Origin: Flexibacter flexilis DSM 6793
GTDB lineage: Bacteria; Bacteroidota; Bacteroidia; Cytophagales; Flexibacteraceae
NCBI RefSeq assembly: GCF_900112255.1
Contig: NZ_FOLE01000007.1
Span: forward strand, 62,001-126,000
Length of the DNA stretch: 64,000 nucleotides
Reading direction: 5' to 3'
The notes under the pieces are model-generated. The model had not been told where the DNA came from. It did not search any database and worked only from the letters and a program-made list of their open reading frames with translations. Positions 1 through 64,000 of the stretch are shown here, in pieces (position 1 is the stretch's first letter; every line of letters starts with the position of its first letter). The translations under genes and the position numbers were made by a program.

Positions 1-267
1 AAAGATTTTTGGTTAGCCAATCGCGACAACCGCAAAGACCTAAACACGATTTTGCAAAGCTGGGTTTATTTTTCGGCATGCGTACTCAATACTTTGTTGA
101 TAACGGTTTGTATTTATTTTGGAGAAAAAAACCACGCCAACTACTTAGTTACTTTTGAAAGGTATTGGCTTTTCAATGTGGTTTGGATAATGGCCTTTTC
201 GTTGATTTTGCCGTTTTTTAGGCTCTTTATCCCGAAAGGAAATCTACTGGACAACAGCGAACAATAA
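1..267 (+). CDS. C-terminal fragment of a membrane protein
   Basis: The reading frame is open from the first base of the window and ends at TAA 265-267, so the gene starts upstream and only about 88 C-terminal residues are visible. Two strongly hydrophobic stretches, roughly residues 20-40 and 57-79, look like the last two transmembrane segments, followed by a short polar tail. I do not recognise the family. A TTG at 52 could be read as a start, but the frame runs through it without interruption, so a truncated longer gene is more likely. It converges on rnc and shares a bidirectional terminator with it. Confidence 0.6.
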   Translation, partial: KDFWLANRDNRKDLNTILQSWVYFSACVLNTLLITVCIYFGEKNHANYLVTFERYWLFNVVWIMAFSLILPFFRLFIPKGNLLDNSEQ

Positions 268-270
268 AAC

Positions 271-310
271 AAAAAAGGCCTTGCAAGTTTGAAGTTGCAA
301 GGCCTTTTTT
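271..310. terminator. Bidirectional intrinsic terminator
   Basis: A perfect 16-bp inverted repeat (arms 271-286 and 295-310, 8-nt loop) has an A-run on its left and a T-run on its right. It lies between the convergent ends of the partial membrane-protein gene and rnc, so it can stop transcription from both sides. Confidence 0.85.
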
Positions 311-316
311 TATGGG

Positions 317-1105
317 CTATTTATTCTCAGCCAAATTGTTGTTTTGTTGTTGCGCAGCTGCTGCTGCCGCTGTTCGGATTTGTTCCAATAGCTTGGCGGC
401 TGCGGCTTGTTCGGCTTTTTTCTTGCTAAAACCGTTGCCTGTCATGGCTGGCTCGCCGTCTATCAAAATCTGTATAATAAATTCTTTGTGATGATTGCTT
501 CCTTGTTCGGCTATGACCTCAAAGCGCACTTGTTTGTTTTCGCGTTGCGCCCATTCGATAAGTCGGCTCTTGTGGTTAAGTTCTGACTGAACGATTTGTT
601 CTAAGTCAAAATGATTGGCTATCAACCTATTGAGCACAAATGATTTACATTCATAAAAACCTCTATCCAAATAATATGCTCCTACAAATGCTTCCATGGC
701 ATCGCCATACATAGACTTATGCGAGTAATGTACGCGGCGTTTGGCATCAAATTCGATGAGTTCGCCTATACCGATTTTGCGGGCTAAGTCGTTGAGCGAC
801 TCCCGATTTACGATTCTGGAGCGAATTTCCGTAAGGAAACCTTCGTCTTTGTAAGGAAATTTTTTGAAGAGGTATTCGGCCACGATAGCACCCAAAATAG
901 CGTCGCCCAAGTATTCGAGTCGTTCGTTGCCATTTTTGCCCGAACCCGAAACCTCAGCGGCGGAGGCGTGCCGAATGGCCAATTTGTATAGCTTGAGATT
1001 CAGGGGTCTGCGACCCGTAATCTGTAAAATGGCAATAGCAAGCCTTTTATCTTTTTCATTATAAAAGCGAAAAAGGCTTGCTATTTTTTTAAGAACTGAA
1101 GGCAC
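317..1105 (-). CDS. rnc: Ribonuclease III
   Basis: Double-strand-specific endoribonuclease that processes rRNA precursors and structured RNAs in the cytoplasm. The 262-residue protein has the RNase III signature ERLEYLGD at residues 61-68 and the second acidic pair in GDAMEAF (D135, E138), which supply the Mg2+-binding catalytic residues. A double-stranded RNA-binding domain follows at about 165-245. The C-terminus is a low-complexity Ala/Gln/Asn tail not needed for the fold. The start is a GTG whose G is also the last base of the fabF stop codon (TAGTG), which suggests translational coupling. It is the last gene of acpP-fabF-rnc, an order I know from other Bacteroidota. Confidence 0.96.
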   Translation of the reverse strand: MPSVLKKIASLFRFYNEKDKRLAIAILQITGRRPLNLKLYKLAIRHASAAEVSGSGKNGNERLEYLGDAILGAIVAEYLFKKFPYKDEGFLTEIRSRIVNRESLNDLARKIGIGELIEFDAKRRVHYSHKSMYGDAMEAFVGAYYLDRGFYECKSFVLNRLIANHFDLEQIVQSELNHKSRLIEWAQRENKQVRFEVIAEQGSNHHKEFIIQILIDGEPAMTGNGFSKKKAEQAAAAKLLEQIRTAAAAAAQQQNNNLAENK

Positions 1106-2358
1106 TATTCTTCAAATTTGCGGAAAATGATAGAACAATTATGCCCACCGAATCCGAATGTGTTGCTCAACGCTACATTGATAGTACGTTGTTGTGCTTT
1201 GTTAAACGTAAAGTTTAGGGCAGCATCAAAGCCTTCATCGTCGGTGAAGTGATTGATGGTAGGTGGTACAATTTGGTTTTTAAGAGCCAAAATCGACGCG
1301 ATACCTTCAATAGCACCAGCAGCACCAAGTAAGTGGCCAGTCATGGATTTGGTAGAACTGATATTGAGTTTATAGGCTTGCTCGCCAAAAACGCTTTGAA
1401 TCGCTTTCACTTCGCTAACGTCGCCGAGCGGGGTAGATGTACCGTGTACATTGATGTAATCTACTTCGCTTGGGCTAATTTGTGCATCAGCTAAGGCATT
1501 TCTCATTACGTTGAGTGCACCCAAACCTTCGGGATGTGGGGCGGTGATGTGGTGAGCATCAGCCGACATACCTCCACCAATCATTTCGGCATAAATTTTC
1601 GCGCCACGCGCTTTTGCGTGTTCGTATTCTTCCAATACGATAGCTCCAGCACCCTCGCCTAACACGAAACCATCACGGTCTTTGTCGAACGGACGAGAGG
1701 CAGTGGAAGGGGAGTCGTTGCGTTCTGAAAGGGCTTTCATTGCATTGAACCCGCCAATACCAGCTTCTGTTACAGCCGCTTCCGAACCACCCGACAAAAT
1801 AGCGTCGGCTTTGCCTAAGCGGATATAGTTAAAGGCATCTACCAAAGCGTTAGTCGCTGAAGCACACGCCGATACCGTAACAAAGTTAGGACCACGGAAA
1901 CCATACTTAATAGAAATATGTCCTGCGGCTATATCAACAATCATTTTAGGAATAAAGAACGGGTTGAAGCGTGGCGTACCATCTCCTTTGGCATAGTTGA
2001 CAACTTCTTCCTGAAAAGTTTGAAGTCCACCAATACCCGAACCCCAGATAACGCCAATGCGGTCTGGATTCACTTTATCGGTAAGCAAACCCGAATCCGC
2101 TACGGCTTGGTCAGCTGCGACCAATGCGTATTGGGTGAAAGGGTCTATCTTACGCGCCTCTTTTTTGTCTAAATAGTCGGTAGGATCAAAGTTTTTTAGC
2201 TCACAAGCAAATTTAGTTTTGAACTTGCTGGCATCAAACCTTGTAATGGGCGCAGCTCCACTCACTCCGTTTATCAAACCGTTCCAAAAATCAGGAACGG
2301 TATTGCCCAACGGAGTAAGTGCGCCAAGTCCTGTTACTACAACTCGTTTTAAATTCAT
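1105..2358 (-). CDS. fabF: Beta-ketoacyl-ACP synthase II
   Basis: Condenses malonyl-ACP with a growing acyl-ACP in fatty-acid elongation. The 417-residue protein carries the thiolase-fold Cys-His-His triad: C165 in VSACASAT, H305 in NVHGTSTP and H342 in KSMTGHLLGAAG, plus the C-terminal GFGGHN loop. I place the start at ATG 2358 (MNLKRVVVTG). The frame stays open further upstream, but that would run into acpP and add 19 residues unlike the family. It lies just downstream of its substrate carrier acpP and overlaps rnc by one base. Confidence 0.97.
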   Translation of the reverse strand: MNLKRVVVTGLGALTPLGNTVPDFWNGLINGVSGAAPITRFDASKFKTKFACELKNFDPTDYLDKKEARKIDPFTQYALVAADQAVADSGLLTDKVNPDRIGVIWGSGIGGLQTFQEEVVNYAKGDGTPRFNPFFIPKMIVDIAAGHISIKYGFRGPNFVTVSACASATNALVDAFNYIRLGKADAILSGGSEAAVTEAGIGGFNAMKALSERNDSPSTASRPFDKDRDGFVLGEGAGAIVLEEYEHAKARGAKIYAEMIGGGMSADAHHITAPHPEGLGALNVMRNALADAQISPSEVDYINVHGTSTPLGDVSEVKAIQSVFGEQAYKLNISSTKSMTGHLLGAAGAIEGIASILALKNQIVPPTINHFTDDEGFDAALNFTFNKAQQRTINVALSNTFGFGGHNCSIIFRKFEE

Positions 2359-2386
2359 AAAAGAATTTGTAAGGGAAGTGATAGGC

Positions 2387-2623
2387 TTATTTTGCGTTTG
2401 CTTCCAAGTAGGCAATAGCTTGACCTACAGTAGCAATGTTTTCAGCTTGGTCATCAGGAATAGAAACGTTAAATTCTTTTTCGAATTCCATGATAAGCTC
2501 TACAGTATCAAGAGAGTCTGCGCCAAGATCGTTAGTGAAACTTGCTGTTTCTACTACTTCTGACTCTTCAACACCCAATTTTTCGATGATGATACTTTTA
2601 ACTTTTTGTGCAATTTCCGACAT
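2387..2623 (-). CDS. acpP: Acyl carrier protein
   Basis: Small acidic carrier that holds fatty-acyl intermediates on a 4'-phosphopantetheine arm. All 78 residues fit the family. The attachment serine is S37 in the invariant GADSLD motif, followed by the acidic helix II (TVELIMEFE) used for docking to synthases. It is the first gene of acpP-fabF-rnc, 28 nt upstream of fabF. A possible -7 box (TAATTTTG on the reverse strand, 2675-2682) lies upstream, but I see no good -33 element. Confidence 0.97.
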
Positions 2624-2717
2624 TTTAGTAAAAATTTTAGTTTAGAACACAGCCGCAAAGAAATACATTTACTTCAAAATTATCAAACAAATTATTGATT
2701 AGTCCCTTAATAAAAAA

Positions 2718-2746
2718 AATAAAAGCCTCATTAAGAGGCTTTTATT
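2718..2746 (-). terminator. Intrinsic terminator after terC
   Basis: A perfect 12-bp inverted repeat (arms 2718-2729 and 2735-2746, 5-nt loop) is flanked by A/T runs. It lies 20 bases past the terC stop and upstream of acpP, so it separates the two reverse-strand units. Confidence 0.8.
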
Positions 2747-2766
2747 AAATATTAAAGATTGCTGAA

Positions 2767-3534
2767 TTAAGCATCAAATCCTTTTTTTATCTTAGAATTG
2801 CGCAATTGCACAGGGCGTTTGGAGCGTTTGCGCACTTGCATATTCAACAATTCAACTATCAAACTGAAGGCCATGGCTACATAAACATAACCTTTTTCTA
2901 CGTGGATTCCGAAGCTGTCGATCACCAACAAGAAGCCTATCATAATCAAAAATGAGAGTGCCAACATTTTGATAGAAGGGTGTTTGTTTACAAAATCACT
3001 GACGTTTTTAGCAAACAACATCATCACAACCATAGACAATACAACGGCCATAATCATAATGATAATTTGTTCGGGTGGTACAAGGCCTACCGCCGTCAGA
3101 ATTGAATCAAAAGAAAAAACAATATCAATCAGCACTATTTGGAAAATAACTTTCGCCAACGCATCTGATGTTTTAGGCTTATCAGAAGTATCTTCTTCCT
3201 CGCCTTCTAATTTTTCATGAATTTCCGAAGTTGTTTTGGCTATCAAAAACAAACCACCAGCCAACAAGATAATGTCGCGACCGCTAAAACCATGTTCCAT
3301 CAGTGTAAAGACTGGTTCGGTCAGGCCAATAATCCACGTAATACCAAAAAGCAAACCTACGCGCACCACTAAGGCAATAAGCATCCCAATACGTGTTGCT
3401 TTTGTTTGCTGATTTTCAGGAAGTTCGGAGGCTACAATAGAAATAAAAATAATGTTGTCGATGCCCAACACGATTTCCATAAGCGTTAGGGTAAGCAGAC
3501 TGATAAGCCCCGCCGACGAGAATAATACGTCCAT
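2767..3534 (-). CDS. TerC family integral membrane protein
   Basis: A 255-residue inner-membrane protein with about seven hydrophobic segments. It contains the TerC-family acidic motifs within membrane helices: LGIDNIIFIS near the N-terminus and DIVFSFDSIL near residue 140. Family members (TerC, Alx, YkoY, YceF) are linked to tellurite resistance and to manganese efflux or metal loading of exported proteins. No other tellurite genes are present, so a role in manganese homeostasis is the better guess, by inference only. It is a single gene with its own terminator. Confidence 0.88.
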   Translation of the reverse strand: MDVLFSSAGLISLLTLTLMEIVLGIDNIIFISIVASELPENQQTKATRIGMLIALVVRVGLLFGITWIIGLTEPVFTLMEHGFSGRDIILLAGGLFLIAKTTSEIHEKLEGEEEDTSDKPKTSDALAKVIFQIVLIDIVFSFDSILTAVGLVPPEQIIIMIMAVVLSMVVMMLFAKNVSDFVNKHPSIKMLALSFLIMIGFLLVIDSFGIHVEKGYVYVAMAFSLIVELLNMQVRKRSKRPVQLRNSKIKKGFDA

Positions 3535-3697
3535 AGATTTGTTTTAGTTTAAAAAAATTTGAGTAAATATTTCGCAAATAAATGAAATTTTAAAATATGC
3601 TTGCCGTATTTGACAATATCATAAAAAAATAATGTAGTAATAATAGAATTTAAGTGAGGCAAAAATGATAGCAACCACCGAATCCGTATTTTTTGGC

Positions 3698-3705
3698 TAC
3701 CTTTG
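3698..3705 (+). promoter_or_regulatory. Candidate -7 box for the DUF3109 gene
   Basis: TACCTTTG matches the Bacteroidota -7 consensus TAnnTTTG and lies 32 nt before the ATG at 3738. No TTG is found at the expected -33 position, so support is partial. Confidence 0.4.
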
Positions 3706-3737
3706 CTCCACAATTTTAGAATAATCAATCGGTAGAG

Positions 3738-4310
3738 ATGATAGTGATAGAAAATACCATCGTGAGCGATGATATTGCCGAAAAATTTTTTGTGTGCAAC
3801 ATCGAAAAATGTAAAGGTGCTTGTTGCATAGAAGGTGATGCGGGTGCGCCATTGCTGGCCGAAGAACGCCAAATTTTGGAAGATATTTATGACACGGTTG
3901 CGCCATTCCTGACGGCCAAAGGCCGCGAAGCCATCGAAAAACAAGGTACTTGGGTCATAGACCAAGAAGGCGATTTTTCTACGCCAACCATCGGTGGCCG
4001 TGAGTGTGCCTATGCCCTTTACGATCAAAAAGGCGTACTCAAATGCGGCATAGAACTGGCGCATAAAGCGGGCAAAATTGATTACAAAAAACCAATTTCT
4101 TGCCATTTGTACCCGATTCGCATCAAAGAATACGAACATTATCAGGCAGTTAATTACGATTCGTGGCATATTTGCCGCGATGCCTGCCATTTGGGTAAAG
4201 ATTTGGGCGTGCCTGTCTATCAATTTTTGAAAGAACCGCTTATCCGAAAATATGGCGCAGAATGGTACGAACAACTCGAACAGGCCATTGCTTTCAAAGA
4301 CCGAAAGTAG
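3738..4310 (+). CDS. Cysteine-rich DUF3109 family protein
   Basis: A 190-residue soluble protein of the DUF3109 family, widespread in Bacteroidota and without an assigned function. Nine cysteines (20, 25, 29, 30, 90, 103, 122, 146, 150) are its main feature; [11 protein letters not shown] and SCHLYPIRI are family hallmarks. Their spacing suggests binding of zinc or an Fe-S cluster, loosely like YkgJ-type CxxxCxxCC proteins. That is inference, not an established function. A reading frame on the opposite strand (3549-4274) is its shadow: this frame has the conserved cysteines and a -7 box. pyrH follows 81 nt later from its own promoter. Confidence 0.85.
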
Positions 4311-4313
4311 CTT

Positions 4314-4343
4314 TTTGAAATCTTTAGCTTATTTGTATCTTTG
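4314..4343 (+). promoter_or_regulatory. Promoter of pyrH
   Basis: TTG at 4315-4317, an 18-nt spacer and TATCTTTG at 4336-4343 match the Bacteroidota sigma-ABfr-type promoter (TTG, about 19-20 nt, TAnnTTTG). The -7 box ends 48 nt before the pyrH ATG. Confidence 0.7.
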
Positions 4344-4391
4344 CTCAACTATTTAAGTTAAACGACTTATTTACAACATTTTATCAACTAT

Positions 4392-5099
4392 ATGAAATAC
4401 AAGCGCATACTCCTCAAACTAAGCGGCGAAGCTCTTTTGGGTAAGAAAAAGTTTGGTATAGACCCCGATATGCTCCAACTCTACGCTGGCGAAATTAAGA
4501 AAGTAGCAGAGAAAGGCGTACAAGTAGCGGTGGTCATTGGTGGCGGCAACATTTTCAGGGGTGAAGATGCCGTAGAAGCTGGCATAGACCGCGCACAAGG
4601 CGATTATATGGGCATGCTTTCTACGCTCATGAATGCCATTGCCTTGCAAAGTGCTTTGGAAAAAGAAGGTCTTTTCACGCGCCTGATGTCTGCTATCAAA
4701 ATCGAGGAAGTTTGCGAGCCATTTATCCGCCGCAGAGCTGTCCGACACCTTGAAAAAGGCCGTTTGGTGATTTTCGGGGCAGGTTTGGGAAGTCCGTATT
4801 TTACGACCGACTCAGCGGCCAGCCTTCGCGCCATCGAAATCGGGGCAGACGTAGTGCTGAAAGGTACGCGTGTGGACGGTATTTATAACGCCGACCCAGA
4901 AAAAGACCCAATGGCGATTCGCTACAACAACATTTCTTTTGATGAAGTGTACAAAAAAGGCTTGAACGTAATGGACATGACCGCTTTCACGCTTTGCAAA
5001 GAAAATGAGTTGCCGATTATCGTGTTCGATATGAACAAACCCGACAACTTGTTGCGCTTGGTAAGCGGCGAGGAAGTGGGTACATTGGTTACAATGTAA
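4392..5099 (+). CDS. pyrH: UMP kinase (uridylate kinase)
   Basis: Phosphorylates UMP to UDP, an essential step of pyrimidine nucleotide synthesis. The 235-residue protein has the amino-acid-kinase fold: the N-terminal [14 protein letters not shown] strand-loop, [10 protein letters not shown], the [12 protein letters not shown] helix and the [11 protein letters not shown] motif, all typical of bacterial hexameric UMP kinases. It has its own promoter and is followed by an unrelated DNA methyltransferase gene. The window also holds carB, so two steps of pyrimidine synthesis are present but unlinked. Confidence 0.97.
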
Positions 5100-5197
5100 T
5101 CGTTTGGAGGTTTTAAAAATTATAACATTAGCGCAATTTGCCTTTGGGTGAGTTGCGCTTTCTTTTGTTTTACACTATAACTATATGTGCCAAGTTT

Positions 5198-6826
5198 ATG
5201 CAAACAAATATATTTGGTGAGCCACACAGTAACGGACTGACCATAGAACAAGCCGCATATAAAGCCAATGTTTCTACCGCCACCATTCGCAACTGGATAA
5301 AAACAGGCTATTTGGAGCAAGCGGGCAAAGGGCTGATAACCAAGCAATCGCTTGAAAATTTCATGTGCAACGTGGCTGGGAAAGAAAAATTAAATGCAAG
5401 GGCAAACAAGCATTTAAAGGATAGCCATCAACATGAATTGTTACAAAATGTTGTTGAAAAGTTGGCGCAAGAGCATGAAGGCGAGCAAATTGGTATTGCC
5501 TATGAAAAAAAGCTTTCAGAATCGTACAAAAATCAGGAAGGCATTTATTATACACCTTCGTGGATTGTAAAAGATATGTTGGCCAATATTAAAATCGAAC
5601 CACATTACACATTTTTAGACCCATGTTGCGGCTCTGGCAATTTCATTTTGGAGGCTTTACGATTGGGCATTGCAGTTGAAAATATTTATGGTTTTGATAC
5701 TGATGAGAATGCCGTTTTTATCACCAAAGAGCGTATTCGTCAAGAGTTTGGCGTAGAGGCAAGCAATATTGTTGTGGGTGATTTTTTAGAAAATGCGTCG
5801 GCATTTTATGATAAAAATATGAGCTTTAATTTAATTTTTACCAATCCGCCTTGGGGTAAAAAAATAGATAAATCTGCCAAAGAAAAATATGCACAAATGT
5901 ACGAAACGCATAAAAGTGTAGATACAACTTCACTTTTTATGGGAGCGTGTTTAAAAATAATAAGCCCAAATGGTTTGTTAGGATTTCTTATTCAAGATGC
6001 TTTTTTTAATATCGCTACTTTTGAGGATATAAGAACAAAAGTACTGGACAAAAAAATATTAAAATTAGTGGATTATGGCAAAGCATTTAAGGGGCTAATG
6101 ACAAAAGCGCAGGCCATTATTTTAAGCAATAATACTGTTGAAATAACTGGAAATATTGAATGTAAAAATAAAGAAAATAGTTTTTTTAGAACACAAAAAT
6201 CATTTCAAAATAACCCTAAAAAAATCCTTAATTTTGGTGCACACCAGCATGAGGCAGAGGTAATAACGCAATTGTATTCAGTTGAACATACAACCTTGTC
6301 AGGGAAGGCAAAATGGGCTTTAGGTATTGTTACTGGCAATAACCAAAAATTCTGTAAAGATACTTTAACCGAGGGTTATGCACCTATTTTAAAAGGTACT
6401 GACATAACTAAACATGGAATAAAACAGCCAACTACATTTATTCCCTTAGATTTTTCAAATTTTCAACAAGTAGCACCTTTGGAGATGTATTTAGCTCCTG
6501 AAAAAATAATTTATAAATTTATTTCGTATGATTTATGTTTTTATTGTGATAACCAGCAACAATATGTTTTGAATAGCGTTAATTTTTTTATTCCTTTGGA
6601 GATAAAAATTACTAATAACCAATTAACAAATTTGCTGAATAGCGAAATAATTAATTGGTTATTCAATAAATTATTTGCAACACATAAAATATTGCGTGGA
6701 GATTTAGAATTACTACCTATTCATACATCTTATTTTGAGCAATATTCCGAATTTTCAGAAGAATCATACTTACAATTTTTAAACTTAATAAAATTACCTA
6801 ATAGAACTTTTAGAGTTAAAAACTAA
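5198..6826 (+). CDS. Orphan N6-adenine DNA methyltransferase with N-terminal HTH
   Basis: A 542-residue protein predicted to methylate adenine in DNA from S-adenosylmethionine. An excisionase/MerR-like helix-turn-helix lies at residues 14-55. It is followed by YYTP (117-120, motif X), DPCCGSGNF (141-149, the SAM-binding motif I) and NPPW (216-219, catalytic motif IV). The C-terminal third resembles TaqI-type target-recognition domains. I chose ATG 5198; the frame extends 20 residues upstream with no family resemblance. No restriction endonuclease gene is adjacent. The second half (from about 5800) is visibly more AT-rich than neighbouring genes, which suggests horizontal acquisition. It could be a solitary methylase or half of a decayed type II system. 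Confidence 0.85.
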   Translation: MQTNIFGEPHSNGLTIEQAAYKANVSTATIRNWIKTGYLEQAGKGLITKQSLENFMCNVAGKEKLNARANKHLKDSHQHELLQNVVEKLAQEHEGEQIGIAYEKKLSESYKNQEGIYYTPSWIVKDMLANIKIEPHYTFLDPCCGSGNFILEALRLGIAVENIYGFDTDENAVFITKERIRQEFGVEASNIVVGDFLENASAFYDKNMSFNLIFTNPPWGKKIDKSAKEKYAQMYETHKSVDTTSLFMGACLKIISPNGLLGFLIQDAFFNIATFEDIRTKVLDKKILKLVDYGKAFKGLMTKAQAIILSNNTVEITGNIECKNKENSFFRTQKSFQNNPKKILNFGAHQHEAEVITQLYSVEHTTLSGKAKWALGIVTGNNQKFCKDTLTEGYAPILKGTDITKHGIKQPTTFIPLDFSNFQQVAPLEMYLAPEKIIYKFISYDLCFYCDNQQQYVLNSVNFFIPLEIKITNNQLTNLLNSEIINWLFNKLFATHKILRGDLELLPIHTSYFEQYSEFSEESYLQFLNLIKLPNRTFRVKN

Positions 6827-6921
6827 AATTATTGAATCATTTTATAGAAATATTTTTAAAATACATTACAAATAATAATACCTTAAAATAAGCTATTAAT
6901 TAAAGTTTTTTATAAAAAAAA

Positions 6922-7695
6922 ATGAACACCGAACAGTTACGTGTTTTTTTGGACGAAAAAGCCGCACAATACAACCGTCCCGCGTTTATCGAAAACGACC
7001 CTATTTCAATTCCGCACCGTTTCAGCCGTTTGCAAGACATTGAGATAATGGGGTTTTGGGCGGCTATGTTAGCGTGGGGGCAGCGGCCTGTTATTATCAA
7101 AAAATCGTTGGAATTGATTGCGTTCATGGACGGTGCGCCTTACGATTTTGTCCGCAACCACACCGAAAGCGACCTAAAACCATTTTTAAAATTCAAACAT
7201 CGTACTTTCAACGACACGGATACGCTTTATTTCTTGGCTTTTTTTCAAGATTATTACCGAAAAAACGAATCACTGGAAACTGCTTTTAGTCAGCATATTA
7301 GCCCCGCAGACGCGGACATCGAAAAAGCTTTAATCGGTTTTCATCAACAGTTTTTTGCGCTGGATTTTGCACCAGCACGCACGCGCAAACACGTGTCCAC
7401 GCCAGCGCGAAAGTCGGCGTGTAAACGGCTTTGTATGTTTTTGCGGTGGCTTGTGCGCCGCGACGACAAAGGCGTAGATTTTGGTTTATGGAAAAATATT
7501 AGCCCCAGCCAGTTGGTTTGTCCGTGCGATGTACACGTGGACAGAGTCGCGCGAAATTTGGGATTGCTCAAAAGGCAGGCTACTGACTGGGCAGCGGCAC
7601 AAGAACTGACAGCTTCATTGCGACTTTTTAACCCGCAAGACCCTGTGTTGTATGATTTCGCGCTGTTCGGTTTGGGCGTGGAAGGGGAAATGTAG
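6922..7695 (+). CDS. TIGR02757 family protein
   Basis: A 257-residue protein of a conserved Bacteroidota family (TIGR02757, formerly DUF2400) with no assigned activity. Recognisable parts are the N-terminal block ending in AMLAWGQRPVIIKKS and the C-terminal CPCDVHVDRVARNLGLL block, whose DVHxxRVAR pattern is the family hallmark. The last part (FALFGLGVEG) is also typical. A helix-hairpin-helix DNA-glycosylase-like relation is sometimes suspected for such proteins; I cannot confirm it here. Base composition returns to that of the neighbours after the AT-rich methyltransferase. Its stop lies 1 nt from the convergent stop of the nuclease gene on the other strand. Confidence 0.8.
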   Translation: MNTEQLRVFLDEKAAQYNRPAFIENDPISIPHRFSRLQDIEIMGFWAAMLAWGQRPVIIKKSLELIAFMDGAPYDFVRNHTESDLKPFLKFKHRTFNDTDTLYFLAFFQDYYRKNESLETAFSQHISPADADIEKALIGFHQQFFALDFAPARTRKHVSTPARKSACKRLCMFLRWLVRRDDKGVDFGLWKNISPSQLVCPCDVHVDRVARNLGLLKRQATDWAAAQELTASLRLFNPQDPVLYDFALFGLGVEGEM

Positions 7696-7696
7696 A

Positions 7697-8578
7697 TTAG
7701 CTTTGTTGTTGGCGCAATAGCTGTATTTGTTCAACTGTGAGGCCTGTTCCTTGAGCAATAGAACTATTGTCTAAACCCATTGCAATAAAGTTTTTCGCAA
7801 TCTCAACTGAGTTTTTGAATTTCTCGTCTTGGCGTATTTTGTATTCGGCCTCTATTTTGAGCGAAAGGGCTTCGCTGGCTTTCACGTGCAAATAGTCCAA
7901 ATAGCGATTGTAGCCGTATTGTTGCTCCTTGTTGAGGCGCATGATGTCTAAGGCTTCTTTGGCTTCGGCCAATCCTTTGGCCTTGAACTCGTCTTTTACC
8001 TCGCTATTTTTCAGAAAATAAACCCATTCGTCCAGCGTGTCATTGGCCACGTCGTTGAACTGATTTACTTTAATGATATAATATTCAGGGAAAATATCAG
8101 CTACATTTTGCTGCGAAAACGTGTCTTTTTGCTTGGCCGAAAGTTGTAACACATCTTTTTTATGTAAGCCCAAAAAATTCGTAGTGCCCTGATAAACATA
8201 ATCTTGGCCTTGCCCCAAATCAAAATACACGATATTAACCGAGATGATTTTCTTTATTTCAGAATAAGACTGTCCCAAACTTAAATTTTCGGTCAGGGCT
8301 TTGGAAACGCCATAAATCATGCGATGAAAATAATCTATCTCATAAGTATTTTGTATTTCGATGATAACCAATTCATTTTTACTGTTTTGGGTCAAAATGT
8401 CCACGCGATTGTATTTGTCTTCGTCGTGTTCCTGATTGCTTTCACTTTCCAAAATCTTTTGGATTTTGATGTCCTCAAACAGTAATTCCGACAAAAAGCC
8501 TTCCAGCACCACAAAATTAGTTTTGTTGCGAAGTAGCTTTTTCACGGCCCAATCAAAACGAATTAGTTTTTTGCTCAT
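7697..8578 (-). CDS. Rpn-family PD-(D/E)XK nuclease / transposase-like protein
   Basis: A 293-residue protein of the Rpn / PDDEXK_2 group, often labelled putative transposase and shown in E. coli RpnA to promote RecA-independent recombination by DNA cleavage. The nuclease core is visible as D60 in NRVDIL followed by E74 and Q76 in VIIEIQ. The N-terminal DWAVKKLLRNKTNF and FHRMIYGVSKAL blocks are also typical. The C-terminal part (about 195-293) is helical and charged and ends in a possible small HTH (SIAQGTGLTVEQIQLL). No terminal inverted repeats or target duplications flank it, so it stands as a lone gene rather than an insertion sequence. Confidence 0.87.
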   Translation of the reverse strand: MSKKLIRFDWAVKKLLRNKTNFVVLEGFLSELLFEDIKIQKILESESNQEHDEDKYNRVDILTQNSKNELVIIEIQNTYEIDYFHRMIYGVSKALTENLSLGQSYSEIKKIISVNIVYFDLGQGQDYVYQGTTNFLGLHKKDVLQLSAKQKDTFSQQNVADIFPEYYIIKVNQFNDVANDTLDEWVYFLKNSEVKDEFKAKGLAEAKEALDIMRLNKEQQYGYNRYLDYLHVKASEALSLKIEAEYKIRQDEKFKNSVEIAKNFIAMGLDNSSIAQGTGLTVEQIQLLRQQQS

Positions 8579-8610
8579 ATACTTGCCTGATGCTCAACAT
8601 AGTAAAGGTA

Positions 8611-8638
8611 TAAAAATGGGCGCAATTGCCTGCGCCCA
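8611..8638 (-). terminator. Intrinsic terminator of the saccharopine-dehydrogenase-like gene
   Basis: Perfect 8-bp GC-rich inverted repeat (8617-8624 / 8631-8638, 6-nt loop). On the reverse strand it is followed by TTTTTA. It lies 12 nt beyond the stop at 8650. Confidence 0.75.
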
Positions 8639-8649
8639 AGTTCGTATTT

Positions 8650-9987
8650 TTAATGAATTTCTTTTTCCTGAAACACAATACCCATACTGGCCAGTTCCGC
8701 CAAAATAGGTTTGTAAAATTCCTGACTTACAGGCACAAGTACGCCACGTGCTTTTATTTTATCTTGCAAAATAAGTTTGGCCGCAATGCCCAACGGTAGC
8801 CCAACAGTATCGGCCATTGCCGTATAAGTTTCGTCTTGCCCGATAGTTACCAACGACGAGTGGATTTGTTTGGTTTGGCCGTTTTGCTCATACTCGAATT
8901 GGTGTTGCATCACAATCATGTCTTTGTCGCCTGCTTCGAGTTTCCATTTTTGCTCCAATAAATGTTGTAACACTTGCGCAGGTGTGGCGGGTTGCGTCAG
9001 GCCGATTGGCGTTTCGTCCAGAATACCCGTCCATTTGATTTTGCGGATAATCTCGGCACTGCTAATGCACTGGAACACACTGGCCAAGTGCATGGTAAGT
9101 GGCGTTTGTGGGTTTTTCTTTGGCAAAAAGGACATGATAAAATCCGCGTAAGTCATTTCCGCGATATTTTCTATCAGATAAGAATCGTCTGTAATGCCCA
9201 ATTGCACAAAAATATTCCAAGCCTCGCAATAGCCAGCTTTGCGGAGTGTTCCGCGCAAAATCGTCGGGATATTGTCCAGCCCGTACACCTGCCTGTACGA
9301 CAGCGAATCGCGGTTGGCGTAGGCATCAAATTTGCCAAAACCTTCTATTTCTACGCATTCGGTTTCGGCAAAAAGGCGATGATATGGCAAATATTTATAT
9401 TGATTATCAATGAGATACTTTACTGTTCCTTGTCCTGCCAAAATTACGTTGCGCGGATTCCAGCTAAATTTGTAGCCCCACGGATTGTTATCGGATTCGG
9501 GAGCAACCAAGCCGCCGCAATACGATTTGAACGAAAGCATTTTGCCGCCTTTGGCGTGAATTTCGTCGATTACCTGCATGGCGGACATGTGGTCAATACC
9601 TGGGTCTAAGCCGCATTCGTTCAAAAAAACCAAATTTTTAGCTTTGGCTTCTGCCTCAAAACCTTTCATTTCAGCACTTACATACGAGGCCGTAATCAAA
9701 TGTTTTTGGTGTTTGAGGCAAAGTACTGCCGCTTTTGGGTGAATAAAAGCGGGCAACATCGAAATCACCAAGTCGGCGGCTGCGATGAGTTTTTCGGAGG
9801 TTTCCGTATCGTTTATATCAAAAGCTACTGCCGTAACGCCTGTAAGTCCTTGTGTTTTAGCTTGCGCTAAATCCAACGAAGCATCCGCAACGGTAACGCT
9901 CCACTGTTCTTGTGCGGCGTTGGCGTGCAGGTAGCGGATAAGCGAAGAGGCCGACCGCCCAGCACCGAGCAAGAGAATATTTTTCAT
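8650..9987 (-). CDS. Saccharopine dehydrogenase family oxidoreductase
   Basis: A 445-residue NAD(P)-dependent enzyme of the saccharopine-dehydrogenase family. The N-terminal Rossmann fold starts with LLLGAGRSASSLIRYL (residues 5-20). It continues with the family's middle segment (NECGLDPGIDHMSA, then FKSYCGGLVAPE) and a C-terminal catalytic domain. Family members form saccharopine or related carboxyalkyl amino acids; the substrate here cannot be told from sequence. It lies 35 nt downstream of dxr on the same strand and probably shares its transcript, although no metabolic link is obvious. A clear terminator follows. Confidence 0.88.
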   Translation of the reverse strand: MKNILLLGAGRSASSLIRYLHANAAQEQWSVTVADASLDLAQAKTQGLTGVTAVAFDINDTETSEKLIAAADLVISMLPAFIHPKAAVLCLKHQKHLITASYVSAEMKGFEAEAKAKNLVFLNECGLDPGIDHMSAMQVIDEIHAKGGKMLSFKSYCGGLVAPESDNNPWGYKFSWNPRNVILAGQGTVKYLIDNQYKYLPYHRLFAETECVEIEGFGKFDAYANRDSLSYRQVYGLDNIPTILRGTLRKAGYCEAWNIFVQLGITDDSYLIENIAEMTYADFIMSFLPKKNPQTPLTMHLASVFQCISSAEIIRKIKWTGILDETPIGLTQPATPAQVLQHLLEQKWKLEAGDKDMIVMQHQFEYEQNGQTKQIHSSLVTIGQDETYTAMADTVGLPLGIAAKLILQDKIKARGVLVPVSQEFYKPILAELASMGIVFQEKEIH

Positions 9988-10022
9988 GTTTTTGATTGTA
10001 AATGGTTATCTATGAAGGTGTA

Positions 10023-11183
10023 TTATCTGAATTGAGGTATCAGGCTTTCGGCAATGCGACGCGCTTGCGCATCACTTTCCACATAATCCTGATAAGTGGG
10101 TTTGGTAATAAAATCGGCTTTTTGCATGGTTTCGGCAATAAGGTCAGAAATTCCCAAGAAAGAAATTTCGTCTTTCAGAAACGCCGCTACCGCTATTTCG
10201 TTGGCCGCATTGATAATACAAGGCATATTGCCGCCTTGTGCCAAGGCCTTAAACGCAATTTTGAGATTTTGGAAAGTTTCCGTATCGGGCTGCTCGAAAG
10301 TAAGCGAACCGTATTGACTAAAATCAAAACGCGGGAAATTGTTGGGCAAGCGATGCGGGAAACCCAATGCGTATTGGATTGGCAAACGCATATCTGGCAA
10401 ACCCAATTGAGCCTTTAAACTTCCGTCCGTGAACTGCACCAGCGAGTGAATGATAGATTGCGGGTGAACCACCACGTCTATTTGTTCGGCGGTCAGGTCA
10501 AAAAGCCATTTGGCCTCTATTACTTCCAGCCCCTTGTTCATGAGCGTAGCCGAATCAATGGTGATTTTTGCGCCCATGCTCCAATTTGGGTGTTTGAGGG
10601 CTTGGGCTTTAGTTACGGTTTCCAAAAAAGCGCGGTCTTTGCCTCTGAACGGGCCGCCCGAAGCTGTCAGGATTATTTTTTCGATAGGATTATGAAATTC
10701 ACCGACCAAACATTGAAATATTGCAGAGTGTTCAGAATCAACGGGATAGAGGTTTACGCCTTTTTCGGCAGCCAAAGCCGTAACCAATTCACCCGCCACT
10801 ACCAACGTTTCTTTGTTGGCCAAAGCAATGTGTTTGCCTGCTTCGATGGCGCGTAAGGTTGGTTGCAAACCTGCGTAACCGACCAAGGCGGTAAGCACCA
10901 TGTCTATTTGTTCCATTTCCACTACCGAAGCCACAGCGTTTGAGCCTGCGTACACTTTGATGGGATAAGCGGCTAAAGCCGATTGTACTTTGGAATAAAG
11001 GTCTTCGTTGGCAATTACGACGGCGTTGGGCTGAAACTCAACTGCCTGATTAATAAGCAAATCCGCGTTGTTTTGAGCGGTAAGAACTTCTACGATAAAG
11101 GCTTCGGAATTGGCCCGAACCACGTCTAAGGCTTGTGTTCCGATAGACCCCGTAGAGCCGAGTATAGCGATATGGCGCGACAT
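10023..11183 (-). CDS. dxr: 1-deoxy-D-xylulose 5-phosphate reductoisomerase
   Basis: Second step of the non-mevalonate (MEP) isoprenoid pathway: NADPH-dependent rearrangement of DXP to MEP. The 386-residue protein starts with the NADPH-binding ILGSTGSIGTQALDVV. It also has NKETLVVAGE, the metal/substrate motif PVDSEHSAIFQCL and the flexible-loop region LTASGGPF. ATG 11183 is preferred; the 23 residues upstream in frame do not look like the family. MEP products feed carotenoid synthesis, which fits the carotenoid gene at the end of this window. Confidence 0.97.
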   Translation of the reverse strand: MSRHIAILGSTGSIGTQALDVVRANSEAFIVEVLTAQNNADLLINQAVEFQPNAVVIANEDLYSKVQSALAAYPIKVYAGSNAVASVVEMEQIDMVLTALVGYAGLQPTLRAIEAGKHIALANKETLVVAGELVTALAAEKGVNLYPVDSEHSAIFQCLVGEFHNPIEKIILTASGGPFRGKDRAFLETVTKAQALKHPNWSMGAKITIDSATLMNKGLEVIEAKWLFDLTAEQIDVVVHPQSIIHSLVQFTDGSLKAQLGLPDMRLPIQYALGFPHRLPNNFPRFDFSQYGSLTFEQPDTETFQNLKIAFKALAQGGNMPCIINAANEIAVAAFLKDEISFLGISDLIAETMQKADFITKPTYQDYVESDAQARRIAESLIPQFR

Positions 11184-11325
11184 TCTATTTTTATAATTTG
11201 ATTTTTGCAATAACAGATTTCTGGTGCATAGCGCGGCGGGCACTTTGCACAAATGGCAATAATCGTAGTTCTGTGGGGCAATTGCAAGAAATAATCCCGA
11301 AAGATTTGGGTTTCAACGAAAAGCA

Positions 11326-11358
11326 ATCGGGCGGCCTTGCAAAGCAAGGCCGCCCGAT
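11326..11358 (-). terminator. Hairpin terminator downstream of the OmpA-like gene
   Basis: Perfect 15-bp GC-rich inverted repeat (11326-11340 / 11344-11358, 3-nt loop), 35 nt after the stop of the OmpA-family gene and upstream of dxr. Only a short T-run (TGCTTTT) follows on the reverse strand, so termination strength is uncertain. Confidence 0.65.
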
Positions 11359-11393
11359 ATGAGTTTATGCTACGAAAAACGTAACCAACAAGA

Positions 11394-13391
11394 TTATTTT
11401 TTCTCTTCTGCTGGTGGTGTCGTTGGAGCAGGAGTAGCAGGTGTTTCTGCTGCTTTTGCAACCTTTGTTACTTTAAACTCTGTACGACGGTTTTTCTGAT
11501 AATCTTCTTCTGTAGCAGCATTTTCGATAAGAGGGTGAGTTTCACCATAACCTTTAGCTGTAATACGTGTAGCTTCTACGCCATTAGAAACGATGTAAGC
11601 CACCGCCGATTCAGCACGTTTTTGCGACAAGTTTTGGTTGAATTTGTGGTCACCACGGTCATCGGTGTGTGAGCTCAACTCGATACTTACGTTCGGATTG
11701 TCTTTCAACAACTGTACCAACACGTCAAGTTCTGGTTTGGCATCGTCACGAATATCTGCTTTGTTGAAATCGTAATAAATGTTATTCAACACGATTTCTT
11801 TATCCACTTTGATTTTGTCCATCAACACTTTTGCGTCAAGTGTAACGGTCGTATCGCGGCGCAATTCTTCTTGAGCAGGTTGTTTACCAATAGTAGTGAT
11901 TGCATCACGTTTAGTAAAATACTCTGGCTTCTCAGTAAGAAGGTTATAGTTACGTGAGCGGTCTAATGGGAAAGAGAATTTGCCATCTGCGCCAGTTGTA
12001 ACTTCAGCCAATGTTTTGCCGTCGTTGTCTGTAAGAGCTACTTTAGCATTCGAAACGACTACTTCTTCGCCTTTATCGTTTTTCTCTACGGCAGTACCAG
12101 CCAATACGAAACTTACATTTTTCACGATAGATTTAATATCAGAGAATGCGTAAATATCGTCATCGCCTTTGCCGCCTTCACGATTAGAAGAGAAATAACC
12201 ATCCAATGGGCTGCGGAATGTAATACCGAAATCGTCGCCAGTAGAGTTGATAGGTGCACCTAAGTTTTCTACCGTTGTTTTCTTGTCTTTGTCGCGCGTC
12301 GCTACGAAAACGTCCAAATTACCCAAACCTGGCAATCCGTCTGAAGAGAAATATAGTTTACCATCTTCCGATACATACGGGAACAATTCGTCACCCGAAG
12401 TATTGATTTGGTCGCCTAAGTTTGTGATTTTCGACCAACGGCCATTAGCATCCAATTGTGCGCGGTACAAATCCACGCCACCTTTACCGCCTTCGCGGTT
12501 AGAAGCGAAGTAAAGCGATTTGCCATCTGGTGAGAAAGCTGGGGACGAAGTCCAAGCATCTGGCTTGTTGATTTCTGTCAAAGGCTCAGCATCTGTCCAT
12601 TTGCCGTCTTTGTAACGCGAAACGAACAAGTTTACTTCGCGCAAACCTTTTTTACTACCATCATTACTACGAGCAAACACCATTGTTTTGCCGTCGCGTG
12701 AGATAGTGGCACTTGCGTCGTGTACGCTTGGGTCGTTGATCGCTTTGTCTAATGGCGTAACAGTTCCGCTGTTTTTGCCTAAGCCATCAAATTTTAATTT
12801 ATAAATATCTGTAAAACCTGTTCCTGTGCCAGCATACATTTTGCTTGCGCCACGTGATGAGGTAAAATACAATTCACCGTTTTGGAGTGATGGGCCATAT
12901 TCTGCAGCAGAAGTGTTAAGGCTATCCACGTTTTGTACAGCGTAAACAGGCTGCTTGCGCAAAATTTCTTCTACTTTTCCGTAGTTGGCTACTTCGCGTT
13001 TTGCTCTTTCTACCAAAGCTGGTTTTGTACCATTTTGGGCGTATTGGCTAAATGCGTTTTTCGCTTCCTCGTATTTGCCTTTCGATTTGAGGGCATAACC
13101 GTAGTGGAAAAGCACTGAATCCGCTTTTACGCCAGCGTCAATAGCTGCTTTGTAAAATGGTTCAGCATCAGCCACTTTATTTGATTGCCAGTAGCTTTCG
13201 GCAATCTGATTGTTCAAATAACCAGCATTGCCATTTTTGGCGAGTGCTTGTTGATAGTATTCAACGGCTTTTGCGTATTCGCCTTTTTTGAATGACTTAT
13301 CACCTTTTTTCGCGTATTTCTGAGCTGGCGAGGCACAGCTACCCAACAGAGCAGCTAAAGCCAAACATTTTAAAAAAGATAGGTTGTTCAT
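11394..13391 (-). CDS. PorE-like OmpA-family lipoprotein (TPR, beta-propeller, CRD, OmpA)
   Basis: A 665-residue predicted outer-membrane lipoprotein. ATG 13391 gives a signal peptide with a lipobox (LLGSC), so the extra 15 residues upstream are rejected. Domain order: TPR-like helices (about 20-130), WD40/PD40-type propeller blades (about 150-400, repeats such as FSPDGKSLYFASNREGGKGG), a carboxypeptidase-regulatory-like Ig domain (about 420-500) and an OmpA peptidoglycan-binding domain (about 540-640, SHTDDRGDHKFNQNLSQKRA). This is the architecture described for the T9SS component PorE, which ties the system to peptidoglycan. Bacteroidota carry several paralogs of this type, so the exact identity is uncertain. 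porU and porV lie 5-10 kb away on the other strand. Confidence 0.8.
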   Translation of the reverse strand: MNNLSFLKCLALAALLGSCASPAQKYAKKGDKSFKKGEYAKAVEYYQQALAKNGNAGYLNNQIAESYWQSNKVADAEPFYKAAIDAGVKADSVLFHYGYALKSKGKYEEAKNAFSQYAQNGTKPALVERAKREVANYGKVEEILRKQPVYAVQNVDSLNTSAAEYGPSLQNGELYFTSSRGASKMYAGTGTGFTDIYKLKFDGLGKNSGTVTPLDKAINDPSVHDASATISRDGKTMVFARSNDGSKKGLREVNLFVSRYKDGKWTDAEPLTEINKPDAWTSSPAFSPDGKSLYFASNREGGKGGVDLYRAQLDANGRWSKITNLGDQINTSGDELFPYVSEDGKLYFSSDGLPGLGNLDVFVATRDKDKKTTVENLGAPINSTGDDFGITFRSPLDGYFSSNREGGKGDDDIYAFSDIKSIVKNVSFVLAGTAVEKNDKGEEVVVSNAKVALTDNDGKTLAEVTTGADGKFSFPLDRSRNYNLLTEKPEYFTKRDAITTIGKQPAQEELRRDTTVTLDAKVLMDKIKVDKEIVLNNIYYDFNKADIRDDAKPELDVLVQLLKDNPNVSIELSSHTDDRGDHKFNQNLSQKRAESAVAYIVSNGVEATRITAKGYGETHPLIENAATEEDYQKNRRTEFKVTKVAKAAETPATPAPTTPPAEEKK

Positions 13392-13478
13392 CACAATTAT
13401 AAGATAGGTATTGGGTTTTTCCATTAAGGGCTGCAATCTAATTAAAAAAAGAAAAAAGTCCTATGAATTTTGAACTTT

Positions 13479-13976
13479 TTACACACTAACGGTATCAAAA
13501 AAACGTTTTGCCCACGTATTTTTAGCCGCATTGCGCCAAGAATTACGCCAAACCCCCAAACTGACACAAGTATTATCAAATAAAACAGTGTCGGGTTGTA
13601 CTGCGCCTTCTGCAATTTTTTGCTTTAACCCCGCCAAACTTACCGTTTGTACTTGGTCGTTGTGCAGGTATGCCACTTGGCTGCGGTCAAGCAATGTTAC
13701 GCCTGTTTGCTTTTCAATTTCGCGAATAGCACCCACCGATTTGTCTATCGAACAGCCCGAAGCCGCCGTTACGGTTTCGTCGGCACTAATGATAATAAAT
13801 TGATTATGTTCTATACTGAAAGAAGCCAAAATGCCTTTGCCATGGCTGTCCCAAGTGTTCGCGAAGTCGGTAAGTAATTGATTTATAGTTTGTAGCTCTG
13901 TAGCCGTAAACGCTCTGTTGGCCTGATACACCCATACGCGGGCGTGGTCGGGCATCGTCTGAAAGCTTTGATACAT
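13479..13976 (-). CDS. Conserved Bacteroidota protein, often mislabelled 'ABC transporter ATPase'
   Basis: A 165-residue protein recognisable by HARVWVYQANRAF at the N-terminus, ASGCSIDKSV in the middle and a Trp-rich C-terminus (SWRNAAKNTWAKRFF). Homologs in Bacteroidota are commonly labelled ABC transporter ATPase, but I see no Walker A, Walker B or ABC signature, so that name is not supported. No signal peptide or membrane segment is present. The ASGCSID block has a conserved Cys-Ser that could be functional; the role is unknown. It sits between the duplicated ligase and the OmpA-family gene on the same strand, 87 nt from the latter. Confidence 0.75.
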   Translation of the reverse strand: MYQSFQTMPDHARVWVYQANRAFTATELQTINQLLTDFANTWDSHGKGILASFSIEHNQFIIISADETVTAASGCSIDKSVGAIREIEKQTGVTLLDRSQVAYLHNDQVQTVSLAGLKQKIAEGAVQPDTVLFDNTCVSLGVWRNSWRNAAKNTWAKRFFDTVSV

Positions 13977-14147
13977 AGTTTTTAAATGTTTTGCTTTGGG
14001 TAAAAATAAAAGAAAAAACCTTTACTCCGTACTAAACTTACAAGCTCACACACTGTTGTTTATCTTTTTATTGTGGGATAATAACAATGTGTGAGACTTG
14101 GTTTCTGTCTTTTTTGCAAACACTTTTCTTCCGAAAAAAATTTGCTT

Positions 14148-16838
14148 TTAGGCCACTGCGCCTGCTTTACTTTTGCCGTATTCCAATATTTTGTCAATGA
14201 ACTGGTAAGGCTTGTAGCCGTTGATGGCGCATTGATGGAAAATACAAGTGGCTGGTGTCATGCCGGGCAGCGAATTGATTTCGATAATGATGGTTTCGGC
14301 GCGTAAATCGTCGTACACACGTACAAACGCATCTATGCGGCAATAGCCTTCTACGTTCAGAATCTTGGCCACGCGCTCCAGCTCGGCACGCACTTGCGCC
14401 GAAACTTTTTGTTGTGCGGCAGCGTCTTTGTGGAAACGTGCAGGCGTAATGTTTTGGCCTTCACCTGCTAAGAATTTTTCTTCCAAAGAAAGCACTTCGC
14501 CCGAAGCAAGTGTTTCCGAAGGCTCGAAAACCTCGTACACACGCTCGCCGTTGCGGTTGTGCGTAAGCATTCCGCCCGTAATTTCTAAGAAATGTGCTGC
14601 GCCATTGGCCGAAATCAGCGTTTCAACCATGAAATAACGTTTTTGTGGAAATTCCTCATTGGGGCGAAGGTTTAGCACTTGCGCCACCGACGATTCCAAT
14701 CCTTCTATTTTGCGGAACATCAAAGCGGCGAAGGCTTCCAATTCTGCACGATTTTTAATTTTTTTCACCGCCGAACTGCAACCGTCATCGGCTGGCTTAG
14801 CGATAAATGGGTACTGGAATGTTTTTTCCAGACGCGCCACTTCTGCGGCGGTGTCGGCTTGCCACGCGGTTTCGTGTACCAACGTGTGTTGCGCTACCAA
14901 GATGCCGTGTTGCGCCAAAATCTCGTTGGTTTCGTATTTGTTGATGGTGATTTGCGAACTGCCCACGCCCGAACCGTTGTAAGGCAAACCTACTTTTTCG
15001 AGTTGTTGCTGTACAGCTCCGTCTTCCCCTGGGCGGCCATGCAGCGCAATGAACACTTCATCTACTAAGGTTGCTAACTTTTTATAGGTAATTTCTTCGG
15101 CTTTGCTGATGTGGTTGGACACGTATTTGCCCGTAATGTTTTGGGCTTCCTCGCGAATCTGTACCAACGCTTCATGCGGTTTGTCTTTGCTTTTTACTTT
15201 CTCGCGAATGTCGTCGGCATTGTCTTTGAGCATGATATTAATTGGCATTACATAAAGTTCATGCTTTTGTTCGCTGCCCGTCAGGAATACGGGAACGGGT
15301 TCATATTTGCCCGAAGAAGCCAATTTTTCGTAAATGTTACGGCCACTTTCTACTGAAATATGTCTTTCCGAAGAAAATCCGCCCATGATAATGGCCACGC
15401 GCGTTTTGGCGGTTGGGTTGTTGTGCAAATGTTCTAAAGCACTATCCAATTTGTTCAAAACTTGTTTGAAAACCGCTACTTTTTTGCCTGTACGAATACG
15501 CTCCGCCAACGAAGTGCGAATAATATAAGTCAGGAACTGCGACGGATTCAGGCCGATTTCGGCAGCCTGATGGAAAAAGAACGACGATGGCAACATTCCA
15601 GACGTAGTGTTGGGGTCGTTGAGGAACACGTCCCCTGCTTCGTTAATAAAGCCGTCGATGCGTGCGTAAACACTGAATTGTAATTTATTAAAAAGCTCAA
15701 TACATTCTTCTTTGATGCGCTGAATGTAAGGCGTTTGGATATTGATAGGTGTAATCTTGCGGCTCATGCCTGGCAAGTATTTGGAACGATAATCGAAAAG
15801 CGTTTGGCGTTTGACAATCTCGGTTGGCGGTAAGGCGATGGCTTGGCCGTATTCGTCTTGCACCACGATACACGAAAACTCGCGGCCTTCAATGAAGCCT
15901 TCCATAATAATCATTTCTTCGCTGTCGGTGCTTTCTAAGAGCAAAGACGCGCCATAATTTTCATTATCCAAAAAGGCTAATAGTTCGCTTGGGCTATAAA
16001 TGACATGGTTGTCGAACACGCCGCCGCGCACGGTTACGGGCATTCCGATACCTTCCCGAATGTCGGTAAGGGTACGGATAAAGTTTACTTTTTGCTCACG
16101 CGAAAGGGTTTGCCATTGGCTGCGCTCAATGTGTTGCAAAAAGAAGCTTTTGTTGATGGCATCGGTGAAGGCTTGGGCGTTTTTTTCTTGCAAAACCGTT
16201 ACGCCAATAGACGAACCTTGGCACGGTGCTTTGATGACAAAAGGAAATCCAACAATGGCACTGGCCTCAATCAGCAACGTATTTACGTCGGTGGTTTGTA
16301 GCCATTTATCTTTGGAAAGTGTTAGGCTTTGCGGGCGTTTGAAGCCCGTTTGGGTCATCAAATCTTTTTGAATAAGTTTGTTGATGCCGATAGCCGAAGG
16401 CAAAATACCCGAACCTGAGTACGGGATTCCGTACCATTCCAAAATGCCCTGAATGTTGCCATCTTCGCCGTAAGGGCCATGCAAAGCCAAGAAAGCAAAA
16501 TCGAAAAGGCTACCGAACTCGTCGGGGTTGAGGCGGCAACCCACTTGGCTAATGAGTTGGTCTTGCTCTGTGCGGCTCATTTCGCCCAAAGACTCTATAT
16601 AAATTTGAAATTCTGCATTTTTGATGTCCAGTACGCTGGCAGGTGGATAGAAATCCCGAATCGTGCCTTTGTAGATAAACTCCCAATTGAGCAAAATAAA
16701 ATTGCCCAAACTGTCCACAAAAACAGGTACGGCCTCAAACAAATCTTTGTTGAGGTTGTCATATACAGTGCGGCCACCCGCAAAGGAGATTTCGCGCTCG
16801 CGCGATTGTCCCCCAAAGAAAATACCGATTCTAATCAT
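14148..16838 (-). CDS. Tandemly duplicated D-alanine-D-alanine-ligase-like protein
   Basis: An 896-residue protein made of two D-Ala-D-Ala-ligase/ATP-grasp units in one chain, twice the usual length of Ddl. Unit 1 (about 1-460) has GGQSRERE near the start, QGILEWYGIPYSGSG, the ATP-loop GSSIGV, and LNDPNT where Ddl has an NExNT metal site. Unit 2 (from about 475) repeats the plan with MGGFSSERHIS, QQLEKVGLPYNGSG, GCSSAV and an intact EINSLPGMTP. Ddl joins two D-alanines for peptidoglycan. Whether both halves are active, or use other substrates, cannot be told. The frame is continuous, so this is a true fusion or duplication. A -7 box lies upstream at 16897-16904. Confidence 0.85.
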   Translation of the reverse strand: MIRIGIFFGGQSREREISFAGGRTVYDNLNKDLFEAVPVFVDSLGNFILLNWEFIYKGTIRDFYPPASVLDIKNAEFQIYIESLGEMSRTEQDQLISQVGCRLNPDEFGSLFDFAFLALHGPYGEDGNIQGILEWYGIPYSGSGILPSAIGINKLIQKDLMTQTGFKRPQSLTLSKDKWLQTTDVNTLLIEASAIVGFPFVIKAPCQGSSIGVTVLQEKNAQAFTDAINKSFFLQHIERSQWQTLSREQKVNFIRTLTDIREGIGMPVTVRGGVFDNHVIYSPSELLAFLDNENYGASLLLESTDSEEMIIMEGFIEGREFSCIVVQDEYGQAIALPPTEIVKRQTLFDYRSKYLPGMSRKITPINIQTPYIQRIKEECIELFNKLQFSVYARIDGFINEAGDVFLNDPNTTSGMLPSSFFFHQAAEIGLNPSQFLTYIIRTSLAERIRTGKKVAVFKQVLNKLDSALEHLHNNPTAKTRVAIIMGGFSSERHISVESGRNIYEKLASSGKYEPVPVFLTGSEQKHELYVMPINIMLKDNADDIREKVKSKDKPHEALVQIREEAQNITGKYVSNHISKAEEITYKKLATLVDEVFIALHGRPGEDGAVQQQLEKVGLPYNGSGVGSSQITINKYETNEILAQHGILVAQHTLVHETAWQADTAAEVARLEKTFQYPFIAKPADDGCSSAVKKIKNRAELEAFAALMFRKIEGLESSVAQVLNLRPNEEFPQKRYFMVETLISANGAAHFLEITGGMLTHNRNGERVYEVFEPSETLASGEVLSLEEKFLAGEGQNITPARFHKDAAAQQKVSAQVRAELERVAKILNVEGYCRIDAFVRVYDDLRAETIIIEINSLPGMTPATCIFHQCAINGYKPYQFIDKILEYGKSKAGAVA

Positions 16839-16896
16839 AGATGTAAGCGAGTTAATCGCTGTTACTGGGTAGGGATAAATTCCTCAAAACTCGCGA

Positions 16897-16904
16897 CAAA
16901 GATA
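16897..16904 (-). promoter_or_regulatory. Candidate -7 box for the duplicated ligase gene
   Basis: CAAAGATA on the + strand reads TATCTTTG on the reverse strand, matching TAnnTTTG, 58 nt upstream of the ATG at 16838. No TTG at the expected -33 distance. Confidence 0.4.
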
Positions 16905-16990
16905 TAAGGTTTCGTATCAAATCGGAATAGGGGCAAAGATTCGTGATACAATGTTTGTTGTGTAGGAATTGCGAGGCTTGGATATTTAAA

Positions 16991-17850
16991 CCCCTCCTAA
17001 ATCCTGTGTTTCAAAAACCCCTCCTAAATCCTCCCCAAGGGGGAGGACTTGAACAGAAGTCGCAGGGAGGATAACAGGAATTGCGGGTCGGATAACAGAA
17101 GTCGCGGGTTGAATAACAGGAATCCACAAAGCAATAACAGGAATCCACAAAGCAATAATAGAAATCCACAAAGCAATAACAGGAATCCACAAAGCAATAA
17201 CAGGAATCGCAGATGGGAAATATTAAAACCCCTCCTAAATCCTCCCCAAGGGGGAGGACTTGAACAGAAGTCGCAGGGAGGATAACAGGAATCGCAGATG
17301 GGAAATATTAAAACCCCATCTAAATCTTCCCCAAGGGGAGGACTTTAACAGAAGTTGCGGGTCGGATAACAGGAATTACAGGTGGGAAATATTAAAACCC
17401 CTCCTAAATCCTCCCCTTGGGGAGGACTTTTGCAGAAGTTGCGGGTCGGATAACAGGAATTGCAGGTGGGAAATATTAAAACCCCATCTAAATCCTCTCC
17501 AAGGGGAAGACTTTAACAGGAATTGCAGGAGCAGAATATTCAAACCCCTCCTAAATCCTCCCCAAGGGGAGGACTTTAACAGAAGTCGCAAGTAGGATAA
17601 CAGGAATTGCAGGTGGGAAATATTAAAACCCCTCCTAAATCCTCCCCAAGGGGAGGGCTTTTGCAGAAGTTGCGGGTCGGATAACAGGAATCGCAGATGG
17701 GAAATATTAAAACCCCTCCTAAATCCTCCCCTTGGGGAGGACTTTAACAGAAGTTGCGGGTCGGATAACAGGAATTGCAGGTGGGAAATATTAAAACCCC
17801 ATCTAAATCCTCTCCAAGGGGAGGACTTTTGCAGAAGTTGCGGGTCGGAG
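16991..17850. repeat. Array of about ten 84-bp repeats with a palindromic core
   Basis: This non-coding stretch between two divergent genes is an imperfect tandem array. Units begin with CCCC(TCC/ATC)TAAATC at 16991, 17018, 17229, 17314, 17398, 17482, 17545, 17629, 17713 and 17797. Most are spaced 84 bp (one 85, one 63). Each full unit carries the near-perfect palindrome TCCTCCCC-AA-GGGGAGGA, whose central dinucleotide is TT in the units at 17398 and 17713. A spacer follows with CAGAAGTTGCGGGTCGGATAA and a GGGAAATATTAAAA tail. Short frames through it only reflect the repeat. It is probably a REP-like dispersed element that amplified in place. No gene was found in 16839-18005. Confidence 0.9.
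17112..17212. repeat. 21-bp minisatellite within the larger array
   Basis: Units of AATAACAGGAATCCACAAAG plus one C start at 17112, 17133, 17154 and 17175, with a fifth partial unit at 17196. One copy carries two substitutions (AATAATAGAA). The unit matches the ATAACAGGAAT part of the surrounding 84-bp repeat, so this is a local secondary expansion. There are no unique spacers, so it is not a CRISPR array. Confidence 0.9.
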
Positions 17851-17952
17851 AACTCTTGTTATACAGAAGAGATATGAACTTTCATTGGTCGCTACACTGT
17901 ATATAGGTGGGCGGTGGCTCAGGGAGCAGTTTTTTATCCGCTAAATCCTGCC

Positions 17953-17960
17953 TACTTTCG
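17953..17960 (+). promoter_or_regulatory. Possible -7 box (TACTTTCG) for the EamA gene
   Basis: TACTTTCG differs from TAnnTTTG at one base and lies 45 nt before the ATG at 18006. The same octamer occurs before the TonB-dependent receptor gene (47125-47132). No -33 TTG is seen at either place. Confidence 0.3.
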
Positions 17961-18005
17961 CAAATTGATTTTTACCAACCCTAACTTATTATTTTAGTTG
18001 TCGTT

Positions 18006-18917
18006 ATGCCACACCAACAGGCCAGCCCCAAAGATTATTTGCACTTGCATTTTTTAGTATTGATTTGGGGATTTACGTCCATTTTGGGCGCGTTAGTCAG
18101 TATTCCGAGTGTAGAATTGACTTTTTATAGAACTCTTACCGCTTGTCTGCTCATGCCTTTGGTGTTGGTTTTGCGCAAAGTTTCGTTTCAGTTGCCGCGC
18201 AAAGCGATGTTGCAAATGATGGCCGCTGGCGTGCTGATAGCCATTCACTGGATTTTGTTTTTTGGTGCGGCGCGTGTGTCGAACGTGTCCACGTGTTTGG
18301 CGGGTATTTCTACGAGTTCGTTGTGGACGAGTTTGCTCGAACCGCTGATTACCAAACGAAAATTTTTGTGGTTCGAACTCATTATCGGCGTGGTGGTAAT
18401 GGCTGGGCTATACGTGATTTTTTATTATGAATTTGATAAAGCGATTGGTTTGGCGATGGGCATTGTGTCGGCACTTTTTGCCACGATATTCAGTATCTTG
18501 AACGGTAATTTTACCAAACATCATAACTCTTTGGTGATTACGTTTTATGAGATGGCGGGTGCGCTGCTGGGGATTGTGTTGTTTTTGCCTGCTTACGCTT
18601 ACTTTTTTGCTGAAAACCAAATTTTACAGCTTGTCCCGACGGCGACGGATTGGGTTTGTATCCTGATTTTGGGCGGCATTTGTACGGTGTATGCCTACGC
18701 GGCAGCCGTGAAGCTGATGCAAAAGTTTTCGGCTTTTGCTATGAACCTGACAATCAACTTAGAACCTGTGTACGGAATTATCTTGGCTTTTCTTATTTTT
18801 GGAGAAAAAGAGAAAATGACATCGGGCTTTTATATCGGTACGATGATTATTTTGGTGTCGGTGCTTTCGTACCCCGTCATTAACCGCCGCCTTCGCAAAC
18901 ACGAATTACTCAAATAA
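18006..18917 (+). CDS. EamA/DMT-family transporter
   Basis: A 303-residue inner-membrane protein with about ten hydrophobic segments arranged as two EamA repeats. The first starts with HFLVLIWGFTSILGALVS, and the second half ends in NLEPVYGIILAFLIFGE, a hallmark of drug/metabolite transporters. Such proteins export amino acids, nucleosides or other small metabolites; the substrate cannot be told from sequence. It stands alone, divergent from the duplicated ligase gene across the repeat array, with porU starting 74 nt later on the same strand. Confidence 0.9.
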   Translation: MPHQQASPKDYLHLHFLVLIWGFTSILGALVSIPSVELTFYRTLTACLLMPLVLVLRKVSFQLPRKAMLQMMAAGVLIAIHWILFFGAARVSNVSTCLAGISTSSLWTSLLEPLITKRKFLWFELIIGVVVMAGLYVIFYYEFDKAIGLAMGIVSALFATIFSILNGNFTKHHNSLVITFYEMAGALLGIVLFLPAYAYFFAENQILQLVPTATDWVCILILGGICTVYAYAAAVKLMQKFSAFAMNLTINLEPVYGIILAFLIFGEKEKMTSGFYIGTMIILVSVLSYPVINRRLRKHELLK

Positions 18918-18934
18918 CAAAACAATTTGTAGGT

Positions 18935-18949
18935 ACAACGAATCGTTGT
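18935..18949. repeat. Short palindrome between the EamA gene and porU
   Basis: ACAACGAATCGTTGT is a 15-nt palindrome with a single central base. It could be a weak hairpin, a remnant of a dispersed palindromic repeat or a regulator site; no T-run follows. Confidence 0.35.
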
Positions 18950-18991
18950 GCTTGCAAGATAGTTTACCTCGTCAAAATAACCTTTAAAGAT

Positions 18992-21900
18992 ATGCTCAAC
19001 TTATTGACCATGATAAGTTTTTCGCGCCAAAAAATGTATTTCTGTTTGTTGGCTTTGGGCTTGTTTTTTGGACAAGTTAATGCCCAAACAGTTTACGAAC
19101 TTCGTTGGGAAAGTGCGCGTGCTGTGCCGCGTGTGGAAACGGCTACATTAGCTCCTGCGCTTACGTTTGAAAACAGCGTTAATTTGCCCGAAAACCAATA
19201 TTTACCCCAAAAAAGCATTACGCTCAACGGAAAAATACAGGCTGCAACGCTTCAAAAAGCGGTTTACGCGCCACTTTCGACGGCAGAAAAAGCAAGTTCG
19301 GATACGGCATTTATTACTTCTGAGCCAGCGATTAGTTACGCCGTAGGCATAGAACGCGGCCAACATAAAACAGATGTTCGCATTGTGCCGCTGCGCCGTA
19401 ATACCACCACGCACAAGCTCGAAAAACTCGTGCGCTTTGAGCTGAAAACAACCGTTATTCCAACCAAAAAAGCAAGCTATAAAACCGCCAAAACCTTAGC
19501 GCAAAGCAATTCGGTATTGTCGTCGGGAACGTGGCATAAGTTGGGTATTACGCAAAAAGGACTTTACAAAATAGACCGCAGTATGCTGGCCAATATGGGT
19601 TTTAATGTGGGAAGTCTTGACCCTCGCAAAATTAAAATCTATGGCAACGGAGGCGGTTTGTTGCCGCAATCTAACGCGGCGGCACGTGCCAACGACCTGA
19701 CGGAAAATGCCATCGTGGTAGTAGGGCAGGAGGATGGCTCTTTTGATTCTGGTGATTACGTGTTGTTCTATGCGCAAGATGCCTATCGTTGGGCGTATAA
19801 TTCTGCTAATAAGATTTTTATGCGCGAAAATAATTTCTATGCGGATACGGCTTATTATTTTCTGACGGTGTCGGAGACGGAAGGTTTGCGCGTGCAGCCG
19901 CGAGCAACCGAAACGCTGGGAACTTCGCACATTAACAGTTTTGACGATTATCAGATTTACGAGCAGGATAAATATAATCCGTATAACACGGGGCGTGTTT
20001 GGTACGGCGAAAATTTTGACCTCACAACGCAGCGCGATTTTAGTTTTTCTGCCTCAGGTATAGATGGTACGCGTTCGGCCAAAGTGCGTGTAGCAACGAT
20101 GGCGCATTCGTTGAATGTTCCGACTTCATTTACGGTGAATATTAACGGGTCGAATCAAAGCAGCCTTCTGAACTTATCAGGATTTGCCAATAGCGATTAT
20201 CCTGTTTATGGCGTAGATGCAACAGGTATTTATACATTGAATTTGCCCGACGGTTCGGATAATGTAGCCGTAAAGCTTTCTTACAATAAAAATGGCAACA
20301 GCTCCGCCATTGGGTATTTGAATTACATAGAAGTAAATATGCCTCGCAAACTGGCTTTGTATGGCGAACAAACCGCCTTCCGTCGGGCAAGCACACTGGG
20401 AAGTAATGGCGTGCTTACTTATGCTTTAAAGGCGGCTTCAGGCTCAGTGATTTGGGATATTACCAGTCCTCAAACAGCTGTCGGCCAAGAATATGCAGCG
20501 AATGGAGATTCGTTGTTATTTGCCGTAAATAATGAAGGCTTGTTGCGGGAGTTTGTGGTATTTAATAAAAATGCCTCTATTCCTGCACCTACTTGGGTGG
20601 GGCGTATCGCCAATCAAAATTTACATTCCTATACTACGCCTGATTTGGTGATTATTACACCCCCCGTTTTTTTGAGTGAAGCGCAACGCTTGGCCGCTTT
20701 CAGAAATAGTAATGACGGTTTGGACGTACAAGTAGCCACTACCACAGCGATATACAATGAGTTTTCGTCTGGGGCGCAGGATTTGGTGGCCTTGCGGGAC
20801 TTTGTGAGAATGTTGTATCTGAATGATTCGGACAAACTCAAGTATGTCTTGCTGTTTGGAGATTGCTCTTTTGACTACAAAGGACGCACGATTAACAAAA
20901 CTAATTTTGTCCCAACCTATCAGTCCAACAGTTCTATTGCGCAATTGTACAATACTTTTTGCTCGGACGATTTTATTGGCCTCATGGATTCTACGGAAGG
21001 CACTTGGACAGATGCCAGCAACGAAAGAATGGATTTGGGTGTTGGTCGTTTGCCTGTTAGGTCGCAGACGGAAGCCAAAGCCATGGTAGATAAGTTTATT
21101 AGCTATGCCACCAATAAGAAAAGTTTGGGAACGTGGCGCACGCGATTGGCTTTTGTGGCCGAACAAGACAAAGCCGCGAATATCAACTTTTTACAACAAG
21201 CCGAAGGCGTGGAGCAACCTATCGAAACGTCTAAGCCTGCTTACAATCTGATGAAGGTATATCAGACGAGTTATCCAACGGTGGCTACTCCTTCTGGCCA
21301 ACGCTCTCCAGCTACGGCAGCCGCCATCAACGAAGCAGTAGAGCGTGGTTCTTTGATAGTCAGTTATTTAGGGCATGGTGGTGAATTGCAGTGGGCTAAC
21401 TCTTACATCTTGACGCTCGACCAAATCAACGCGTGGAACAATCCAGACAATATGCCATTTTTTATCACGGCAACCTGCGATTTTGTGGCACACGACAACC
21501 CTGCCATTACCTCAGGCGGAGAGTCTATTGTACTGCACCCCAACGGTGGCGGTATTGGTATTATCGGGGCGAGTAGGCCTGTGTTTTCAAGTTCTAATGA
21601 GTCTTTTAACAATGCTTTTTATGCTACTATTCTTCAAAAAATAGAAGGCAAATACCAGCGTTTGGGCGATGTGATGCGCACGACCAAAAACAACAGTATG
21701 GCAGGACTCTATAACAAGAGTTATGTGTTAATGTCTGACCCGTCGGCGCGTTTGGCTTATCCGTCAGAAGATATTGTCATTACAAGCATTAACGGCAAGC
21801 AGCTTACCACTACGACTAGCGACACCATTAGTGGCTTGGAAAAAGTTACGATAGAAGGAGAAGTGCAGAGCCTTGGTACGAAAATGAATAACTTTAACGG

Positions 21901-22852
21901 AACAATTTATTGTACCGTGTACGACCAGCCAACGACCATGAACGGATATGATGGCATTAGTACACCTATCACCTACAAGGTACGACGCGACATTATTTTT
22001 AAAGGAGAAGCCCACGTGAAAAATGGCGCGTTTTCTTTAGAGTTTATAGCACCCAAAGACATTAGTTATAATTTTGGTGATGGGAAAATGAGTTTTTATG
22101 CCAAGCAAGATAGCAGTATGACAGATGCGACTGGGGCAGCGGCAGGCCTGACCATTGGCGGTAGTGCCGAGGCTATTACAGACGAAAATCCACCTGTCGT
22201 AGAATTGTTTATGAACGATACTACATTTGTGAATGGCGGTATTACAGATGCCAATCCTTTGTTTTTGGCCAAGCTCACCGACGACAATGGCATCAATGTT
22301 TCTACCAAAGGCATTGGGCACGAAATGACATTGGTGATAGATGGAGATGATAATAATTTGCTCATTGTCAATGATTATTATCAAACGGTAGCAGGTACTT
22401 ACCAAAAAGGATATGTGCGTTATCCGCTTTCAAATCTTTCGGACGGTACGCACACGGCACGTTTTAAGGCTTGGGATACGCATAACAATTCAGCGGAATC
22501 TGTCATTCACTTTGTCGTAACTAGTTCGCCAAATTTGGTAATAGACGAGCTGTTTAGCTATCCAAACCCGTTTACTGACTTTACTAATTTTGGGTTTACG
22601 CACAACAAAGCAGGCCAAGACCTGACGGTAAGTGTAGAAATATTTGATGTGATAGGGCAAAAAGTAAAACATTTGGAGACCACTCTTGTAGCAAGCGATG
22701 CGCGTGTGGGACTTAGTTCGCAGTTGCGTTGGAATGGCGACACAGACAATGGCTCAAAACTGCGGTCGGGTATGTATGTGTATCGCCTGAAGGTGAGCAC
22801 CAGCGACGGAAAATCGGCGCATAAAACCGACAAATTAGTTTTAGTCCGATAA
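18992..22852 (+). CDS. porU: Type IX secretion sortase PorU
   Basis: Cell-surface cysteine protease of the T9SS that removes C-terminal sorting domains from cargo and helps attach it to the surface. The 1286-residue protein has an N-terminal signal peptide ending near VNAQ, a long beta-rich pro-region and a gingipain-like peptidase C25 domain. The catalytic pair is H795 (YLGHGGE) and C829 (TATCDF). The C-terminus (YPNPFTDF, then a FlgD-like RWNGDTDNGSKLRSGMYVYRL) is the PorU version of a sorting domain. The start may instead be ATG 19010, which gives a more compact signal peptide. porV follows 135 nt later, the usual pairing. Confidence 0.94.
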   Translation: MLNLLTMISFSRQKMYFCLLALGLFFGQVNAQTVYELRWESARAVPRVETATLAPALTFENSVNLPENQYLPQKSITLNGKIQAATLQKAVYAPLSTAEKASSDTAFITSEPAISYAVGIERGQHKTDVRIVPLRRNTTTHKLEKLVRFELKTTVIPTKKASYKTAKTLAQSNSVLSSGTWHKLGITQKGLYKIDRSMLANMGFNVGSLDPRKIKIYGNGGGLLPQSNAAARANDLTENAIVVVGQEDGSFDSGDYVLFYAQDAYRWAYNSANKIFMRENNFYADTAYYFLTVSETEGLRVQPRATETLGTSHINSFDDYQIYEQDKYNPYNTGRVWYGENFDLTTQRDFSFSASGIDGTRSAKVRVATMAHSLNVPTSFTVNINGSNQSSLLNLSGFANSDYPVYGVDATGIYTLNLPDGSDNVAVKLSYNKNGNSSAIGYLNYIEVNMPRKLALYGEQTAFRRASTLGSNGVLTYALKAASGSVIWDITSPQTAVGQEYAANGDSLLFAVNNEGLLREFVVFNKNASIPAPTWVGRIANQNLHSYTTPDLVIITPPVFLSEAQRLAAFRNSNDGLDVQVATTTAIYNEFSSGAQDLVALRDFVRMLYLNDSDKLKYVLLFGDCSFDYKGRTINKTNFVPTYQSNSSIAQLYNTFCSDDFIGLMDSTEGTWTDASNERMDLGVGRLPVRSQTEAKAMVDKFISYATNKKSLGTWRTRLAFVAEQDKAANINFLQQAEGVEQPIETSKPAYNLMKVYQTSYPTVATPSGQRSPATAAAINEAVERGSLIVSYLGHGGELQWANSYILTLDQINAWNNPDNMPFFITATCDFVAHDNPAITSGGESIVLHPNGGGIGIIGASRPVFSSSNESFNNAFYATILQKIEGKYQRLGDVMRTTKNNSMAGLYNKSYVLMSDPSARLAYPSEDIVITSINGKQLTTTTSDTISGLEKVTIEGEVQSLGTKMNNFNGTIYCTVYDQPTTMNGYDGISTPITYKVRRDIIFKGEAHVKNGAFSLEFIAPKDISYNFGDGKMSFYAKQDSSMTDATGAAAGLTIGGSAEAITDENPPVVELFMNDTTFVNGGITDANPLFLAKLTDDNGINVSTKGIGHEMTLVIDGDDNNLLIVNDYYQTVAGTYQKGYVRYPLSNLSDGTHTARFKAWDTHNNSAESVIHFVVTSSPNLVIDELFSYPNPFTDFTNFGFTHNKAGQDLTVSVEIFDVIGQKVKHLETTLVASDARVGLSSQLRWNGDTDNGSKLRSGMYVYRLKVSTSDGKSAHKTDKLVLVR

Positions 22853-22958
22853 ATTTTCTATCTATGCCTCTTTAAAAATAGCGTGTTTGGTGGTTGTAAA
22901 AAATTATTACGATACAAACAACTATTTGCATATCTATTCGTTAGTAAGCAATATTACC

Positions 22959-22966
22959 TATATTTG
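22959..22966 (+). promoter_or_regulatory. Candidate -7 box before porV
   Basis: TATATTTG matches TAnnTTTG and ends 21 nt before the porV ATG at 22988. Only a weak TTCG is found near the -33 position. porV may thus have its own transcript besides read-through from porU. Confidence 0.4.
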
Positions 22967-22987
22967 TAGCCTCAATTTTTTCATAAA

Positions 22988-24145
22988 ATGTATATGTCAA
23001 ATAAATCAGTTTTGGGTTGCCTTTTCTCGTCGGCCTTACTACTCTCCACTTATAGTGCAACGGTTGCACAAAACGAAACAAAGACTATTACAACAGCAGT
23101 ACCATTCTTGACAATTACGCCTGACTCGCGTGCTGGCGGTATGGGTGAGGCGGGATCAGCTCTTTCGGCTGATGCCAATGCAATGTATTGGAACACAGGC
23201 AAATTAGCCTTTAATACACAAGATTTTGGGGCAGCAGTTTCTTATACGCCTTGGCTCAAATACTTAAATATGAATGATTTGTTTGTTTCGTATTTGAGTG
23301 GCTACAAAAAATTACGCAAAGAAGATGCTATTGGCATTTCGATGACTTATTTCAGCTTGGGCGCACTTCACCTAACAGACGAAAGTAACAACCCGTTAGG
23401 CGATGTCAATTCTAATGAATATGCAATTTCGGCAGCATATTCGCGCCAATTGAGCAAAACATTTGGTGTGGGTGTAGCACCTAAATTTATACACTCCAAT
23501 TTAGCAGGCAACGGCAACTATAACGGTAGCTCAATTCGCCCCGCCAATACCGTAGCCGTGGACTTGTCGGCTTTTTATACGAAAGAAATAAACTTGAATG
23601 GCCGCCCTGCACAAATGAATTTGGCAGGCTCTATCACCAATTTTGGCCCTAAAGTGTCGTATTCGGACAACAACCGCCGCGACTTTATCCCAACTACTTT
23701 GCGTTTGGGCGGTAGTCTTACTTCTACGCTTGATGCCTACAATACCATTACGTTTTCTTTGGATTTGAGCAAACTCATGGTGCCTTCTCCAGACTCGTCC
23801 AAAAATCTGAATGATAAGAGTTTTATTAGTGGCGCGATGGGGTCGTTTACGGATGCTCCAGGTGGCGGCAAAGAAGAGTTGCAAGAAGTAATGATTGGGG
23901 CAGGTGTAGAATATTGGTACGACAAACTTTTTGCGTTGCGTGGCGGCTATTTCCACGAAGCTAAAGAAAAAGGTAATCGTAAATATTTCACGGCAGGTTT
24001 AGGCCTTCGTTACCAACGTTTTGGCGTGGATTTTGCGTACCTTGTTCCTGTGGCACAAAACAGCCCATTGGCCGAGACCTTGCGTTTTAGCTTGTTGTTC
24101 GACTTCGAGAAAGCGCAAAAAGTCGTAGAATCTGTAACAGACTAA
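22988..24145 (+). CDS. porV: Type IX secretion outer-membrane protein PorV (LptO)
   Basis: Outer-membrane beta-barrel of the FadL type that carries T9SS cargo from the translocon to the PorU sortase. The 385-residue protein has a signal peptide ending near TVAQ. The hallmark N-terminal hatch region is present: VPFLTITPDSRAGGMGEAG followed by DANAMYWNTGKLAF. Alternating beta-strands follow, ending in a strand with terminal aromatic residues (LRFSLLFDF). An in-frame ATG at 22994 is an alternative start. It lies directly downstream of porU. Confidence 0.95.
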   Translation: MYMSNKSVLGCLFSSALLLSTYSATVAQNETKTITTAVPFLTITPDSRAGGMGEAGSALSADANAMYWNTGKLAFNTQDFGAAVSYTPWLKYLNMNDLFVSYLSGYKKLRKEDAIGISMTYFSLGALHLTDESNNPLGDVNSNEYAISAAYSRQLSKTFGVGVAPKFIHSNLAGNGNYNGSSIRPANTVAVDLSAFYTKEINLNGRPAQMNLAGSITNFGPKVSYSDNNRRDFIPTTLRLGGSLTSTLDAYNTITFSLDLSKLMVPSPDSSKNLNDKSFISGAMGSFTDAPGGGKEELQEVMIGAGVEYWYDKLFALRGGYFHEAKEKGNRKYFTAGLGLRYQRFGVDFAYLVPVAQNSPLAETLRFSLLFDFEKAQKVVESVTD

Positions 24146-24170
24146 TTTTTAATAAAATACATTATAAAGT

Positions 24171-24208
24171 AAAAACCCCCGCAGAGTTTTAGCTTTGCGG
24201 GGGTTTTT
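24171..24208 (+). terminator. Intrinsic terminator after porV
   Basis: A 16-bp stem with one G-U pair (24171-24186 / 24193-24208, 6-nt loop) has an A-run before it and TTTTTAT at its end. It can serve porV and, in reverse, the hypothetical gene ending at 24237. Its core ACCCCCGCAGAG recurs in the hairpin at 24980-25026. Confidence 0.85.
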
Positions 24209-24236
24209 ATTTATTTAGAAACTCTTCTTTGTCTTT

Positions 24237-24893
24237 TTATCGTATCAATATAAGATCTTGCTTAGGTGCTACCATTATTGGTGCTTTTCCTGTTTTTACA
24301 ATTGTTTGAAGTATAAAATCAAGTGCTTTTGTTTTAGGTTTGAGCGATATATACGGAATATCAACAAAAGAACTGTCTCTTATATCACCAGGAATAACGG
24401 GCCATTCTGTATAGTCTGTAATTGGTGTGCCTTTACTATCTTTATAAAAACATTTTGCTTCTATAGGAGAAGAACTTTTATTAGCAAAAATATAATAACG
24501 AGCCCCTTTATTTCCAACAATTTGGGTTCCGTGGGAATAGCTTGGCATAAAAATTTTTTTTCCACTTATCTCGTTAATATAAATAACACATGGTGGTGAA
24601 AAAAACTCTATTTTATCTCCTACTTGTAGCCCCCCTTTAAATGTTTTGATTACTTGTAATTGGACTACCTGCCATTTTGATATTTTATCTGGTTTGAATT
24701 TTGTTTCATTGGATAATACTATTCCCTCAAACACATAATTACTGCTGTTGAAGTTTGATTCTATATCTTCCAAATCTGCTTTGAAATTGGGCGATGTTAA
24801 CTGCTCCTTTAAAAATAAGTCAGCCGATTGAGCATAAGCCATCTGAAGCAGGCATAAGAGCAGTCCGCTTAGAATTATTGTTTTTTTTATCAT
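24237..24893 (-). CDS. Secreted hypothetical protein
   Basis: A 218-residue protein with a clear signal peptide (KKTIILSGLLLCLLQMAYAQ). The mature part contains VFEGIVLSNET and QVIKTFKGGLQVGDKIEF. That rhythm loosely recalls the NTR/TIMP-like beta-barrel seen in some secreted bacterial proteins, a weak impression only. It has no lipobox and no T9SS sorting domain, so it is predicted to be periplasmic or released. It is more AT-rich than porV and sufD, and is flanked on both sides by hairpins with the same core, which may indicate insertion as a cassette. Function unknown. Confidence 0.65.
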   Translation of the reverse strand: MIKKTIILSGLLLCLLQMAYAQSADLFLKEQLTSPNFKADLEDIESNFNSSNYVFEGIVLSNETKFKPDKISKWQVVQLQVIKTFKGGLQVGDKIEFFSPPCVIYINEISGKKIFMPSYSHGTQIVGNKGARYYIFANKSSSPIEAKCFYKDSKGTPITDYTEWPVIPGDIRDSSFVDIPYISLKPKTKALDFILQTIVKTGKAPIMVAPKQDLILIR

Positions 24894-24979
24894 ATTTCTT
24901 TGTTTTAGGTTTGAATTAAACTAACATCTAAACTCTATTGCAACAATTTTATTGTTTGATAATCAGTAAAATACATTCC

Positions 24980-25026
24980 AAACAAAACCCCCGCAGAGCT
25001 GATACAACTCTGCGGGGGTTTTGTTT
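24980..25026 (-). terminator. Intrinsic terminator after sufD
   Basis: Perfect 19-bp inverted repeat (24980-24998 / 25008-25026, 9-nt loop), 18 nt past the sufD stop, with T-rich sequence on the exit side. The core is the same as in the hairpin after porV. Confidence 0.85.
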
Positions 25027-25044
25027 GTTTACTATCGAATATTT

Positions 25045-26334
25045 TTAGCCGTTAAGCCACTTTTCAAGTTGTTGGTCGGCGTATTCTTTCAGTTCTGGAA
25101 TCGAGATTTTTTCCAAAACGTCGGCAGCAAAGGCATGAAGCAACAAGGCGCGAGCCGTGTCTTCGCTTAGGCCACGCGCACGCAAATAAAATAGCGGCTC
25201 TTCGTCCAATGTCCCGACAGTGGCACCATGCGAACATTTTACGTCGTCGGCAAAAATTTCTAATTGCGGCTTGGTGTAAGCGTTGGCATCGTCGGAAAGC
25301 AAAATATTTCGGTTCGACTGAAACGCATTTGTTTTTTGCGCGTCGGGTTTTACAAAAATTTTACCATTAAAAACGCCCGTTGCGCGGTCGCTCAAAACGC
25401 CTTTATAAAGTTCGTTGCTCTCGCAGTTCGGGAAACGGTGGTCGGCAACCGTGTGGTTGTCTATCAGGCTTTTACCTTTCCCCAAATACAAACCGTACAT
25501 GTGGCCTTCGCAATGTGGACCATTAAGCAAAAGTTGCAAATTGTTGCGGGTAATTTGGCCGTTGGCCGTTACGGTCAGTGCCGAAAAATTCGCGCCAGTG
25601 GCAATAGAAACCGCCGTCGTGTTAATGCTCACGCGGCCTTCCAATTGCATCTGATACCATTCTACCAAAGCTCTTTCGCTTGCCACGATTTCGGTTACGC
25701 CATTGCTCAACACGTGGTTTTCGCCAGCCGTAAGGCCGATTTCAATCCATTTGGATTGGCTGTTTTCACCCAAAACGACCAAAGAACGCGGCTGAACCAG
25801 TACGTTTTCTTGCGTGGCATCTACCAAATAATAAAATACGACAGGCTGAGCCAACACTTTGTTTTTAGGCACGTGCACAAAAAGTGCATTGCTCGCAAAA
25901 GCAGTGTTAAGAGCTGTAAAAGCCTCTTTTTCGCTGTCGGCGTGACGCGCAAAATGCGTTGTTACGAGGTCTGGATATTGCGCAAATGCTTCTTGCATCG
26001 GCAAAATCACTAAATCTGTTTCGGGCGCAATCACTTGTGAGGCTGCCGACGAAAACACGCCATTGATAAAAACCAATACGTTGGCTTCGAGGTCAAAAGG
26101 CAAGTTTGGCACGGCTTCCACGTCGCTGGTGGCCGCTACTGCAAACGAATTTTTGAGGGTGCTGGCAAGGTTGGTATATTTCCATTCCTCGTGCTTGGTG
26201 GTGGGCAAACCCAAACGCTCAAAATTTTCGATGGCTTGTTTCTGAATAATATAAGTAGCCTGATTTTGAGCTTGTTGCTCAAAACTGGCAAGCAAATTAT
26301 TTTTCAAATCGGTGTTATCCGTTGTTGTTTTCAT
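25045..26334 (-). CDS. sufD: Fe-S cluster assembly protein SufD
   Basis: Scaffold partner of SufB in the SufBC2D complex that assembles iron-sulfur clusters in the cytoplasm. The 429-residue protein has the helical N-terminal part (GLPTTKHEEWKYTNL is the family signature) and the long beta-helix core. The C-terminal segment (VKCSHGATVGTLDEEPLFYLRARGL) includes the conserved SHGATVG histidine at the SufB interface. It is the last gene of sufB-sufC-sufD, 32 nt after sufC, and is followed by a strong terminator. Confidence 0.96.
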   Translation of the reverse strand: MKTTTDNTDLKNNLLASFEQQAQNQATYIIQKQAIENFERLGLPTTKHEEWKYTNLASTLKNSFAVAATSDVEAVPNLPFDLEANVLVFINGVFSSAASQVIAPETDLVILPMQEAFAQYPDLVTTHFARHADSEKEAFTALNTAFASNALFVHVPKNKVLAQPVVFYYLVDATQENVLVQPRSLVVLGENSQSKWIEIGLTAGENHVLSNGVTEIVASERALVEWYQMQLEGRVSINTTAVSIATGANFSALTVTANGQITRNNLQLLLNGPHCEGHMYGLYLGKGKSLIDNHTVADHRFPNCESNELYKGVLSDRATGVFNGKIFVKPDAQKTNAFQSNRNILLSDDANAYTKPQLEIFADDVKCSHGATVGTLDEEPLFYLRARGLSEDTARALLLHAFAADVLEKISIPELKEYADQQLEKWLNG

Positions 26335-26366
26335 GGATTGAAAAAATAGACAGTTGGCACAAAAAA

Positions 26367-27125
26367 CTACACTAACGAATCGGCTTCGGCTTTAATCCAG
26401 TCATAGCCTTTTTCTTCGAGTTCGAGTGCTAACTCTTTTCCGCCCGACTTCACGATACGGCCATTGTACAACACATGCACGAAATCAGGAACGATATAAT
26501 CCAACAAACGTTGGTAGTGTGTTACCACGATAGAAGCCGTTTGCGGTGTTTTGAGTGCATTTACACCGTTGGCCACGATGCGCAACGCGTCAATGTCCAG
26601 ACCCGAATCTGTTTCGTCCAGAATCGAAAGGCGCGGCTCAAGCATGGCCATTTGGAACACTTCGTTACGTTTTTTCTCACCACCCGAAAAACCTTCGTTC
26701 AGTGAGCGGCTCAAAAGTGATTGGCTGATTTCCACCAACTTCATTTTTTCTTTCATCATACCCAAAAACGAAACGGCATCCAACGGCTCAAGTCCGCGAT
26801 ATTTGCGCACTTCGTTTACGGCAGCTTTCAGGAAATTGGTTGTGCTGACACCTGGTATTTCTACGGGGTACTGGAACGCCAAAAATACGCCTTCGCGTGC
26901 GCGGTCTTCGGCTGGCATTTCGAGCAAATCTTTACCCAAAAACTCCACACTTCCGCCCGTAATTTCGTAGTCTTCGCGACCTGCCAACACCGAAGCTAAG
27001 GTACTTTTGCCCGAACCGTTTGGCCCCATGATGGCGTGTACTTCTCCTGCTTTTACCTCCAAATTGATTCCTTTCAGAATCTGTTTATCGCCAATTTTGG
27101 CTTGTAAGTTATTTATTTTTAACAT
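26367..27125 (-). CDS. sufC: Fe-S cluster assembly ATPase SufC
   Basis: ABC-type ATPase that drives conformational change of the SufBD scaffold. The 252-residue protein has Walker A GPNGSGKST, the SufC-specific signature GFSGGEKKRNE, Walker B LSILDETDSGLD and the switch histidine in VVTHYQRLL. It lies between sufB and sufD. A hairpin in the 132-nt gap to sufB may set the sufB : sufCD ratio. Confidence 0.97.
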   Translation of the reverse strand: MLKINNLQAKIGDKQILKGINLEVKAGEVHAIMGPNGSGKSTLASVLAGREDYEITGGSVEFLGKDLLEMPAEDRAREGVFLAFQYPVEIPGVSTTNFLKAAVNEVRKYRGLEPLDAVSFLGMMKEKMKLVEISQSLLSRSLNEGFSGGEKKRNEVFQMAMLEPRLSILDETDSGLDIDALRIVANGVNALKTPQTASIVVTHYQRLLDYIVPDFVHVLYNGRIVKSGGKELALELEEKGYDWIKAEADSLV

Positions 27126-27207
27126 TTTAGTTGTCGAATTTTATTGCTAAGTGAATCGTTACGTGGATTTGATTTTTCATCTAAGAAAATGAAATCTATG
27201 TAAACAA

Positions 27208-27236
27208 AATGGCCTACATGAGTTGCGTAGGCCATT
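27208..27236 (-). terminator. Hairpin between sufB and sufC
   Basis: Perfect 10-bp inverted repeat (27208-27217 / 27227-27236, 9-nt loop) inside an operon, 22 nt after the sufB stop. On the reverse strand only TTTGTTTAC follows rather than a clean T-run. It may be a partial terminator or an RNA-stabilising structure. Confidence 0.5.
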
Positions 27237-27257
27237 GTTTGTATCTGATAGGAGGGA

Positions 27258-28703
27258 TTAACCTACGCTTCCTTCTAAGCTCACGGCCAACAGTTTTTGG
27301 GCTTCTACCGCAAACTCCATTGGCAACTGGTTCATTACTTCTTTGGCAAAACCATTTACAATCAAAGCCACGGCTTGCTCTGTGCTGATGCCGCGTTGGT
27401 TGCAATAGAAAATTTGGTCTTCGCCGATTTTGGACGTAGTAGCCTCGTGCTCCACTTTAGCACTGCGGTTGCCAACTTCCAAGTACGGGAACGTGTGCGC
27501 ACCGCATTTGTCGCCCAACAACAACGAATCGCATTGCGAGAAGTTACGCGCATTTTCAGCACGCTTCATCACTTGCACCAAGCCTCTGTAAGAATTTTGG
27601 CTTTTTCCTGCCGAAATACCTTTTGATACGATGCGGCTTTTGGTGTTTTTGCCGATGTGAATCATTTTCGTACCTGTGTCGGCTTGCTGCATATTGTTGG
27701 TTACGGCTACCGAATAAAATTCGCCGATGCTATAATCGCCTTTCAGGATAACCGACGGATATTTCCATGTAATGGCCGAACCCGTTTCTACTTGCGTCCA
27801 AGAAATTTTGGAATGGTCGCCCAAGCAAATGCCGCGTTTGGTTACGAAGTTATAAATCCCGCCTTTTCCGTTCTTGTCGCCAGGGTACCAGTTTTGCACG
27901 GTCGAATATTTAATTTCTGCTTTTTCGTGCGTAACTAACTCAACCACAGCGGCGTGCAATTGGTTTTCGTCGCGCATTGGTGCGGTACAACCTTCCAAAT
28001 AACTCACATAACTGCCTTCGTCGGCGATGAGTAATGTGCGTTCAAATTGGCCAGTTTCGGCGGCATTGATACGGAAATAAGTGGAAAGTTCCATCGGGCA
28101 ACGTACGCCTTTCGGGATATATACAAACGACCCGTCGGAGAAAACCGCCGAGTTGAGAGCCGCAAAATAGTTGTCGGTGATAGGCACTACCGAACCGATA
28201 TATTTTTTCACCAAATCAGGGTGATTGTGTACCGCTTCGCTGATAGAACAGAAAATAATACCCAATTCGGCCAACTTAGATTTGAAAGTGGTAGCAATCG
28301 AAACGCTGTCGATAACGGCATCAACGGCCACACCTGTAAGGCGTTTTTGTTCGTCGAGCGAAATACCCAACTTCTCGAAAGTTGCGCGAAGTTCGGGGTC
28401 TATTTCGTCCAAAGAATTGATTTGTTTTTTCTGTTTTGGGGCAGAATAATATTTAATGTCTTGATAGTCAATTGGCGGATACTGTACGTTTGGCCATGTG
28501 GGCGCGGTCATGCCTTGCCACATACGAAACGCCTTCAAACGCCATTCGAGCATCCATTCTGGTTCATTTTTTTTGGCAGAAATGAAACGAACTATATCTT
28601 CGTTGAGGCCTTTGGGAGCTTCGTCGGCTTCGATGTTCGTTACAAAACCATATTTATATTCAGAATTGGTGATGTCTTCTAAAAGGGCTGCGTCTTTGCT
28701 CAT
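27258..28703 (-). CDS. sufB: Fe-S cluster assembly scaffold SufB
   Basis: Scaffold on which the nascent Fe-S cluster is built, with SufC and SufD. The 481-residue protein shows the family blocks: the N-terminal [17 protein letters not shown], the beta-helix region with [20 protein letters not shown], and [20 protein letters not shown], and the C-terminal [19 protein letters not shown]. Cysteines in GCTAP and CDSLL match conserved positions. A strong promoter is found upstream at 28740-28770. SufS and SufE are not in the window. Confidence 0.97.
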
Positions 28704-28739
28704 AGCTTTTATGCTTATTTAGAATGAGTTTAATTATTG

Positions 28740-28770
28740 CAAATGTAACGCCCAATCCCTTTAAATGCAA
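28740..28770 (-). promoter_or_regulatory. Promoter of sufBCD
   Basis: On the reverse strand TTG (28768-28770), a 20-nt spacer and TACATTTG (28740-28747) match the Bacteroidota consensus fully. The -7 box lies 37 nt upstream of the sufB ATG. No other gene was found in the 286-nt gap to aroA. Confidence 0.75.
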
Positions 28771-28989
28771 AAAAAAGCGTAAATAACGCGCACAAGGCTT
28801 GTAACAAATTTAGCTTCATAATCAAGTTTTTATAAAAAATGTAGCGATGAGCAGGTTTGTTATTTTCGCGCCAAAGATTTTGGGTAAAAGCAAACAAAAC
28901 ATATCTTTCGCGGTGGCATGGCCGCAACACAACATAACATTGCTTTCTGCTTGCGGGCAAAAGCGTTTTATTTTCCTTTTTTCTGACGA

Positions 28990-30240
28990 ATGAAATCATC
29001 CTTATTACAAACAGAACCTTCGCTTTACAAAAACCTGACGGGAACGGTACAATTGCCTTCTTCCAAAAGTGAAAGTAATAGAGCTTTAATAATCAATGCT
29101 TTAGCTGGTTTCAAATCTACTTTACAGAATTTGTCGGAAGCCCGCGACACCCAAACGCTTCAGCGACTTTTGGCCGATACCGACGCGCCCGTTTGGGACG
29201 TGCTGGACGCGGGAACTACCATGCGTTTTCTGACGGCTTACGCCGCACTGCAAGGTTTGCACAAACAACTGACAGGCACAGAGCGAATGTGCCAACGCCC
29301 CATCGGGATACTCGTGGACGCGTTGCGTGTGTTGGGTGCACAAATCGAATACAAAGCCGCCGAAGGCTTTCCGCCAATACAAATTACTGATTTCCAGTAT
29401 TCTGGTAAAAATAAAATCCAAATCGTGGGTAATGTAAGTAGTCAGTACATTTCGGCCTTGGCGATGGTGGCACCGCTGCTCCCCGACGGACTGACTATCG
29501 AACTGACGGGTGCGGTAGGTTCGTGGCCGTATATCCAAATGACGCTGGATTTGATGAGCCATTTCGGTATAAAACTAATTGTCGAAAACCAAGTTATTCG
29601 GATTCCTGCGGGTCGCTATAACGAAAACACTGCTTTTGCGGTAGAGTCCGACTGGTCGGGCGCGAGCTACTGGTACAGCATGGCGGCATTTGCGCAGCAA
29701 GCCAATATTTTATTGAAAGGCCTAAAAGCTAATTCGTTGCAAGGTGATAGCCAAATAGTTACGTTTATGCAGGAGTTGGGCGTACAGACGTATTTTGAGG
29801 CCGACGGCGCAAGACTTATCAAAACCCATGAGCCAACGGATTTGGCCACGATGACTTGGGATTTTACGGATTGCCCAGATTTGGCGCAAACCGTTGTGGT
29901 GCTGGCTGCGGCCAAAGGCTACCCAATTTCGTTTACGGGTTTGCAGAGTTTGCGCATCAAAGAAACCGACCGCATCAAGGCGTTGCAACAGGAGTTAGAA
30001 ACTTTTGGGGTAAAATTAACGGAAACAAGCCCTTCGGTATTTGGTTTGGTGGGCAAATGGCAAGCTCCGCCACATTTGCCACTGATTCACACCTACGACG
30101 ATCACCGAATGGCAATGGCTTTCGCGCCTGTGGCTTTGCGCCAAGCCGTTCGTATCGAAGATATTGGCGTGGTGGCTAAATCATATCCGCGTTTTTGGGA
30201 CGATTTGCGCAGCATGGGTTTTAGGCTTTCAAATTTGTAA
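28990..30240 (+). CDS. aroA: 3-phosphoshikimate 1-carboxyvinyltransferase (EPSP synthase)
   Basis: Sixth step of the shikimate pathway: transfers enolpyruvyl from PEP to shikimate-3-phosphate. The 416-residue protein has PSSKSESNRALIINALA (PEP and shikimate-phosphate binding), DAGTTMRFLTAY, ESDWSGASYWY, RIKETDRI and TYDDHRMAMAFAP, all EPSP synthase motifs. It is slightly shorter than the typical 430. It starts divergently from sufB and is followed after 4 nt by an ArsR-like regulator, probably co-transcribed. Confidence 0.96.
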   Translation: MKSSLLQTEPSLYKNLTGTVQLPSSKSESNRALIINALAGFKSTLQNLSEARDTQTLQRLLADTDAPVWDVLDAGTTMRFLTAYAALQGLHKQLTGTERMCQRPIGILVDALRVLGAQIEYKAAEGFPPIQITDFQYSGKNKIQIVGNVSSQYISALAMVAPLLPDGLTIELTGAVGSWPYIQMTLDLMSHFGIKLIVENQVIRIPAGRYNENTAFAVESDWSGASYWYSMAAFAQQANILLKGLKANSLQGDSQIVTFMQELGVQTYFEADGARLIKTHEPTDLATMTWDFTDCPDLAQTVVVLAAAKGYPISFTGLQSLRIKETDRIKALQQELETFGVKLTETSPSVFGLVGKWQAPPHLPLIHTYDDHRMAMAFAPVALRQAVRIEDIGVVAKSYPRFWDDLRSMGFRLSNL

Positions 30241-30244
30241 TCCA

Positions 30245-30652
30245 ATGAAAATCAAGAATTTCAGCTTAACGTTTAGCACGCAACTGTTCAAAGCCCTGAG
30301 CGATGAGGCGCGTGTACGCATTTTGTTTCAGCTCTACCACAACCAACAGATGTGTATTGCTGATTTGGAATTGGTGCTGGATTTTACCCAAACCAAAACT
30401 TCTCGGCATTTGCTGTACCTGAAAAATGCGGGTTTGCTGCATTCGCGTCGGACAGACCAATGGATTTTTTATTATATAAAAGACGAAATGCGCGACGTGG
30501 TCAAGTATTTTTTTAGGTACATGGAAAAAGAAACACAACTTAACCGCGACCTCGAAGTATATCGGATTATGCTTTCTAACCGCGAGCTTGCCGCCTACAA
30601 AGTAGCTGTGCTTCAGGAACGTAACCGCCAAAGCAGCCATTTCGGAGACTAA
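30245..30652 (+). CDS. ArsR-type winged-helix transcriptional regulator
   Basis: A 135-residue DNA-binding protein with one winged helix: FKALSDEARVRILFQLY, then the recognition helix in TQTKTSRHLLYLKNAGLL and the wing RRTDQWIFYYI. ATG 30245 is used because the frame upstream overlaps aroA and looks unlike the family. The metal-sensing ELCVCDL motif of ArsR/SmtB is replaced by MCIADLEL, so classical arsenic/cadmium sensing at that site is unlikely. It directly follows aroA; its targets cannot be inferred. A C-terminal helix (about 95-120) may mediate dimerisation. Confidence 0.85.
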   Translation: MKIKNFSLTFSTQLFKALSDEARVRILFQLYHNQQMCIADLELVLDFTQTKTSRHLLYLKNAGLLHSRRTDQWIFYYIKDEMRDVVKYFFRYMEKETQLNRDLEVYRIMLSNRELAAYKVAVLQERNRQSSHFGD

Positions 30653-30657
30653 AATAA

Positions 30658-30689
30658 AAAAGCCTTGCAACGTTGGTTACAAGGCTTTT
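30658..30689. terminator. Intrinsic terminator, copy 1
   Basis: AAAAGCCTTG / CAAGGCTTTT (30658-30667 / 30680-30689), with the stem extendable inward with one mismatch. It lies between the convergent ArsR-like gene and lipoprotein copy 1 and can serve both. An identical hairpin is at 31180-31211. Confidence 0.8.
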
Positions 30690-30738
30690 GAGTAAGATTT
30701 AAAGAGCTTAAAGCATTTCGGCCTAAACTCTGGTTTTC

Positions 30739-30963
30739 TTAGTGGTGAGCTGGTGCTTCAGTGTGAGCAGCAGTGTCAGCAGCTGGAGCAGCAGCAGTGT
30801 CAGCAGCTGGAGCAGCAGTAGTATCTACAGCTGGAGCAGCAGTAGTATCTACAGCTGGAGCAGCAGTAGTGTCAGCAGCTGGAGCTTCAGTTTTTTTAGC
30901 TTCGCCACAAGCAGCAAAGAAACCAAGAGCAAGAACGAAAAGAGCAACTTTAGTAGCTTTCAT
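30739..30963 (-). CDS. Ala/Thr/Pro-repeat small lipoprotein, copy 1
   Basis: A 74-residue protein with a lipoprotein signal peptide (KATKVALFVLALGFFAAC; the Cys at about 19 is the lipidation site). The mature part is a low-complexity chain of repeats of the form APA-A/V-DTTA, ending in HTEAPAHH. The mature chain is predicted disordered and may act as a spacer or surface coat; the His-rich end could bind metal. No known family. The GCAGCAGT-type DNA repeats make it prone to length change. It is paired with a near-identical copy at 31261. Confidence 0.75.
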   Translation of the reverse strand: MKATKVALFVLALGFFAACGEAKKTEAPAADTTAAPAVDTTAAPAVDTTAAPAADTAAAPAADTAAHTEAPAHH

Positions 30964-31023
30964 AATTGAAATTTTGTTTTTTAAAATTTGATAAATGATT
31001 AGATTCTATTTTGATATTTGAGC

Positions 31024-31056
31024 TTAATAAAGGAATATCTCCCAAGTAACCCAACC
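31024..31056 (-). promoter_or_regulatory. Conserved upstream element of lipoprotein copy 1
   Basis: TAATAAAGGAAT, then about 6 variable bases, then CCCAAGTAACCCA is shared with 31538-31570, although surrounding leader sequence has diverged. It lies about 60 nt upstream of the ATG in both copies. No TAnnTTTG box is nearby, so an alternative sigma factor or a regulator site is possible. Confidence 0.45.
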
Positions 31057-31179
31057 GACTCAAAAACTTTTTCAAAAAACAATAAATATTTTTTAATTAG
31101 CTCTTAATCAAATATTTGAGTACGAAAATTTTCTCTTTATTTGGCATACTATTGTTCAGTACACCGTCTATTAATAAGC

Positions 31180-31211
31180 AAAAGCCTTGCAACGTTGGTT
31201 ACAAGGCTTTT
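31180..31211 (-). terminator. Intrinsic terminator, copy 2
   Basis: Same hairpin as at 30658-30689, duplicated together with the lipoprotein gene; it lies about 50 nt past the stop of copy 2. Confidence 0.75.
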
Positions 31212-31260
31212 GAGTAAGATTTAAAGAGCTTAAAGCATTTCGGCCTAAACTCTGGTTTTC

Positions 31261-31476
31261 TTAGTGGTGAGCTGGTGCTTCAGTGTGAGCAGCAGTGTCA
31301 GCAGCTGGAGCAGCAGCAGTGTCAGCAGCAGTAGTATCTACAGCAGGAGCAGCAGTAGTATCTACAGCAGGAGCAGCAGTAGTGTCAGCAGCTGGAGCTT
31401 CAGTTTTTTTAGCTTCGCCACAAGCAGCAAAGAAACCAAGAGCAAGAACGAAAAGAGCAACTTTAGTAGCTTTCAT
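31261..31476 (-). CDS. Ala/Thr/Pro-repeat small lipoprotein, copy 2
   Basis: A 71-residue near-duplicate of the neighbouring lipoprotein. The signal peptide, lipobox (FFAAC) and C-terminal HTEAPAHH are the same; one APA block (9 bp) is missing from the repeat tract. Coding DNA is almost identical between copies even at silent positions, which points to recent duplication or gene conversion. Transcription is to the left, ending at its own copy of the terminator, so each gene is probably expressed separately. Confidence 0.75.
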   Translation of the reverse strand: MKATKVALFVLALGFFAACGEAKKTEAPAADTTAAPAVDTTAAPAVDTTAADTAAAPAADTAAHTEAPAHH

Positions 31477-31537
31477 AATTGAAATTTTGTTTTTAAATAT
31501 TTGAAATGATTTTAAATTCTAATCTTGAGATTTGGCT

Positions 31538-31570
31538 TTAATAAAGGAATTTGCCCCAAGTAACCCAGCC
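31538..31570 (-). promoter_or_regulatory. Conserved upstream element of lipoprotein copy 2
   Basis: Partner of the element at 31024-31056: TAATAAAGGAAT plus CCCAAGTAACCCA with the same spacing, about 61 nt from the ATG. The 327-nt gap to the biotin carrier gene otherwise holds only a -7 box for that gene. Confidence 0.45.
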
Positions 31571-31663
31571 ACCCGAAAAAAAACTTAAAATATTTTTCAT
31601 TATTCTTTAAAACTCTGACAATCAGCGTATTTTTTCTTTTAAAAAATTTCAGAAAAAGTAAAA

Positions 31664-31671
31664 TACCTTTG
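31664..31671 (+). promoter_or_regulatory. Candidate -7 box for the biotin carrier gene
   Basis: TACCTTTG matches TAnnTTTG, 132 nt before the ATG at 31804. No TTG at -33; a long leader would be implied. Confidence 0.35.
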
Positions 31672-31803
31672 AATAAATAGCCGAAACAAAAAAAAAATCA
31701 GGTTTTTATGAGACAAGCATAGCCCCAAAACGATTTTTGCTGTAAGTTTATGCCACCAAAAAATATTGGTATTTTTATTTTCAATCGTTCAAAGCCTAAG
31801 ACA

Positions 31804-32286
31804 ATGCTAAAAGTAGCTATTAACCAACAGACATTTGCCATCGAAGGCAACACGCTCAATGGCGAGTTGCATGGCGCAGACATTTCCGTAATCAACGAAA
31901 ATACTTGGCACATTATCCGTAACAGCCGTTCGTTTCGTGCCGAAGTGGTAAGTACTGACTACGAAACCAAAACGTTTACCGTAAAAATCAACGGCCATTT
32001 GTACCAAGCCAACGTAAAAGATAAGTTTGATTTGTTGCTCGAAAGCATGGGCTTGAGCGGTGCAAACTCGTCGAAAGTAAACGACCTGAAAGCTCCAATG
32101 CCAGGTCTGATTCTGGACGTGAAAGTAACCGAAGGCCAAACCGTACAAAAAGGCGATGCCCTCATGATTTTGGAAGCCATGAAAATGGAAAACATCATCA
32201 AAGCCGCAGGCGAAGGCACTGTAAAAAGCATCAAAGTACAGAAAGGCGACAAAGTAGAGAAAAATCAAATTTTGATTCAGTTCTAA
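31804..32286 (+). CDS. Biotin carboxyl carrier protein
   Basis: A 160-residue carrier subunit of a biotin-dependent carboxylase. The C-terminal biotinyl domain (about 95-160) ends in the canonical pattern, with K127 in LEAMKMEN as the biotinylated lysine and KAPMPGLILDVKV at its start. The N-terminal 90 residues form a beta-rich part like that of acyl-CoA carboxylase carrier subunits in Bacteroidota. I use ATG 31804 rather than the longer frame. The partner is not adjacent, and it could belong to propionyl-CoA carboxylase or another acyl-CoA carboxylase, so I give no symbol. Confidence 0.9.
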   Translation: MLKVAINQQTFAIEGNTLNGELHGADISVINENTWHIIRNSRSFRAEVVSTDYETKTFTVKINGHLYQANVKDKFDLLLESMGLSGANSSKVNDLKAPMPGLILDVKVTEGQTVQKGDALMILEAMKMENIIKAAGEGTVKSIKVQKGDKVEKNQILIQF

Positions 32287-32356
32287 ACTGTTGCGTCCAA
32301 AAATTGCAGATGAGAGTATTTATTTAATGTTAGAATCTTATTTTTTAATTAATAGA

Positions 32357-32388
32357 AAAAGCCGCTCCAAGCATTTAGAGCGGCTTTT
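32357..32388. terminator. Bidirectional terminator
   Basis: Perfect 11-bp inverted repeat AAAAGCCGCTC / GAGCGGCTTTT (32357-32367 / 32378-32388, 10-nt loop) between the convergent biotin carrier gene and carB, with A and T runs on the two sides. Confidence 0.85.
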
Positions 32389-32413
32389 GTTTTGGGAAGA
32401 AATCCAGCAATTT

Positions 32414-35227
32414 TTATTTACTCAAATACAAATTTCGTTCGCCATATACTTTCACGAAGAAATCGTCTTGAAGGTCTTCAATAAAATACAGTGCCTCGCC
32501 TGTGGACTTCATTTCGGGGCCAAGTTCTTTGTTTACGTTCGGGAATTTGCTAAACGAAAACACAGGTACTTTAATCGCAAAGCCGTCAAGTTTTGGCGCA
32601 AAGTTGAAATCCGTCACTTTCTTTTCACCCAACATCACCTTCGTAGCGTAATTTACATACGGTTCGCCGTAGGCTTTGCAGATAAACGGAACGGTACGGC
32701 TCGCGCGTGGGTTGGCCTCGATGATATACACGATTTCGTCTTTGATGGCAAACTGAATATTGAGCAAGCCCACCGTGCGCAAGGCAACGGCGATGGCCTT
32801 CGTATGGCGTTTGATTTGGTCAATCACGTTTTCGCTCAAATCGAAAGGCGGTAACACGGCGTTTGAGTCGCCCGAATGGATACCCGCAGGCTCTATGTGT
32901 TCCATAATGCCGATGATATACACGTTTTCACCGTCGCAAATCGCGTCGGCTTCGGCTTCGATGGCGTTTTCCAAGAAGTGGTCGAGCAAAATTTGGTTGT
33001 CGGGCATTTCGCGCAAAATATTGACTACGTGCTGTTCCAACTCCTCTTCGTTGATTACAATTTTCATGCTTTGGCCACCAAGCACATAACTCGGACGCAC
33101 CAACAACGGGAAGCCCAATTCGCGCGCCAATTCGATGGCTTGTTCGGCATTTTCGATTACGCCAAATTTCGGATAAGGAATGTTTTGTTCTTTCAAAAGA
33201 TTAGAAAAACGTCCTCTGTCTTCGGCCAAATCCAAAGCCTCGAAACTTGTACCCAAAATTTTGATGCCATAACGCTCCAACTTCTCGGCCAATTTCAGGG
33301 CAGTTTGTCCGCCCAATTGCACGATTACACCTTCGGGTTTTTCGTGGAGAATAATGTCGTAGATATGCTCCCAGAAAACAGGCTCAAAGTACAGTTTGTC
33401 GGCGATGTCAAAATCCGTAGAAACAGTTTCGGGATTACAGTTAATCATAATCGTCTCGTAACCAGCTTCTTTGGAAGCCAATACGCCATGCACGCACGAG
33501 TAATCAAACTCAATGCCTTGCCCTATGCGGTTGGGTCCGCTACCCAAAACCACTACTTTTTTGCGGTCGGTAACTACCGATTCGGTTTCTTGCCCGAAAG
33601 TAGAGTAGTAATACGGTGTTTGGGCTTCAAATTCTGCCGAACACGTATCCACCATTTTATAGACACGCTTAATGCCCAAATCGTGGCGTTTGGCGTGTAC
33701 TTCGCTTTCCAAGCAGCGCAACAAATGCGCGATTTGGCGGTCGGCGTAGCCTTTTTGCTTGGCTTTAAGAAGTAATTCATCCGAAATAGAGGCCAGCGTA
33801 TGGCGTTGTATTTCTTTTTCTAATAAAATCAGTTCTTCGATTTGGCTCAAAAACCACTTATCAATTTTGGTAAGTTGCTGAATGGTTTTGAACGGAATGC
33901 CCAATTTGAAAGCGTCGTACACATGGAAAAGTCTGTTCCACGACGGATTTTTGAGGCTGTGCAAAATTTTTGCTTGGTCGGTTACTTCTCTGCCGTCTGC
34001 GCCTAAGCCGTTGCGTTTGATTTCCAACGACTGACAGGCTTTTTGCAAGGCTTCTTGGAAGTTGCGACCAATGCCCATTACTTCGCCTACGGACTTCATT
34101 TGCAAACCCAAACTGCGGTCTGCGCCTTTGAATTTATCGAAATTCCAACGCGGAATTTTAACAATTACATAGTCTAAGGCAGGTTCAAAACACGCGGAAG
34201 TTGTTTTGGTAATGGCGTTTTTCAACTCGTCCAGATTATAGCCAATGGCTAATTTGGCCGCGATTTTGGCAATCGGATAACCCGTAGCTTTGGAAGCCAG
34301 TGCCGACGAGCGGCTTACGCGTGGGTTGATTTCGATGGCGATAATGTCTTCTGTGTCAGGATTTAAGGAAAACTGCACATTGCAGCCACCCGCAAACTGA
34401 CCGATGCCATTCATCATCTTGATAGCCAAATCGCGCATACGCTGATAGGCCGTGTCCGAGAGGGTCATGGCTGGGGCTACGGTGATGCTGTCGCCCGTGT
34501 GAATGCCCATTGGGTCAAAATTCTCAATCGAACAAATGATAATCACATTGCCTGCGCTGTCGCGGAGCAGTTCGAGTTCGTATTCTTTCCAACCCAAAAT
34601 ACTTTGTTCTACGAGTACTTCGTGGATAGGCGAGGCGTGCAGGCCGTTGCCTAAGGCTTTTTCGAAGTCTTCGGGCTTTTCCACAAAGCCGCCACCCGTA
34701 CCGCCAAGCGTGTAAGATGGTCGGATAACTAACGGAAAACCAATAGCTTGTGCGATTTCTTTTCCTTCGAGCATGGACTTAGCCGTAGCACCTTTGCAGA
34801 CACCTACGTTGAGTTCAATCATTTTCTTGCGGAAAAGTTCGCGGTCTTCGGTCGTTTCGATGGCTTTGATGTCCACGCCGATAATCCGAACGCCATGTTT
34901 TTTCCAAATCCCCGCTTTGTCGCATTCGATAGCCAAATTCAAGGCAGTTTGGCCGCCCATAGTCGGCAACACTGCATCAATTTTGTGCTTTTCCAAAATG
35001 GTACGAATGGATTTTTTCTCCAGCGGGAGTAGATAGACATGGTCAGCAGTAACGCTGTCGGTCATGATGGTAGCAGGATTGGAATTGATAAGAATCACTT
35101 CAATTCCTTCTTCGCGGAGCGAGCGCGCCGCTTGCGAACCAGAGTAATCAAATTCGCAGGCTTGTCCTATTACGATGGGGCCACTGCCGATGATAAGTAC
35201 GGACTTAATGCTGTTGTCTTTGGGCAT
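32414..35227 (-). CDS. carB: Carbamoyl-phosphate synthase large subunit, without the MGS domain
   Basis: Makes carbamoyl phosphate from bicarbonate, ATP and ammonia passed from CarA; feeds arginine and pyrimidine synthesis. Two ATP-grasp halves are visible. The first has IGSGPIVIGQACEFDYSG and SYTLGGTGGG. The second, from about residue 555, has LGSGPNRIGQGIEFDYS and SYVLGGQSM. The protein is 937 residues long, against about 1073 in E. coli, and stops right after the second half (GERNLYLSK). The C-terminal MGS-like domain that binds allosteric effectors is therefore absent. The stop is followed by a proper terminator, so this is not an obvious truncation. carA is not nearby. Confidence 0.95.
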   Translation of the reverse strand: MPKDNSIKSVLIIGSGPIVIGQACEFDYSGSQAARSLREEGIEVILINSNPATIMTDSVTADHVYLLPLEKKSIRTILEKHKIDAVLPTMGGQTALNLAIECDKAGIWKKHGVRIIGVDIKAIETTEDRELFRKKMIELNVGVCKGATAKSMLEGKEIAQAIGFPLVIRPSYTLGGTGGGFVEKPEDFEKALGNGLHASPIHEVLVEQSILGWKEYELELLRDSAGNVIIICSIENFDPMGIHTGDSITVAPAMTLSDTAYQRMRDLAIKMMNGIGQFAGGCNVQFSLNPDTEDIIAIEINPRVSRSSALASKATGYPIAKIAAKLAIGYNLDELKNAITKTTSACFEPALDYVIVKIPRWNFDKFKGADRSLGLQMKSVGEVMGIGRNFQEALQKACQSLEIKRNGLGADGREVTDQAKILHSLKNPSWNRLFHVYDAFKLGIPFKTIQQLTKIDKWFLSQIEELILLEKEIQRHTLASISDELLLKAKQKGYADRQIAHLLRCLESEVHAKRHDLGIKRVYKMVDTCSAEFEAQTPYYYSTFGQETESVVTDRKKVVVLGSGPNRIGQGIEFDYSCVHGVLASKEAGYETIMINCNPETVSTDFDIADKLYFEPVFWEHIYDIILHEKPEGVIVQLGGQTALKLAEKLERYGIKILGTSFEALDLAEDRGRFSNLLKEQNIPYPKFGVIENAEQAIELARELGFPLLVRPSYVLGGQSMKIVINEEELEQHVVNILREMPDNQILLDHFLENAIEAEADAICDGENVYIIGIMEHIEPAGIHSGDSNAVLPPFDLSENVIDQIKRHTKAIAVALRTVGLLNIQFAIKDEIVYIIEANPRASRTVPFICKAYGEPYVNYATKVMLGEKKVTDFNFAPKLDGFAIKVPVFSFSKFPNVNKELGPEMKSTGEALYFIEDLQDDFFVKVYGERNLYLSK

Positions 35228-35279
35228 AAAAAAGATTGCAAAAAACGGTGAGGCAAAAAACCCGCGGGTTTCGGGCGCA

Positions 35280-35309
35280 CAAAAGTAACGCCGTGAGCTA
35301 TTTTTGCAA
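35280..35309 (-). promoter_or_regulatory. Promoter of carB
   Basis: Reverse-strand TTG (35307-35309), 19-nt spacer and TACTTTTG (35280-35287) match the Bacteroidota consensus. The -7 box is 53 nt from the carB ATG. Confidence 0.75.
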
Positions 35310-35455
35310 ATAAGATTTTACCCTTTTATTCAGCTTTTTAACAGAAATTAACACGTAGCTTTCTCAAAAAGCCATATCTTAGCCGCCCACTTGCACTGCC
35401 TTTATGTAGAATATTTATTTAGGTAGTTGCTTCTTGTTTTTTTCTTAAAAAAATT

Positions 35456-37354
35456 ATGTCTGTAAATCTTATTTCGGCGGAAAGCATCGCCAAATCTTTT
35501 GACGAACGTAAACTTTTTAGCCAACTGAATTTTGGCATTTCGCAAGGCGACAAAATCGCTTTGGTTGGCGCAAACGGCGCAGGCAAATCCACACTGCTAA
35601 AAGTGTTGGCGGGACAAATAGAACCCGACGCGGGACAGGTGAGTATTCGCAAAGGCATACGCGTTATTTATTTGCCGCAAGAGCCTTCGCTCAACGACGA
35701 CCAAACCGTTTTGGATAATATTTTTGCGCTGAACACACCTGTTATTCAGGCGATTAAAGAATACGAAGCCGCCCAACACGCCATAGATTTGCCAGCCGAA
35801 AAAATGCAGGAAATTCTTGAACGCCTCGACGAGTTGCAGGCTTGGGACTTTGAAGACCGTGTGCAACAGATACTTACGCATTTGGGCATTACGAATCTGG
35901 AACAGTTGGCGGGTTCGCTTTCGGGCGGGCAACGCAAGCGTATCGCTTTGGCCAAAATGCTACTTTCTGACCCTGATTTGGTGCTGCTCGACGAGCCAAC
36001 CAACCACTTGGATTTGAATACGATTGAGTGGCTGGAAAATTACCTAACTTCCCAAAATACAACTTTGCTCATGATTACCCACGACCGTTATTTCTTGGAC
36101 AATGTGGCCAACGAAATCGTGGAATTGGACAGAGGTAAAATTTATAGATACAAAGGCAAATACGCTTATTTTTTGGAGAAAAAAGCCGAACGCGAAGCCA
36201 TGGCGCAAGCCAGTGTAGAGAAAGCTCGCAACCTGATGACCAAAGAGTTGGAATGGATGCGCCGCCAACCTAAAGCGCGTGGTACAAAAGCCAAATATCG
36301 CATTGAGGCGTTTTATGACCTGAAAGAAAAAGCCTCGCAGAATTTTACGAAAGACGAGCTACAAATCAATATCAAGGCCGCCCGACAAGGCAGTAAAATT
36401 ATTGAAATAGAGCATATTACTAAAAATTTGGGCGGTAAAAATCTGATTGAAGATTTTTCGTATGTGTTCAAAAAACAAGACCGCATCGGCGTGGTCGGCA
36501 AAAACGGGATGGGCAAAACCACGTTATTGAATTTGCTTACAGGCGTTTTGCAGCCCGATAGCGGCACGATAGAACGCGGCGAAACCACCAAAATCGGCTA
36601 TTACACGCAGGAAACCAACAACTTAAATCCCGCAAACCGCGTCATTGACGAGGTGAAAGCCATTGCCGAATACATCACGCTGGGCAACGGCGAAACGCTT
36701 TCGGTGTCGAAGTTTTTGGAGCAATTCTTGTTCCCATCGGCCATGCAATACAGTTTTATTAGCAAGTTGAGTGGTGGCGAACGCAGGCGTTTGCAGTTGC
36801 TTAAAGTGTTGGTGGACAGCCCTAATTTCTTGATTTTGGACGAACCGACCAACGATTTGGACATTGATACGCTCAACGTGTTGGAGGAGTTTTTGGAGCA
36901 ATATCAGGGTACTTTGATGCTCGTGTCCCACGACCGTTATTTTATGGACAAACTCGTAGAGCATTTGTTTGTGTTTGAGGGGGCTGGCCAAGTCCGCGAT
37001 TTTTATGGCAACTATTCGGACTACCGCGACGAGCAAGACGAGTTGAACAAGCAACGCAAAGCCGAGGAGAAATCTACAAAAAATACAACACCAGAACCTG
37101 TTGTTCCTGTGGTTGATAACAAAGTAGAGGCAGCGTCTAAGCGAAAACTTTCGTTTAAGGAACAAAAAGAATATACTACGCTCGAAACCGAAATCGCTAG
37201 CATCGAAACCAAGAAAGTTGTTTTGGAACAAAATTTGGCTTCAGGCGAAACAGACCACCAAAAAATTGAAACGTGGGCCAAGGAGTTAGAGCAGCTAAAT
37301 GAACAGCTCGATGAGAAAGTTTTGCGTTGGATGGAATTAGGCGAATATTTATAA
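35456..37354 (+). CDS. ABC-F family ATPase (Uup/EttA-like)
   Basis: A 632-residue soluble protein with two ABC ATPase domains and no membrane segments, as in ABC-F translation factors that act on the ribosome. Domain 1 has GANGAGKST near residue 40, LSGGQRKRIALAKML and LLDEPTNHLDL. A charged linker follows (about 235-300, with WMRRQPKARGTKAKYRI). Domain 2 has GKNGMGKTT, LSGGERRRLQLL and LDEPTNDLDI. The last 90 residues form a coiled-coil tail as in Uup, suggesting that subgroup. It is a single gene with a terminator after it. Confidence 0.93.
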   Translation: MSVNLISAESIAKSFDERKLFSQLNFGISQGDKIALVGANGAGKSTLLKVLAGQIEPDAGQVSIRKGIRVIYLPQEPSLNDDQTVLDNIFALNTPVIQAIKEYEAAQHAIDLPAEKMQEILERLDELQAWDFEDRVQQILTHLGITNLEQLAGSLSGGQRKRIALAKMLLSDPDLVLLDEPTNHLDLNTIEWLENYLTSQNTTLLMITHDRYFLDNVANEIVELDRGKIYRYKGKYAYFLEKKAEREAMAQASVEKARNLMTKELEWMRRQPKARGTKAKYRIEAFYDLKEKASQNFTKDELQINIKAARQGSKIIEIEHITKNLGGKNLIEDFSYVFKKQDRIGVVGKNGMGKTTLLNLLTGVLQPDSGTIERGETTKIGYYTQETNNLNPANRVIDEVKAIAEYITLGNGETLSVSKFLEQFLFPSAMQYSFISKLSGGERRRLQLLKVLVDSPNFLILDEPTNDLDIDTLNVLEEFLEQYQGTLMLVSHDRYFMDKLVEHLFVFEGAGQVRDFYGNYSDYRDEQDELNKQRKAEEKSTKNTTPEPVVPVVDNKVEAASKRKLSFKEQKEYTTLETEIASIETKKVVLEQNLASGETDHQKIETWAKELEQLNEQLDEKVLRWMELGEYL

Positions 37355-37363
37355 AGTTAATTT

Positions 37364-37403
37364 AAAATATGGCTAAATAATTCTCGTTGTTTAGCCATAT
37401 TTT
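37364..37403 (+). terminator. Intrinsic terminator after the ABC-F gene
   Basis: Perfect 14-bp inverted repeat (37364-37377 / 37390-37403, 12-nt loop), 9 nt after the stop codon; AT-rich ends act as the T-run. Confidence 0.75.
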
Positions 37404-37536
37404 CAGTCAATAAATTTATTCTAAAGTTAAACCTAAATTCTTTAATTTTATCTTGTTAATTGCATAAAAAATGCAATCATCATGCCGCTTCATTTTCTTT
37501 TCATGAATTACTAATCTTTTCCAATTTTTTAAGTTT

Positions 37537-40500
37537 ATGCTAACAAACCTTTACAAAAAATCTTGGCTATGGCAAAGCGTTATGCTTTTGCTTGGCTTGG
37601 GCACATGGCAGCAGGCGCAGGCACAATGTCCTGTTTCGGCGAGTTGTACGCCAAGTGCCGCTACTAATACGAGTATTCCTGGAACTGGGATTTTCACAGT
37701 AACCCTCAACACCTTGAGCAATACAACGGGTGGAGCTTCGCAAGGTTACGGCAACTTTGCTTGTACGGTGGGTACGTCTTTGCTTAAAAGTTCGCCTTAC
37801 ACGCTTTCGGTTACGACGGGTAGTGCCGAGAATTTGCGTGTGTGGATAGATTATGATAACAACGGAACATTCGACCCAACCGCCGAATTAGTTCTTTCTT
37901 CTAATAATAAAAGTACGCATAGTGGTACGGTAACAGTGCCTACTACGGCAGTAGCAGCCACGCCCTTGCGTATGCGTGTGTCGTCGGATTTGATTACAGC
38001 AACGATTCCGACCCCTTGTTCTTCGCCAGTGTATTCGCAGGTGGAAGATTATTATATTATCGCAACCGAAAACGCACAACCTCCGTTGGCGGCGTTTGGA
38101 GTACAAGGCACTCCTAATACTTGCGACGGCGTGGTTCAGTTTCTTGACCAGTCGCAAAACAGCCCGACATCTTGGTTCTGGAATTTTGGAGATAACAGTA
38201 ATTCTACTGACCAAAGCCCTTTGCACGTTTATAACCAAGCGGGCAACTATACCGTAAAATTGGTGGTAAGTAGTGCAAATGGAATAGATTCAGTAATAAA
38301 AGAAAATTATATTGTATTTAATGATACAGTACCGCGTTTAGCTTCTTGCAACCCCATTACGTTGAGTGCTTGTTGCGGTTATGGTATTACGAATTTTACG
38401 TTTAATACGATCACGCAAGCTTCGGCGGCAGGTACGGCAGGTTACGAAAATTTTACTTGTGCACGTCGCACGTATGTATATGAAGGTATGAGTTATCCTG
38501 TGAGCGTAACCACCAGCCAAAACGACGCGCAAGACACTCGCATTTTTATTGATTATAATGACGACGGCATTTTTACGAGTGATGAATTAGTATATCAAAG
38601 TTTATCTTCTACGGGTAATGTTACGGGTAATATTTTGATTGCGGCAAGTGCTGTAAAAAATAAGGCGTTGCGTATGCGTGTGTGGTCAGATTATGCAGGG
38701 GCTACTTTTGCCGATGGTGCATGTACCAATCCAAGCAAAGGCCAAGCCGAAGATTATACCGTGATCGTGTTGCCGAATGCTTTTCCGCCTGTGGCAAACT
38801 TTACGGTAAGCAGCCAGCCTTGTAATGCTACATTTACGTTTTCTAATATCTCTCAAAACCCTGTGGATTCTTCATTCTGGAGTTTTGGCGATGGCAGTAC
38901 TTTGGCTACCAATTCACTTGCCAACATTACGCACACCTACACGACATCTGGCACATACGACGTACAACTAATTGTAAAAAGTCCTTATGGTACAGATACG
39001 TTGCAGAAAGTTGGAGCTGTGATCTATGTAACTGCGCCCATAGCTTCAAACTGTACTGCACCTGTGGCTTTGCAATTTAGTGGATTGGGAATCAGACAAG
39101 TAACATTCAACACAATAGATAATGCAACAGGAAATAGCACGGAAGGTTATGGGGATTTTACTTGTACGAATGCTACACAAGTATATTCGGGTAATATATA
39201 TCCATTGCAAGTACGCAGCAATTCAACAAGCATACAGGAATACGTAAGTGCTTGGATTGACTATAACAATGATGGTACTTTTGCCAGCAGCGAACAAGTA
39301 ATGGCAGCCTCTGGCGTAATGTATAATAATCCTGTAACAGAACTTGTAACGATTCCGAGTAATGTGGTATTTAACCAAAATCTTCGTATGCGTGTGGTGT
39401 CTAACTACCAAAGCCCAAGTGCTTGTGCGAGTGGTAGTGGCGGACCGAGTGGCCAATTCTTTGGTCAAACAGAAGATTATGGGGTTATTATTCTGCCCAA
39501 TACGATGCCTCCTGTCTCTGATTATTATATTACAAGTATTACAACTTGCAATACATTGGAATTCACTGATATGTCAACTAATGTGCCAACTTCTTGGCTT
39601 TGGGATTTTGGTGATGGCACTACCTCTACAGTTAAAAATCCAACCCATACGTATTCTAATACAGTGCAAACAGACTATACGGTTAGCTTGACAGCATCTA
39701 ATGCGTATGGTTCTGATACTTTTACACAAGTGGTTAGTGTAGCCGCCTCACAAGGACTTTTGTTGGCAAGTTGCAAGCCTGCCTCGTTCTCACCCCAAAA
39801 TTATGAGATGGGTATTTATAACGTCACTTTGGCAGGAATTAATAAGACCTCTTTTGGAGCTGCTTTGGAAGGTTATCAAGATTTTGCTTGTGATGAAAGA
39901 GCCCAAGTAACAGCAGGTAATACTTACAACATTAGTGTTACAACGGGTTCAACCTATGGCGAGCAAGTAAAAGTTTTTATTGATTATAACAATGATGGCA
40001 CTTTTGCCACGTCTGAATTAGCCTTTACTTATACAGACAATAATACACCTGTTAATCCAAAAATTGGTACAATCACTATCCCTAACACTGCCGTAGGTCT
40101 AACAGCGTTACGTATGCGTGTGTTCTCGGATTATTATACCCAAACGATCTCGACGGCTTGCCAAAATTCAAACTTTAGCCAAGTGGAAGATTACAGTGTT
40201 TATGTACAGCCCAACGGCCAGTTACCAGACGCGGCATTTACGAGTGCGGCGGTTTCTACGTGTAGCCGAGTGTATCAGTTCTCGGATGTGTCTAGCAATC
40301 AGCCAAGTACTTGGACTTGGAATTTTGGCGATGGTACAACTTCTACGATGGCCAATCCTTCACATACGTTTGCCAGTGCGGGCACTTACCCTGTAAAATT
40401 AAAAGTAACCAATGCGGCTGGTGTTGATTCCATTACACAATCTGTAACGGTTGCGACTACTGCTACTTCGACTATGTTGGCAGCCCCTTGTAAGCCTACT

Positions 40501-41898
40501 ACGGCTCAACCACAAGGGAATACCATTGGTATTTTTAATGTACAATTAAGTACAATAAATAATACAACTAATGGCAGCATAGATTCTTATAAAGATTATA
40601 CTTGTACGCAAGCGGCTACGCTCACGGCAGGTACGGCTTATACTTTGTCTGTGAGAGTGTCCACAACCGTACAACAAAATATTCGTGCTTGGATTGATTA
40701 TAATTACGACGGTGTATTTGACAATACAACGGAACTTGTAATGACCAAAAACAATGTAATTGGTACGCAAACACAAACTATTACGCCATCTGGTACGGCT
40801 GTGACGGGTCAGGCTTTACGGATGCGTGTAGCTTCGGACGCTTCTTCTGTGGCATGGACAGGCTTGCCTTGTGCCTCGCCGATGAATGGACAAGTAGAAG
40901 ATTATGCCGTTACAGTAGTTTCAAATACGCAAGCAGTGCAAGCAGGCTTTACAGTGTCTAATGCTGGTATTTGCTTGTCGGAAACTATTGCTTTTGCGGA
41001 CACCTCTAAAAATATTCCAACTTCATGGACTTGGGATTTTGGTGACGGCAGCACTTCTACGCTCCAAAACCCAACTTACACCTATGCGGCTGTTGGTACT
41101 TATACTGTTTCGCTTACTGTAACTAATGCTTTTGGCGTATCTTCTGCTATCCAAACGGTTACGGTATATCCAAGCATTACGCTTACGGCTATTTCTTGTA
41201 CTCCGAACTCTACAGCTCCTAATGCTAGTACTGGTATTTTTAGCGTACAATTTGGTAATATCAATAAAACCAGTGTTGGCAGCACCGACCAATACCAAAA
41301 TTATGCTTGTTCGGCGCATACCGACCTGACCATGAGTATGGCTACGCCTATTACCATCAAGACAGGAACAAGCCAAAACGAAAGTGTACGCGTGTGGATA
41401 GACTATAACAACAATGGTTCTTACGAAACCAACGAAAATGTATTTAACTCTATCAATAAATTGACTAACCATGCGGGTAATATAACGGTACCAACCACTG
41501 CCGTTACGGGCCAATATTTGCGTATGCGCGTAGCTTCGGAAGTAGCTGCAACCACTGGCGGTATCAATAGTGCTTGCCAAAACAGAACTTCTGGCCAAGT
41601 GGAAGACTATGCCGTAAGAGTGCAACTTGTGGGCGTAAAATCTAAGCTGCTAACGCAAAAACTACAAGTGTATCCAAACCCTTCGGTGGGAGAATTCAAA
41701 CTTAATTTGACTTTGGACAAACAAACCAAAGCCACTGTTTCGGTAACAAATTTGTTGGGACAAGAAGTTTATAACCAGCAAATTGAAGCAGAAAAAGAAC
41801 TAAATCATACGGTTCGTTTGCAACGCACAGCAGGCATTTATTTGGTAAAAGTGGCTACAGAAGAAGGCTATGCCATCGAAAAAGTAGTAGTAGAATAA
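37537..41898 (+). CDS. Giant GEVED/PKD repeat surface protein with T9SS type A sorting domain
   Basis: A 1453-residue protein predicted to be exported by Sec, then by the T9SS, to the cell surface or medium. The signal peptide ends near AQAQ. The body alternates six GEVED domains (each with a DYNNDGTF-like calcium-type loop, LRMRVxSD and GQVEDY; ends near residues 170, 403, 644, 882, 1119 and 1355). Between them are five PKD domains (FGDGTTST cores near 217, 448, 688, 927 and 1165). The last 75 residues (YPNPSVGEFKLNL, then AGIYLVKVATEEG) are a type A sorting domain. No catalytic domain is visible, so an adhesin or stalk-like role is likely by inference. A terminator follows. Confidence 0.9.
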   Translation: MLTNLYKKSWLWQSVMLLLGLGTWQQAQAQCPVSASCTPSAATNTSIPGTGIFTVTLNTLSNTTGGASQGYGNFACTVGTSLLKSSPYTLSVTTGSAENLRVWIDYDNNGTFDPTAELVLSSNNKSTHSGTVTVPTTAVAATPLRMRVSSDLITATIPTPCSSPVYSQVEDYYIIATENAQPPLAAFGVQGTPNTCDGVVQFLDQSQNSPTSWFWNFGDNSNSTDQSPLHVYNQAGNYTVKLVVSSANGIDSVIKENYIVFNDTVPRLASCNPITLSACCGYGITNFTFNTITQASAAGTAGYENFTCARRTYVYEGMSYPVSVTTSQNDAQDTRIFIDYNDDGIFTSDELVYQSLSSTGNVTGNILIAASAVKNKALRMRVWSDYAGATFADGACTNPSKGQAEDYTVIVLPNAFPPVANFTVSSQPCNATFTFSNISQNPVDSSFWSFGDGSTLATNSLANITHTYTTSGTYDVQLIVKSPYGTDTLQKVGAVIYVTAPIASNCTAPVALQFSGLGIRQVTFNTIDNATGNSTEGYGDFTCTNATQVYSGNIYPLQVRSNSTSIQEYVSAWIDYNNDGTFASSEQVMAASGVMYNNPVTELVTIPSNVVFNQNLRMRVVSNYQSPSACASGSGGPSGQFFGQTEDYGVIILPNTMPPVSDYYITSITTCNTLEFTDMSTNVPTSWLWDFGDGTTSTVKNPTHTYSNTVQTDYTVSLTASNAYGSDTFTQVVSVAASQGLLLASCKPASFSPQNYEMGIYNVTLAGINKTSFGAALEGYQDFACDERAQVTAGNTYNISVTTGSTYGEQVKVFIDYNNDGTFATSELAFTYTDNNTPVNPKIGTITIPNTAVGLTALRMRVFSDYYTQTISTACQNSNFSQVEDYSVYVQPNGQLPDAAFTSAAVSTCSRVYQFSDVSSNQPSTWTWNFGDGTTSTMANPSHTFASAGTYPVKLKVTNAAGVDSITQSVTVATTATSTMLAAPCKPTTAQPQGNTIGIFNVQLSTINNTTNGSIDSYKDYTCTQAATLTAGTAYTLSVRVSTTVQQNIRAWIDYNYDGVFDNTTELVMTKNNVIGTQTQTITPSGTAVTGQALRMRVASDASSVAWTGLPCASPMNGQVEDYAVTVVSNTQAVQAGFTVSNAGICLSETIAFADTSKNIPTSWTWDFGDGSTSTLQNPTYTYAAVGTYTVSLTVTNAFGVSSAIQTVTVYPSITLTAISCTPNSTAPNASTGIFSVQFGNINKTSVGSTDQYQNYACSAHTDLTMSMATPITIKTGTSQNESVRVWIDYNNNGSYETNENVFNSINKLTNHAGNITVPTTAVTGQYLRMRVASEVAATTGGINSACQNRTSGQVEDYAVRVQLVGVKSKLLTQKLQVYPNPSVGEFKLNLTLDKQTKATVSVTNLLGQEVYNQQIEAEKELNHTVRLQRTAGIYLVKVATEEGYAIEKVVVE

Positions 41899-41918
41899 CC
41901 AATATTTGCTTAACCATA

Positions 41919-41954
41919 AAAAAGGACAAACTCAGCGATGGGTTTGTCCTTTTT
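41919..41954. terminator. Bidirectional intrinsic terminator
   Basis: Perfect 13-bp inverted repeat (41919-41931 / 41942-41954) between the GEVED/PKD gene and the convergent CBM-like lipoprotein gene, with A-run and T-run flanks. Confidence 0.85.
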
Positions 41955-41987
41955 GCTTTTATGTATTGCTAAAAAAATAAATGCTGC

Positions 41988-43013
41988 TTATTCGTGTGAG
42001 GCGTTGGCCATGTCGTACCACTTGAGTACTTCGATGTTGAGTGTGTCCATCCAGCCACAGGCTAATTTTCTATTTTCAGACTGTTCGCCGCGTAGCGTGG
42101 CTTCTTGTTTGTCCCACGAACCGCGCGTGATTTTGTACTCAAAATTATTTTCAAGCGGATTGGCCAATGTGAGCGAACAATGCGTAGCGTCTTGTCGCAC
42201 AAATTTGTATCGTGGGTCTTGCAAATTCCAGCCGTTTTGGTCGCAAGCCATATAAATATCTTCGTTGCGCGGTGTGTTGGCGGGTATTTTGGCTATTATC
42301 GTAATGGTTGGATTGGTGCAAGGCTTGAGGTCTTTCCAATTGTCTATGTGCACGCGAAGCGTATCGGTTTTTCCAAACATAAAGTTTCGGTTTTCGATTG
42401 TTTCCCCCAACTGATTTACTTCTTCTGTATCCCAAGAGCCTCGCGTAAACTTAAACGAAAGTTCTTGCCCAGAACGCGGTATGCGGATATAATACTGCCC
42501 TTTTTTATTCTGTACAAGTTGGTATTCCTTGTCAGCATCACCCCAATCATTGAAATTACTGGCCATATAAATCGGCGCGTTGGGTGGCGTAGTGGCTGGC
42601 AATTGGTCGATAATAACCGTTACATGCGGGCAATGCGTAGGCCCCACATCCGCCCAACTTTCCACATCCACAAACACCGAATCTTGCGCCCCATATTCCA
42701 AACTTCTATTATCAATGTCTTGGCCGCAAGCGTCTTGCTCTACGGTTTTCCAGTCGCCGCGCGTCAATTTATAATCCACAAAACCAAGGCCGCGCGGCAA
42801 GGTGATGGTATAAAAGCCGTTGGCTTGCTTTTCGAGTATAAATGTTTTGTCGCTCGGATTCCAGTGGTTAAAATTTCCTGCCACAAAAATATTGCCTTCG
42901 GCGGGGGTGTTTTCGGGCAAATTGCGCACTACAAGCGTGACGTTATTGCAGGAAAAAAGCCCAAAAACCAACAGCCAGATTAGCCCCGTATTTTGCCAAA
43001 TATTATTTTTCAT
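41988..43013 (-). CDS. Lipoprotein with three CBM20/E-set-like repeats
   Basis: A 341-residue predicted lipoprotein (signal peptide with FGLFSC; lipidated Cys near 22). The mature chain is three copies of a unit of about 105 residues. Each opens with a strand such as VRNLPENTP, then (V/M)A-x-NFNxWxxxDK or DQNGWNLQD, then YKLTRGDWKTVE / FKFTRGSWDTEE / YKITRGSWDKQE, and a closing NR(S/N/K). This resembles starch- or glycogen-binding CBM20/CBM48-type Ig folds. Carbohydrate binding is plausible but unproven. It is the last gene of a unit with a LytTR regulator 12 nt upstream. Confidence 0.75.
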   Translation of the reverse strand: MKNNIWQNTGLIWLLVFGLFSCNNVTLVVRNLPENTPAEGNIFVAGNFNHWNPSDKTFILEKQANGFYTITLPRGLGFVDYKLTRGDWKTVEQDACGQDIDNRSLEYGAQDSVFVDVESWADVGPTHCPHVTVIIDQLPATTPPNAPIYMASNFNDWGDADKEYQLVQNKKGQYYIRIPRSGQELSFKFTRGSWDTEEVNQLGETIENRNFMFGKTDTLRVHIDNWKDLKPCTNPTITIIAKIPANTPRNEDIYMACDQNGWNLQDPRYKFVRQDATHCSLTLANPLENNFEYKITRGSWDKQEATLRGEQSENRKLACGWMDTLNIEVLKWYDMANASHE

Positions 43014-43025
43014 TATTTATCAAAA

Positions 43026-43814
43026 TTATCTACCCAACCATTGCATAAACTGTTGCACGCGTGCCCGACTCACCAAAATTTCTTCGGTGGGTGTGGGTGC
43101 CAGTGCGATTTTCAGGCGACTGTTAAAATGCTTCGTAATCTCGCCAATAGCCTGAATATTAGTAATGTAAGTTCTGTTTATTCTAAAAAAGTCCTGCGGA
43201 TTGAGTTGGCATTCCAGTTGGTCGAGTGTGTAGGCGATGGCATATTTTCGTTTGTCGGTGGTCACCAAACAAACCATGTCGCCATCGGCAAAGAAATAGG
43301 CGATTTGCTCGGCGTTTACGTGTCGGATTTTTTCGCCCAAACTCACCATAAACCGCGTTTTGTATTGCTGCTGATTCAGGTTGAGCAGCTGCTCTATTTG
43401 ATGCAATTGCAAAGTGGGTTGAGGCGTAGCAGCTGGCGTTTGCGCCGTGCTGCGGTAATGTTCGCCAAGCTGTTCGTATTTGAGCAAAGCGGCATTAAGT
43501 GCTTCTTTTTCAATGGGTTTTAGCAAATAATCGATGCTATTTACTTTAAATGCTTTGATGGCGTATTCGTCGTAGGCGGTCGTGAAAATGACAGGGGCTG
43601 AAGGATTTATTTTGCTAAAAATCTCAAAACTCAGGCCATCGGAAAGCTGAATATCCATGAAAATCAGGTCGATGTTTGCTTTCGGAATTTGTTCGGTGGC
43701 CTCTTCCACGCTGTCGATGCAGTCCACTACCTCGATGTCGGGGCGGCACAAAAGTAGCAGCCTTTTGAGTTCGAGTTGTGCAAATGTTTCGTCTTCGATG
43801 ATAAGCACTTTCAT
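43026..43814 (-). CDS. LytTR-family response regulator
   Basis: A 262-residue two-component regulator. The receiver domain (1-120) has the acidic pocket ED (7-8), the phosphoacceptor D54 in FMDIQLSDG, T in FTTAYDEYA and K in LLKPIE. A linker follows, then a LytTR DNA-binding domain (about 155-260, with FMVSLGEKIRHV and INRTYITNIQAI). It lies 27 nt downstream of a LytS-type kinase gene, its likely partner. Targets may include its own operon of secreted proteins. Confidence 0.94.
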   Translation of the reverse strand: MKVLIIEDETFAQLELKRLLLLCRPDIEVVDCIDSVEEATEQIPKANIDLIFMDIQLSDGLSFEIFSKINPSAPVIFTTAYDEYAIKAFKVNSIDYLLKPIEKEALNAALLKYEQLGEHYRSTAQTPAATPQPTLQLHQIEQLLNLNQQQYKTRFMVSLGEKIRHVNAEQIAYFFADGDMVCLVTTDKRKYAIAYTLDQLECQLNPQDFFRINRTYITNIQAIGEITKHFNSRLKIALAPTPTEEILVSRARVQQFMQWLGR

Positions 43815-43841
43815 TGGTGTAAAGTTTTGATTTTTAATTGA

Positions 43842-44909
43842 TTAGTAGCAAATTAACGGCACAAGTACCCGAAATTCTTCGCGGCTCTGGCTCACGCAAA
43901 CGGGTCGGTCGGTCAGGTAGGCGTAACGGTTGGTAATATTTTTTAGCCCCAAACCCGACGAATATTCTTTGGTACTTTTGGGCTGCAAATTATTGATTAC
44001 TTCCAAGAAATGGTCTTCGGTTACGCGCAAATGAATGGTAAGTGGTTTCTTTTGAGATAAAATATTGTGTTTAATGGCATTTTCGATGAGCATTTGCAGG
44101 GTCATGGGCATAATTTGAGCGTTTTTGTAGCTGTCGGGAATGTCCACGTCAAAATGCAGATTGGGCGCAAAGCGCATTTCCACCAAATAACGATACGAAG
44201 CCAAAAACATCATTTCTTCGGCCATCGTGATAAGCTCTTTGTCGCGGTTTTCCAGCACGTACCGATACACTTTGGCCAGTTGGCGCACGAACTGCGCGGC
44301 GGTTTCTTGGTCGGCAAAAATCAAGGACGAAAGCGTATTGAGGCTATTAAACAAGAAATGCGGATTCACTTGATTTTTAAGCATTTCAAACTGAAATTCA
44401 ATGTTTTCTTTCTTGAAACGCTCCAATTCCGAAACCGAATCGCGCCAGCGTTTGAGCAAAAACACGCCCATATCAATCCCGACTACTATCATGGTAAGTG
44501 TAACGGAGACCGCCGCCACGACGATTTCGTCGCGTAGGCTAATGAAGGTTTGCCCTACACAATACCAGTTGAAAAGATTACGCACCACCGACACGCAGAA
44601 CAAAATATATGAAATATCCATTAGTTGCTGTACGATGAGCCGCCGCACGGGATTGGCGTTCCAAGCCATGCGTTTGTCCAGATGGTCGTTGATGGTGCGC
44701 AAGCCTACCATTACCAAAAAAGTCAGTAAAATTACCCAGAAATAAGCCGCCAAAGTATTGTTCTTGTCTTCCACATTGGCGGGGCTATACGGATACAAAA
44801 GCCCGAAAATCAGATTCATTACCACGTTCAACAAAATTCCCAAACCTGCGGGGCTGGCAAGCCGCCACCAGTTAATCCGAGCAAAGAATAAAGAGATGCG
44901 TTGTATCAT
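43842..44909 (-). CDS. LytS/YehU-type sensor histidine kinase
   Basis: A 355-residue membrane kinase. About four membrane segments occupy residues 20-150, without a clear periplasmic sensor. A short coiled coil (about 155-175) leads to the His_kinase domain, with H184 in NPHFLFNSLNTLSS as phosphorylated residue. ATP-binding boxes IENAIKHN and GLGLKNITNR follow. I place the start at ATG 44909; a TTG at 44945 in the same frame is less likely. It pairs with the LytTR regulator downstream, 27 nt away. Confidence 0.93.
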   Translation of the reverse strand: MIQRISLFFARINWWRLASPAGLGILLNVVMNLIFGLLYPYSPANVEDKNNTLAAYFWVILLTFLVMVGLRTINDHLDKRMAWNANPVRRLIVQQLMDISYILFCVSVVRNLFNWYCVGQTFISLRDEIVVAAVSVTLTMIVVGIDMGVFLLKRWRDSVSELERFKKENIEFQFEMLKNQVNPHFLFNSLNTLSSLIFADQETAAQFVRQLAKVYRYVLENRDKELITMAEEMMFLASYRYLVEMRFAPNLHFDVDIPDSYKNAQIMPMTLQMLIENAIKHNILSQKKPLTIHLRVTEDHFLEVINNLQPKSTKEYSSGLGLKNITNRYAYLTDRPVCVSQSREEFRVLVPLICY

Positions 44910-44947
44910 GGAATAATCAATGGGGTTTTCGGGCTTGCGGGGCAAAA

Positions 44948-45307
44948 TTATTGAATTACGAGTTGGCGCGAAAATACTTCGTCTCGGCGGCTTAGCACAA
45001 CTTTGTACGTTCCTTTTTCGAGTTTGTCCAGCGAATAATGCTTAATGCTCGACCCCAAATCCGATATATTTGCCGATATAACCGCTTGACCCGTAGTGTC
45101 TTCTATCCGAAATTTAACGGTGCTGTTGTCCGCTTTTTTCATCATTACCACCAACTCATTTTTGAGAGATGGATACATTCCCACCGTAAAAGAAGTGTTG
45201 GTAGAAACGGCATTTTCGGTACTTACGACGGCGTTGCCTTCGGCTTTACTAATGCTTGGGCTGGCCAAAATTAATGTTGCGGCTAAAATTAAAGCGGAGA
45301 TTTTCAT
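44948..45307 (-). CDS. Short secreted beta-sandwich protein, paralog 1
   Basis: A 119-residue protein with a signal peptide (ALILAATLILASPSISKAEG) and a small predicted Ig-like domain of about 90 residues. It shares with its upstream neighbour the pattern NTSF, ELVVMMKK, DTTGQ, YSLDKLEKGTYKVVLSR and a final strand FSRQLVIQ. The ending resembles a stand-alone T9SS-CTD-like or DUF3244-like fold but lacks the YPNP start of sorting domains. No known function. It lies 38 nt upstream of the kinase gene and may be a periplasmic accessory or output of that system. Confidence 0.7.
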   Translation of the reverse strand: MKISALILAATLILASPSISKAEGNAVVSTENAVSTNTSFTVGMYPSLKNELVVMMKKADNSTVKFRIEDTTGQAVISANISDLGSSIKHYSLDKLEKGTYKVVLSRRDEVFSRQLVIQ

Positions 45308-45367
45308 TTTGATAAGATGATTTTTGTGAAATAATATTTTTGAAGCAATACCTTGATTAGTAGGTTA

Positions 45368-45739
45368 TTATTTGATAGTAATTTCTCTGGTGAACAGCTC
45401 GTTTCCGCGTGTCAATTTGACCATATAGCGGCCTGCGGGCAGTTGGTTGAGGTCGTAGCGTTTGAGGATGTTGGTGTGTTTGCTTTCCTTTTCCTCAAAA
45501 AGATATTGTCCTTTTTCGGTCAGAATCGCAATGCGCACGGGTTCTTTGTCTTCTTTTTGAAGAATAACAGCCAATTGGCCGTTGGCATTAACGCGCACAT
45601 TGGCCGCAAATGAAGTGTTCGTATTTACGCCTTGTGCGGCTAATTCGGCGTTTGTTTTGGCGGCAAGCGGTGAGGTTACTAAAAGCATGAGGGCAAGTAC
45701 TTGCCATTTGATTGCGGAGAAAAGAGATGTGTTCAGCAT
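45368..45739 (-). CDS. Short secreted beta-sandwich protein, paralog 2
   Basis: A 123-residue protein with a signal peptide (about 1-27, ending ...SPLAAK). Its mature part matches its neighbour: VNTNTSFAANVRVN, LAVILQKEDKE, ILTEKGQYLFE, YDLNQLPAGRYMVKLTRG and FTREITIK. It is the first gene of the five-gene unit and is preceded by a full-consensus promoter (45803-45833). The two paralogs look like a tandem gene duplication that has since diverged. Function unknown. Confidence 0.7.
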   Translation of the reverse strand: MLNTSLFSAIKWQVLALMLLVTSPLAAKTNAELAAQGVNTNTSFAANVRVNANGQLAVILQKEDKEPVRIAILTEKGQYLFEEKESKHTNILKRYDLNQLPAGRYMVKLTRGNELFTREITIK

Positions 45740-45802
45740 TTTTTTTGATGATTTAATAAATTGATAATGAAAAGTTTGTGTCTTTGTGGTGATTTATTGA
45801 TA

Positions 45803-45833
45803 CAAACTTAGTGTGCGGCGGTGTGCTGGCCAA
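45803..45833 (-). promoter_or_regulatory. Promoter of the LytS/LytTR operon
   Basis: Reverse-strand TTG (45831-45833), 20-nt spacer and TAAGTTTG (45803-45810) match the Bacteroidota consensus. The -7 box lies 64 nt upstream of the first ATG (45739). Confidence 0.75.
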
Positions 45834-45857
45834 CGGCTGTGCGGTCAGTTGTCAAAA

Positions 45858-45913
45858 CGGCGGCGTGAATGGTTGTGCAAGCAAGTTGGATTGCACGACC
45901 ATTCACGCCGCCG
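45858..45913. repeat. Strong 23-bp hairpin between lacI-type gene and LytS operon
   Basis: Arms 45858-45880 and 45891-45913 pair over 23 bp with one G-U/mismatch position around a 10-nt loop. No T-run follows on either strand. It lies just upstream of the operon promoter and past the end of the LacI-type gene; it could be a terminator-like structure, a palindromic repeat or a binding site. Confidence 0.8.
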
Positions 45914-45959
45914 AACGAAATAAGAACCAAACTTTACAGATTTTTAGAAACCGCCTACC

Positions 45960-45983
45960 GTGGCCTGTGAAGACACAGGCCAC
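45960..45983 (-). terminator. GC-rich hairpin after the LacI-type gene
   Basis: Perfect 10-bp inverted repeat GTGGCCTGTG / CACAGGCCAC with a 4-nt loop (45960-45969 / 45974-45983), 14 nt past the stop at 45998. No clear T-run, so it is a weak terminator or part of a two-hairpin stop with 45858-45913. Confidence 0.5.
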
Positions 45984-45997
45984 AAAGAGCAATATTT

Positions 45998-46993
45998 TTA
46001 CAATGAACCGCCTTCTATCAGAATTGAATCGACGATAAGTGTTTGGGCAAAGCTGCTTCCCGACAAACAGGCCATCATACGGCTAAAAGCCAGTTTGCCG
46101 AGTTTGTAGCCGCTGGTTTCCACGTAGGTAATTTCTGGAAAATACAGTTGCGGAATAAAACCGTCGCTAATGGCAATAATGCCGATGTCGTCAGGAAAAC
46201 GTAACGTAGTGCGTTGCTGCGCCTTCATTACACCAATCAGAATTTCATCACTCATACAAAAAATAGCGTCGGGCATTGGCTCATGGCCGAGCACTTGCGC
46301 CACTACTTGCCGCGCAGTTTCCGAGTTTACCACATGCCGAATATCTACTTGAACCTCTGGAGCTTCCGCCGCAAAAGTAGCCAAAAATCCTTCTAACCGC
46401 GTGCGCGTAATGGACATCTGGATACTATCAAAAATCGCCAAAACACGTTTTTTCTTTTTCTGGATAAGTGCTTGGGCGGCCAACACTGCCGCTTTTTTGT
46501 CGGCTACGCAGGCGCGGTTGTAGGTGTCTTGGTCGGGCACTTTATCAAAAAAAATGACAGGCACGCCCGTACTCTCAAGGCGTTTGAACGATACCGTGTC
46601 GGTGGTGGCGGGCGTAATGGCCACGAAAATACCTGTCATGCGTTTTTGGCGGCAACGCTTCAAAATGTCGTTTTCTAAGGCTGCATCATCATTACTACAA
46701 TAAATACTGACCGAATAGCCGTATTGTCGGGCTTCTTCTTCTACCGAACTGATAAACGAATGATAGAATCGGTTGGAAAGAATCGGGACGATAATGGCAA
46801 ATTCCTTGCTGTTGCTGGTACGCAAATTAATGGCGTAAGGGTTGGGGTTGTAGTCAATGAGTTCGGCCAACTCTTTTACGCGGTTGCGAGTCTGCTCCGA
46901 AATGTCGGGGTGGTCTTTCAAGGCTCTGGACACGGTCGCAATGCTCAAATTCAGCATTTCCGCCAACTTTTTGAGGGTGATGGTTTCTTTCAT
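45998..46993 (-). CDS. LacI-family transcriptional regulator
   Basis: A 331-residue repressor. The N-terminal HTH (LKKLAEMLNLSIATVSRALK) and hinge (RVKELAELIDYNPNPYA) bind DNA. A periplasmic-binding-protein-like domain (about 60-331) senses a sugar; typical LacI segments such as VPVIFFDKVPD and PDAIFCMSDEILIGV are visible. It is divergent from the TonB-dependent receptor gene, and its own promoter overlaps a LacI-type operator (AAACGTTT at 47046-47053). It probably controls the receptor, symporter, invertase and kinase genes and itself. Confidence 0.93.
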   Translation of the reverse strand: MKETITLKKLAEMLNLSIATVSRALKDHPDISEQTRNRVKELAELIDYNPNPYAINLRTSNSKEFAIIVPILSNRFYHSFISSVEEEARQYGYSVSIYCSNDDAALENDILKRCRQKRMTGIFVAITPATTDTVSFKRLESTGVPVIFFDKVPDQDTYNRACVADKKAAVLAAQALIQKKKKRVLAIFDSIQMSITRTRLEGFLATFAAEAPEVQVDIRHVVNSETARQVVAQVLGHEPMPDAIFCMSDEILIGVMKAQQRTTLRFPDDIGIIAISDGFIPQLYFPEITYVETSGYKLGKLAFSRMMACLSGSSFAQTLIVDSILIEGGSL

Positions 46994-47016
46994 TGGTGTA
47001 GTTTTGTTATTTTAAC

Positions 47017-47047
47017 CAAATCTAAATTAATTATTTATCAACATCAA
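47017..47047 (-). promoter_or_regulatory. Promoter of the LacI-type gene
   Basis: Reverse-strand TTG (47045-47047), 20-nt spacer and TAGATTTG (47017-47024) match the Bacteroidota consensus. The -33 element overlaps the AAACGTTT operator candidate, as expected for autorepression. Confidence 0.7.
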
Positions 47048-47083
47048 ACGTTTTCGCAAATGTTTACGAAATCGTTTGCGCAT
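47046..47083. promoter_or_regulatory. Candidate LacI-type operator region
   Basis: The palindrome AAACGTTT (47046-47053) resembles the centre of many LacI-family operators. Next to it, CGCAAA at 47055-47060 and TTTGCG at 47075-47080 form inverted half-sites 14 nt apart around TGTTTACGAAATCG. The region lies between the divergent regulator and receptor genes. Confidence 0.5.
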
Positions 47084-47124
47084 ATAACATCGTTTACTGG
47101 CAAATTTCATATATTAAAGTAGGC

Positions 47125-47132
47125 TACTTTCG
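47125..47132 (+). promoter_or_regulatory. Possible -7 box for the TonB-dependent receptor gene
   Basis: TACTTTCG differs by one base from TAnnTTTG, 33 nt before the ATG at 47166, just downstream of the operator candidates. Confidence 0.35.
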
Positions 47133-47165
47133 TAACAGTTTCTGACACCAAATTATATAACTGAT

Positions 47166-49796
47166 ATGAAAAAACTAATACCTTTTGCCGTGCTTCTACT
47201 GGCAGCAGAAGTGGCATTTGCTCAAAACACACGCAAAATCAGCGGGAAAGTAAGTGATGTAACTGGTTTTCCTGTGATTGGCGCAACGATTTATGCCCCA
47301 GATCTCAAAAATGGCGTGATTACTTCCGATAGCGGTACGTTTCGCATTTCGAACTTGCCCGCCAAAATGGTTAAATTGCGTTTTTCGTTTGTGGGTTATG
47401 AAAGCAAATTAGATTCGTTTGATTTGAGCAACGGCGATGTACAAGATTTGAAAATCGCACTCCGCGACGAAGGCATTGCCTTAGATGGCGTAATTGTAAC
47501 GGGTGTGGCTAACCAATTAACCAAACTAACCTCCAGTGTATCAGTAAGTACCATGCGCAGCACCGACATCGAAAAGGCTGCACCGCGTACTACTGCCGAA
47601 ATTTTCCGTTCTATCCCTGGTATTCGTTCCGAAGCCACAGGCGGCGACGGTAACACCAACATTACGGTTCGTGGCGTTCCGCTTTCGACGGGTGGTTCTA
47701 AATATTTGCAACTCCAAGAAGACGGCTTGCCCGTGTTCCAATTCGGGGATATTGCCTTTGCCACTTCCGACATTTTCTTGCGTGCCGACCAAAATGTTTC
47801 GCGCATTGAGGCCATTCGCGGCGGTTCGGCTTCCAGCATGGCCACCAACTCGCCCGCAGGTATCATCAATTTTATAAGCAAAACAGGCACGACCGAAGGC
47901 GGTAGCATTACCAATTCATTTGGTTTGGATTATCAAAATTACCGCACGGATTTCGACTACGGCGCACCGATGGGCAACGGCATGACTTTCCACGTAGGCG
48001 GTTTTTATAGAGTAGGCGAAGGCCCTCGCACGGCGGGCTACAATGCCAACAACGGTGGCCAGTTCAAAGCCAATTTTACGAAAGAATTTAAAGGCGGTTA
48101 CGCTCGCGTGTATTTGAAAGTGCTCAACGACCGCGCCGCCGCTTATATGCCAGCTCCTGTGCAAGTTACGGGTAGCAACGCTAACCCAACTTACAAATCT
48201 TTGGCAGGTTTTAACGTACAAAGAGGCACGTTGCTTTCTTCGGAACTGTTGCAAACCGTTAATTTGAGTGGAGATGGCTCGTTGGCTACCACCAACATCG
48301 CCGACGGAATGCACCCACTTTCTAAATCAATTGGTACAGAATTTTCTTTTGATTTGGGTAATGGCTGGCAACTCGAAGACCGCGCCAAAGCTGCCTTCAA
48401 CAGTGGTTCGTTCATTGCGCCATTCCCTGCGGCAGTGGGCAGCACCAGCGCGATTTTGTCGCAAATCGGAACGGCTGTAAACGCCAACCTGACAGGCGCA
48501 ACGCTCACGTATGCAACTACTGGTCAGACTTATACGGGCGAAAATGCAATGGTTGTTCATTTGTTTAATACAAAACTCAACAACTTTAACAACTACATGA
48601 ACGACCTACAACTCAAAAAAGAATTTGGTAAAAACAATTTGCTTTTGGGTGTTTACAAATCCAACCAAAATATCAACATGGATTGGTTGTTCTCTTCGCA
48701 CCTGATGACGGTGGACGGCAAAAAAGCGCGCTTGCTCAACATCACCGACGCAAGCGGCGTGAGCCACAGCAGCAACGGCATTTTTGCGTATGGCTCGCCA
48801 ATGTGGGGCAACATCAACCGCAACTACAATCTTAACTACGACATTATTGCACCGTATGCCGCTTTCAACTCAAGCCTAACCGAAGCCCTTAATTTTGATG
48901 CAAGCGTGCGTTACGACATGGGCAGAGTGCGCGGCACGTATGCAGGCAACACCCAAACTTCCGCAGACATGAACAACGACGGCACGATTTCGGCTTACGA
49001 ACAAAGCGTTTCGGCGATAGATTACGCACATACCAAACCCGTAAATTACAATTATGGTTATGTGTCGTATTCGGCAGGTCTAAACTATATGCTTGACGAA
49101 AACAGTGCCGTGTTTGCACGTTATAGCAGTGGCGGTTCGGCACGTGCAGACCGTCTTGTTTTCACCCCAAATCTTTTTGGAGATGGTAGTGCAGATGGCA
49201 AATACGACCGCCTCAACCAAGGCGAGTTGGGTTACAAACTCAAACATGACATTGGTAGCGTGTTCCTGACGGCTTTTTATGCCCAAACCAAAGAAGCGGT
49301 ACAATACGAAGTGTTCAATACCACGACGCGCGTCATCAAAAACAGTTATCAGTCGATGGGTTTGGAGTTGGAAGGCGTAATTTATCCAGCTAAAAACTTG
49401 AGCATCAAAGGCAACGCGACTTATACGCACGCACGCATCACCGAAGGCACGTACAAAGACAAAACGCCAAGAAGACAAGCTCCTTTGATTTATGCCCTTA
49501 CACCAACGTATGAGGCGGGCAAATTGTCGGTTGGTTTTAGCCTTATCGGAACGACGAAATCTTATACCCAAAATGATAATTTGTTAGTAATGCCTGGTTA
49601 CGCTTACGTGAATCCGTTTGTGGCCTATCAGTTTAGCAGCAAAATCCGCGCTTCGCTCAACGGCAACAACATTTTCAATACAATGGGCTTTACAGAAGCT
49701 GAAGAAGCAAGCATTACAGAAAACACGACCAATATCGTGAGAGCACGTAGCATCACAGGCCGCACGGTATCTGCTTCTGTTTCATTTAGTTTCTAA
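47166..49796 (+). CDS. TonB-dependent outer-membrane receptor
   Basis: An 876-residue outer-membrane transporter. The signal peptide ends near AFAQ. A carboxypeptidase-regulatory-like domain (about 22-105, KISGKVSDVTGFPVIGATIY) precedes the plug (about 110-235, with AEIFRSIPGIRSEATGGDG and RGGSASSMATNSPAGIINF) and a 22-strand-type barrel. The chain ends in the aromatic residue of a terminal beta-strand (SASVSFSF). No SusD partner follows, so this is a stand-alone receptor. With the adjacent sugar genes, uptake of sucrose or another small saccharide is the likely job, by context only. Confidence 0.92.
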   Translation: MKKLIPFAVLLLAAEVAFAQNTRKISGKVSDVTGFPVIGATIYAPDLKNGVITSDSGTFRISNLPAKMVKLRFSFVGYESKLDSFDLSNGDVQDLKIALRDEGIALDGVIVTGVANQLTKLTSSVSVSTMRSTDIEKAAPRTTAEIFRSIPGIRSEATGGDGNTNITVRGVPLSTGGSKYLQLQEDGLPVFQFGDIAFATSDIFLRADQNVSRIEAIRGGSASSMATNSPAGIINFISKTGTTEGGSITNSFGLDYQNYRTDFDYGAPMGNGMTFHVGGFYRVGEGPRTAGYNANNGGQFKANFTKEFKGGYARVYLKVLNDRAAAYMPAPVQVTGSNANPTYKSLAGFNVQRGTLLSSELLQTVNLSGDGSLATTNIADGMHPLSKSIGTEFSFDLGNGWQLEDRAKAAFNSGSFIAPFPAAVGSTSAILSQIGTAVNANLTGATLTYATTGQTYTGENAMVVHLFNTKLNNFNNYMNDLQLKKEFGKNNLLLGVYKSNQNINMDWLFSSHLMTVDGKKARLLNITDASGVSHSSNGIFAYGSPMWGNINRNYNLNYDIIAPYAAFNSSLTEALNFDASVRYDMGRVRGTYAGNTQTSADMNNDGTISAYEQSVSAIDYAHTKPVNYNYGYVSYSAGLNYMLDENSAVFARYSSGGSARADRLVFTPNLFGDGSADGKYDRLNQGELGYKLKHDIGSVFLTAFYAQTKEAVQYEVFNTTTRVIKNSYQSMGLELEGVIYPAKNLSIKGNATYTHARITEGTYKDKTPRRQAPLIYALTPTYEAGKLSVGFSLIGTTKSYTQNDNLLVMPGYAYVNPFVAYQFSSKIRASLNGNNIFNTMGFTEAEEASITENTTNIVRARSITGRTVSASVSFSF

Positions 49797-49835
49797 GAAA
49801 AATAAACCTTTTTTACTTCCTTTCGCAAGACGACG

Positions 49836-49968
49836 CGCGGCAGGCTTGTGGCCAAATTCGGCTTCTCATCAATTCTACTAATACGCTTGCAATCAATTAC
49901 TTTTATTCATCATAAAAATTGGTTGCTTTTTATTTCAACAAAAGAATTGGCCACAAGAACCGCCGCGT
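49836..49968. repeat. Nested inverted repeats between receptor and symporter genes
   Basis: The 204-nt gap contains CTTGTGGCCAA (49845-49855) and its exact inverse (49947-49957); flanking GC-rich bases extend the match imperfectly to about 24 bp. Inside it lies a second stem (49889-49898 / 49917-49926, one G-U) followed by TTTTTATTT, which could act as a partial terminator. Confidence 0.6.
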
Positions 49969-50000
49969 AATTATCACCCAACACCAAACCAAGAAACACC

Positions 50001-51305
50001 ATGAAAGCGAAGTTTAATTTTTGGCAAATCATTAGCATGAATATCGGATTTTTGGGTATTCAGTACAGCTTTGGTTTGCAACAAACGAACATGACCCCGA
50101 TTTACTCGTATTTGGGGGCAAATCCCGAACAAATCCCTTTGCTGAATCTGGCCGGCCCCATGACGGGACTTATCGTGCAGCCTATCGTGGGCGCGATGAG
50201 CGACAAAACCGTAAGTCGTTTTGGGCGGCGCAGACCTTATTTTGTGGTGGGTGCGGTGCTGTGTAGTTTGTGTTTGTTCCTGATGCCGCATAGCAGTTCT
50301 TTGTGGATGGCGGCAGGTTTGCTCTGGATTCTGGACGCGGCCAACAACATCACGATGGAGCCCTACAGGGCTTTTGTCAGCGATATTTTACCCGAAAAAC
50401 AACACCCTGTTGGTTTTCTTACGCAAAGTTTTTTTACGGGATTGGGCATTACACTGGCCAACCTGACACCGAGTTTGCTAATCATGTTGGGCATTTTTGG
50501 CCAAACGGCACGCACCGCCAACAATATTCCTTACGCTACTTTGGCAGCGTTTAGTATCGGCGCGGTGGTTTCGATTGCCTCTGTCATGTATTCGGTTATT
50601 TCTACGCCAGAGCCAGCCCTTACCGCCGAACAAATCACTGAAATACAGGCACAACCCAAAGGAATTGTGTATGTGTTCCGAGACATTGTGCAGGCCATTC
50701 GCACCATGCCCAAAGTAATGCGCCAATTAGGTGTGGTGTATTTGTTCAACTGGTACGCAATGTTTATTTATTGGCAATTCGTGACGCTGTGCATGGCCAA
50801 AAGCATTTTTCATACTTCAGACCCCAACAGCGTAGAATTTGTACAAGCCGAGTTGCTCACGGGCCAAATCAATGGCACGTACAATGTCGTAACTTTTTGC
50901 GTGGCCTTTGTGCTGGCGTGGCTTACGAGCAAAACGCAGGCGCGTTATGTGCACAGCATTAGTTTATTTCTAGCGGCGGCTGGGCTGATGGCATTGCCTT
51001 TTATTTCGGATAAAATTTGGCTTGTCGTCCCGATGATTGGTTTCGGAATCGGTTGGGCAAGCATGATGGGAACGCCTTACGTGATGTTGGCGGGCAATAT
51101 TCCACCTGCGCAAACGGGGATTTACATGGGCATTCTCAATATGTTTATTGTGCTGCCGATGATGCTCCAAACGCTTACGTTTCGCTGGATTTACCAAGCC
51201 TTTTTGCACAGCAACGCCCAACACGCCATTGTGTTTGCGGGTGTGCTGATACTCGTGGCGGCAACGCTTACGCTATTCATCAAAAAAAATCATTCAATCA
51301 GCTAA
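50001..51305 (+). CDS. MFS sugar symporter, SUT/SLC45-like
   Basis: A 434-residue inner-membrane protein with about 12 membrane segments. The loop between helices 2 and 3 reads [15 protein letters not shown], which carries the RxGRRxP signature of sucrose/maltose proton symporters (plant SUT, animal SLC45, bacterial SuxC-like). The N-terminal [16 protein letters not shown] is also typical. It follows the receptor gene and is 6 nt from the invertase-type gene, so it likely imports the intact disaccharide for cytoplasmic cleavage. The start ATG 50001 gives a compact first helix; no signal peptide. Confidence 0.88.
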
Positions 51306-51311
51306 TTATTT

Positions 51312-52520
51312 ATGTTAAATATTCAGGCATACGAACAGAGTATCAGTCTTTTGCGAAAAGCCGCTACGCCTTACGGGTTTGTGGCATCGGTGCAAAACCT
51401 CGACAACTACAAACGCATTTGGGCAAGAGATGGCATTATTTGCACGTTGGCGGCTTTGTTGAGCGGCGACGCGGGGCTTATTGCCACAGGCAAAGCCAAC
51501 ATCGAAACGCTTTTTGACCATCAGCACCCGACGGGATTTATCCCGTCTAACGTAACGCCACACACGCAAGCCGTCAGCTATGGCGGAACGGTTGGCCGCG
51601 CCGATACGCCTTGCTGGGCAGTGATTGGCCTATGCGCGTATGTGGCACATACACAGGATTTTGATTTAGCAGAAAAATATAAACAACACGTAGAACGCAG
51701 TTTTTGGGTGTTGGACGCATGGGAATTTAATGGCCGCCATTTGGTTTATGTGCCGCAAAGTGGCGATTGGGCAGACGAATACATCCAACACGGCTATATT
51801 TTGTTTGAACAATTGCTTCGGGTTTGGGCGTTGGAATGGGCGGCTCAGATTTACCAAAATGCCGATTGGCAGGCCAAAGCCGCACAGATTAGAACGGTCC
51901 TTGAGCAAAATTTTCACCCACAAACAGGACTTAACAATCCGTACAGCCCCAATCTGAAGCATCAGAGCCGCGAGGCTTCGGCGCAATATTGGTTGATGGG
52001 ATTTAATCCTTCGCGTATTTACACGTATTTCGACCTGCAAGCCAATTCGTTAGCTATTTTGTTGGGTTTGGGCAATGCCTTGCAAGAAAACACACTTTTG
52101 CAGTTTTTGACCAAGCAGTTACAAGAAACTACCACGATTTTGCCGTCGTTCAGCCCTGCCATAGAAGCCAACGATACGGATATGCGCGAGTTGCGCAACA
52201 ATTACGCTTACGAGTTCCGTAACAAGCCACACCATTTTCATAACGGCGGTTTGTGGCCTGTTTGGAATGGTTGGTTGGCGATGGCTTTGCACAAAGCAGG
52301 CAAAAAACAAAATGCCCAAATGCTGACTCAGCGCGTACACGCGGCTAACCAACTCGCTGATTTTGAATTTAATGAATGCCTAAACGGTGCAAACGGTGCG
52401 CCTTGCGGTGTGCCTCAATGCACTTGGAGTGCGGCGGGGGCAGTGCTGGCCGAACACGCCGCCGATTTCGGGTTATTATTTCCCCAAACCAATCAAAAAA
52501 CAAGTAAGAATTTATGCTAA
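51312..52520 (+). CDS. GH100-type neutral invertase-like glycosidase
   Basis: A 402-residue soluble protein with an (alpha/alpha)6-type fold. KRIWARDGII near residue 36 and SGDWADEYIQHGYILFEQLL near residue 154 match the GH100 neutral/alkaline invertase and related amylo-1,6-glucosidase families; the Asp in DWADEY corresponds to the catalytic acid of GH100 enzymes. It has no signal peptide, so it acts in the cytoplasm, fitting the upstream symporter. Predicted reaction: sucrose to glucose plus fructose. A debranching-type glucosidase cannot be excluded. It overlaps the kinase gene by 7 nt. Confidence 0.75.
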   Translation: MLNIQAYEQSISLLRKAATPYGFVASVQNLDNYKRIWARDGIICTLAALLSGDAGLIATGKANIETLFDHQHPTGFIPSNVTPHTQAVSYGGTVGRADTPCWAVIGLCAYVAHTQDFDLAEKYKQHVERSFWVLDAWEFNGRHLVYVPQSGDWADEYIQHGYILFEQLLRVWALEWAAQIYQNADWQAKAAQIRTVLEQNFHPQTGLNNPYSPNLKHQSREASAQYWLMGFNPSRIYTYFDLQANSLAILLGLGNALQENTLLQFLTKQLQETTTILPSFSPAIEANDTDMRELRNNYAYEFRNKPHHFHNGGLWPVWNGWLAMALHKAGKKQNAQMLTQRVHAANQLADFEFNECLNGANGAPCGVPQCTWSAAGAVLAEHAADFGLLFPQTNQKTSKNLC

Positions 52521-53410
52521 CTAACGATAAATATGTATTGGCAATGGGAGAATTGCTGATAGATGCCATTAGTAGCACACAAGTGGACGACCTCTCGCAA
52601 GCCCGATACCTGAACATACACACGGGCGGAAGCACGGCCAATTTTTGTCGCTATCTCAAACGTTGCGGTACGCTTGGCCACATTGTGGCGGCGGTGGGCG
52701 AAGATGGTTTTGGTAAAATTTTGTTGGAAAAAGTAGTGCAAGAAGGCCTGGAAACCACGCACATACACGTTACGCCCAAGCATTTTACTTCGCTGATTGT
52801 GGTGGGGCGCACGGCGCAAACGCCCGATTTTATTCCGTACCGCGATGCCGACAAATTCATTCCTGCCATTGATGAAGATTTACTAAAAAATGCGGCTTGG
52901 TTGCATACGTCTTCGTTCGCACTCAGTGCCGAGCCTGCCCAAACCAATATTTTGCGCAGCATCGGCAAAGCCGTGATTTTTGGTGTGCCTGCTTCGGTGG
53001 ACTGGAATTATTCCGAAAAAATATGGGATTCGCATGAGCAAGCCTTGCAGATATTCAGGCAGTTACTGAATTTTAATGTTTCTTTCAAATTTAGTCTGGA
53101 CGATGTGAGCCGTTTTTGGCAACATCCTGACATAGACATTCCGACGGCTTTGGCGTATCTGGAACAGGTACAAGCCGCGTTCGTGTGCCTGACTTGTGGC
53201 GGCGATGGCGTGTATTACAAAAACGGACAGGCGACCACTTGGGAATACGCCGCCGTGCAACCTATCAAAGTGCAGAACGCTACAGGCGCGGGCGACTCGT
53301 TTTGGGCGGGTTATATTCATGCGCGTTTGGCGGGCGAAGAAAATGACTCGCTGGCCGTAGGCAACGCGATTCGGGTGGCTTCTCTGAAGCTACAAGGACT
53401 TCTAGTGTAA
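52514..53410 (+). CDS. PfkB-family sugar kinase, probable fructokinase
   Basis: A 298-residue ribokinase-fold kinase. AMGELLIDAI and GGSTANFCRYLKRCG form the sugar-binding N-terminus. VGEDGFGKILL follows, and ATGAGDSFWAGY near residue 260 holds the catalytic Asp and anion hole. The start overlaps the end of the invertase-type gene (ATG at 52514, stop at 52520), so translation is probably coupled. With invertase upstream, phosphorylation of released fructose is the natural role. It is followed by a strong terminator that ends the locus. Confidence 0.88.
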   Translation: MLTNDKYVLAMGELLIDAISSTQVDDLSQARYLNIHTGGSTANFCRYLKRCGTLGHIVAAVGEDGFGKILLEKVVQEGLETTHIHVTPKHFTSLIVVGRTAQTPDFIPYRDADKFIPAIDEDLLKNAAWLHTSSFALSAEPAQTNILRSIGKAVIFGVPASVDWNYSEKIWDSHEQALQIFRQLLNFNVSFKFSLDDVSRFWQHPDIDIPTALAYLEQVQAAFVCLTCGGDGVYYKNGQATTWEYAAVQPIKVQNATGAGDSFWAGYIHARLAGEENDSLAVGNAIRVASLKLQGLLV

Positions 53411-53483
53411 TAGTTTTCAGTGTTTTATAATTCATTTGGTTTGTTATTGTTGGACTAAGTTTTCGTATAGTCTGATGGGTCTT

Positions 53484-53523
53484 ATGCAGCTTTCACATTT
53501 TTTGTGGGAGTTGCATTTTTTTT
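53484..53523 (+). terminator. Intrinsic terminator of the sugar locus
   Basis: A 14-bp stem with three G-U pairs (53484-53497 / 53503-53516, 5-nt loop) followed directly by a run of T. It lies 74 nt after the kinase stop. Confidence 0.8.
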
Positions 53524-53614
53524 ATATAAACTTAAAATATTAAAAAATTGATTATCAGTGTTTTAGAGAATAAGGTTTTGGGTTAAGCAATATTTTCAAA
53601 AAGAAAATCATTTA

Positions 53615-53645
53615 TTGAGGCTTGTAAAAAATTTGATTAGTTTTG
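53615..53645 (+). promoter_or_regulatory. Promoter of purH
   Basis: TTG (53615-53617), 20-nt spacer and TAGTTTTG (53638-53645) match the Bacteroidota consensus. It ends 26 nt before the ATG at 53672, which also shows that the in-frame TTG at 53615 is not the start codon. Confidence 0.75.
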
Positions 53646-53671
53646 CGGCTTCAATCAAAATCTTCTCCGTA

Positions 53672-55201
53672 ATGCAATCCCAAAAAATTAGCTCAGCACT
53701 TATTTCTGTTTATCATAAAGATAACTTAGAAGAAATTGTCAAACTTTTAGCCCAACAAGGAGTACGCATTTACTCCACAGGAGGCACACAAGAATTCATA
53801 GAGCAATTGGGGATTGAGGTCGTAGCCGTCGAGGATTTGACGGGGTATCCGTCCATTTTGGGCGGTCGCGTAAAGACACTTCACCCGAAAGTTTTTGGCG
53901 GCATTTTGCAACGCCGCGATTTGAGCCAAGACCAAGCCCAAGTAGCCGAATACGAAATTCCTGCCATAGATTTGGTTATCGTGGATTTGTATCCGTTTGA
54001 GGCGACAGTGGCCGCAGGTGGTACCGAACAGGAGATTATAGAAAAAATTGACATTGGCGGGATTTCGCTTATCAGAGCGGCAGCCAAAAATTTCAATGAC
54101 GTGTTGGTGGTGGCCTCCCGCGACCAATACTCCGCACTCATTGATTTGCTCCAACAAAAACAAGGCTTTACCGACAAAGAAGACCGCCGCCGATTCGCGA
54201 CGCAGGCTTTCGACGTAACCTCACATTACGACTCGGCTATTTTCCGTTATTTTTCGGGAAAAGAAACGGCCAGTTTCAAACAAAGTATTCCAGTAGCCCA
54301 AACATTGCGTTATGGCGAAAACCCGCATCAAAAAGGCGTGTTTTACGGCGACCTTTCGCAAATGCTGGAGCAACTCAACGGCAAAGAACTTTCTTACAAC
54401 AACTTGGTGGACATTGACGCTACGCTGGATTTGCTCGACGAGTTTAAGCAAGCCGAAGGTGCTACTTTTGTGATTGTAAAACATACCAACGCTTGCGGCG
54501 TGGCTACTGCCCCGACGGCCAAACAAGCTTATGTAAACGCGTTTTCGTGCGATACGCTTTCGGCTTTTGGCGGCGTGATTGCCACCAATGTAACCGTAGA
54601 TGTAGCAACGGCACAAGAACTTAACCAACTTTTCTTTGAAGTGCTAATTGCGCCAGCTTATGAGCCAGAGGCTTTGGCTTTGTTGGAATCAAAGAAAAAT
54701 AGAATTTTGTTGCTGCGCAAAGAAACTCAAACCTCTACTAAGCAGTTTAAAACATTGCTTAACGGTGTGGTGGAGCAAGACAAAGACCTTACGACCGAAA
54801 CAGCCGAACACTTAACCGCTGTAACCAATCGTAAGCCAAGCCAGCAAGAAATCGCCTCGTTGTTGTTTGCCAGCAAAATTGCCAAACATACCAAATCCAA
54901 TACAATCGTGTTGGCCAAAGATGGGCAATTGTTGGCCAGTGGCGTGGGGCAAACTTCGCGCGTGGACGCGCTCAAACAAGCCATTGACAAGGCCAGAACT
55001 TTTGGATTTGATTTGCATGGCGCGGTAATGGCTTCGGATGCGTTTTTCCCGTTCCCTGATTGCGTGGAAATTGCGCACGCGGCAGGCGTAACCGCCGTGA
55101 TTCAGCCAGGTGGTTCTATCAAAGACAAAGACTCTATTGAGTTTTGCAACGCACACAATATGGCGATGGTGATGACGGGAATTAGGCATTTTAAACACTA
55201 A
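53672..55201 (+). CDS. purH: Bifunctional AICAR transformylase / IMP cyclohydrolase
   Basis: Last two steps of purine synthesis: formylation of AICAR and ring closure to IMP. The 509-residue protein has the N-terminal MGS-like cyclohydrolase domain (ALISVYHKDNLEEIVKLL, STGGTQEFIEQLG, GRVKTLHPKVFGGIL). The transformylase domain follows (RYGENPHQKG, the catalytic KHTNACGVA, and C-terminal DAFFPFPDCVE plus QPGGSIKD). ATG 53672 is chosen because the promoter lies over the longer in-frame extension. It is followed by mreB after 59 nt. Confidence 0.97.
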   Translation: MQSQKISSALISVYHKDNLEEIVKLLAQQGVRIYSTGGTQEFIEQLGIEVVAVEDLTGYPSILGGRVKTLHPKVFGGILQRRDLSQDQAQVAEYEIPAIDLVIVDLYPFEATVAAGGTEQEIIEKIDIGGISLIRAAAKNFNDVLVVASRDQYSALIDLLQQKQGFTDKEDRRRFATQAFDVTSHYDSAIFRYFSGKETASFKQSIPVAQTLRYGENPHQKGVFYGDLSQMLEQLNGKELSYNNLVDIDATLDLLDEFKQAEGATFVIVKHTNACGVATAPTAKQAYVNAFSCDTLSAFGGVIATNVTVDVATAQELNQLFFEVLIAPAYEPEALALLESKKNRILLLRKETQTSTKQFKTLLNGVVEQDKDLTTETAEHLTAVTNRKPSQQEIASLLFASKIAKHTKSNTIVLAKDGQLLASGVGQTSRVDALKQAIDKARTFGFDLHGAVMASDAFFPFPDCVEIAHAAGVTAVIQPGGSIKDKDSIEFCNAHNMAMVMTGIRHFKH

Positions 55202-55260
55202 TTTCGAAGAAAATTCATACCTTCGGTTTTTGAAAAACATTAAATACAAAATAAGAATAA

Positions 55261-56286
55261 ATGGGACTTTTCGATTTTTTAACCAGCGATATTGCCATGG
55301 ACTTAGGCACGGCCAATACGCTGATTATTCATAAAGATAAAATCGTGGTGGACGAACCCTCTATCATTGCACTGGACCGTTATACGGGACGCGTGATGGC
55401 TGTAGGCACGGAGGCAATGCAAATGCACGAGAAAACGCACGAAAAAATCAAGACGATACGACCACTCAAAGACGGTGTGATTGCGGACTTTACCGCCGCC
55501 GAACAAATGATTCGTGGACTTATCAAGATGATTGGGGCTGGTAATAAATTTTTCTCGCCTTCGCACCGCATGGTAATTTGTATTCCGTCGGGCATTACGG
55601 AGGTAGAAAAACGTGCCGTAAAAGATTCGGCAGAACACGCAGGCGCGAAAGAAGTGTATATGATTCCTGAGCCTTTGGCAGCGGCCATCGGTATCGGCAT
55701 TGATATAGAACAGCCTGTCGGCTCAATGATTGTAGATATTGGGGGCGGCACGACGGAAATCGCGGTAATTGCGCTTTCGGGTATTGTTTGCGACCAATCT
55801 ATCCGTATTGCGGGCGACGTGTTCACAAAAGATATTTTGGATTATATGCGCCGCCAACACAACCTTTTGATTGGTGAACGTTCGGCAGAAAAAGTAAAAA
55901 TAGAGGTTGGTTCGGCACTTTCTGAGCTGGAAAATCCGCCAGTCGATTACGAAGTTCGTGGCCGCGATTTGATGACGGGTATCCCGAAAACCATCAAAGT
56001 AACATATTCGGAAATTGCTTTTGCCTTGGACAAATCTGTTTCGCGCATCGAAGAAGCCGTTTTGAAAGCGTTGGAGATTTCTCCGCCCGAACTTTCGGCA
56101 GATATTTACGAAAAAGGTATTCACTTGACGGGTGGCGGTGCCTTGCTTCGTGGTTTGGACATTCGTCTGCACCAAAAAACAAAGCTACCGATTCATATTG
56201 CCGAAGACCCATTACGCGCCGTAGTGCGTGGTACAGGCATGACACTCAAGAATATAGAAAAATACAAAGCCGTTTTGATGTCTTAA
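55261..56286 (+). CDS. mreB: Rod-shape-determining actin homolog MreB
   Basis: Cytoplasmic actin-like filament protein that guides cell-wall elongation. The 341-residue protein has the phosphate-1 loop AMDLGTANTLI, the phosphate-2 loop VDIGGGTTEIAVIAL and the adenosine motif LTGGGALLRGLD. GVIADFTAAEQMI and CIPSGITEVEKRAV are MreB signatures. It is followed by mreC after 94 nt, with a strong hairpin in the gap. Confidence 0.97.
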   Translation: MGLFDFLTSDIAMDLGTANTLIIHKDKIVVDEPSIIALDRYTGRVMAVGTEAMQMHEKTHEKIKTIRPLKDGVIADFTAAEQMIRGLIKMIGAGNKFFSPSHRMVICIPSGITEVEKRAVKDSAEHAGAKEVYMIPEPLAAAIGIGIDIEQPVGSMIVDIGGGTTEIAVIALSGIVCDQSIRIAGDVFTKDILDYMRRQHNLLIGERSAEKVKIEVGSALSELENPPVDYEVRGRDLMTGIPKTIKVTYSEIAFALDKSVSRIEEAVLKALEISPPELSADIYEKGIHLTGGGALLRGLDIRLHQKTKLPIHIAEDPLRAVVRGTGMTLKNIEKYKAVLMS

Positions 56287-56317
56287 TTTTTTAGACAAAT
56301 AAAACCTATTTTTTACC

Positions 56318-56363
56318 AAACCTTGAAGACAATCCGACCGCAAAAAGATTGTTTTCAAGGTTT
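56318..56363 (+). terminator. Hairpin between mreB and mreC
   Basis: A 17-bp stem with one G-U pair (56318-56334 / 56347-56363, 12-nt loop) fills the gap 31 nt after mreB and 17 nt before mreC. Only a short T-run follows, so it may reduce rather than stop transcription into mreC, or stabilise mreB mRNA. Confidence 0.6.
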
Positions 56364-56380
56364 GATGTTTGTACAAACCG

Positions 56381-57223
56381 ATGGGAAGTTTATTTAAATT
56401 TTTATACAAATACCGCGCTTTTCAGCTTTTTTTGATTTTGGAACTGATATGTACGTGGCTTATTGTCCAGAACAATAGCTACCAAGGCGTAGCGTATTTA
56501 AACTCTTCTAATCGGGTAGTGGCGTATTTTATGGCCATTTCCAACAGCATCAACGACTATTTTTATTTGCAGGACATTAACCGCGATTTGGCCGAAGAAA
56601 ACGCACGTCTTAACTTTTTGTTGAGCCGCAACCGCCTAAGCGAACGTTACGCCAAAATGGATACGATGCGCAATGCGGCACTTTTCCAATACGATTATAA
56701 AGTAGCAAAAGTAATTAACAACTCTGTTTCTTTTGCCGACAACTACCTGACAATCAATAAGGGTTTGGCCGATGGCATTAAACCTGGCATGGGAGTCGTG
56801 TCGCCGACGGGCGTGGTGGGTCGCGTGAAAATTTGTTCGGAGCATTTCAGTACGATTACCTCGCTGTTGCATACTAAAATGTTGATTTCGGCAGAAATTA
56901 CGCGCAGCCATGCGTTTGGTACTGTAAAATGGGACGGAAAAGACCCCTTTGAGGCCAAACTCATGTACATTGCTCGCCACATCAAACCGATAGTAGGCGA
57001 CACTATCGTTACGTCCGAATTTAGTACGATCTTTCCTTCGGGGCAGCCTGTGGGGATTATTCGCAAAATTAATATTCGCGACGATGATACTTTTTATAAT
57101 ATTGATTTAGAATTATTTACGGATTTTAGTACGCTTTCGTATGTGTATGTCATACAAAATCGCCTGAAAGCCGAGCAAGATTCTATCCAGAACCTCACCG
57201 CCCCAAACATGAATCAGCAGTAG
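56381..57223 (+). CDS. mreC: Rod-shape-determining protein MreC
   Basis: Periplasmic scaffold of the elongasome anchored in the inner membrane. The 280-residue protein has one N-terminal membrane helix (about 13-35), a coiled coil (about 60-95, with DLAEENARLNFLLSRNRL) and the two beta-domains typical of MreC (VVSPTGVVGRVK and FPSGQPVGIIRKI). ATG 56381 is preferred over a TTG four codons upstream. mreD does not follow, unlike in many bacteria; the next gene is an unrelated polysaccharide deacetylase. Confidence 0.94.
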   Translation: MGSLFKFLYKYRAFQLFLILELICTWLIVQNNSYQGVAYLNSSNRVVAYFMAISNSINDYFYLQDINRDLAEENARLNFLLSRNRLSERYAKMDTMRNAALFQYDYKVAKVINNSVSFADNYLTINKGLADGIKPGMGVVSPTGVVGRVKICSEHFSTITSLLHTKMLISAEITRSHAFGTVKWDGKDPFEAKLMYIARHIKPIVGDTIVTSEFSTIFPSGQPVGIIRKINIRDDDTFYNIDLELFTDFSTLSYVYVIQNRLKAEQDSIQNLTAPNMNQQ

Positions 57224-57302
57224 GGTGGGGGTGTTAGGATAAAGAGCTTATTTTTTGGATATTTAGCGCGTTTTAATAATTGCTAAATATTTGATTAGGC
57301 CA

Positions 57303-58259
57303 ATGAAATTAACGAAAACAATCAACCGTAAAATAATTTCACCTTTAGTTTATGGTTTGGGGATAGAACAAATGCTGGCACGTCGTGCCGCGAAACATCG
57401 GATTATACTCAATTATCATGGCGTAACTGATAAATTTGATTTGGGTATCAATCATAGACACATGGACGTGCAGCAATTTGAAAGAGATATTCTTTATTTC
57501 AAAAAGCACTTCAAAATTGTTTCGCTATCAGAAATTTATAATTCCTATTTGCAAGGCGAAACTCCCCAAGAAAACTTATTGGCTCTCACTTTTGATGATG
57601 GTTATATCAATAATTTAGAAATCGCTTTGCCAATACTGGAAAAATATAATGCTCCTGCCACTTTTTATATTATTACGGCAGGCTTGGAAAATCCTGACTT
57701 TATCACTTGGTACGATACTTTGGATATGATGCGTTTGGCGGATCACAATGCTCACAATTACGGAGAACTTGCCAATCAAATCAAAAAAATGGGTAATGGG
57801 CGAGATGTTTATATTCAGGGTCTTACGGCTCAACTCCCGCGTTATGAAGAAATGAAAAAACGCAATCCACATTATTGGCAACTGATGAATAATGCGCAAG
57901 TATTGACTTGTGCCAAGTCCAAACTCATAGAGATTGGTTCGCATACGCATTTGCACTATAATGTCGGCAATATTGATTTTGCTTTGGCCAGCGAAGAGAT
58001 GAGATTATCTAAAAAAATATTGGAAAATCTTCTGCAAAAAGAAATTGTAAGCATTGCTTATCCTGATGGCAACTACACTGACAAGATAAAAGATGAAGCC
58101 CAGCAAATTGGCTACAAACAACAATATGCAGTAAATTATCAGCTTGGAAGTGATGCGAATGATACGCGCATTCTTAACCGTTGGAGTATGAGCAACAGTA
58201 CCACTCACGAAGCCAATATGATACTTTTATCCACATCACTTAACTCAAAAGGTTTTTAA
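57303..58259 (+). CDS. Polysaccharide deacetylase family protein (CE4)
   Basis: A 318-residue protein with the NodB-homology fold. The metal-binding and catalytic motifs are TFDDGY near residue 95 (Asp-Asp) and GSHTHLHYN near 211 (His-x-x-x-His); YPDGNYTD may be motif 3. Such enzymes remove acetyl groups from N-acetylglucosamine polymers or similar glycans. No signal peptide is obvious, so it may act on lipid-linked or cytoplasmic-face precursors. ATG 57303 is preferred over an upstream TTG. The GNAT-like gene starts 5 nt after its stop, indicating one operon. Confidence 0.88.
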   Translation: MKLTKTINRKIISPLVYGLGIEQMLARRAAKHRIILNYHGVTDKFDLGINHRHMDVQQFERDILYFKKHFKIVSLSEIYNSYLQGETPQENLLALTFDDGYINNLEIALPILEKYNAPATFYIITAGLENPDFITWYDTLDMMRLADHNAHNYGELANQIKKMGNGRDVYIQGLTAQLPRYEEMKKRNPHYWQLMNNAQVLTCAKSKLIEIGSHTHLHYNVGNIDFALASEEMRLSKKILENLLQKEIVSIAYPDGNYTDKIKDEAQQIGYKQQYAVNYQLGSDANDTRILNRWSMSNSTTHEANMILLSTSLNSKGF

Positions 58260-58264
58260 ATTTT

Positions 58265-59197
58265 ATGGAAGAATACCGCTTTGAAAGGCTAACAGCCAAT
58301 ACGTTACATCATTTACAGTATTTGTATTTGCATTGCTTCAAAACGCATGTGAGCATAGAATATTTAACCCAAAAGTATGCAACCCAAAATTTTGGGAAAG
58401 ACTATGTGGGCTATCTTGCGTTTCACAATGCAACCAATGAAGCGGCGGCTTATTACGGTGTCTTTCCTTTGGTATGCGAATACAATGGTGAAAAATTATT
58501 GGCGGCCCAGTCTGGCGACACCATGACGCATCCTTCCCATCAAGGCAAAAGATTGTTTATTACGCTGGCAAAAAAGACCTACGAATTAGCCAAAGAAGAA
58601 GGGCTTCATTTTGTATTTGGAATGCCTAATAAAAACTCATATCATGGCTTTGTTACAAAATTATCGTGGATACATTATGAAACAATGATAAACTATAAAA
58701 TTAGGGTTATGACACTTCCTCTTTCTGAGTTAGCTAAAAGAGTTAAAATATTTAAACTTTTTTATGGTATATACCAAAAAATGATTTTATTTTTGTATGT
58801 TTCAAATAAAATAGTACCTAATTCTTTGATAGAGCCGAATATTGGAGGAGTTGTGCATGATGCAGATTTTTATCAGTACAAAAAATATACAGATAATATG
58901 TGTATCACGGTGGCAGGCGTTACGCTTTGGGTGAAAAATGAAGGCTTTTTTTGTGTCGGAGATATGGAAAAGTTTGATTTGAAACAGGCTGATGAGTTTT
59001 GGAAAAAACTCAGGCGATTGGCTTTCTGGTTGGGCTGTACAAAAATATTTTTTTCTACAACGAAAGGCTCTTTTGTGGAAAAAGTATGTAGTCGCTACCC
59101 TTCTTCAGAAGGCTTGCCAATTGGTGTAATTAATTTGTCTGGAAAATATCCCGTAGAACAATTTAAATACTCTTTGGCTGACTTAGATACTTTTTAA
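58265..59197 (+). CDS. GNAT-family N-acetyltransferase
   Basis: A 310-residue protein whose N-terminal half shows the GNAT fold: AAYYGVFPLV and MTHPSHQGKRLFITL, where HQGKRL is the acetyl-CoA pyrophosphate loop, then FVFGMPNKNSYHGFVTKL. The C-terminal half (about 160-310) looks like a second, degenerate acetyltransferase-like domain. It lies between a polysaccharide deacetylase (5 nt) and a T9SS surface protein (12 nt). A sugar or peptidoglycan-precursor acyl acceptor is plausible, but the substrate is unknown. Composition is AT-rich compared with mreB. Confidence 0.8.
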   Translation: MEEYRFERLTANTLHHLQYLYLHCFKTHVSIEYLTQKYATQNFGKDYVGYLAFHNATNEAAAYYGVFPLVCEYNGEKLLAAQSGDTMTHPSHQGKRLFITLAKKTYELAKEEGLHFVFGMPNKNSYHGFVTKLSWIHYETMINYKIRVMTLPLSELAKRVKIFKLFYGIYQKMILFLYVSNKIVPNSLIEPNIGGVVHDADFYQYKKYTDNMCITVAGVTLWVKNEGFFCVGDMEKFDLKQADEFWKKLRRLAFWLGCTKIFFSTTKGSFVEKVCSRYPSSEGLPIGVINLSGKYPVEQFKYSLADLDTF

Positions 59198-59209
59198 ACT
59201 TTTAAATAA

Positions 59210-62200
59210 ATGAAAAAACAATACCGCCTACTTCTCTTTTTACTTTTAACCTATTCATCCACCGCTTTGAGCCAGAATATTGGCAAAGTCTGGTATTTTG
59301 GTCAGTATGCTGGCATGAACTTCAGCACAACACCACCAACCCCGCTGGTGGGTGCGATGGTAGCTAATAAAGGTTGTGCTACGCTTACTAATTCTGTCGA
59401 TAATACAATTATTGCTTATACGGATGGAAAAACGCTGTATAACAAAAATCATCAGATTGCCCTAAATGGTAGTAGTCTGAATGGAGACGGACAAGCGAGT
59501 AACTCGTCTTATTTTTTACCTTATCCCAACAAGCCCAATACTGCAATTTTGTTCACGGTGGATGCTTGGGGTGTCTATCAAAACGTGAATCCTAATAGTA
59601 AAGGACTTTGTTATTCTATTGTAAAAGTAGATAGTAGTACAGGGCTTGCATATGTTGTTTCTGGCCAAAAAAATATTCTACTCAAAAAGCCAACTTCAGA
59701 AAAGTTGGCCGTAACCAAACATGCCAATGGTATTGATTATTGGGTTGTTACACATGGTGCTGCTAGTACAAATAATGAAAATCGTAAATATTTTGCTTAT
59801 TTAGTTACAAATGCGGGAGTTAGCCCGACACCTGTTGTTAGTACGGTTGGGGGAATTCATAATAATCCTATCGGAGAATTGAATATTTCTCCCAACGGAC
59901 AAAAAGTATGTGCAACAACATTCTATAGCAACTGGGCTGAATTATTAAACTTTAATAATAGTACAGGCGTTGTCTCAAATCCTGTACACTTTACCATTCC
60001 AAGGTGTTTAGGGGTAGAGTTTTCGCCTAATAGTCAATATGTTTACATAACAGAAACTGGCCCTAATGACCCTAATTCCATTCGACAAATAAATATAGCT
60101 ACCAATAATATGGTGAGCATTGCTAATATAACAGGTGCTTATACTTATTCTCAGATGGCTACTGCCCCAGATGGAAATATATATGTAGCAAACTCTGGTA
60201 GCACTTTTTTAGGGAAAATAACTAATCCGAATAATGCTAATGCTACATATATAAAAAATGGATTGGCATTAGCTCCAACAGGTGTAACTTCTCGATTAAG
60301 CGTTCCTTATGCTACCGAAATGCCCATTACGATGTGTATTGCAACACAAACAACTGACACCATTTGTCATGGCGCAAGCGTTACGTTGGCCGATTCGATT
60401 AATGGACAATCTGTTACTTGGACATTTAATCCGCCGTTGCAATCGCCAGATAATTTCGTGAATAATGTTCTGACACTTTATAATGCAACAAGTAGCATAA
60501 AAAATACAGTATGTTCTGCCAGCAATATTCCGTGTGCAAATACTCGCCAAATATCTGTGTATCCAGAGATAGCTAAAAAACCAACCAAAAATATAGCGGT
60601 TTGTAGCAATCAATCTATAAATATTGGAACCAATGCCAATGCGAATTATTCTTATCAGTGGTCGCCAGTCAATAATTTGAATAATCCAAATATCAGTAAT
60701 CCAACGGTAAGTATTTCAAATACAGGCAATAGTGTATTGGTTCAAAAATATTATCTGACCAGAACATTGGTCTCTACGGGCTGTTCGGTGGTAGATACGG
60801 TTGCCGTATCTGTTGCGCCTAATGTCGTATTTCAAGATACAAATATTTGTCATGGCGCAAGCGTTACGTTAGCCGATTCGATTAATGGACAATCTGTTGT
60901 TTGGACATTTAATCCGCCGTTGCAATCGCCAGATAATTTCGTGAATAATGTTCTGACACTTTATAATGCAACAAGTAGCATAAAAAATACAGTATGTTCT
61001 GCCAGCAATATTCCGTGTTCGGATAGTTTGCAGGTTGGCGTATATCCAAAATTGCAGCCCAACGCGACAGCTTTGTTTCAAACGTGTAGCAATCAATCTA
61101 TAAATATTGGAACCAATGCCAATGCAAATTATTCTTATCAGTGGTCGCCAGTCAATAATTTGAATAATCCAAATATCAGTAATCCAACGGTAAGTATTTC
61201 AAATACAGGCAATAGTGTATTGGTTCAAAAATATTATCTGACCAGAACATTGGTCTCTACGGGCTGTTCGGTGGTAGATACGGTTGCCGTATCTGTTGCG
61301 CCTAATGTCGTATTTCAAGATACAAATATTTGTCATGGCGCAAGCGTTACGTTAGCCGATTCGATTAATGGAGAATCTGTTACTTGGGCATTCAGTCCGC
61401 CTTTGCAAGCTCCCGACAATTTTACCAATAACGTACTGACGCTTTATAATGCGACAGGTAGCATAAAAAATACAGTATGTTCTGCCAGCAATATTCCGTG
61501 TTCGGATAGTTTGCAGGTTGGCGTATATCCAAAATTGCAGTCCAACGCGACAGCTTTGTTTCAAACGTGTAGCAATCAATCTATAAATATTGGAACCAAT
61601 GCAAATGCAAATTATTCTTATCAGTGGTTGCCAGCCAATAATTTGACTAATCCGAATATCAGTAACCCAACGGTAAAAATCTCTAATACAGGTAATAGTG
61701 TATTGGTTCAAAAATATTATCTGACCAGAACCGTATTAGCCACAGGTTGTAAAGTCGTGGATACGGTTGTTGTGTCAATTCCGCCATCCGTTGCACTAAA
61801 AGACACTAATATTTGCACTGGAGCGAGTGTTACGTTGGCCGATTCGCTTAATGGACAATCTGTTGTTTGGACGTTTAATCCGCCTTTGCAAGCTCCCGAC
61901 AATTTTACAAATAACGTACTGACATTATACAACGAATCGTATGTAACCAAAAAAATTAATTATTCCGCTTCCAATATTTCGTGTGCCGCTACGGCAACTG
62001 TCAGTGTAGATAAAATCGCGATTGATGCCAACGGACATTTGATTTGCTCAGAGTTATTTATTCCGAATATTATTACTAAAAATGGAGACGGGAAAAATGA
62101 TTTTTTAAAAATAGAAGGTTTAAATCTTTTCAAAACGAATAAGTTACAGATTTATAATCGCTGGGGAAAGAAAATGTACGAGCAAACCGATTATAACAGT

Positions 62201-62311
62201 GATTGGAACGGAGAATCATTTATGTCTGGAACGTATTTTTATCTGTTGGAATTGACCACTTATACAGGCCAAACTCTTTCCTATAAAGGTTGGATAGATG
62301 TAATGGAATAA
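59210..62311 (+). CDS. T9SS type B (CHU_C) surface protein with 161-residue repeats
   Basis: A 1033-residue secreted protein. The signal peptide (LLLFLLLTYSSTALSQ) is followed by a propeller-like N-terminal region of about 370 residues starting KVWYFGQYAGMNF. Three near-identical units of 161 residues (DNA period 483 bp; starts 60365, 60848, 61331) and a partial fourth (61814) follow. Each holds ICHGASVTLADSINGQSV and CSNQSINIGTNANANYSY and looks like Ig-like strands. The last 90 residues (IPNIITKNGDGKNDFLKI, then YNRWGKKMYEQ and GTYFYLLEL) are the gliding-motility-associated CHU_C domain, a type B sorting signal. Adhesin or gliding-related function is inferred. Confidence 0.88.
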   Translation: MKKQYRLLLFLLLTYSSTALSQNIGKVWYFGQYAGMNFSTTPPTPLVGAMVANKGCATLTNSVDNTIIAYTDGKTLYNKNHQIALNGSSLNGDGQASNSSYFLPYPNKPNTAILFTVDAWGVYQNVNPNSKGLCYSIVKVDSSTGLAYVVSGQKNILLKKPTSEKLAVTKHANGIDYWVVTHGAASTNNENRKYFAYLVTNAGVSPTPVVSTVGGIHNNPIGELNISPNGQKVCATTFYSNWAELLNFNNSTGVVSNPVHFTIPRCLGVEFSPNSQYVYITETGPNDPNSIRQINIATNNMVSIANITGAYTYSQMATAPDGNIYVANSGSTFLGKITNPNNANATYIKNGLALAPTGVTSRLSVPYATEMPITMCIATQTTDTICHGASVTLADSINGQSVTWTFNPPLQSPDNFVNNVLTLYNATSSIKNTVCSASNIPCANTRQISVYPEIAKKPTKNIAVCSNQSINIGTNANANYSYQWSPVNNLNNPNISNPTVSISNTGNSVLVQKYYLTRTLVSTGCSVVDTVAVSVAPNVVFQDTNICHGASVTLADSINGQSVVWTFNPPLQSPDNFVNNVLTLYNATSSIKNTVCSASNIPCSDSLQVGVYPKLQPNATALFQTCSNQSINIGTNANANYSYQWSPVNNLNNPNISNPTVSISNTGNSVLVQKYYLTRTLVSTGCSVVDTVAVSVAPNVVFQDTNICHGASVTLADSINGESVTWAFSPPLQAPDNFTNNVLTLYNATGSIKNTVCSASNIPCSDSLQVGVYPKLQSNATALFQTCSNQSINIGTNANANYSYQWLPANNLTNPNISNPTVKISNTGNSVLVQKYYLTRTVLATGCKVVDTVVVSIPPSVALKDTNICTGASVTLADSLNGQSVVWTFNPPLQAPDNFTNNVLTLYNESYVTKKINYSASNISCAATATVSVDKIAIDANGHLICSELFIPNIITKNGDGKNDFLKIEGLNLFKTNKLQIYNRWGKKMYEQTDYNSDWNGESFMSGTYFYLLELTTYTGQTLSYKGWIDVME
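60365..61950 (+). repeat. 483-bp coding tandem repeats
   Basis: Units start at 60365, 60848, 61331 and 61814 with exactly 483-bp spacing. Units 1 and 2 are almost identical at DNA level over long blocks; unit 3 and the partial unit 4 carry more differences. The pattern suggests ongoing recombination within the gene. Confidence 0.92.
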
Positions 62312-62312
62312 A

Positions 62313-62957
62313 CTATAACCCCAATCTGTACGCCACGCATTGCACCACAAAAAAGTAAAGCAATACGCCATAAACTGGCCAAGCCAACGGATTTTTTTTG
62401 GTAAAAGGTAGGCTTTCGGTAAGCATCTGCAACCCGAAAGCCACCACCCACCAACCGACATAATTTTGAGTGGCAACCACGCCGTTTGGCCACTGCCAAA
62501 AATCGTTGCGCATGGCCACTGGTTCTATAAAAGTATCCAACCCGACCATTAGTGTAGCTGCTAACGCCGCTCTTACGGCTTTGTTGGAGTGCAAAGTTTG
62601 GCAAATATTATTTGTAGAAAGTATCAAAATCAGCCAGTTGGCGGCCAAAATCAAAGGCACATCTCCCCATTTCCAGCCCAGCGCAGAGGCATAACGGTAC
62701 TCGCCAAACGGCCAACCCGTATGCACGCCCAGCACCTCCGACCCAAAACCCAATGCGGCCACTGCTACCGACACAATCCAAAAAATTTGGTTTTTGTTTT
62801 CTTGGTAAAATAGTAGCAAACAAAGTGTTAGCAGCAAGTTGAGCGGCGTAAGCAACAAAAAATAAGGCTTAGAAACTGGCCACAAAAGCCCAATAATCCC
62901 GACGCTATACACCAGCATCAGGGCAGCGGTCGCCTGTTTTACGGAGATTTTTTTCAT
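62313..62957 (-). CDS. Carotenoid biosynthesis protein (CruF/DUF422-like)
   Basis: A 214-residue integral membrane protein with about seven hydrophobic segments. GFGSEVLGVHTGWPFGEYRY near residue 70 and the later DTFIEPVAMRNDFWQW are hallmarks of the CruF/DUF422 carotenoid family, which includes 1',2'-hydratases of acyclic carotenoid ends. Bacteroidota use such enzymes for pigments like flexixanthin; the exact reaction here is inferred. ATG 62957 is preferred over a longer frame that would overlap the YggS gene. Its stop lies 1 nt from the convergent stop of the T9SS surface gene, leaving no room for a terminator. Confidence 0.85.
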   Translation of the reverse strand: MKKISVKQATAALMLVYSVGIIGLLWPVSKPYFLLLTPLNLLLTLCLLLFYQENKNQIFWIVSVAVAALGFGSEVLGVHTGWPFGEYRYASALGWKWGDVPLILAANWLILILSTNNICQTLHSNKAVRAALAATLMVGLDTFIEPVAMRNDFWQWPNGVVATQNYVGWWVVAFGLQMLTESLPFTKKNPLAWPVYGVLLYFFVVQCVAYRLGL

Positions 62958-62994
62958 ACAAATCCAAAACCCAATCACAGACAAATTGTTTTGT

Positions 62995-63660
62995 TTATCG
63001 GTGGCCGAAAATGGCACTCCCGACCCGCACAAGCGTACTTCCTTCCTGCGCGGCCATCAAATAATCGCCGCTCATGCCCATCGAAAGTTCTTGCATTTGC
63101 ACGCGCGGGTGCTGTATGGTTTGTGCCAAGCGGTCAAAAAATTGTTTGAGGCCTTTGAACTCTTGGCGAATTTGTGCGTTGTTGTCGGTGTTGGAGGCCA
63201 TGCCCATTAGCCCAACAATACGGATATTTTCCAGCGTGTCAAACTCCGCAGATTGCAGTAAATCAATGGCTTCTGTTTCCGAAAGTCCAAACTTTGTTTC
63301 TTCTTGGGCAATAAAAATTTGCAACAGACACGGAATTTGGCGGCCAGCTTTGGCGGCTTGTTTATTGATTTCGGCCAATAGTTTGAGGCTGTCCACCGAA
63401 TGAATCAGGCTCACGAATGGCGCAATATATTTTACTTTGTTGCTTTGCAAATGCCCAATCAAATGCCACTCGATGTCTTTGGGCAGTTCCTCGTATTTGT
63501 CGGCCATTTCCTGCACTTTATTTTCCCCAAAACGCCTAAAGCCAGCCTCGTAGGCTTCGGCAATGGCACTGGCGGGTTTGGTTTTGCTCACGGCAATCAG
63601 GCGACAACTGGTGCCTTCTAATGTTTTTTCAATGTCTGCGATATTTTGGGCAATGCTCAT
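62995..63660 (-). CDS. YggS/PLPBP-family pyridoxal phosphate-binding protein
   Basis: A 221-residue PLP-binding protein with an alanine-racemase-like barrel and no known enzymatic activity; it acts in vitamin B6 and amino-acid homeostasis. K26 in AVSKTKPAS binds PLP. FGENKVQEMADKYEEL, WHLIGHLQSNKVKYI, and the C-terminal LSMGMSGDYLMAAQEGSTLVRVG are family signatures. It lies 37 nt upstream of the carotenoid gene on the same strand, perhaps co-transcribed. A -7 box (63686-63693) precedes it. Confidence 0.95.
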   Translation of the reverse strand: MSIAQNIADIEKTLEGTSCRLIAVSKTKPASAIAEAYEAGFRRFGENKVQEMADKYEELPKDIEWHLIGHLQSNKVKYIAPFVSLIHSVDSLKLLAEINKQAAKAGRQIPCLLQIFIAQEETKFGLSETEAIDLLQSAEFDTLENIRIVGLMGMASNTDNNAQIRQEFKGLKQFFDRLAQTIQHPRVQMQELSMGMSGDYLMAAQEGSTLVRVGSAIFGHR

Positions 63661-63685
63661 AATTCGTGCTAAAAAAGTAATGGCG

Positions 63686-63693
63686 CAAAAGTA
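63686..63693 (-). promoter_or_regulatory. Candidate -7 box for the YggS gene
   Basis: Reverse-strand TACTTTTG, 25 nt upstream of the ATG at 63660; no TTG at -33. Confidence 0.4.
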
Positions 63694-63844
63694 CGGTTGT
63701 TTGTGGCGTTTTAGGAAAGAAGTGCATTATTTTTAATTTAATTAAACATAGATAAAAAAATACAAATCTTATGTAATGCTGTATTTTAGGCACTTAATTG
63801 CAAATAATAGCGTGTTGATGATGTTTTTCAGTCAAGTTTTATAC

Positions 63845-63852
63845 TAAATTTG
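63845..63852 (+). promoter_or_regulatory. Candidate -7 box for accA
   Basis: TAAATTTG matches TAnnTTTG, 88 nt before the ATG at 63941; the -33 position is T-rich but lacks TTG. Nothing else is visible in the 280-nt gap. Confidence 0.4.
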
Positions 63853-63940
63853 TCGCTTGTGTTGAGCGCAAAGCATTTGCTAACACACATCGGACGTATC
63901 GAAATTTTAATATTATTATCGAAACAGACCTACTGCTAAT

Positions 63941-64000
63941 ATGCTTTTAGATTTTGAAAAACCCATTTTTGAGTTAGAATCCAAATTAGCTGACATGAAA
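63941..64000 (+). CDS. accA: Acetyl-CoA carboxylase carboxyltransferase alpha subunit, 5' end only
   Basis: Only the first 20 residues are in the window, starting at ATG 63941 and running off the end. LDFEKPIFELESKLADMK is the conserved N-terminal helix of AccA, which with AccD transfers the carboxyl group from biotin to acetyl-CoA for fatty-acid synthesis. The motif is short but characteristic. Confidence 0.75.
   Translation, partial: MLLDFEKPIFELESKLADMK

Follow-up and report, generated by a model that had tools for sequence, protein, structure and literature searches.

A LytS-LytTR operon with a starch-binding-type lipoprotein and a small secreted protein in Flexibacter flexilis and other Bacteroidota: a candidate autoregulated envelope-sensing circuit

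Genes and control region of the operon

We have analyzed a putative five-gene operon located in a window of 64,000 nucleotides (the whole stretch of DNA studied) of Flexibacter flexilis. The genes code for two small secreted proteins, a LytS-type histidine kinase, a LytTR response regulator and a lipoprotein (Table 1). Hereafter SP stands for the small secreted protein, LIPO for a lipoprotein of three to five starch-binding-type modules and unit for the arrangement SP-LytS-LytTR-LIPO, while L- and G-numbers are handles of the compared loci and genomes. A first-pass annotation, made from the sequence alone, had proposed the five genes, their order, the promoter and gaps of 60, 38, 27 and 12 nt from SP1 to LIPO, and all of this was borne out, the gaps to the nucleotide. 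The reading frame of LytS has a further possible start, a TTG 36 nt before the ATG. The terminator scan gave no site in any of the four intergenic gaps, and a single transcript would cover the whole operon. The LacI gene at 46993-45998 was considered as a member of the unit and rejected, since a strong hairpin lies in between (-41.9 kcal/mol, z -7.7; single copy) and a second inverted repeat, read by eye, also separates it from SP1. The LacI query gave no labelled match adjoining the units in L067-L073.

Table 1. Features of the operon and its control region in window coordinates.
Feature	Position	Strand	Description
SP1	45368..45739	-	123 aa, small secreted Ig-like (DUF3244/T9SS-CTD-like) protein
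SP2	44948..45307	-	119 aa, SP1-related
LytS-type histidine kinase	43842..44909	-	355 aa counted from ATG; PF06580 5.7e-23
LytTR response regulator	43026..43814	-	262 aa, receiver + LytTR; PF00072, PF04397
LIPO	41988..43013	-	341 aa; three CBM20/CBM48/AMPK-GBD-like modules; no surface-export signal
Terminator-like 16-pair stem	41919..41954	+ (only strand listed by the scan)	between LIPO and the convergent GEVED gene
Unit promoter TTG-N20-TAAGTTTG	45803..45833	-	upstream of SP1
Distal LytTR-box position	45885..45893	-	degraded, core 3/5; 80 bp before the -7 element, register of the relatives
Middle putative LytTR box	45864..45872	-	TTCAC core intact; 59 bp ahead of the -7 element, the spacing of the relatives
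Proximal LytTR-box position	45843..45851	-	degraded, core 3/5; 38 bp before the -7 element

The promoter fits the -33/-7 type of Bacteroidota. It is preceded by one, not two, intact putative LytTR boxes in register. The SP1 site was the best of the window by the three-box score, not by the two-box score, and the region upstream of SP1 in the window contains no 9-base direct repeats with one mismatch or fewer.

Conservation of the unit and of its box array

A genome scan, from which the best 80 loci were kept for comparison, gave 21 loci with a LIPO of three to five modules. LytS-LytTR was found upstream in 21/21 of them and SP in 18/21 (those of L110 and L124 assigned by eye; the HMM alone gave 16/21). 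The LIPO of L110 was masked by an opposite ORF and had to be located by hand. Among 291 genomes of the same order, at least 15 carry a full LIPO (four candidates scored per genome), and in all 15 it follows LytS-LytTR, although in two the LytS is cut by the contig end. The first-pass annotation would have been refuted if the small genes and the lipoprotein lacked conservation beside LytS/LytTR in relatives, which did not hold. Conversely, when LytS was searched in the same 291 genomes (seven candidates scored per genome), the LIPO of three to five modules and the unit-type LytS were found only together. In a sample of 395 genomes of the phylum the full LIPO appeared in at least one, the genome of the window itself (E 1e-30, three candidates scored per genome). 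Altogether, the LytS-LytTR-LIPO linkage recurs in at least 33 genomes, distantly related Bacteroidota included, and is therefore more than chance; the loci scan and the two-way test of the 291 genomes rule out accidental proximity of the genes. In a quick tree of 27 rows, a single branch (SH-aLRT 93) set the LytS of the units apart from the others, with one row omitted for L068 and L108, which are one genome, and likewise the cut LytS of L069.

The SP is less constant. It precedes LytS in 21 of the 31 assessable units (G003 and G491, at contig ends, are left out), sometimes at a wide gap (394 nt in L122, 328 nt in L116), and the other ten have none. A second SP gene was found in no other unit examined. 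Thus the conserved core, as read from the genomes, is made of four genes side by side: SP, a four-TM LytS, LytTR and LIPO. The first-pass annotation knew of no described system of this make-up; similarly, no published description of the unit was found in the literature searched, a coverage that leaves most subscription journals outside.

The regions upstream of the units show a repeated motif. TTCAC repeats exactly 21 bp apart are found upstream of SP in 14/21 SP-first units, versus 0/8 SP-less units (before LytS) and 0/162 control regions. The motif was first spotted by eye and then checked by an unbiased count of all 5-mers at spacings of 8-40, in which TTCAC at 21 bp ranks first (14/21 regions); the best unrelated entries reach two or three regions, and in 300 draws of 21 control regions the count was never above three. 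With the relaxed core TTCRC there are 22 pairs in 29 upstream regions (21 SP-first and eight SP-less; G457 and G515 left out), every one of them at 21 bp with 20-22 allowed, against a mean of 0.076 and a maximum of 2 in mononucleotide shuffles. All 14 regions with such pairs are SP-first. The remaining seven of the 21 SP-first regions lack an exact pair, which counts against an autoregulated circuit.

The boxes also keep a register with the promoter. Measured to the TAnnTTTG element, which is absent from the last 110 bases of 5/21 SP-first regions (L110, L113, L121, L125 and L141), their distances are 38/39 (10 boxes), 59/60 (13) and 80/81 (13), with five elsewhere; in the control regions there were nine in total, one in register. 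In eight genomes an exact triple array precedes the SP of the unit itself (L120 and L178 are examples of SP promoters with three intact boxes), and in five of these (G436, G437, G438, G441 and G448) the array is the only one of the genome; the reversed triple pattern, used as control, also matches in some genomes, once in G437. The available text of PMC11347149 describes LytTR sites as 9-bp direct repeats 10-13 bp apart, triplets included. The SP promoters of these 14/21 SP-first units match, at the level of DNA layout, those controlled by LytTR regulators, with the unit's LytTR as the probable binder. This control DNA suggests that the LytTR switch turns on its own gene set.

The proteins and the signalling that they may support

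Judged by their domains, kinase and regulator are a LytS-LytTR two-component system (PF06580, PF00072 and PF04397 at 81.4, 60.5 and 76.1 bits, cut-offs 25.2, 30.2 and 22.6). The first-pass annotation had seen no evident sensor domain in the kinase, and no domain other than PF06580 exceeds the Pfam cut-off; the protein has four hydrophobic segments. The Flexibacter flexilis genome has 15 PF06580 kinases, a type for which few signals are known in Bacteroidota.

The lipoprotein had been described as triple CBM20-like, and the fold comparison agrees: there are three modules, of which 1 and 3 match the starch-binding CBM20 fold (best Z 10.4), and all three have the W-K-W pattern of ligand residues. 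The AMPK1_CBM profile matches 7/8 LIPO members; the exception is the one in the window, whose only profile match is X25 at 0.049, with no Pfam cut-off reached. These data support a place of the modules in the CBM20/CBM48/AMPK-GBD superfamily, with putative alpha-glucan binding. As for location, positions +2 to +7, where an acidic surface-export signal would be expected, contain at most one acidic residue in 26/28 LIPO (the LIPO of L072 fell outside the lipobox pattern and was read by eye). The window protein starts CNNVTLV from the lipobox Cys, and the LIPO likely sits on the periplasmic side. We considered whether it belongs to a starch locus, and linkage speaks against it: SusC/D adjoins 0/21 loci and GH13 1/21. 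There is thus no genomic link to starch use and the ligand may differ. However, modules of the same type are found N-terminal to AraC regulators (HTH_18 in 6/6 scanned), with at least four hydrophobic segments between modules and regulator part in 30/31, and GH13 or SusC/D adjoins 26/31 of these loci. This fusion of the modules to membrane-bound regulators beside starch genes makes the LIPO a likely periplasmic sensor.

SP1 and SP2 are paralogs, as had been proposed (32% identity, E 5.5e-12). A near copy of SP2 (G000:C9) has the same promoter type without the box array. Both score below the 25-bit cut-off of DUF3244 (PF11589; 20.3 and 22.6 bits), the family that gives the strongest fold match (3sd2, Z 11.3, rmsd 2.5 over 80).

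We propose, with a probability of about 0.5, that the operon acts as an autoregulated and self-contained circuit for envelope sensing, in which LIPO is the sensor and SP a regulated product or feedback element. What can be read directly in the DNA is the linkage, the domain content, the box array with its register, the first place of SP behind the array and the LIPO without export signal. From there, LIPO, anchored on the periplasmic side of a membrane, would sense a periplasmic ligand, most likely an alpha-glucan or malto-oligosaccharide, by its starch-binding-type modules, and would relay the signal, presumably by contact, to the four-TM LytS, itself without a sensor domain. LytS would phosphorylate LytTR, which would occupy the tandem boxes immediately before the SP promoter, spaced by two helical turns, and would activate, rather than repress, the operon. 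The main product would be SP. This small Ig-like protein, exported through its signal peptide, may act in the envelope as output or as feedback on LIPO/LytS. The first-pass annotation had allowed the secreted proteins to be sensors or outputs; the choice is now sharpened, with LIPO looking like the sensor and SP like the regulated product. The unit is a testable case: its sensor-less kinase comes with one constant lipoprotein, the operator can be read from the promoter DNA, and SP offers itself as reporter gene.

The same loop might be closed by SP itself as a secreted signal, its gene driven by LytTR and the protein sensed via LIPO/LytS, in a positive-feedback, density-dependent circuit like agr or com; we consider this unlikely. 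SP is the first gene behind its own unit's array, in five genomes the only exact triple one, and is the most divergent part (mean identity 22%; the membrane part of LytS has 34%, and its kinase part, LytTR and LIPO module 1 have 49-52%), yet its distances track those of its partners (r 0.73-0.79 over 18 loci, shared phylogeny not removed). But LytS-LytTR-LIPO persists in the ten units without SP, SP-like proteins often occur apart from LytS, and the unit has no peptide-processing gene. Unlike in agr or com, the signal would be a folded domain of 80-90 residues. The corresponding glycan-gated protein autoinduction, with the folded Ig-like SP as product and signal and the multi-module array of the periplasmic LIPO as detachable sensor of the kinase, is equally improbable. 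Agr-type quorum sensing proper is rejected: SP is a folded domain, the kinase is PF06580 and not of the AgrC type, and the unit has no processing gene.

Less likely again is that LIPO and SP are both effectors, alpha-glucan capture or matrix proteins made on demand, with LytS-LytTR sensing something else in the membrane. The four hydrophobic segments of LytS could sense alone, and LIPO-type modules are present in esterases and GH13 enzymes too. Nevertheless, LIPO has no surface-export signal, its form with three to five modules is found only with the kinase branch of the unit, and the same modules form the N-terminal part of the membrane AraC regulators.

The least probable of these readings is surveillance of the envelope or of the T9SS, with SP as a stand-alone reporter similar to a T9SS CTD and the unit signalling the state of secretion, as proposed for PorA. 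In SP1 the fold (residues 44-123) consists of the CTD-like domain alone, without the preceding cargo domain of T9SS type A cargo; SP1 and SP2 pass TIGR04183 (24.4 and 24.3, cut-off 23) and the fold is close to T9SS CTDs (8qb1, Z 9.4). However, both miss the Pfam CTD cut-off (PF18962), DUF3244 is the stronger fold match, several SPs have C-terminal extensions and that of L120 reaches 14.2 versus a cut-off of 27. SprA is present in 29/29 unit handles (28 genomes, G033 and G429 being one) versus 303/395 in the phylum sample, a weak support because many bacteria of the lineages with the unit have a T9SS. PorA, proposed to act upstream of PorY-PorX, provides a precedent, although in the available text of PMC7712824 its authors detected no direct PorA-PorY contact.

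Comparison with known systems

BtsSR, YpdAB and AgrCA are LytS/LytTR two-component systems. The unit resembles them in the PF06580 kinase and the receiver-LytTR regulator, and in direct-repeat boxes that precede the promoter at a spacing of two helical turns. It differs in that no further sensor domain was found in its kinase and in having a constant lipoprotein of starch-binding-type modules and a secreted SP first in the operon. Two other comparisons involve PorX, which is not known to be a LytTR regulator, and AMPK, which is a eukaryotic Ser/Thr kinase. The PorA-PorY-PorX-SigP system of Porphyromonas gingivalis also has a surface CTD-type protein that acts upstream of a histidine kinase, but PorA has an additional FimH-like domain and no CBM lipoprotein is described in the available text (PMC7712824). 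According to the available text of PMC2642990, the glycogen-binding domain of the AMPK beta-subunit shares the module superfamily, the W-K-W site and a glucan-responsive regulation of a kinase; it is a single module, however, and homologous signalling is not claimed. The membrane AraC regulators (L126-L140, L142-L156, L165) have the same module family N-terminal to the regulator, but are one-component and tied to starch-type genes, whereas the LytS unit is not. Two unrelated classes of regulators may thus use starch-binding-type modules to sense their signals.

Conservation and layout of the unit

The unit of genes for a small secreted protein (SP), a LytS histidine kinase, a LytTR response regulator and a lipoprotein (LIPO) with starch-binding-type modules is a real, conserved operon type. 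We scanned genomes with eight LIPO sequences and took the best 80 loci, 21 of which had a three- to five-module LIPO (profile E <=1.7e-92, vs 4.6e-59 for the best remaining locus; L110 was assigned by hand). The neighbourhood proposed in the first-pass annotation was recovered in relatives: co-oriented LytS and LytTR genes directly precede LIPO in all 21, and an SP comes before LytS in 18 (16 assigned by HMM, two by eye). Among the record titles are Cytophagales, Bacteroidales, Lentimicrobium, a MAG assigned to Cryomorphaceae and another labelled Chlorobiota; the sole named isolate is Xanthocytophaga flavus. When alignments of LytS and of LIPO were searched separately against 291 genomes of the order, LIPO matched below 1e-70 in 15 and LytS at 1e-119 or better in 13, all within those 15 and with the genes adjacent; in the remaining two, LytS was cut by the contig end. 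Unit-type LytS scored 402 bits vs 345 for the next matches, and LIPO was absent within 1.5 kb of these next matches at all loci assigned to them (L204-L207, L209-L220). In a LytS tree made by a quick method, with long branches among the 12 non-unit rows, all 27 unit rows fell on one side of one branch (SH-aLRT 93). After redundancy removal 33 unit genomes remained, and SP came first in 21 of 31 judgeable units. Pairwise distances of SP, LytS, LytTR and LIPO correlated (r 0.67-0.86, 18 loci; 0/999 permutations as high), as shared descent alone would also yield.

The window copy has the five reading frames, order and gaps (60, 38, 27 and 12 nt) originally claimed. A terminator scan of the window found none in the four gaps and placed a 16-pair stem between LIPO and a convergent GEVED/PKD gene, which carries a T9SS tail. 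The 3' end of the promoter is 64 bases upstream of the SP1 start codon. Further upstream is a LacI gene on the same strand, with hairpins in between; one of them is very stable (-41.9 kcal/mol, z -7.7), single copy in the genome, and overlaps the middle LytTR-box. No description of the unit was found in the open-licence literature searched, where this operon type of LytS-LytTR kind is apparently so far undescribed. SP-less units of one family have upstream of LytS a gene of ~90 residues with zinc-ribbon/HTH-like matches. By eye, small exported-looking proteins often lie directly upstream of other LytS-LytTR branches in the order, which suggests a wider theme.

Locations of features (L, loci and G, genomes from the searches; G000, the window's own genome, with contigs C9 and C15)
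Feature	Location
Unit promoter, TTG-N20-TAAGTTTG	window 45833-45803
Very stable hairpin downstream of LacI	window 45850-45930
16-pair stem	window 41919-41954
SP2 near copy	G000:C9:35916-36272 (L087:8911-9270)
Long tandem array of 21-bp unit	G000:C15:25716-26182
SP-less units	L107, L108, L109, G457, G515, G004, G007, G001, G018, G598
~90-residue transposase-like gene	L107:3754-4026, L108:3445-3726, L199:1114-1389
Other LytS-LytTR branches with small exported-looking upstream proteins	L204, L205, L207, L209-L215, L218
AraC-type membrane regulators with N-terminal starch-binding-type modules	L126-L140, L142-L156, L165; L082:8445-10127

Candidate LytTR boxes upstream of SP

Judged from sequence, putative autoregulation through a box array is the best supported step for the unit. 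Copies of ANTTCAC(A/C), initially spotted by eye, stand upstream of SP in relatives. The 220 bases upstream of 29 units were examined for TTCRC pairs, with spacings of 20-22 bp permitted; 14 units had such pairs, all SP-first (14/21), and all 22 pairs were spaced exactly 21 bp. No pair was found in the eight SP-less units or in the regions upstream of 162 other genes from these loci; mononucleotide shuffles gave a mean of 0.076 and a maximum of 2. Because the motif had been picked after looking, we added a count over every 5-mer at spacings 8-40. TTCAC at 21 bp ranked first (14 of 21 SP-first regions) with unrelated entries at 2-3; no combination exceeded 3 when 21 control regions were drawn 300 times. 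TTCRC lay 38/39 bp from the -7 element TAnnTTTG in 10 cases, 59/60 in 13, 80/81 in 13 and elsewhere in 5, cases from one region not being mutually independent; control regions (n=161) gave 9 cases, one in register. The exact triple array matched in 19 of the 33 unit genomes and stood before the unit's own SP in 8, being the only match in five of them (G436, G437, G438, G441, G448). The remaining matches mostly fell in tandem repeats or coding sequence, or were single sites ahead of other genes; the reversed pattern used as control also matched, in seven genomes. A long tandem array elsewhere in the window's own genome surfaced in the same search.

Of the three box positions in the window, the middle one has an intact core and keeps its register (59 bp), and the outer two match 3/5. 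Scored as three boxes with a matrix from relatives, the site upstream of SP1 tops both strands of the window (3.3 vs 0.9 for the next); scored as two boxes it is not the top (3.5 vs 13.0 at 57315). Together, the boxes in relatives and window argue strongly that the family would be autoregulated through the array, and moderately that the window copy would be.

LIPO as the likely sensor

The kinase had been described as lacking an evident sensor domain, and in Pfam window LytS indeed gives PF06580 and nothing else over cut-off. By plain hydropathy count it has four hydrophobic segments; of 18 units, 11 have four such segments, 6 have three and 1 has five. Window LIPO taken alone has almost no Pfam matches, and the other 7 of the eight members match AMPK1_CBM (best 1.2e-10), with X25, CBM48, CBM53 and CBM20 as further profiles among the eight. 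A LIPO model (14 sequences, mean pLDDT 88.6) bears out the CBM20-like description, matching starch-binding CBM20 domains with Z up to 10.4 (module 3) and 9.2 (module 1); since pTM is 0.47, it leaves the mutual arrangement of modules undefined. As described in PMC2642990, the AMPK glycogen-binding domain contacts carbohydrate through two tryptophans and one lysine, and by pattern all three window modules have counterparts of these residues. In 116 module cores of the unit set the second W is present in 93 and K in 107, at a position where the pattern permits only K or R.

The same modules lie N-terminal to AraC-type regulators in 31 of the best 80 loci (classed by similarity). HTH_18 was found in 6/6 proteins scanned (five of the 31, plus L082), and at least four hydrophobic segments separate modules and HTH in 30 of the 31, the exception, L165, being shorter. 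Judged by similarity to single reference proteins in flanks up to ~6 kb, GH13 or SusC/D genes adjoin 26 of the 31; for the 21 LytS units among the best 80, GH13 was found in the flanks of one and SusC/D beside none. These membrane regulators are likely a family of starch sensors. The modules are thus likely sensor parts in those other proteins, within a starch context; the LytS unit is found by itself. By the rule taken from PMC5080379, 26 of 28 LIPOs lack an acidic export signal of the kind that marks surface lipoproteins, so that LIPO should face the periplasm, where it could reach the sensor-less LytS. On such sequence features LIPO is likely the periplasmic sensor, for which an alpha-glucan would be a possible ligand. 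The ten SP-less units, which retain LytS, LytTR and LIPO and of which all eight examined are without boxes before LytS, fit SP as a regulated product and not an indispensable sensor part.

The SP proteins and the PorA-PorY comparison

SP1 and SP2 reach the NCBIfam cut-off of 23 for the T9SS type A domain (24.4 and 24.3 bits); in the Pfam scan both are below the cut-offs for that domain and for DUF3244. The SP1 model (18 sequences; pLDDT block means 86-97 over 41-120) predicts a seven-strand sandwich. DUF3244 structures are closest (Z 11.3, 10.6, 9.6), followed by other sandwich domains that are level, including T9SS C-terminal domains (8qb1, Z 9.4). An N-terminal hydrophobic stretch is present in 18/18 SPs from 18 units, by hydropathy count only. 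L110 and L111 have an SP with two tandem domains, paralleling the two SP genes of the window. A near copy of SP2 in the same genome has the same promoter type, no box array and no LytS/LytTR labelled within its 18-kb stretch.

The unit might alternatively be linked to T9SS, on the model of PorA-PorY, a pair for which the authors of PMC7712824 detected no direct contact. Such a PorA-PorY-like link would be permitted, and is weakly favoured, by the SprA counts, 29/29 unit handles tested (28 genomes) vs 303/395 genomes of the phylum sample.
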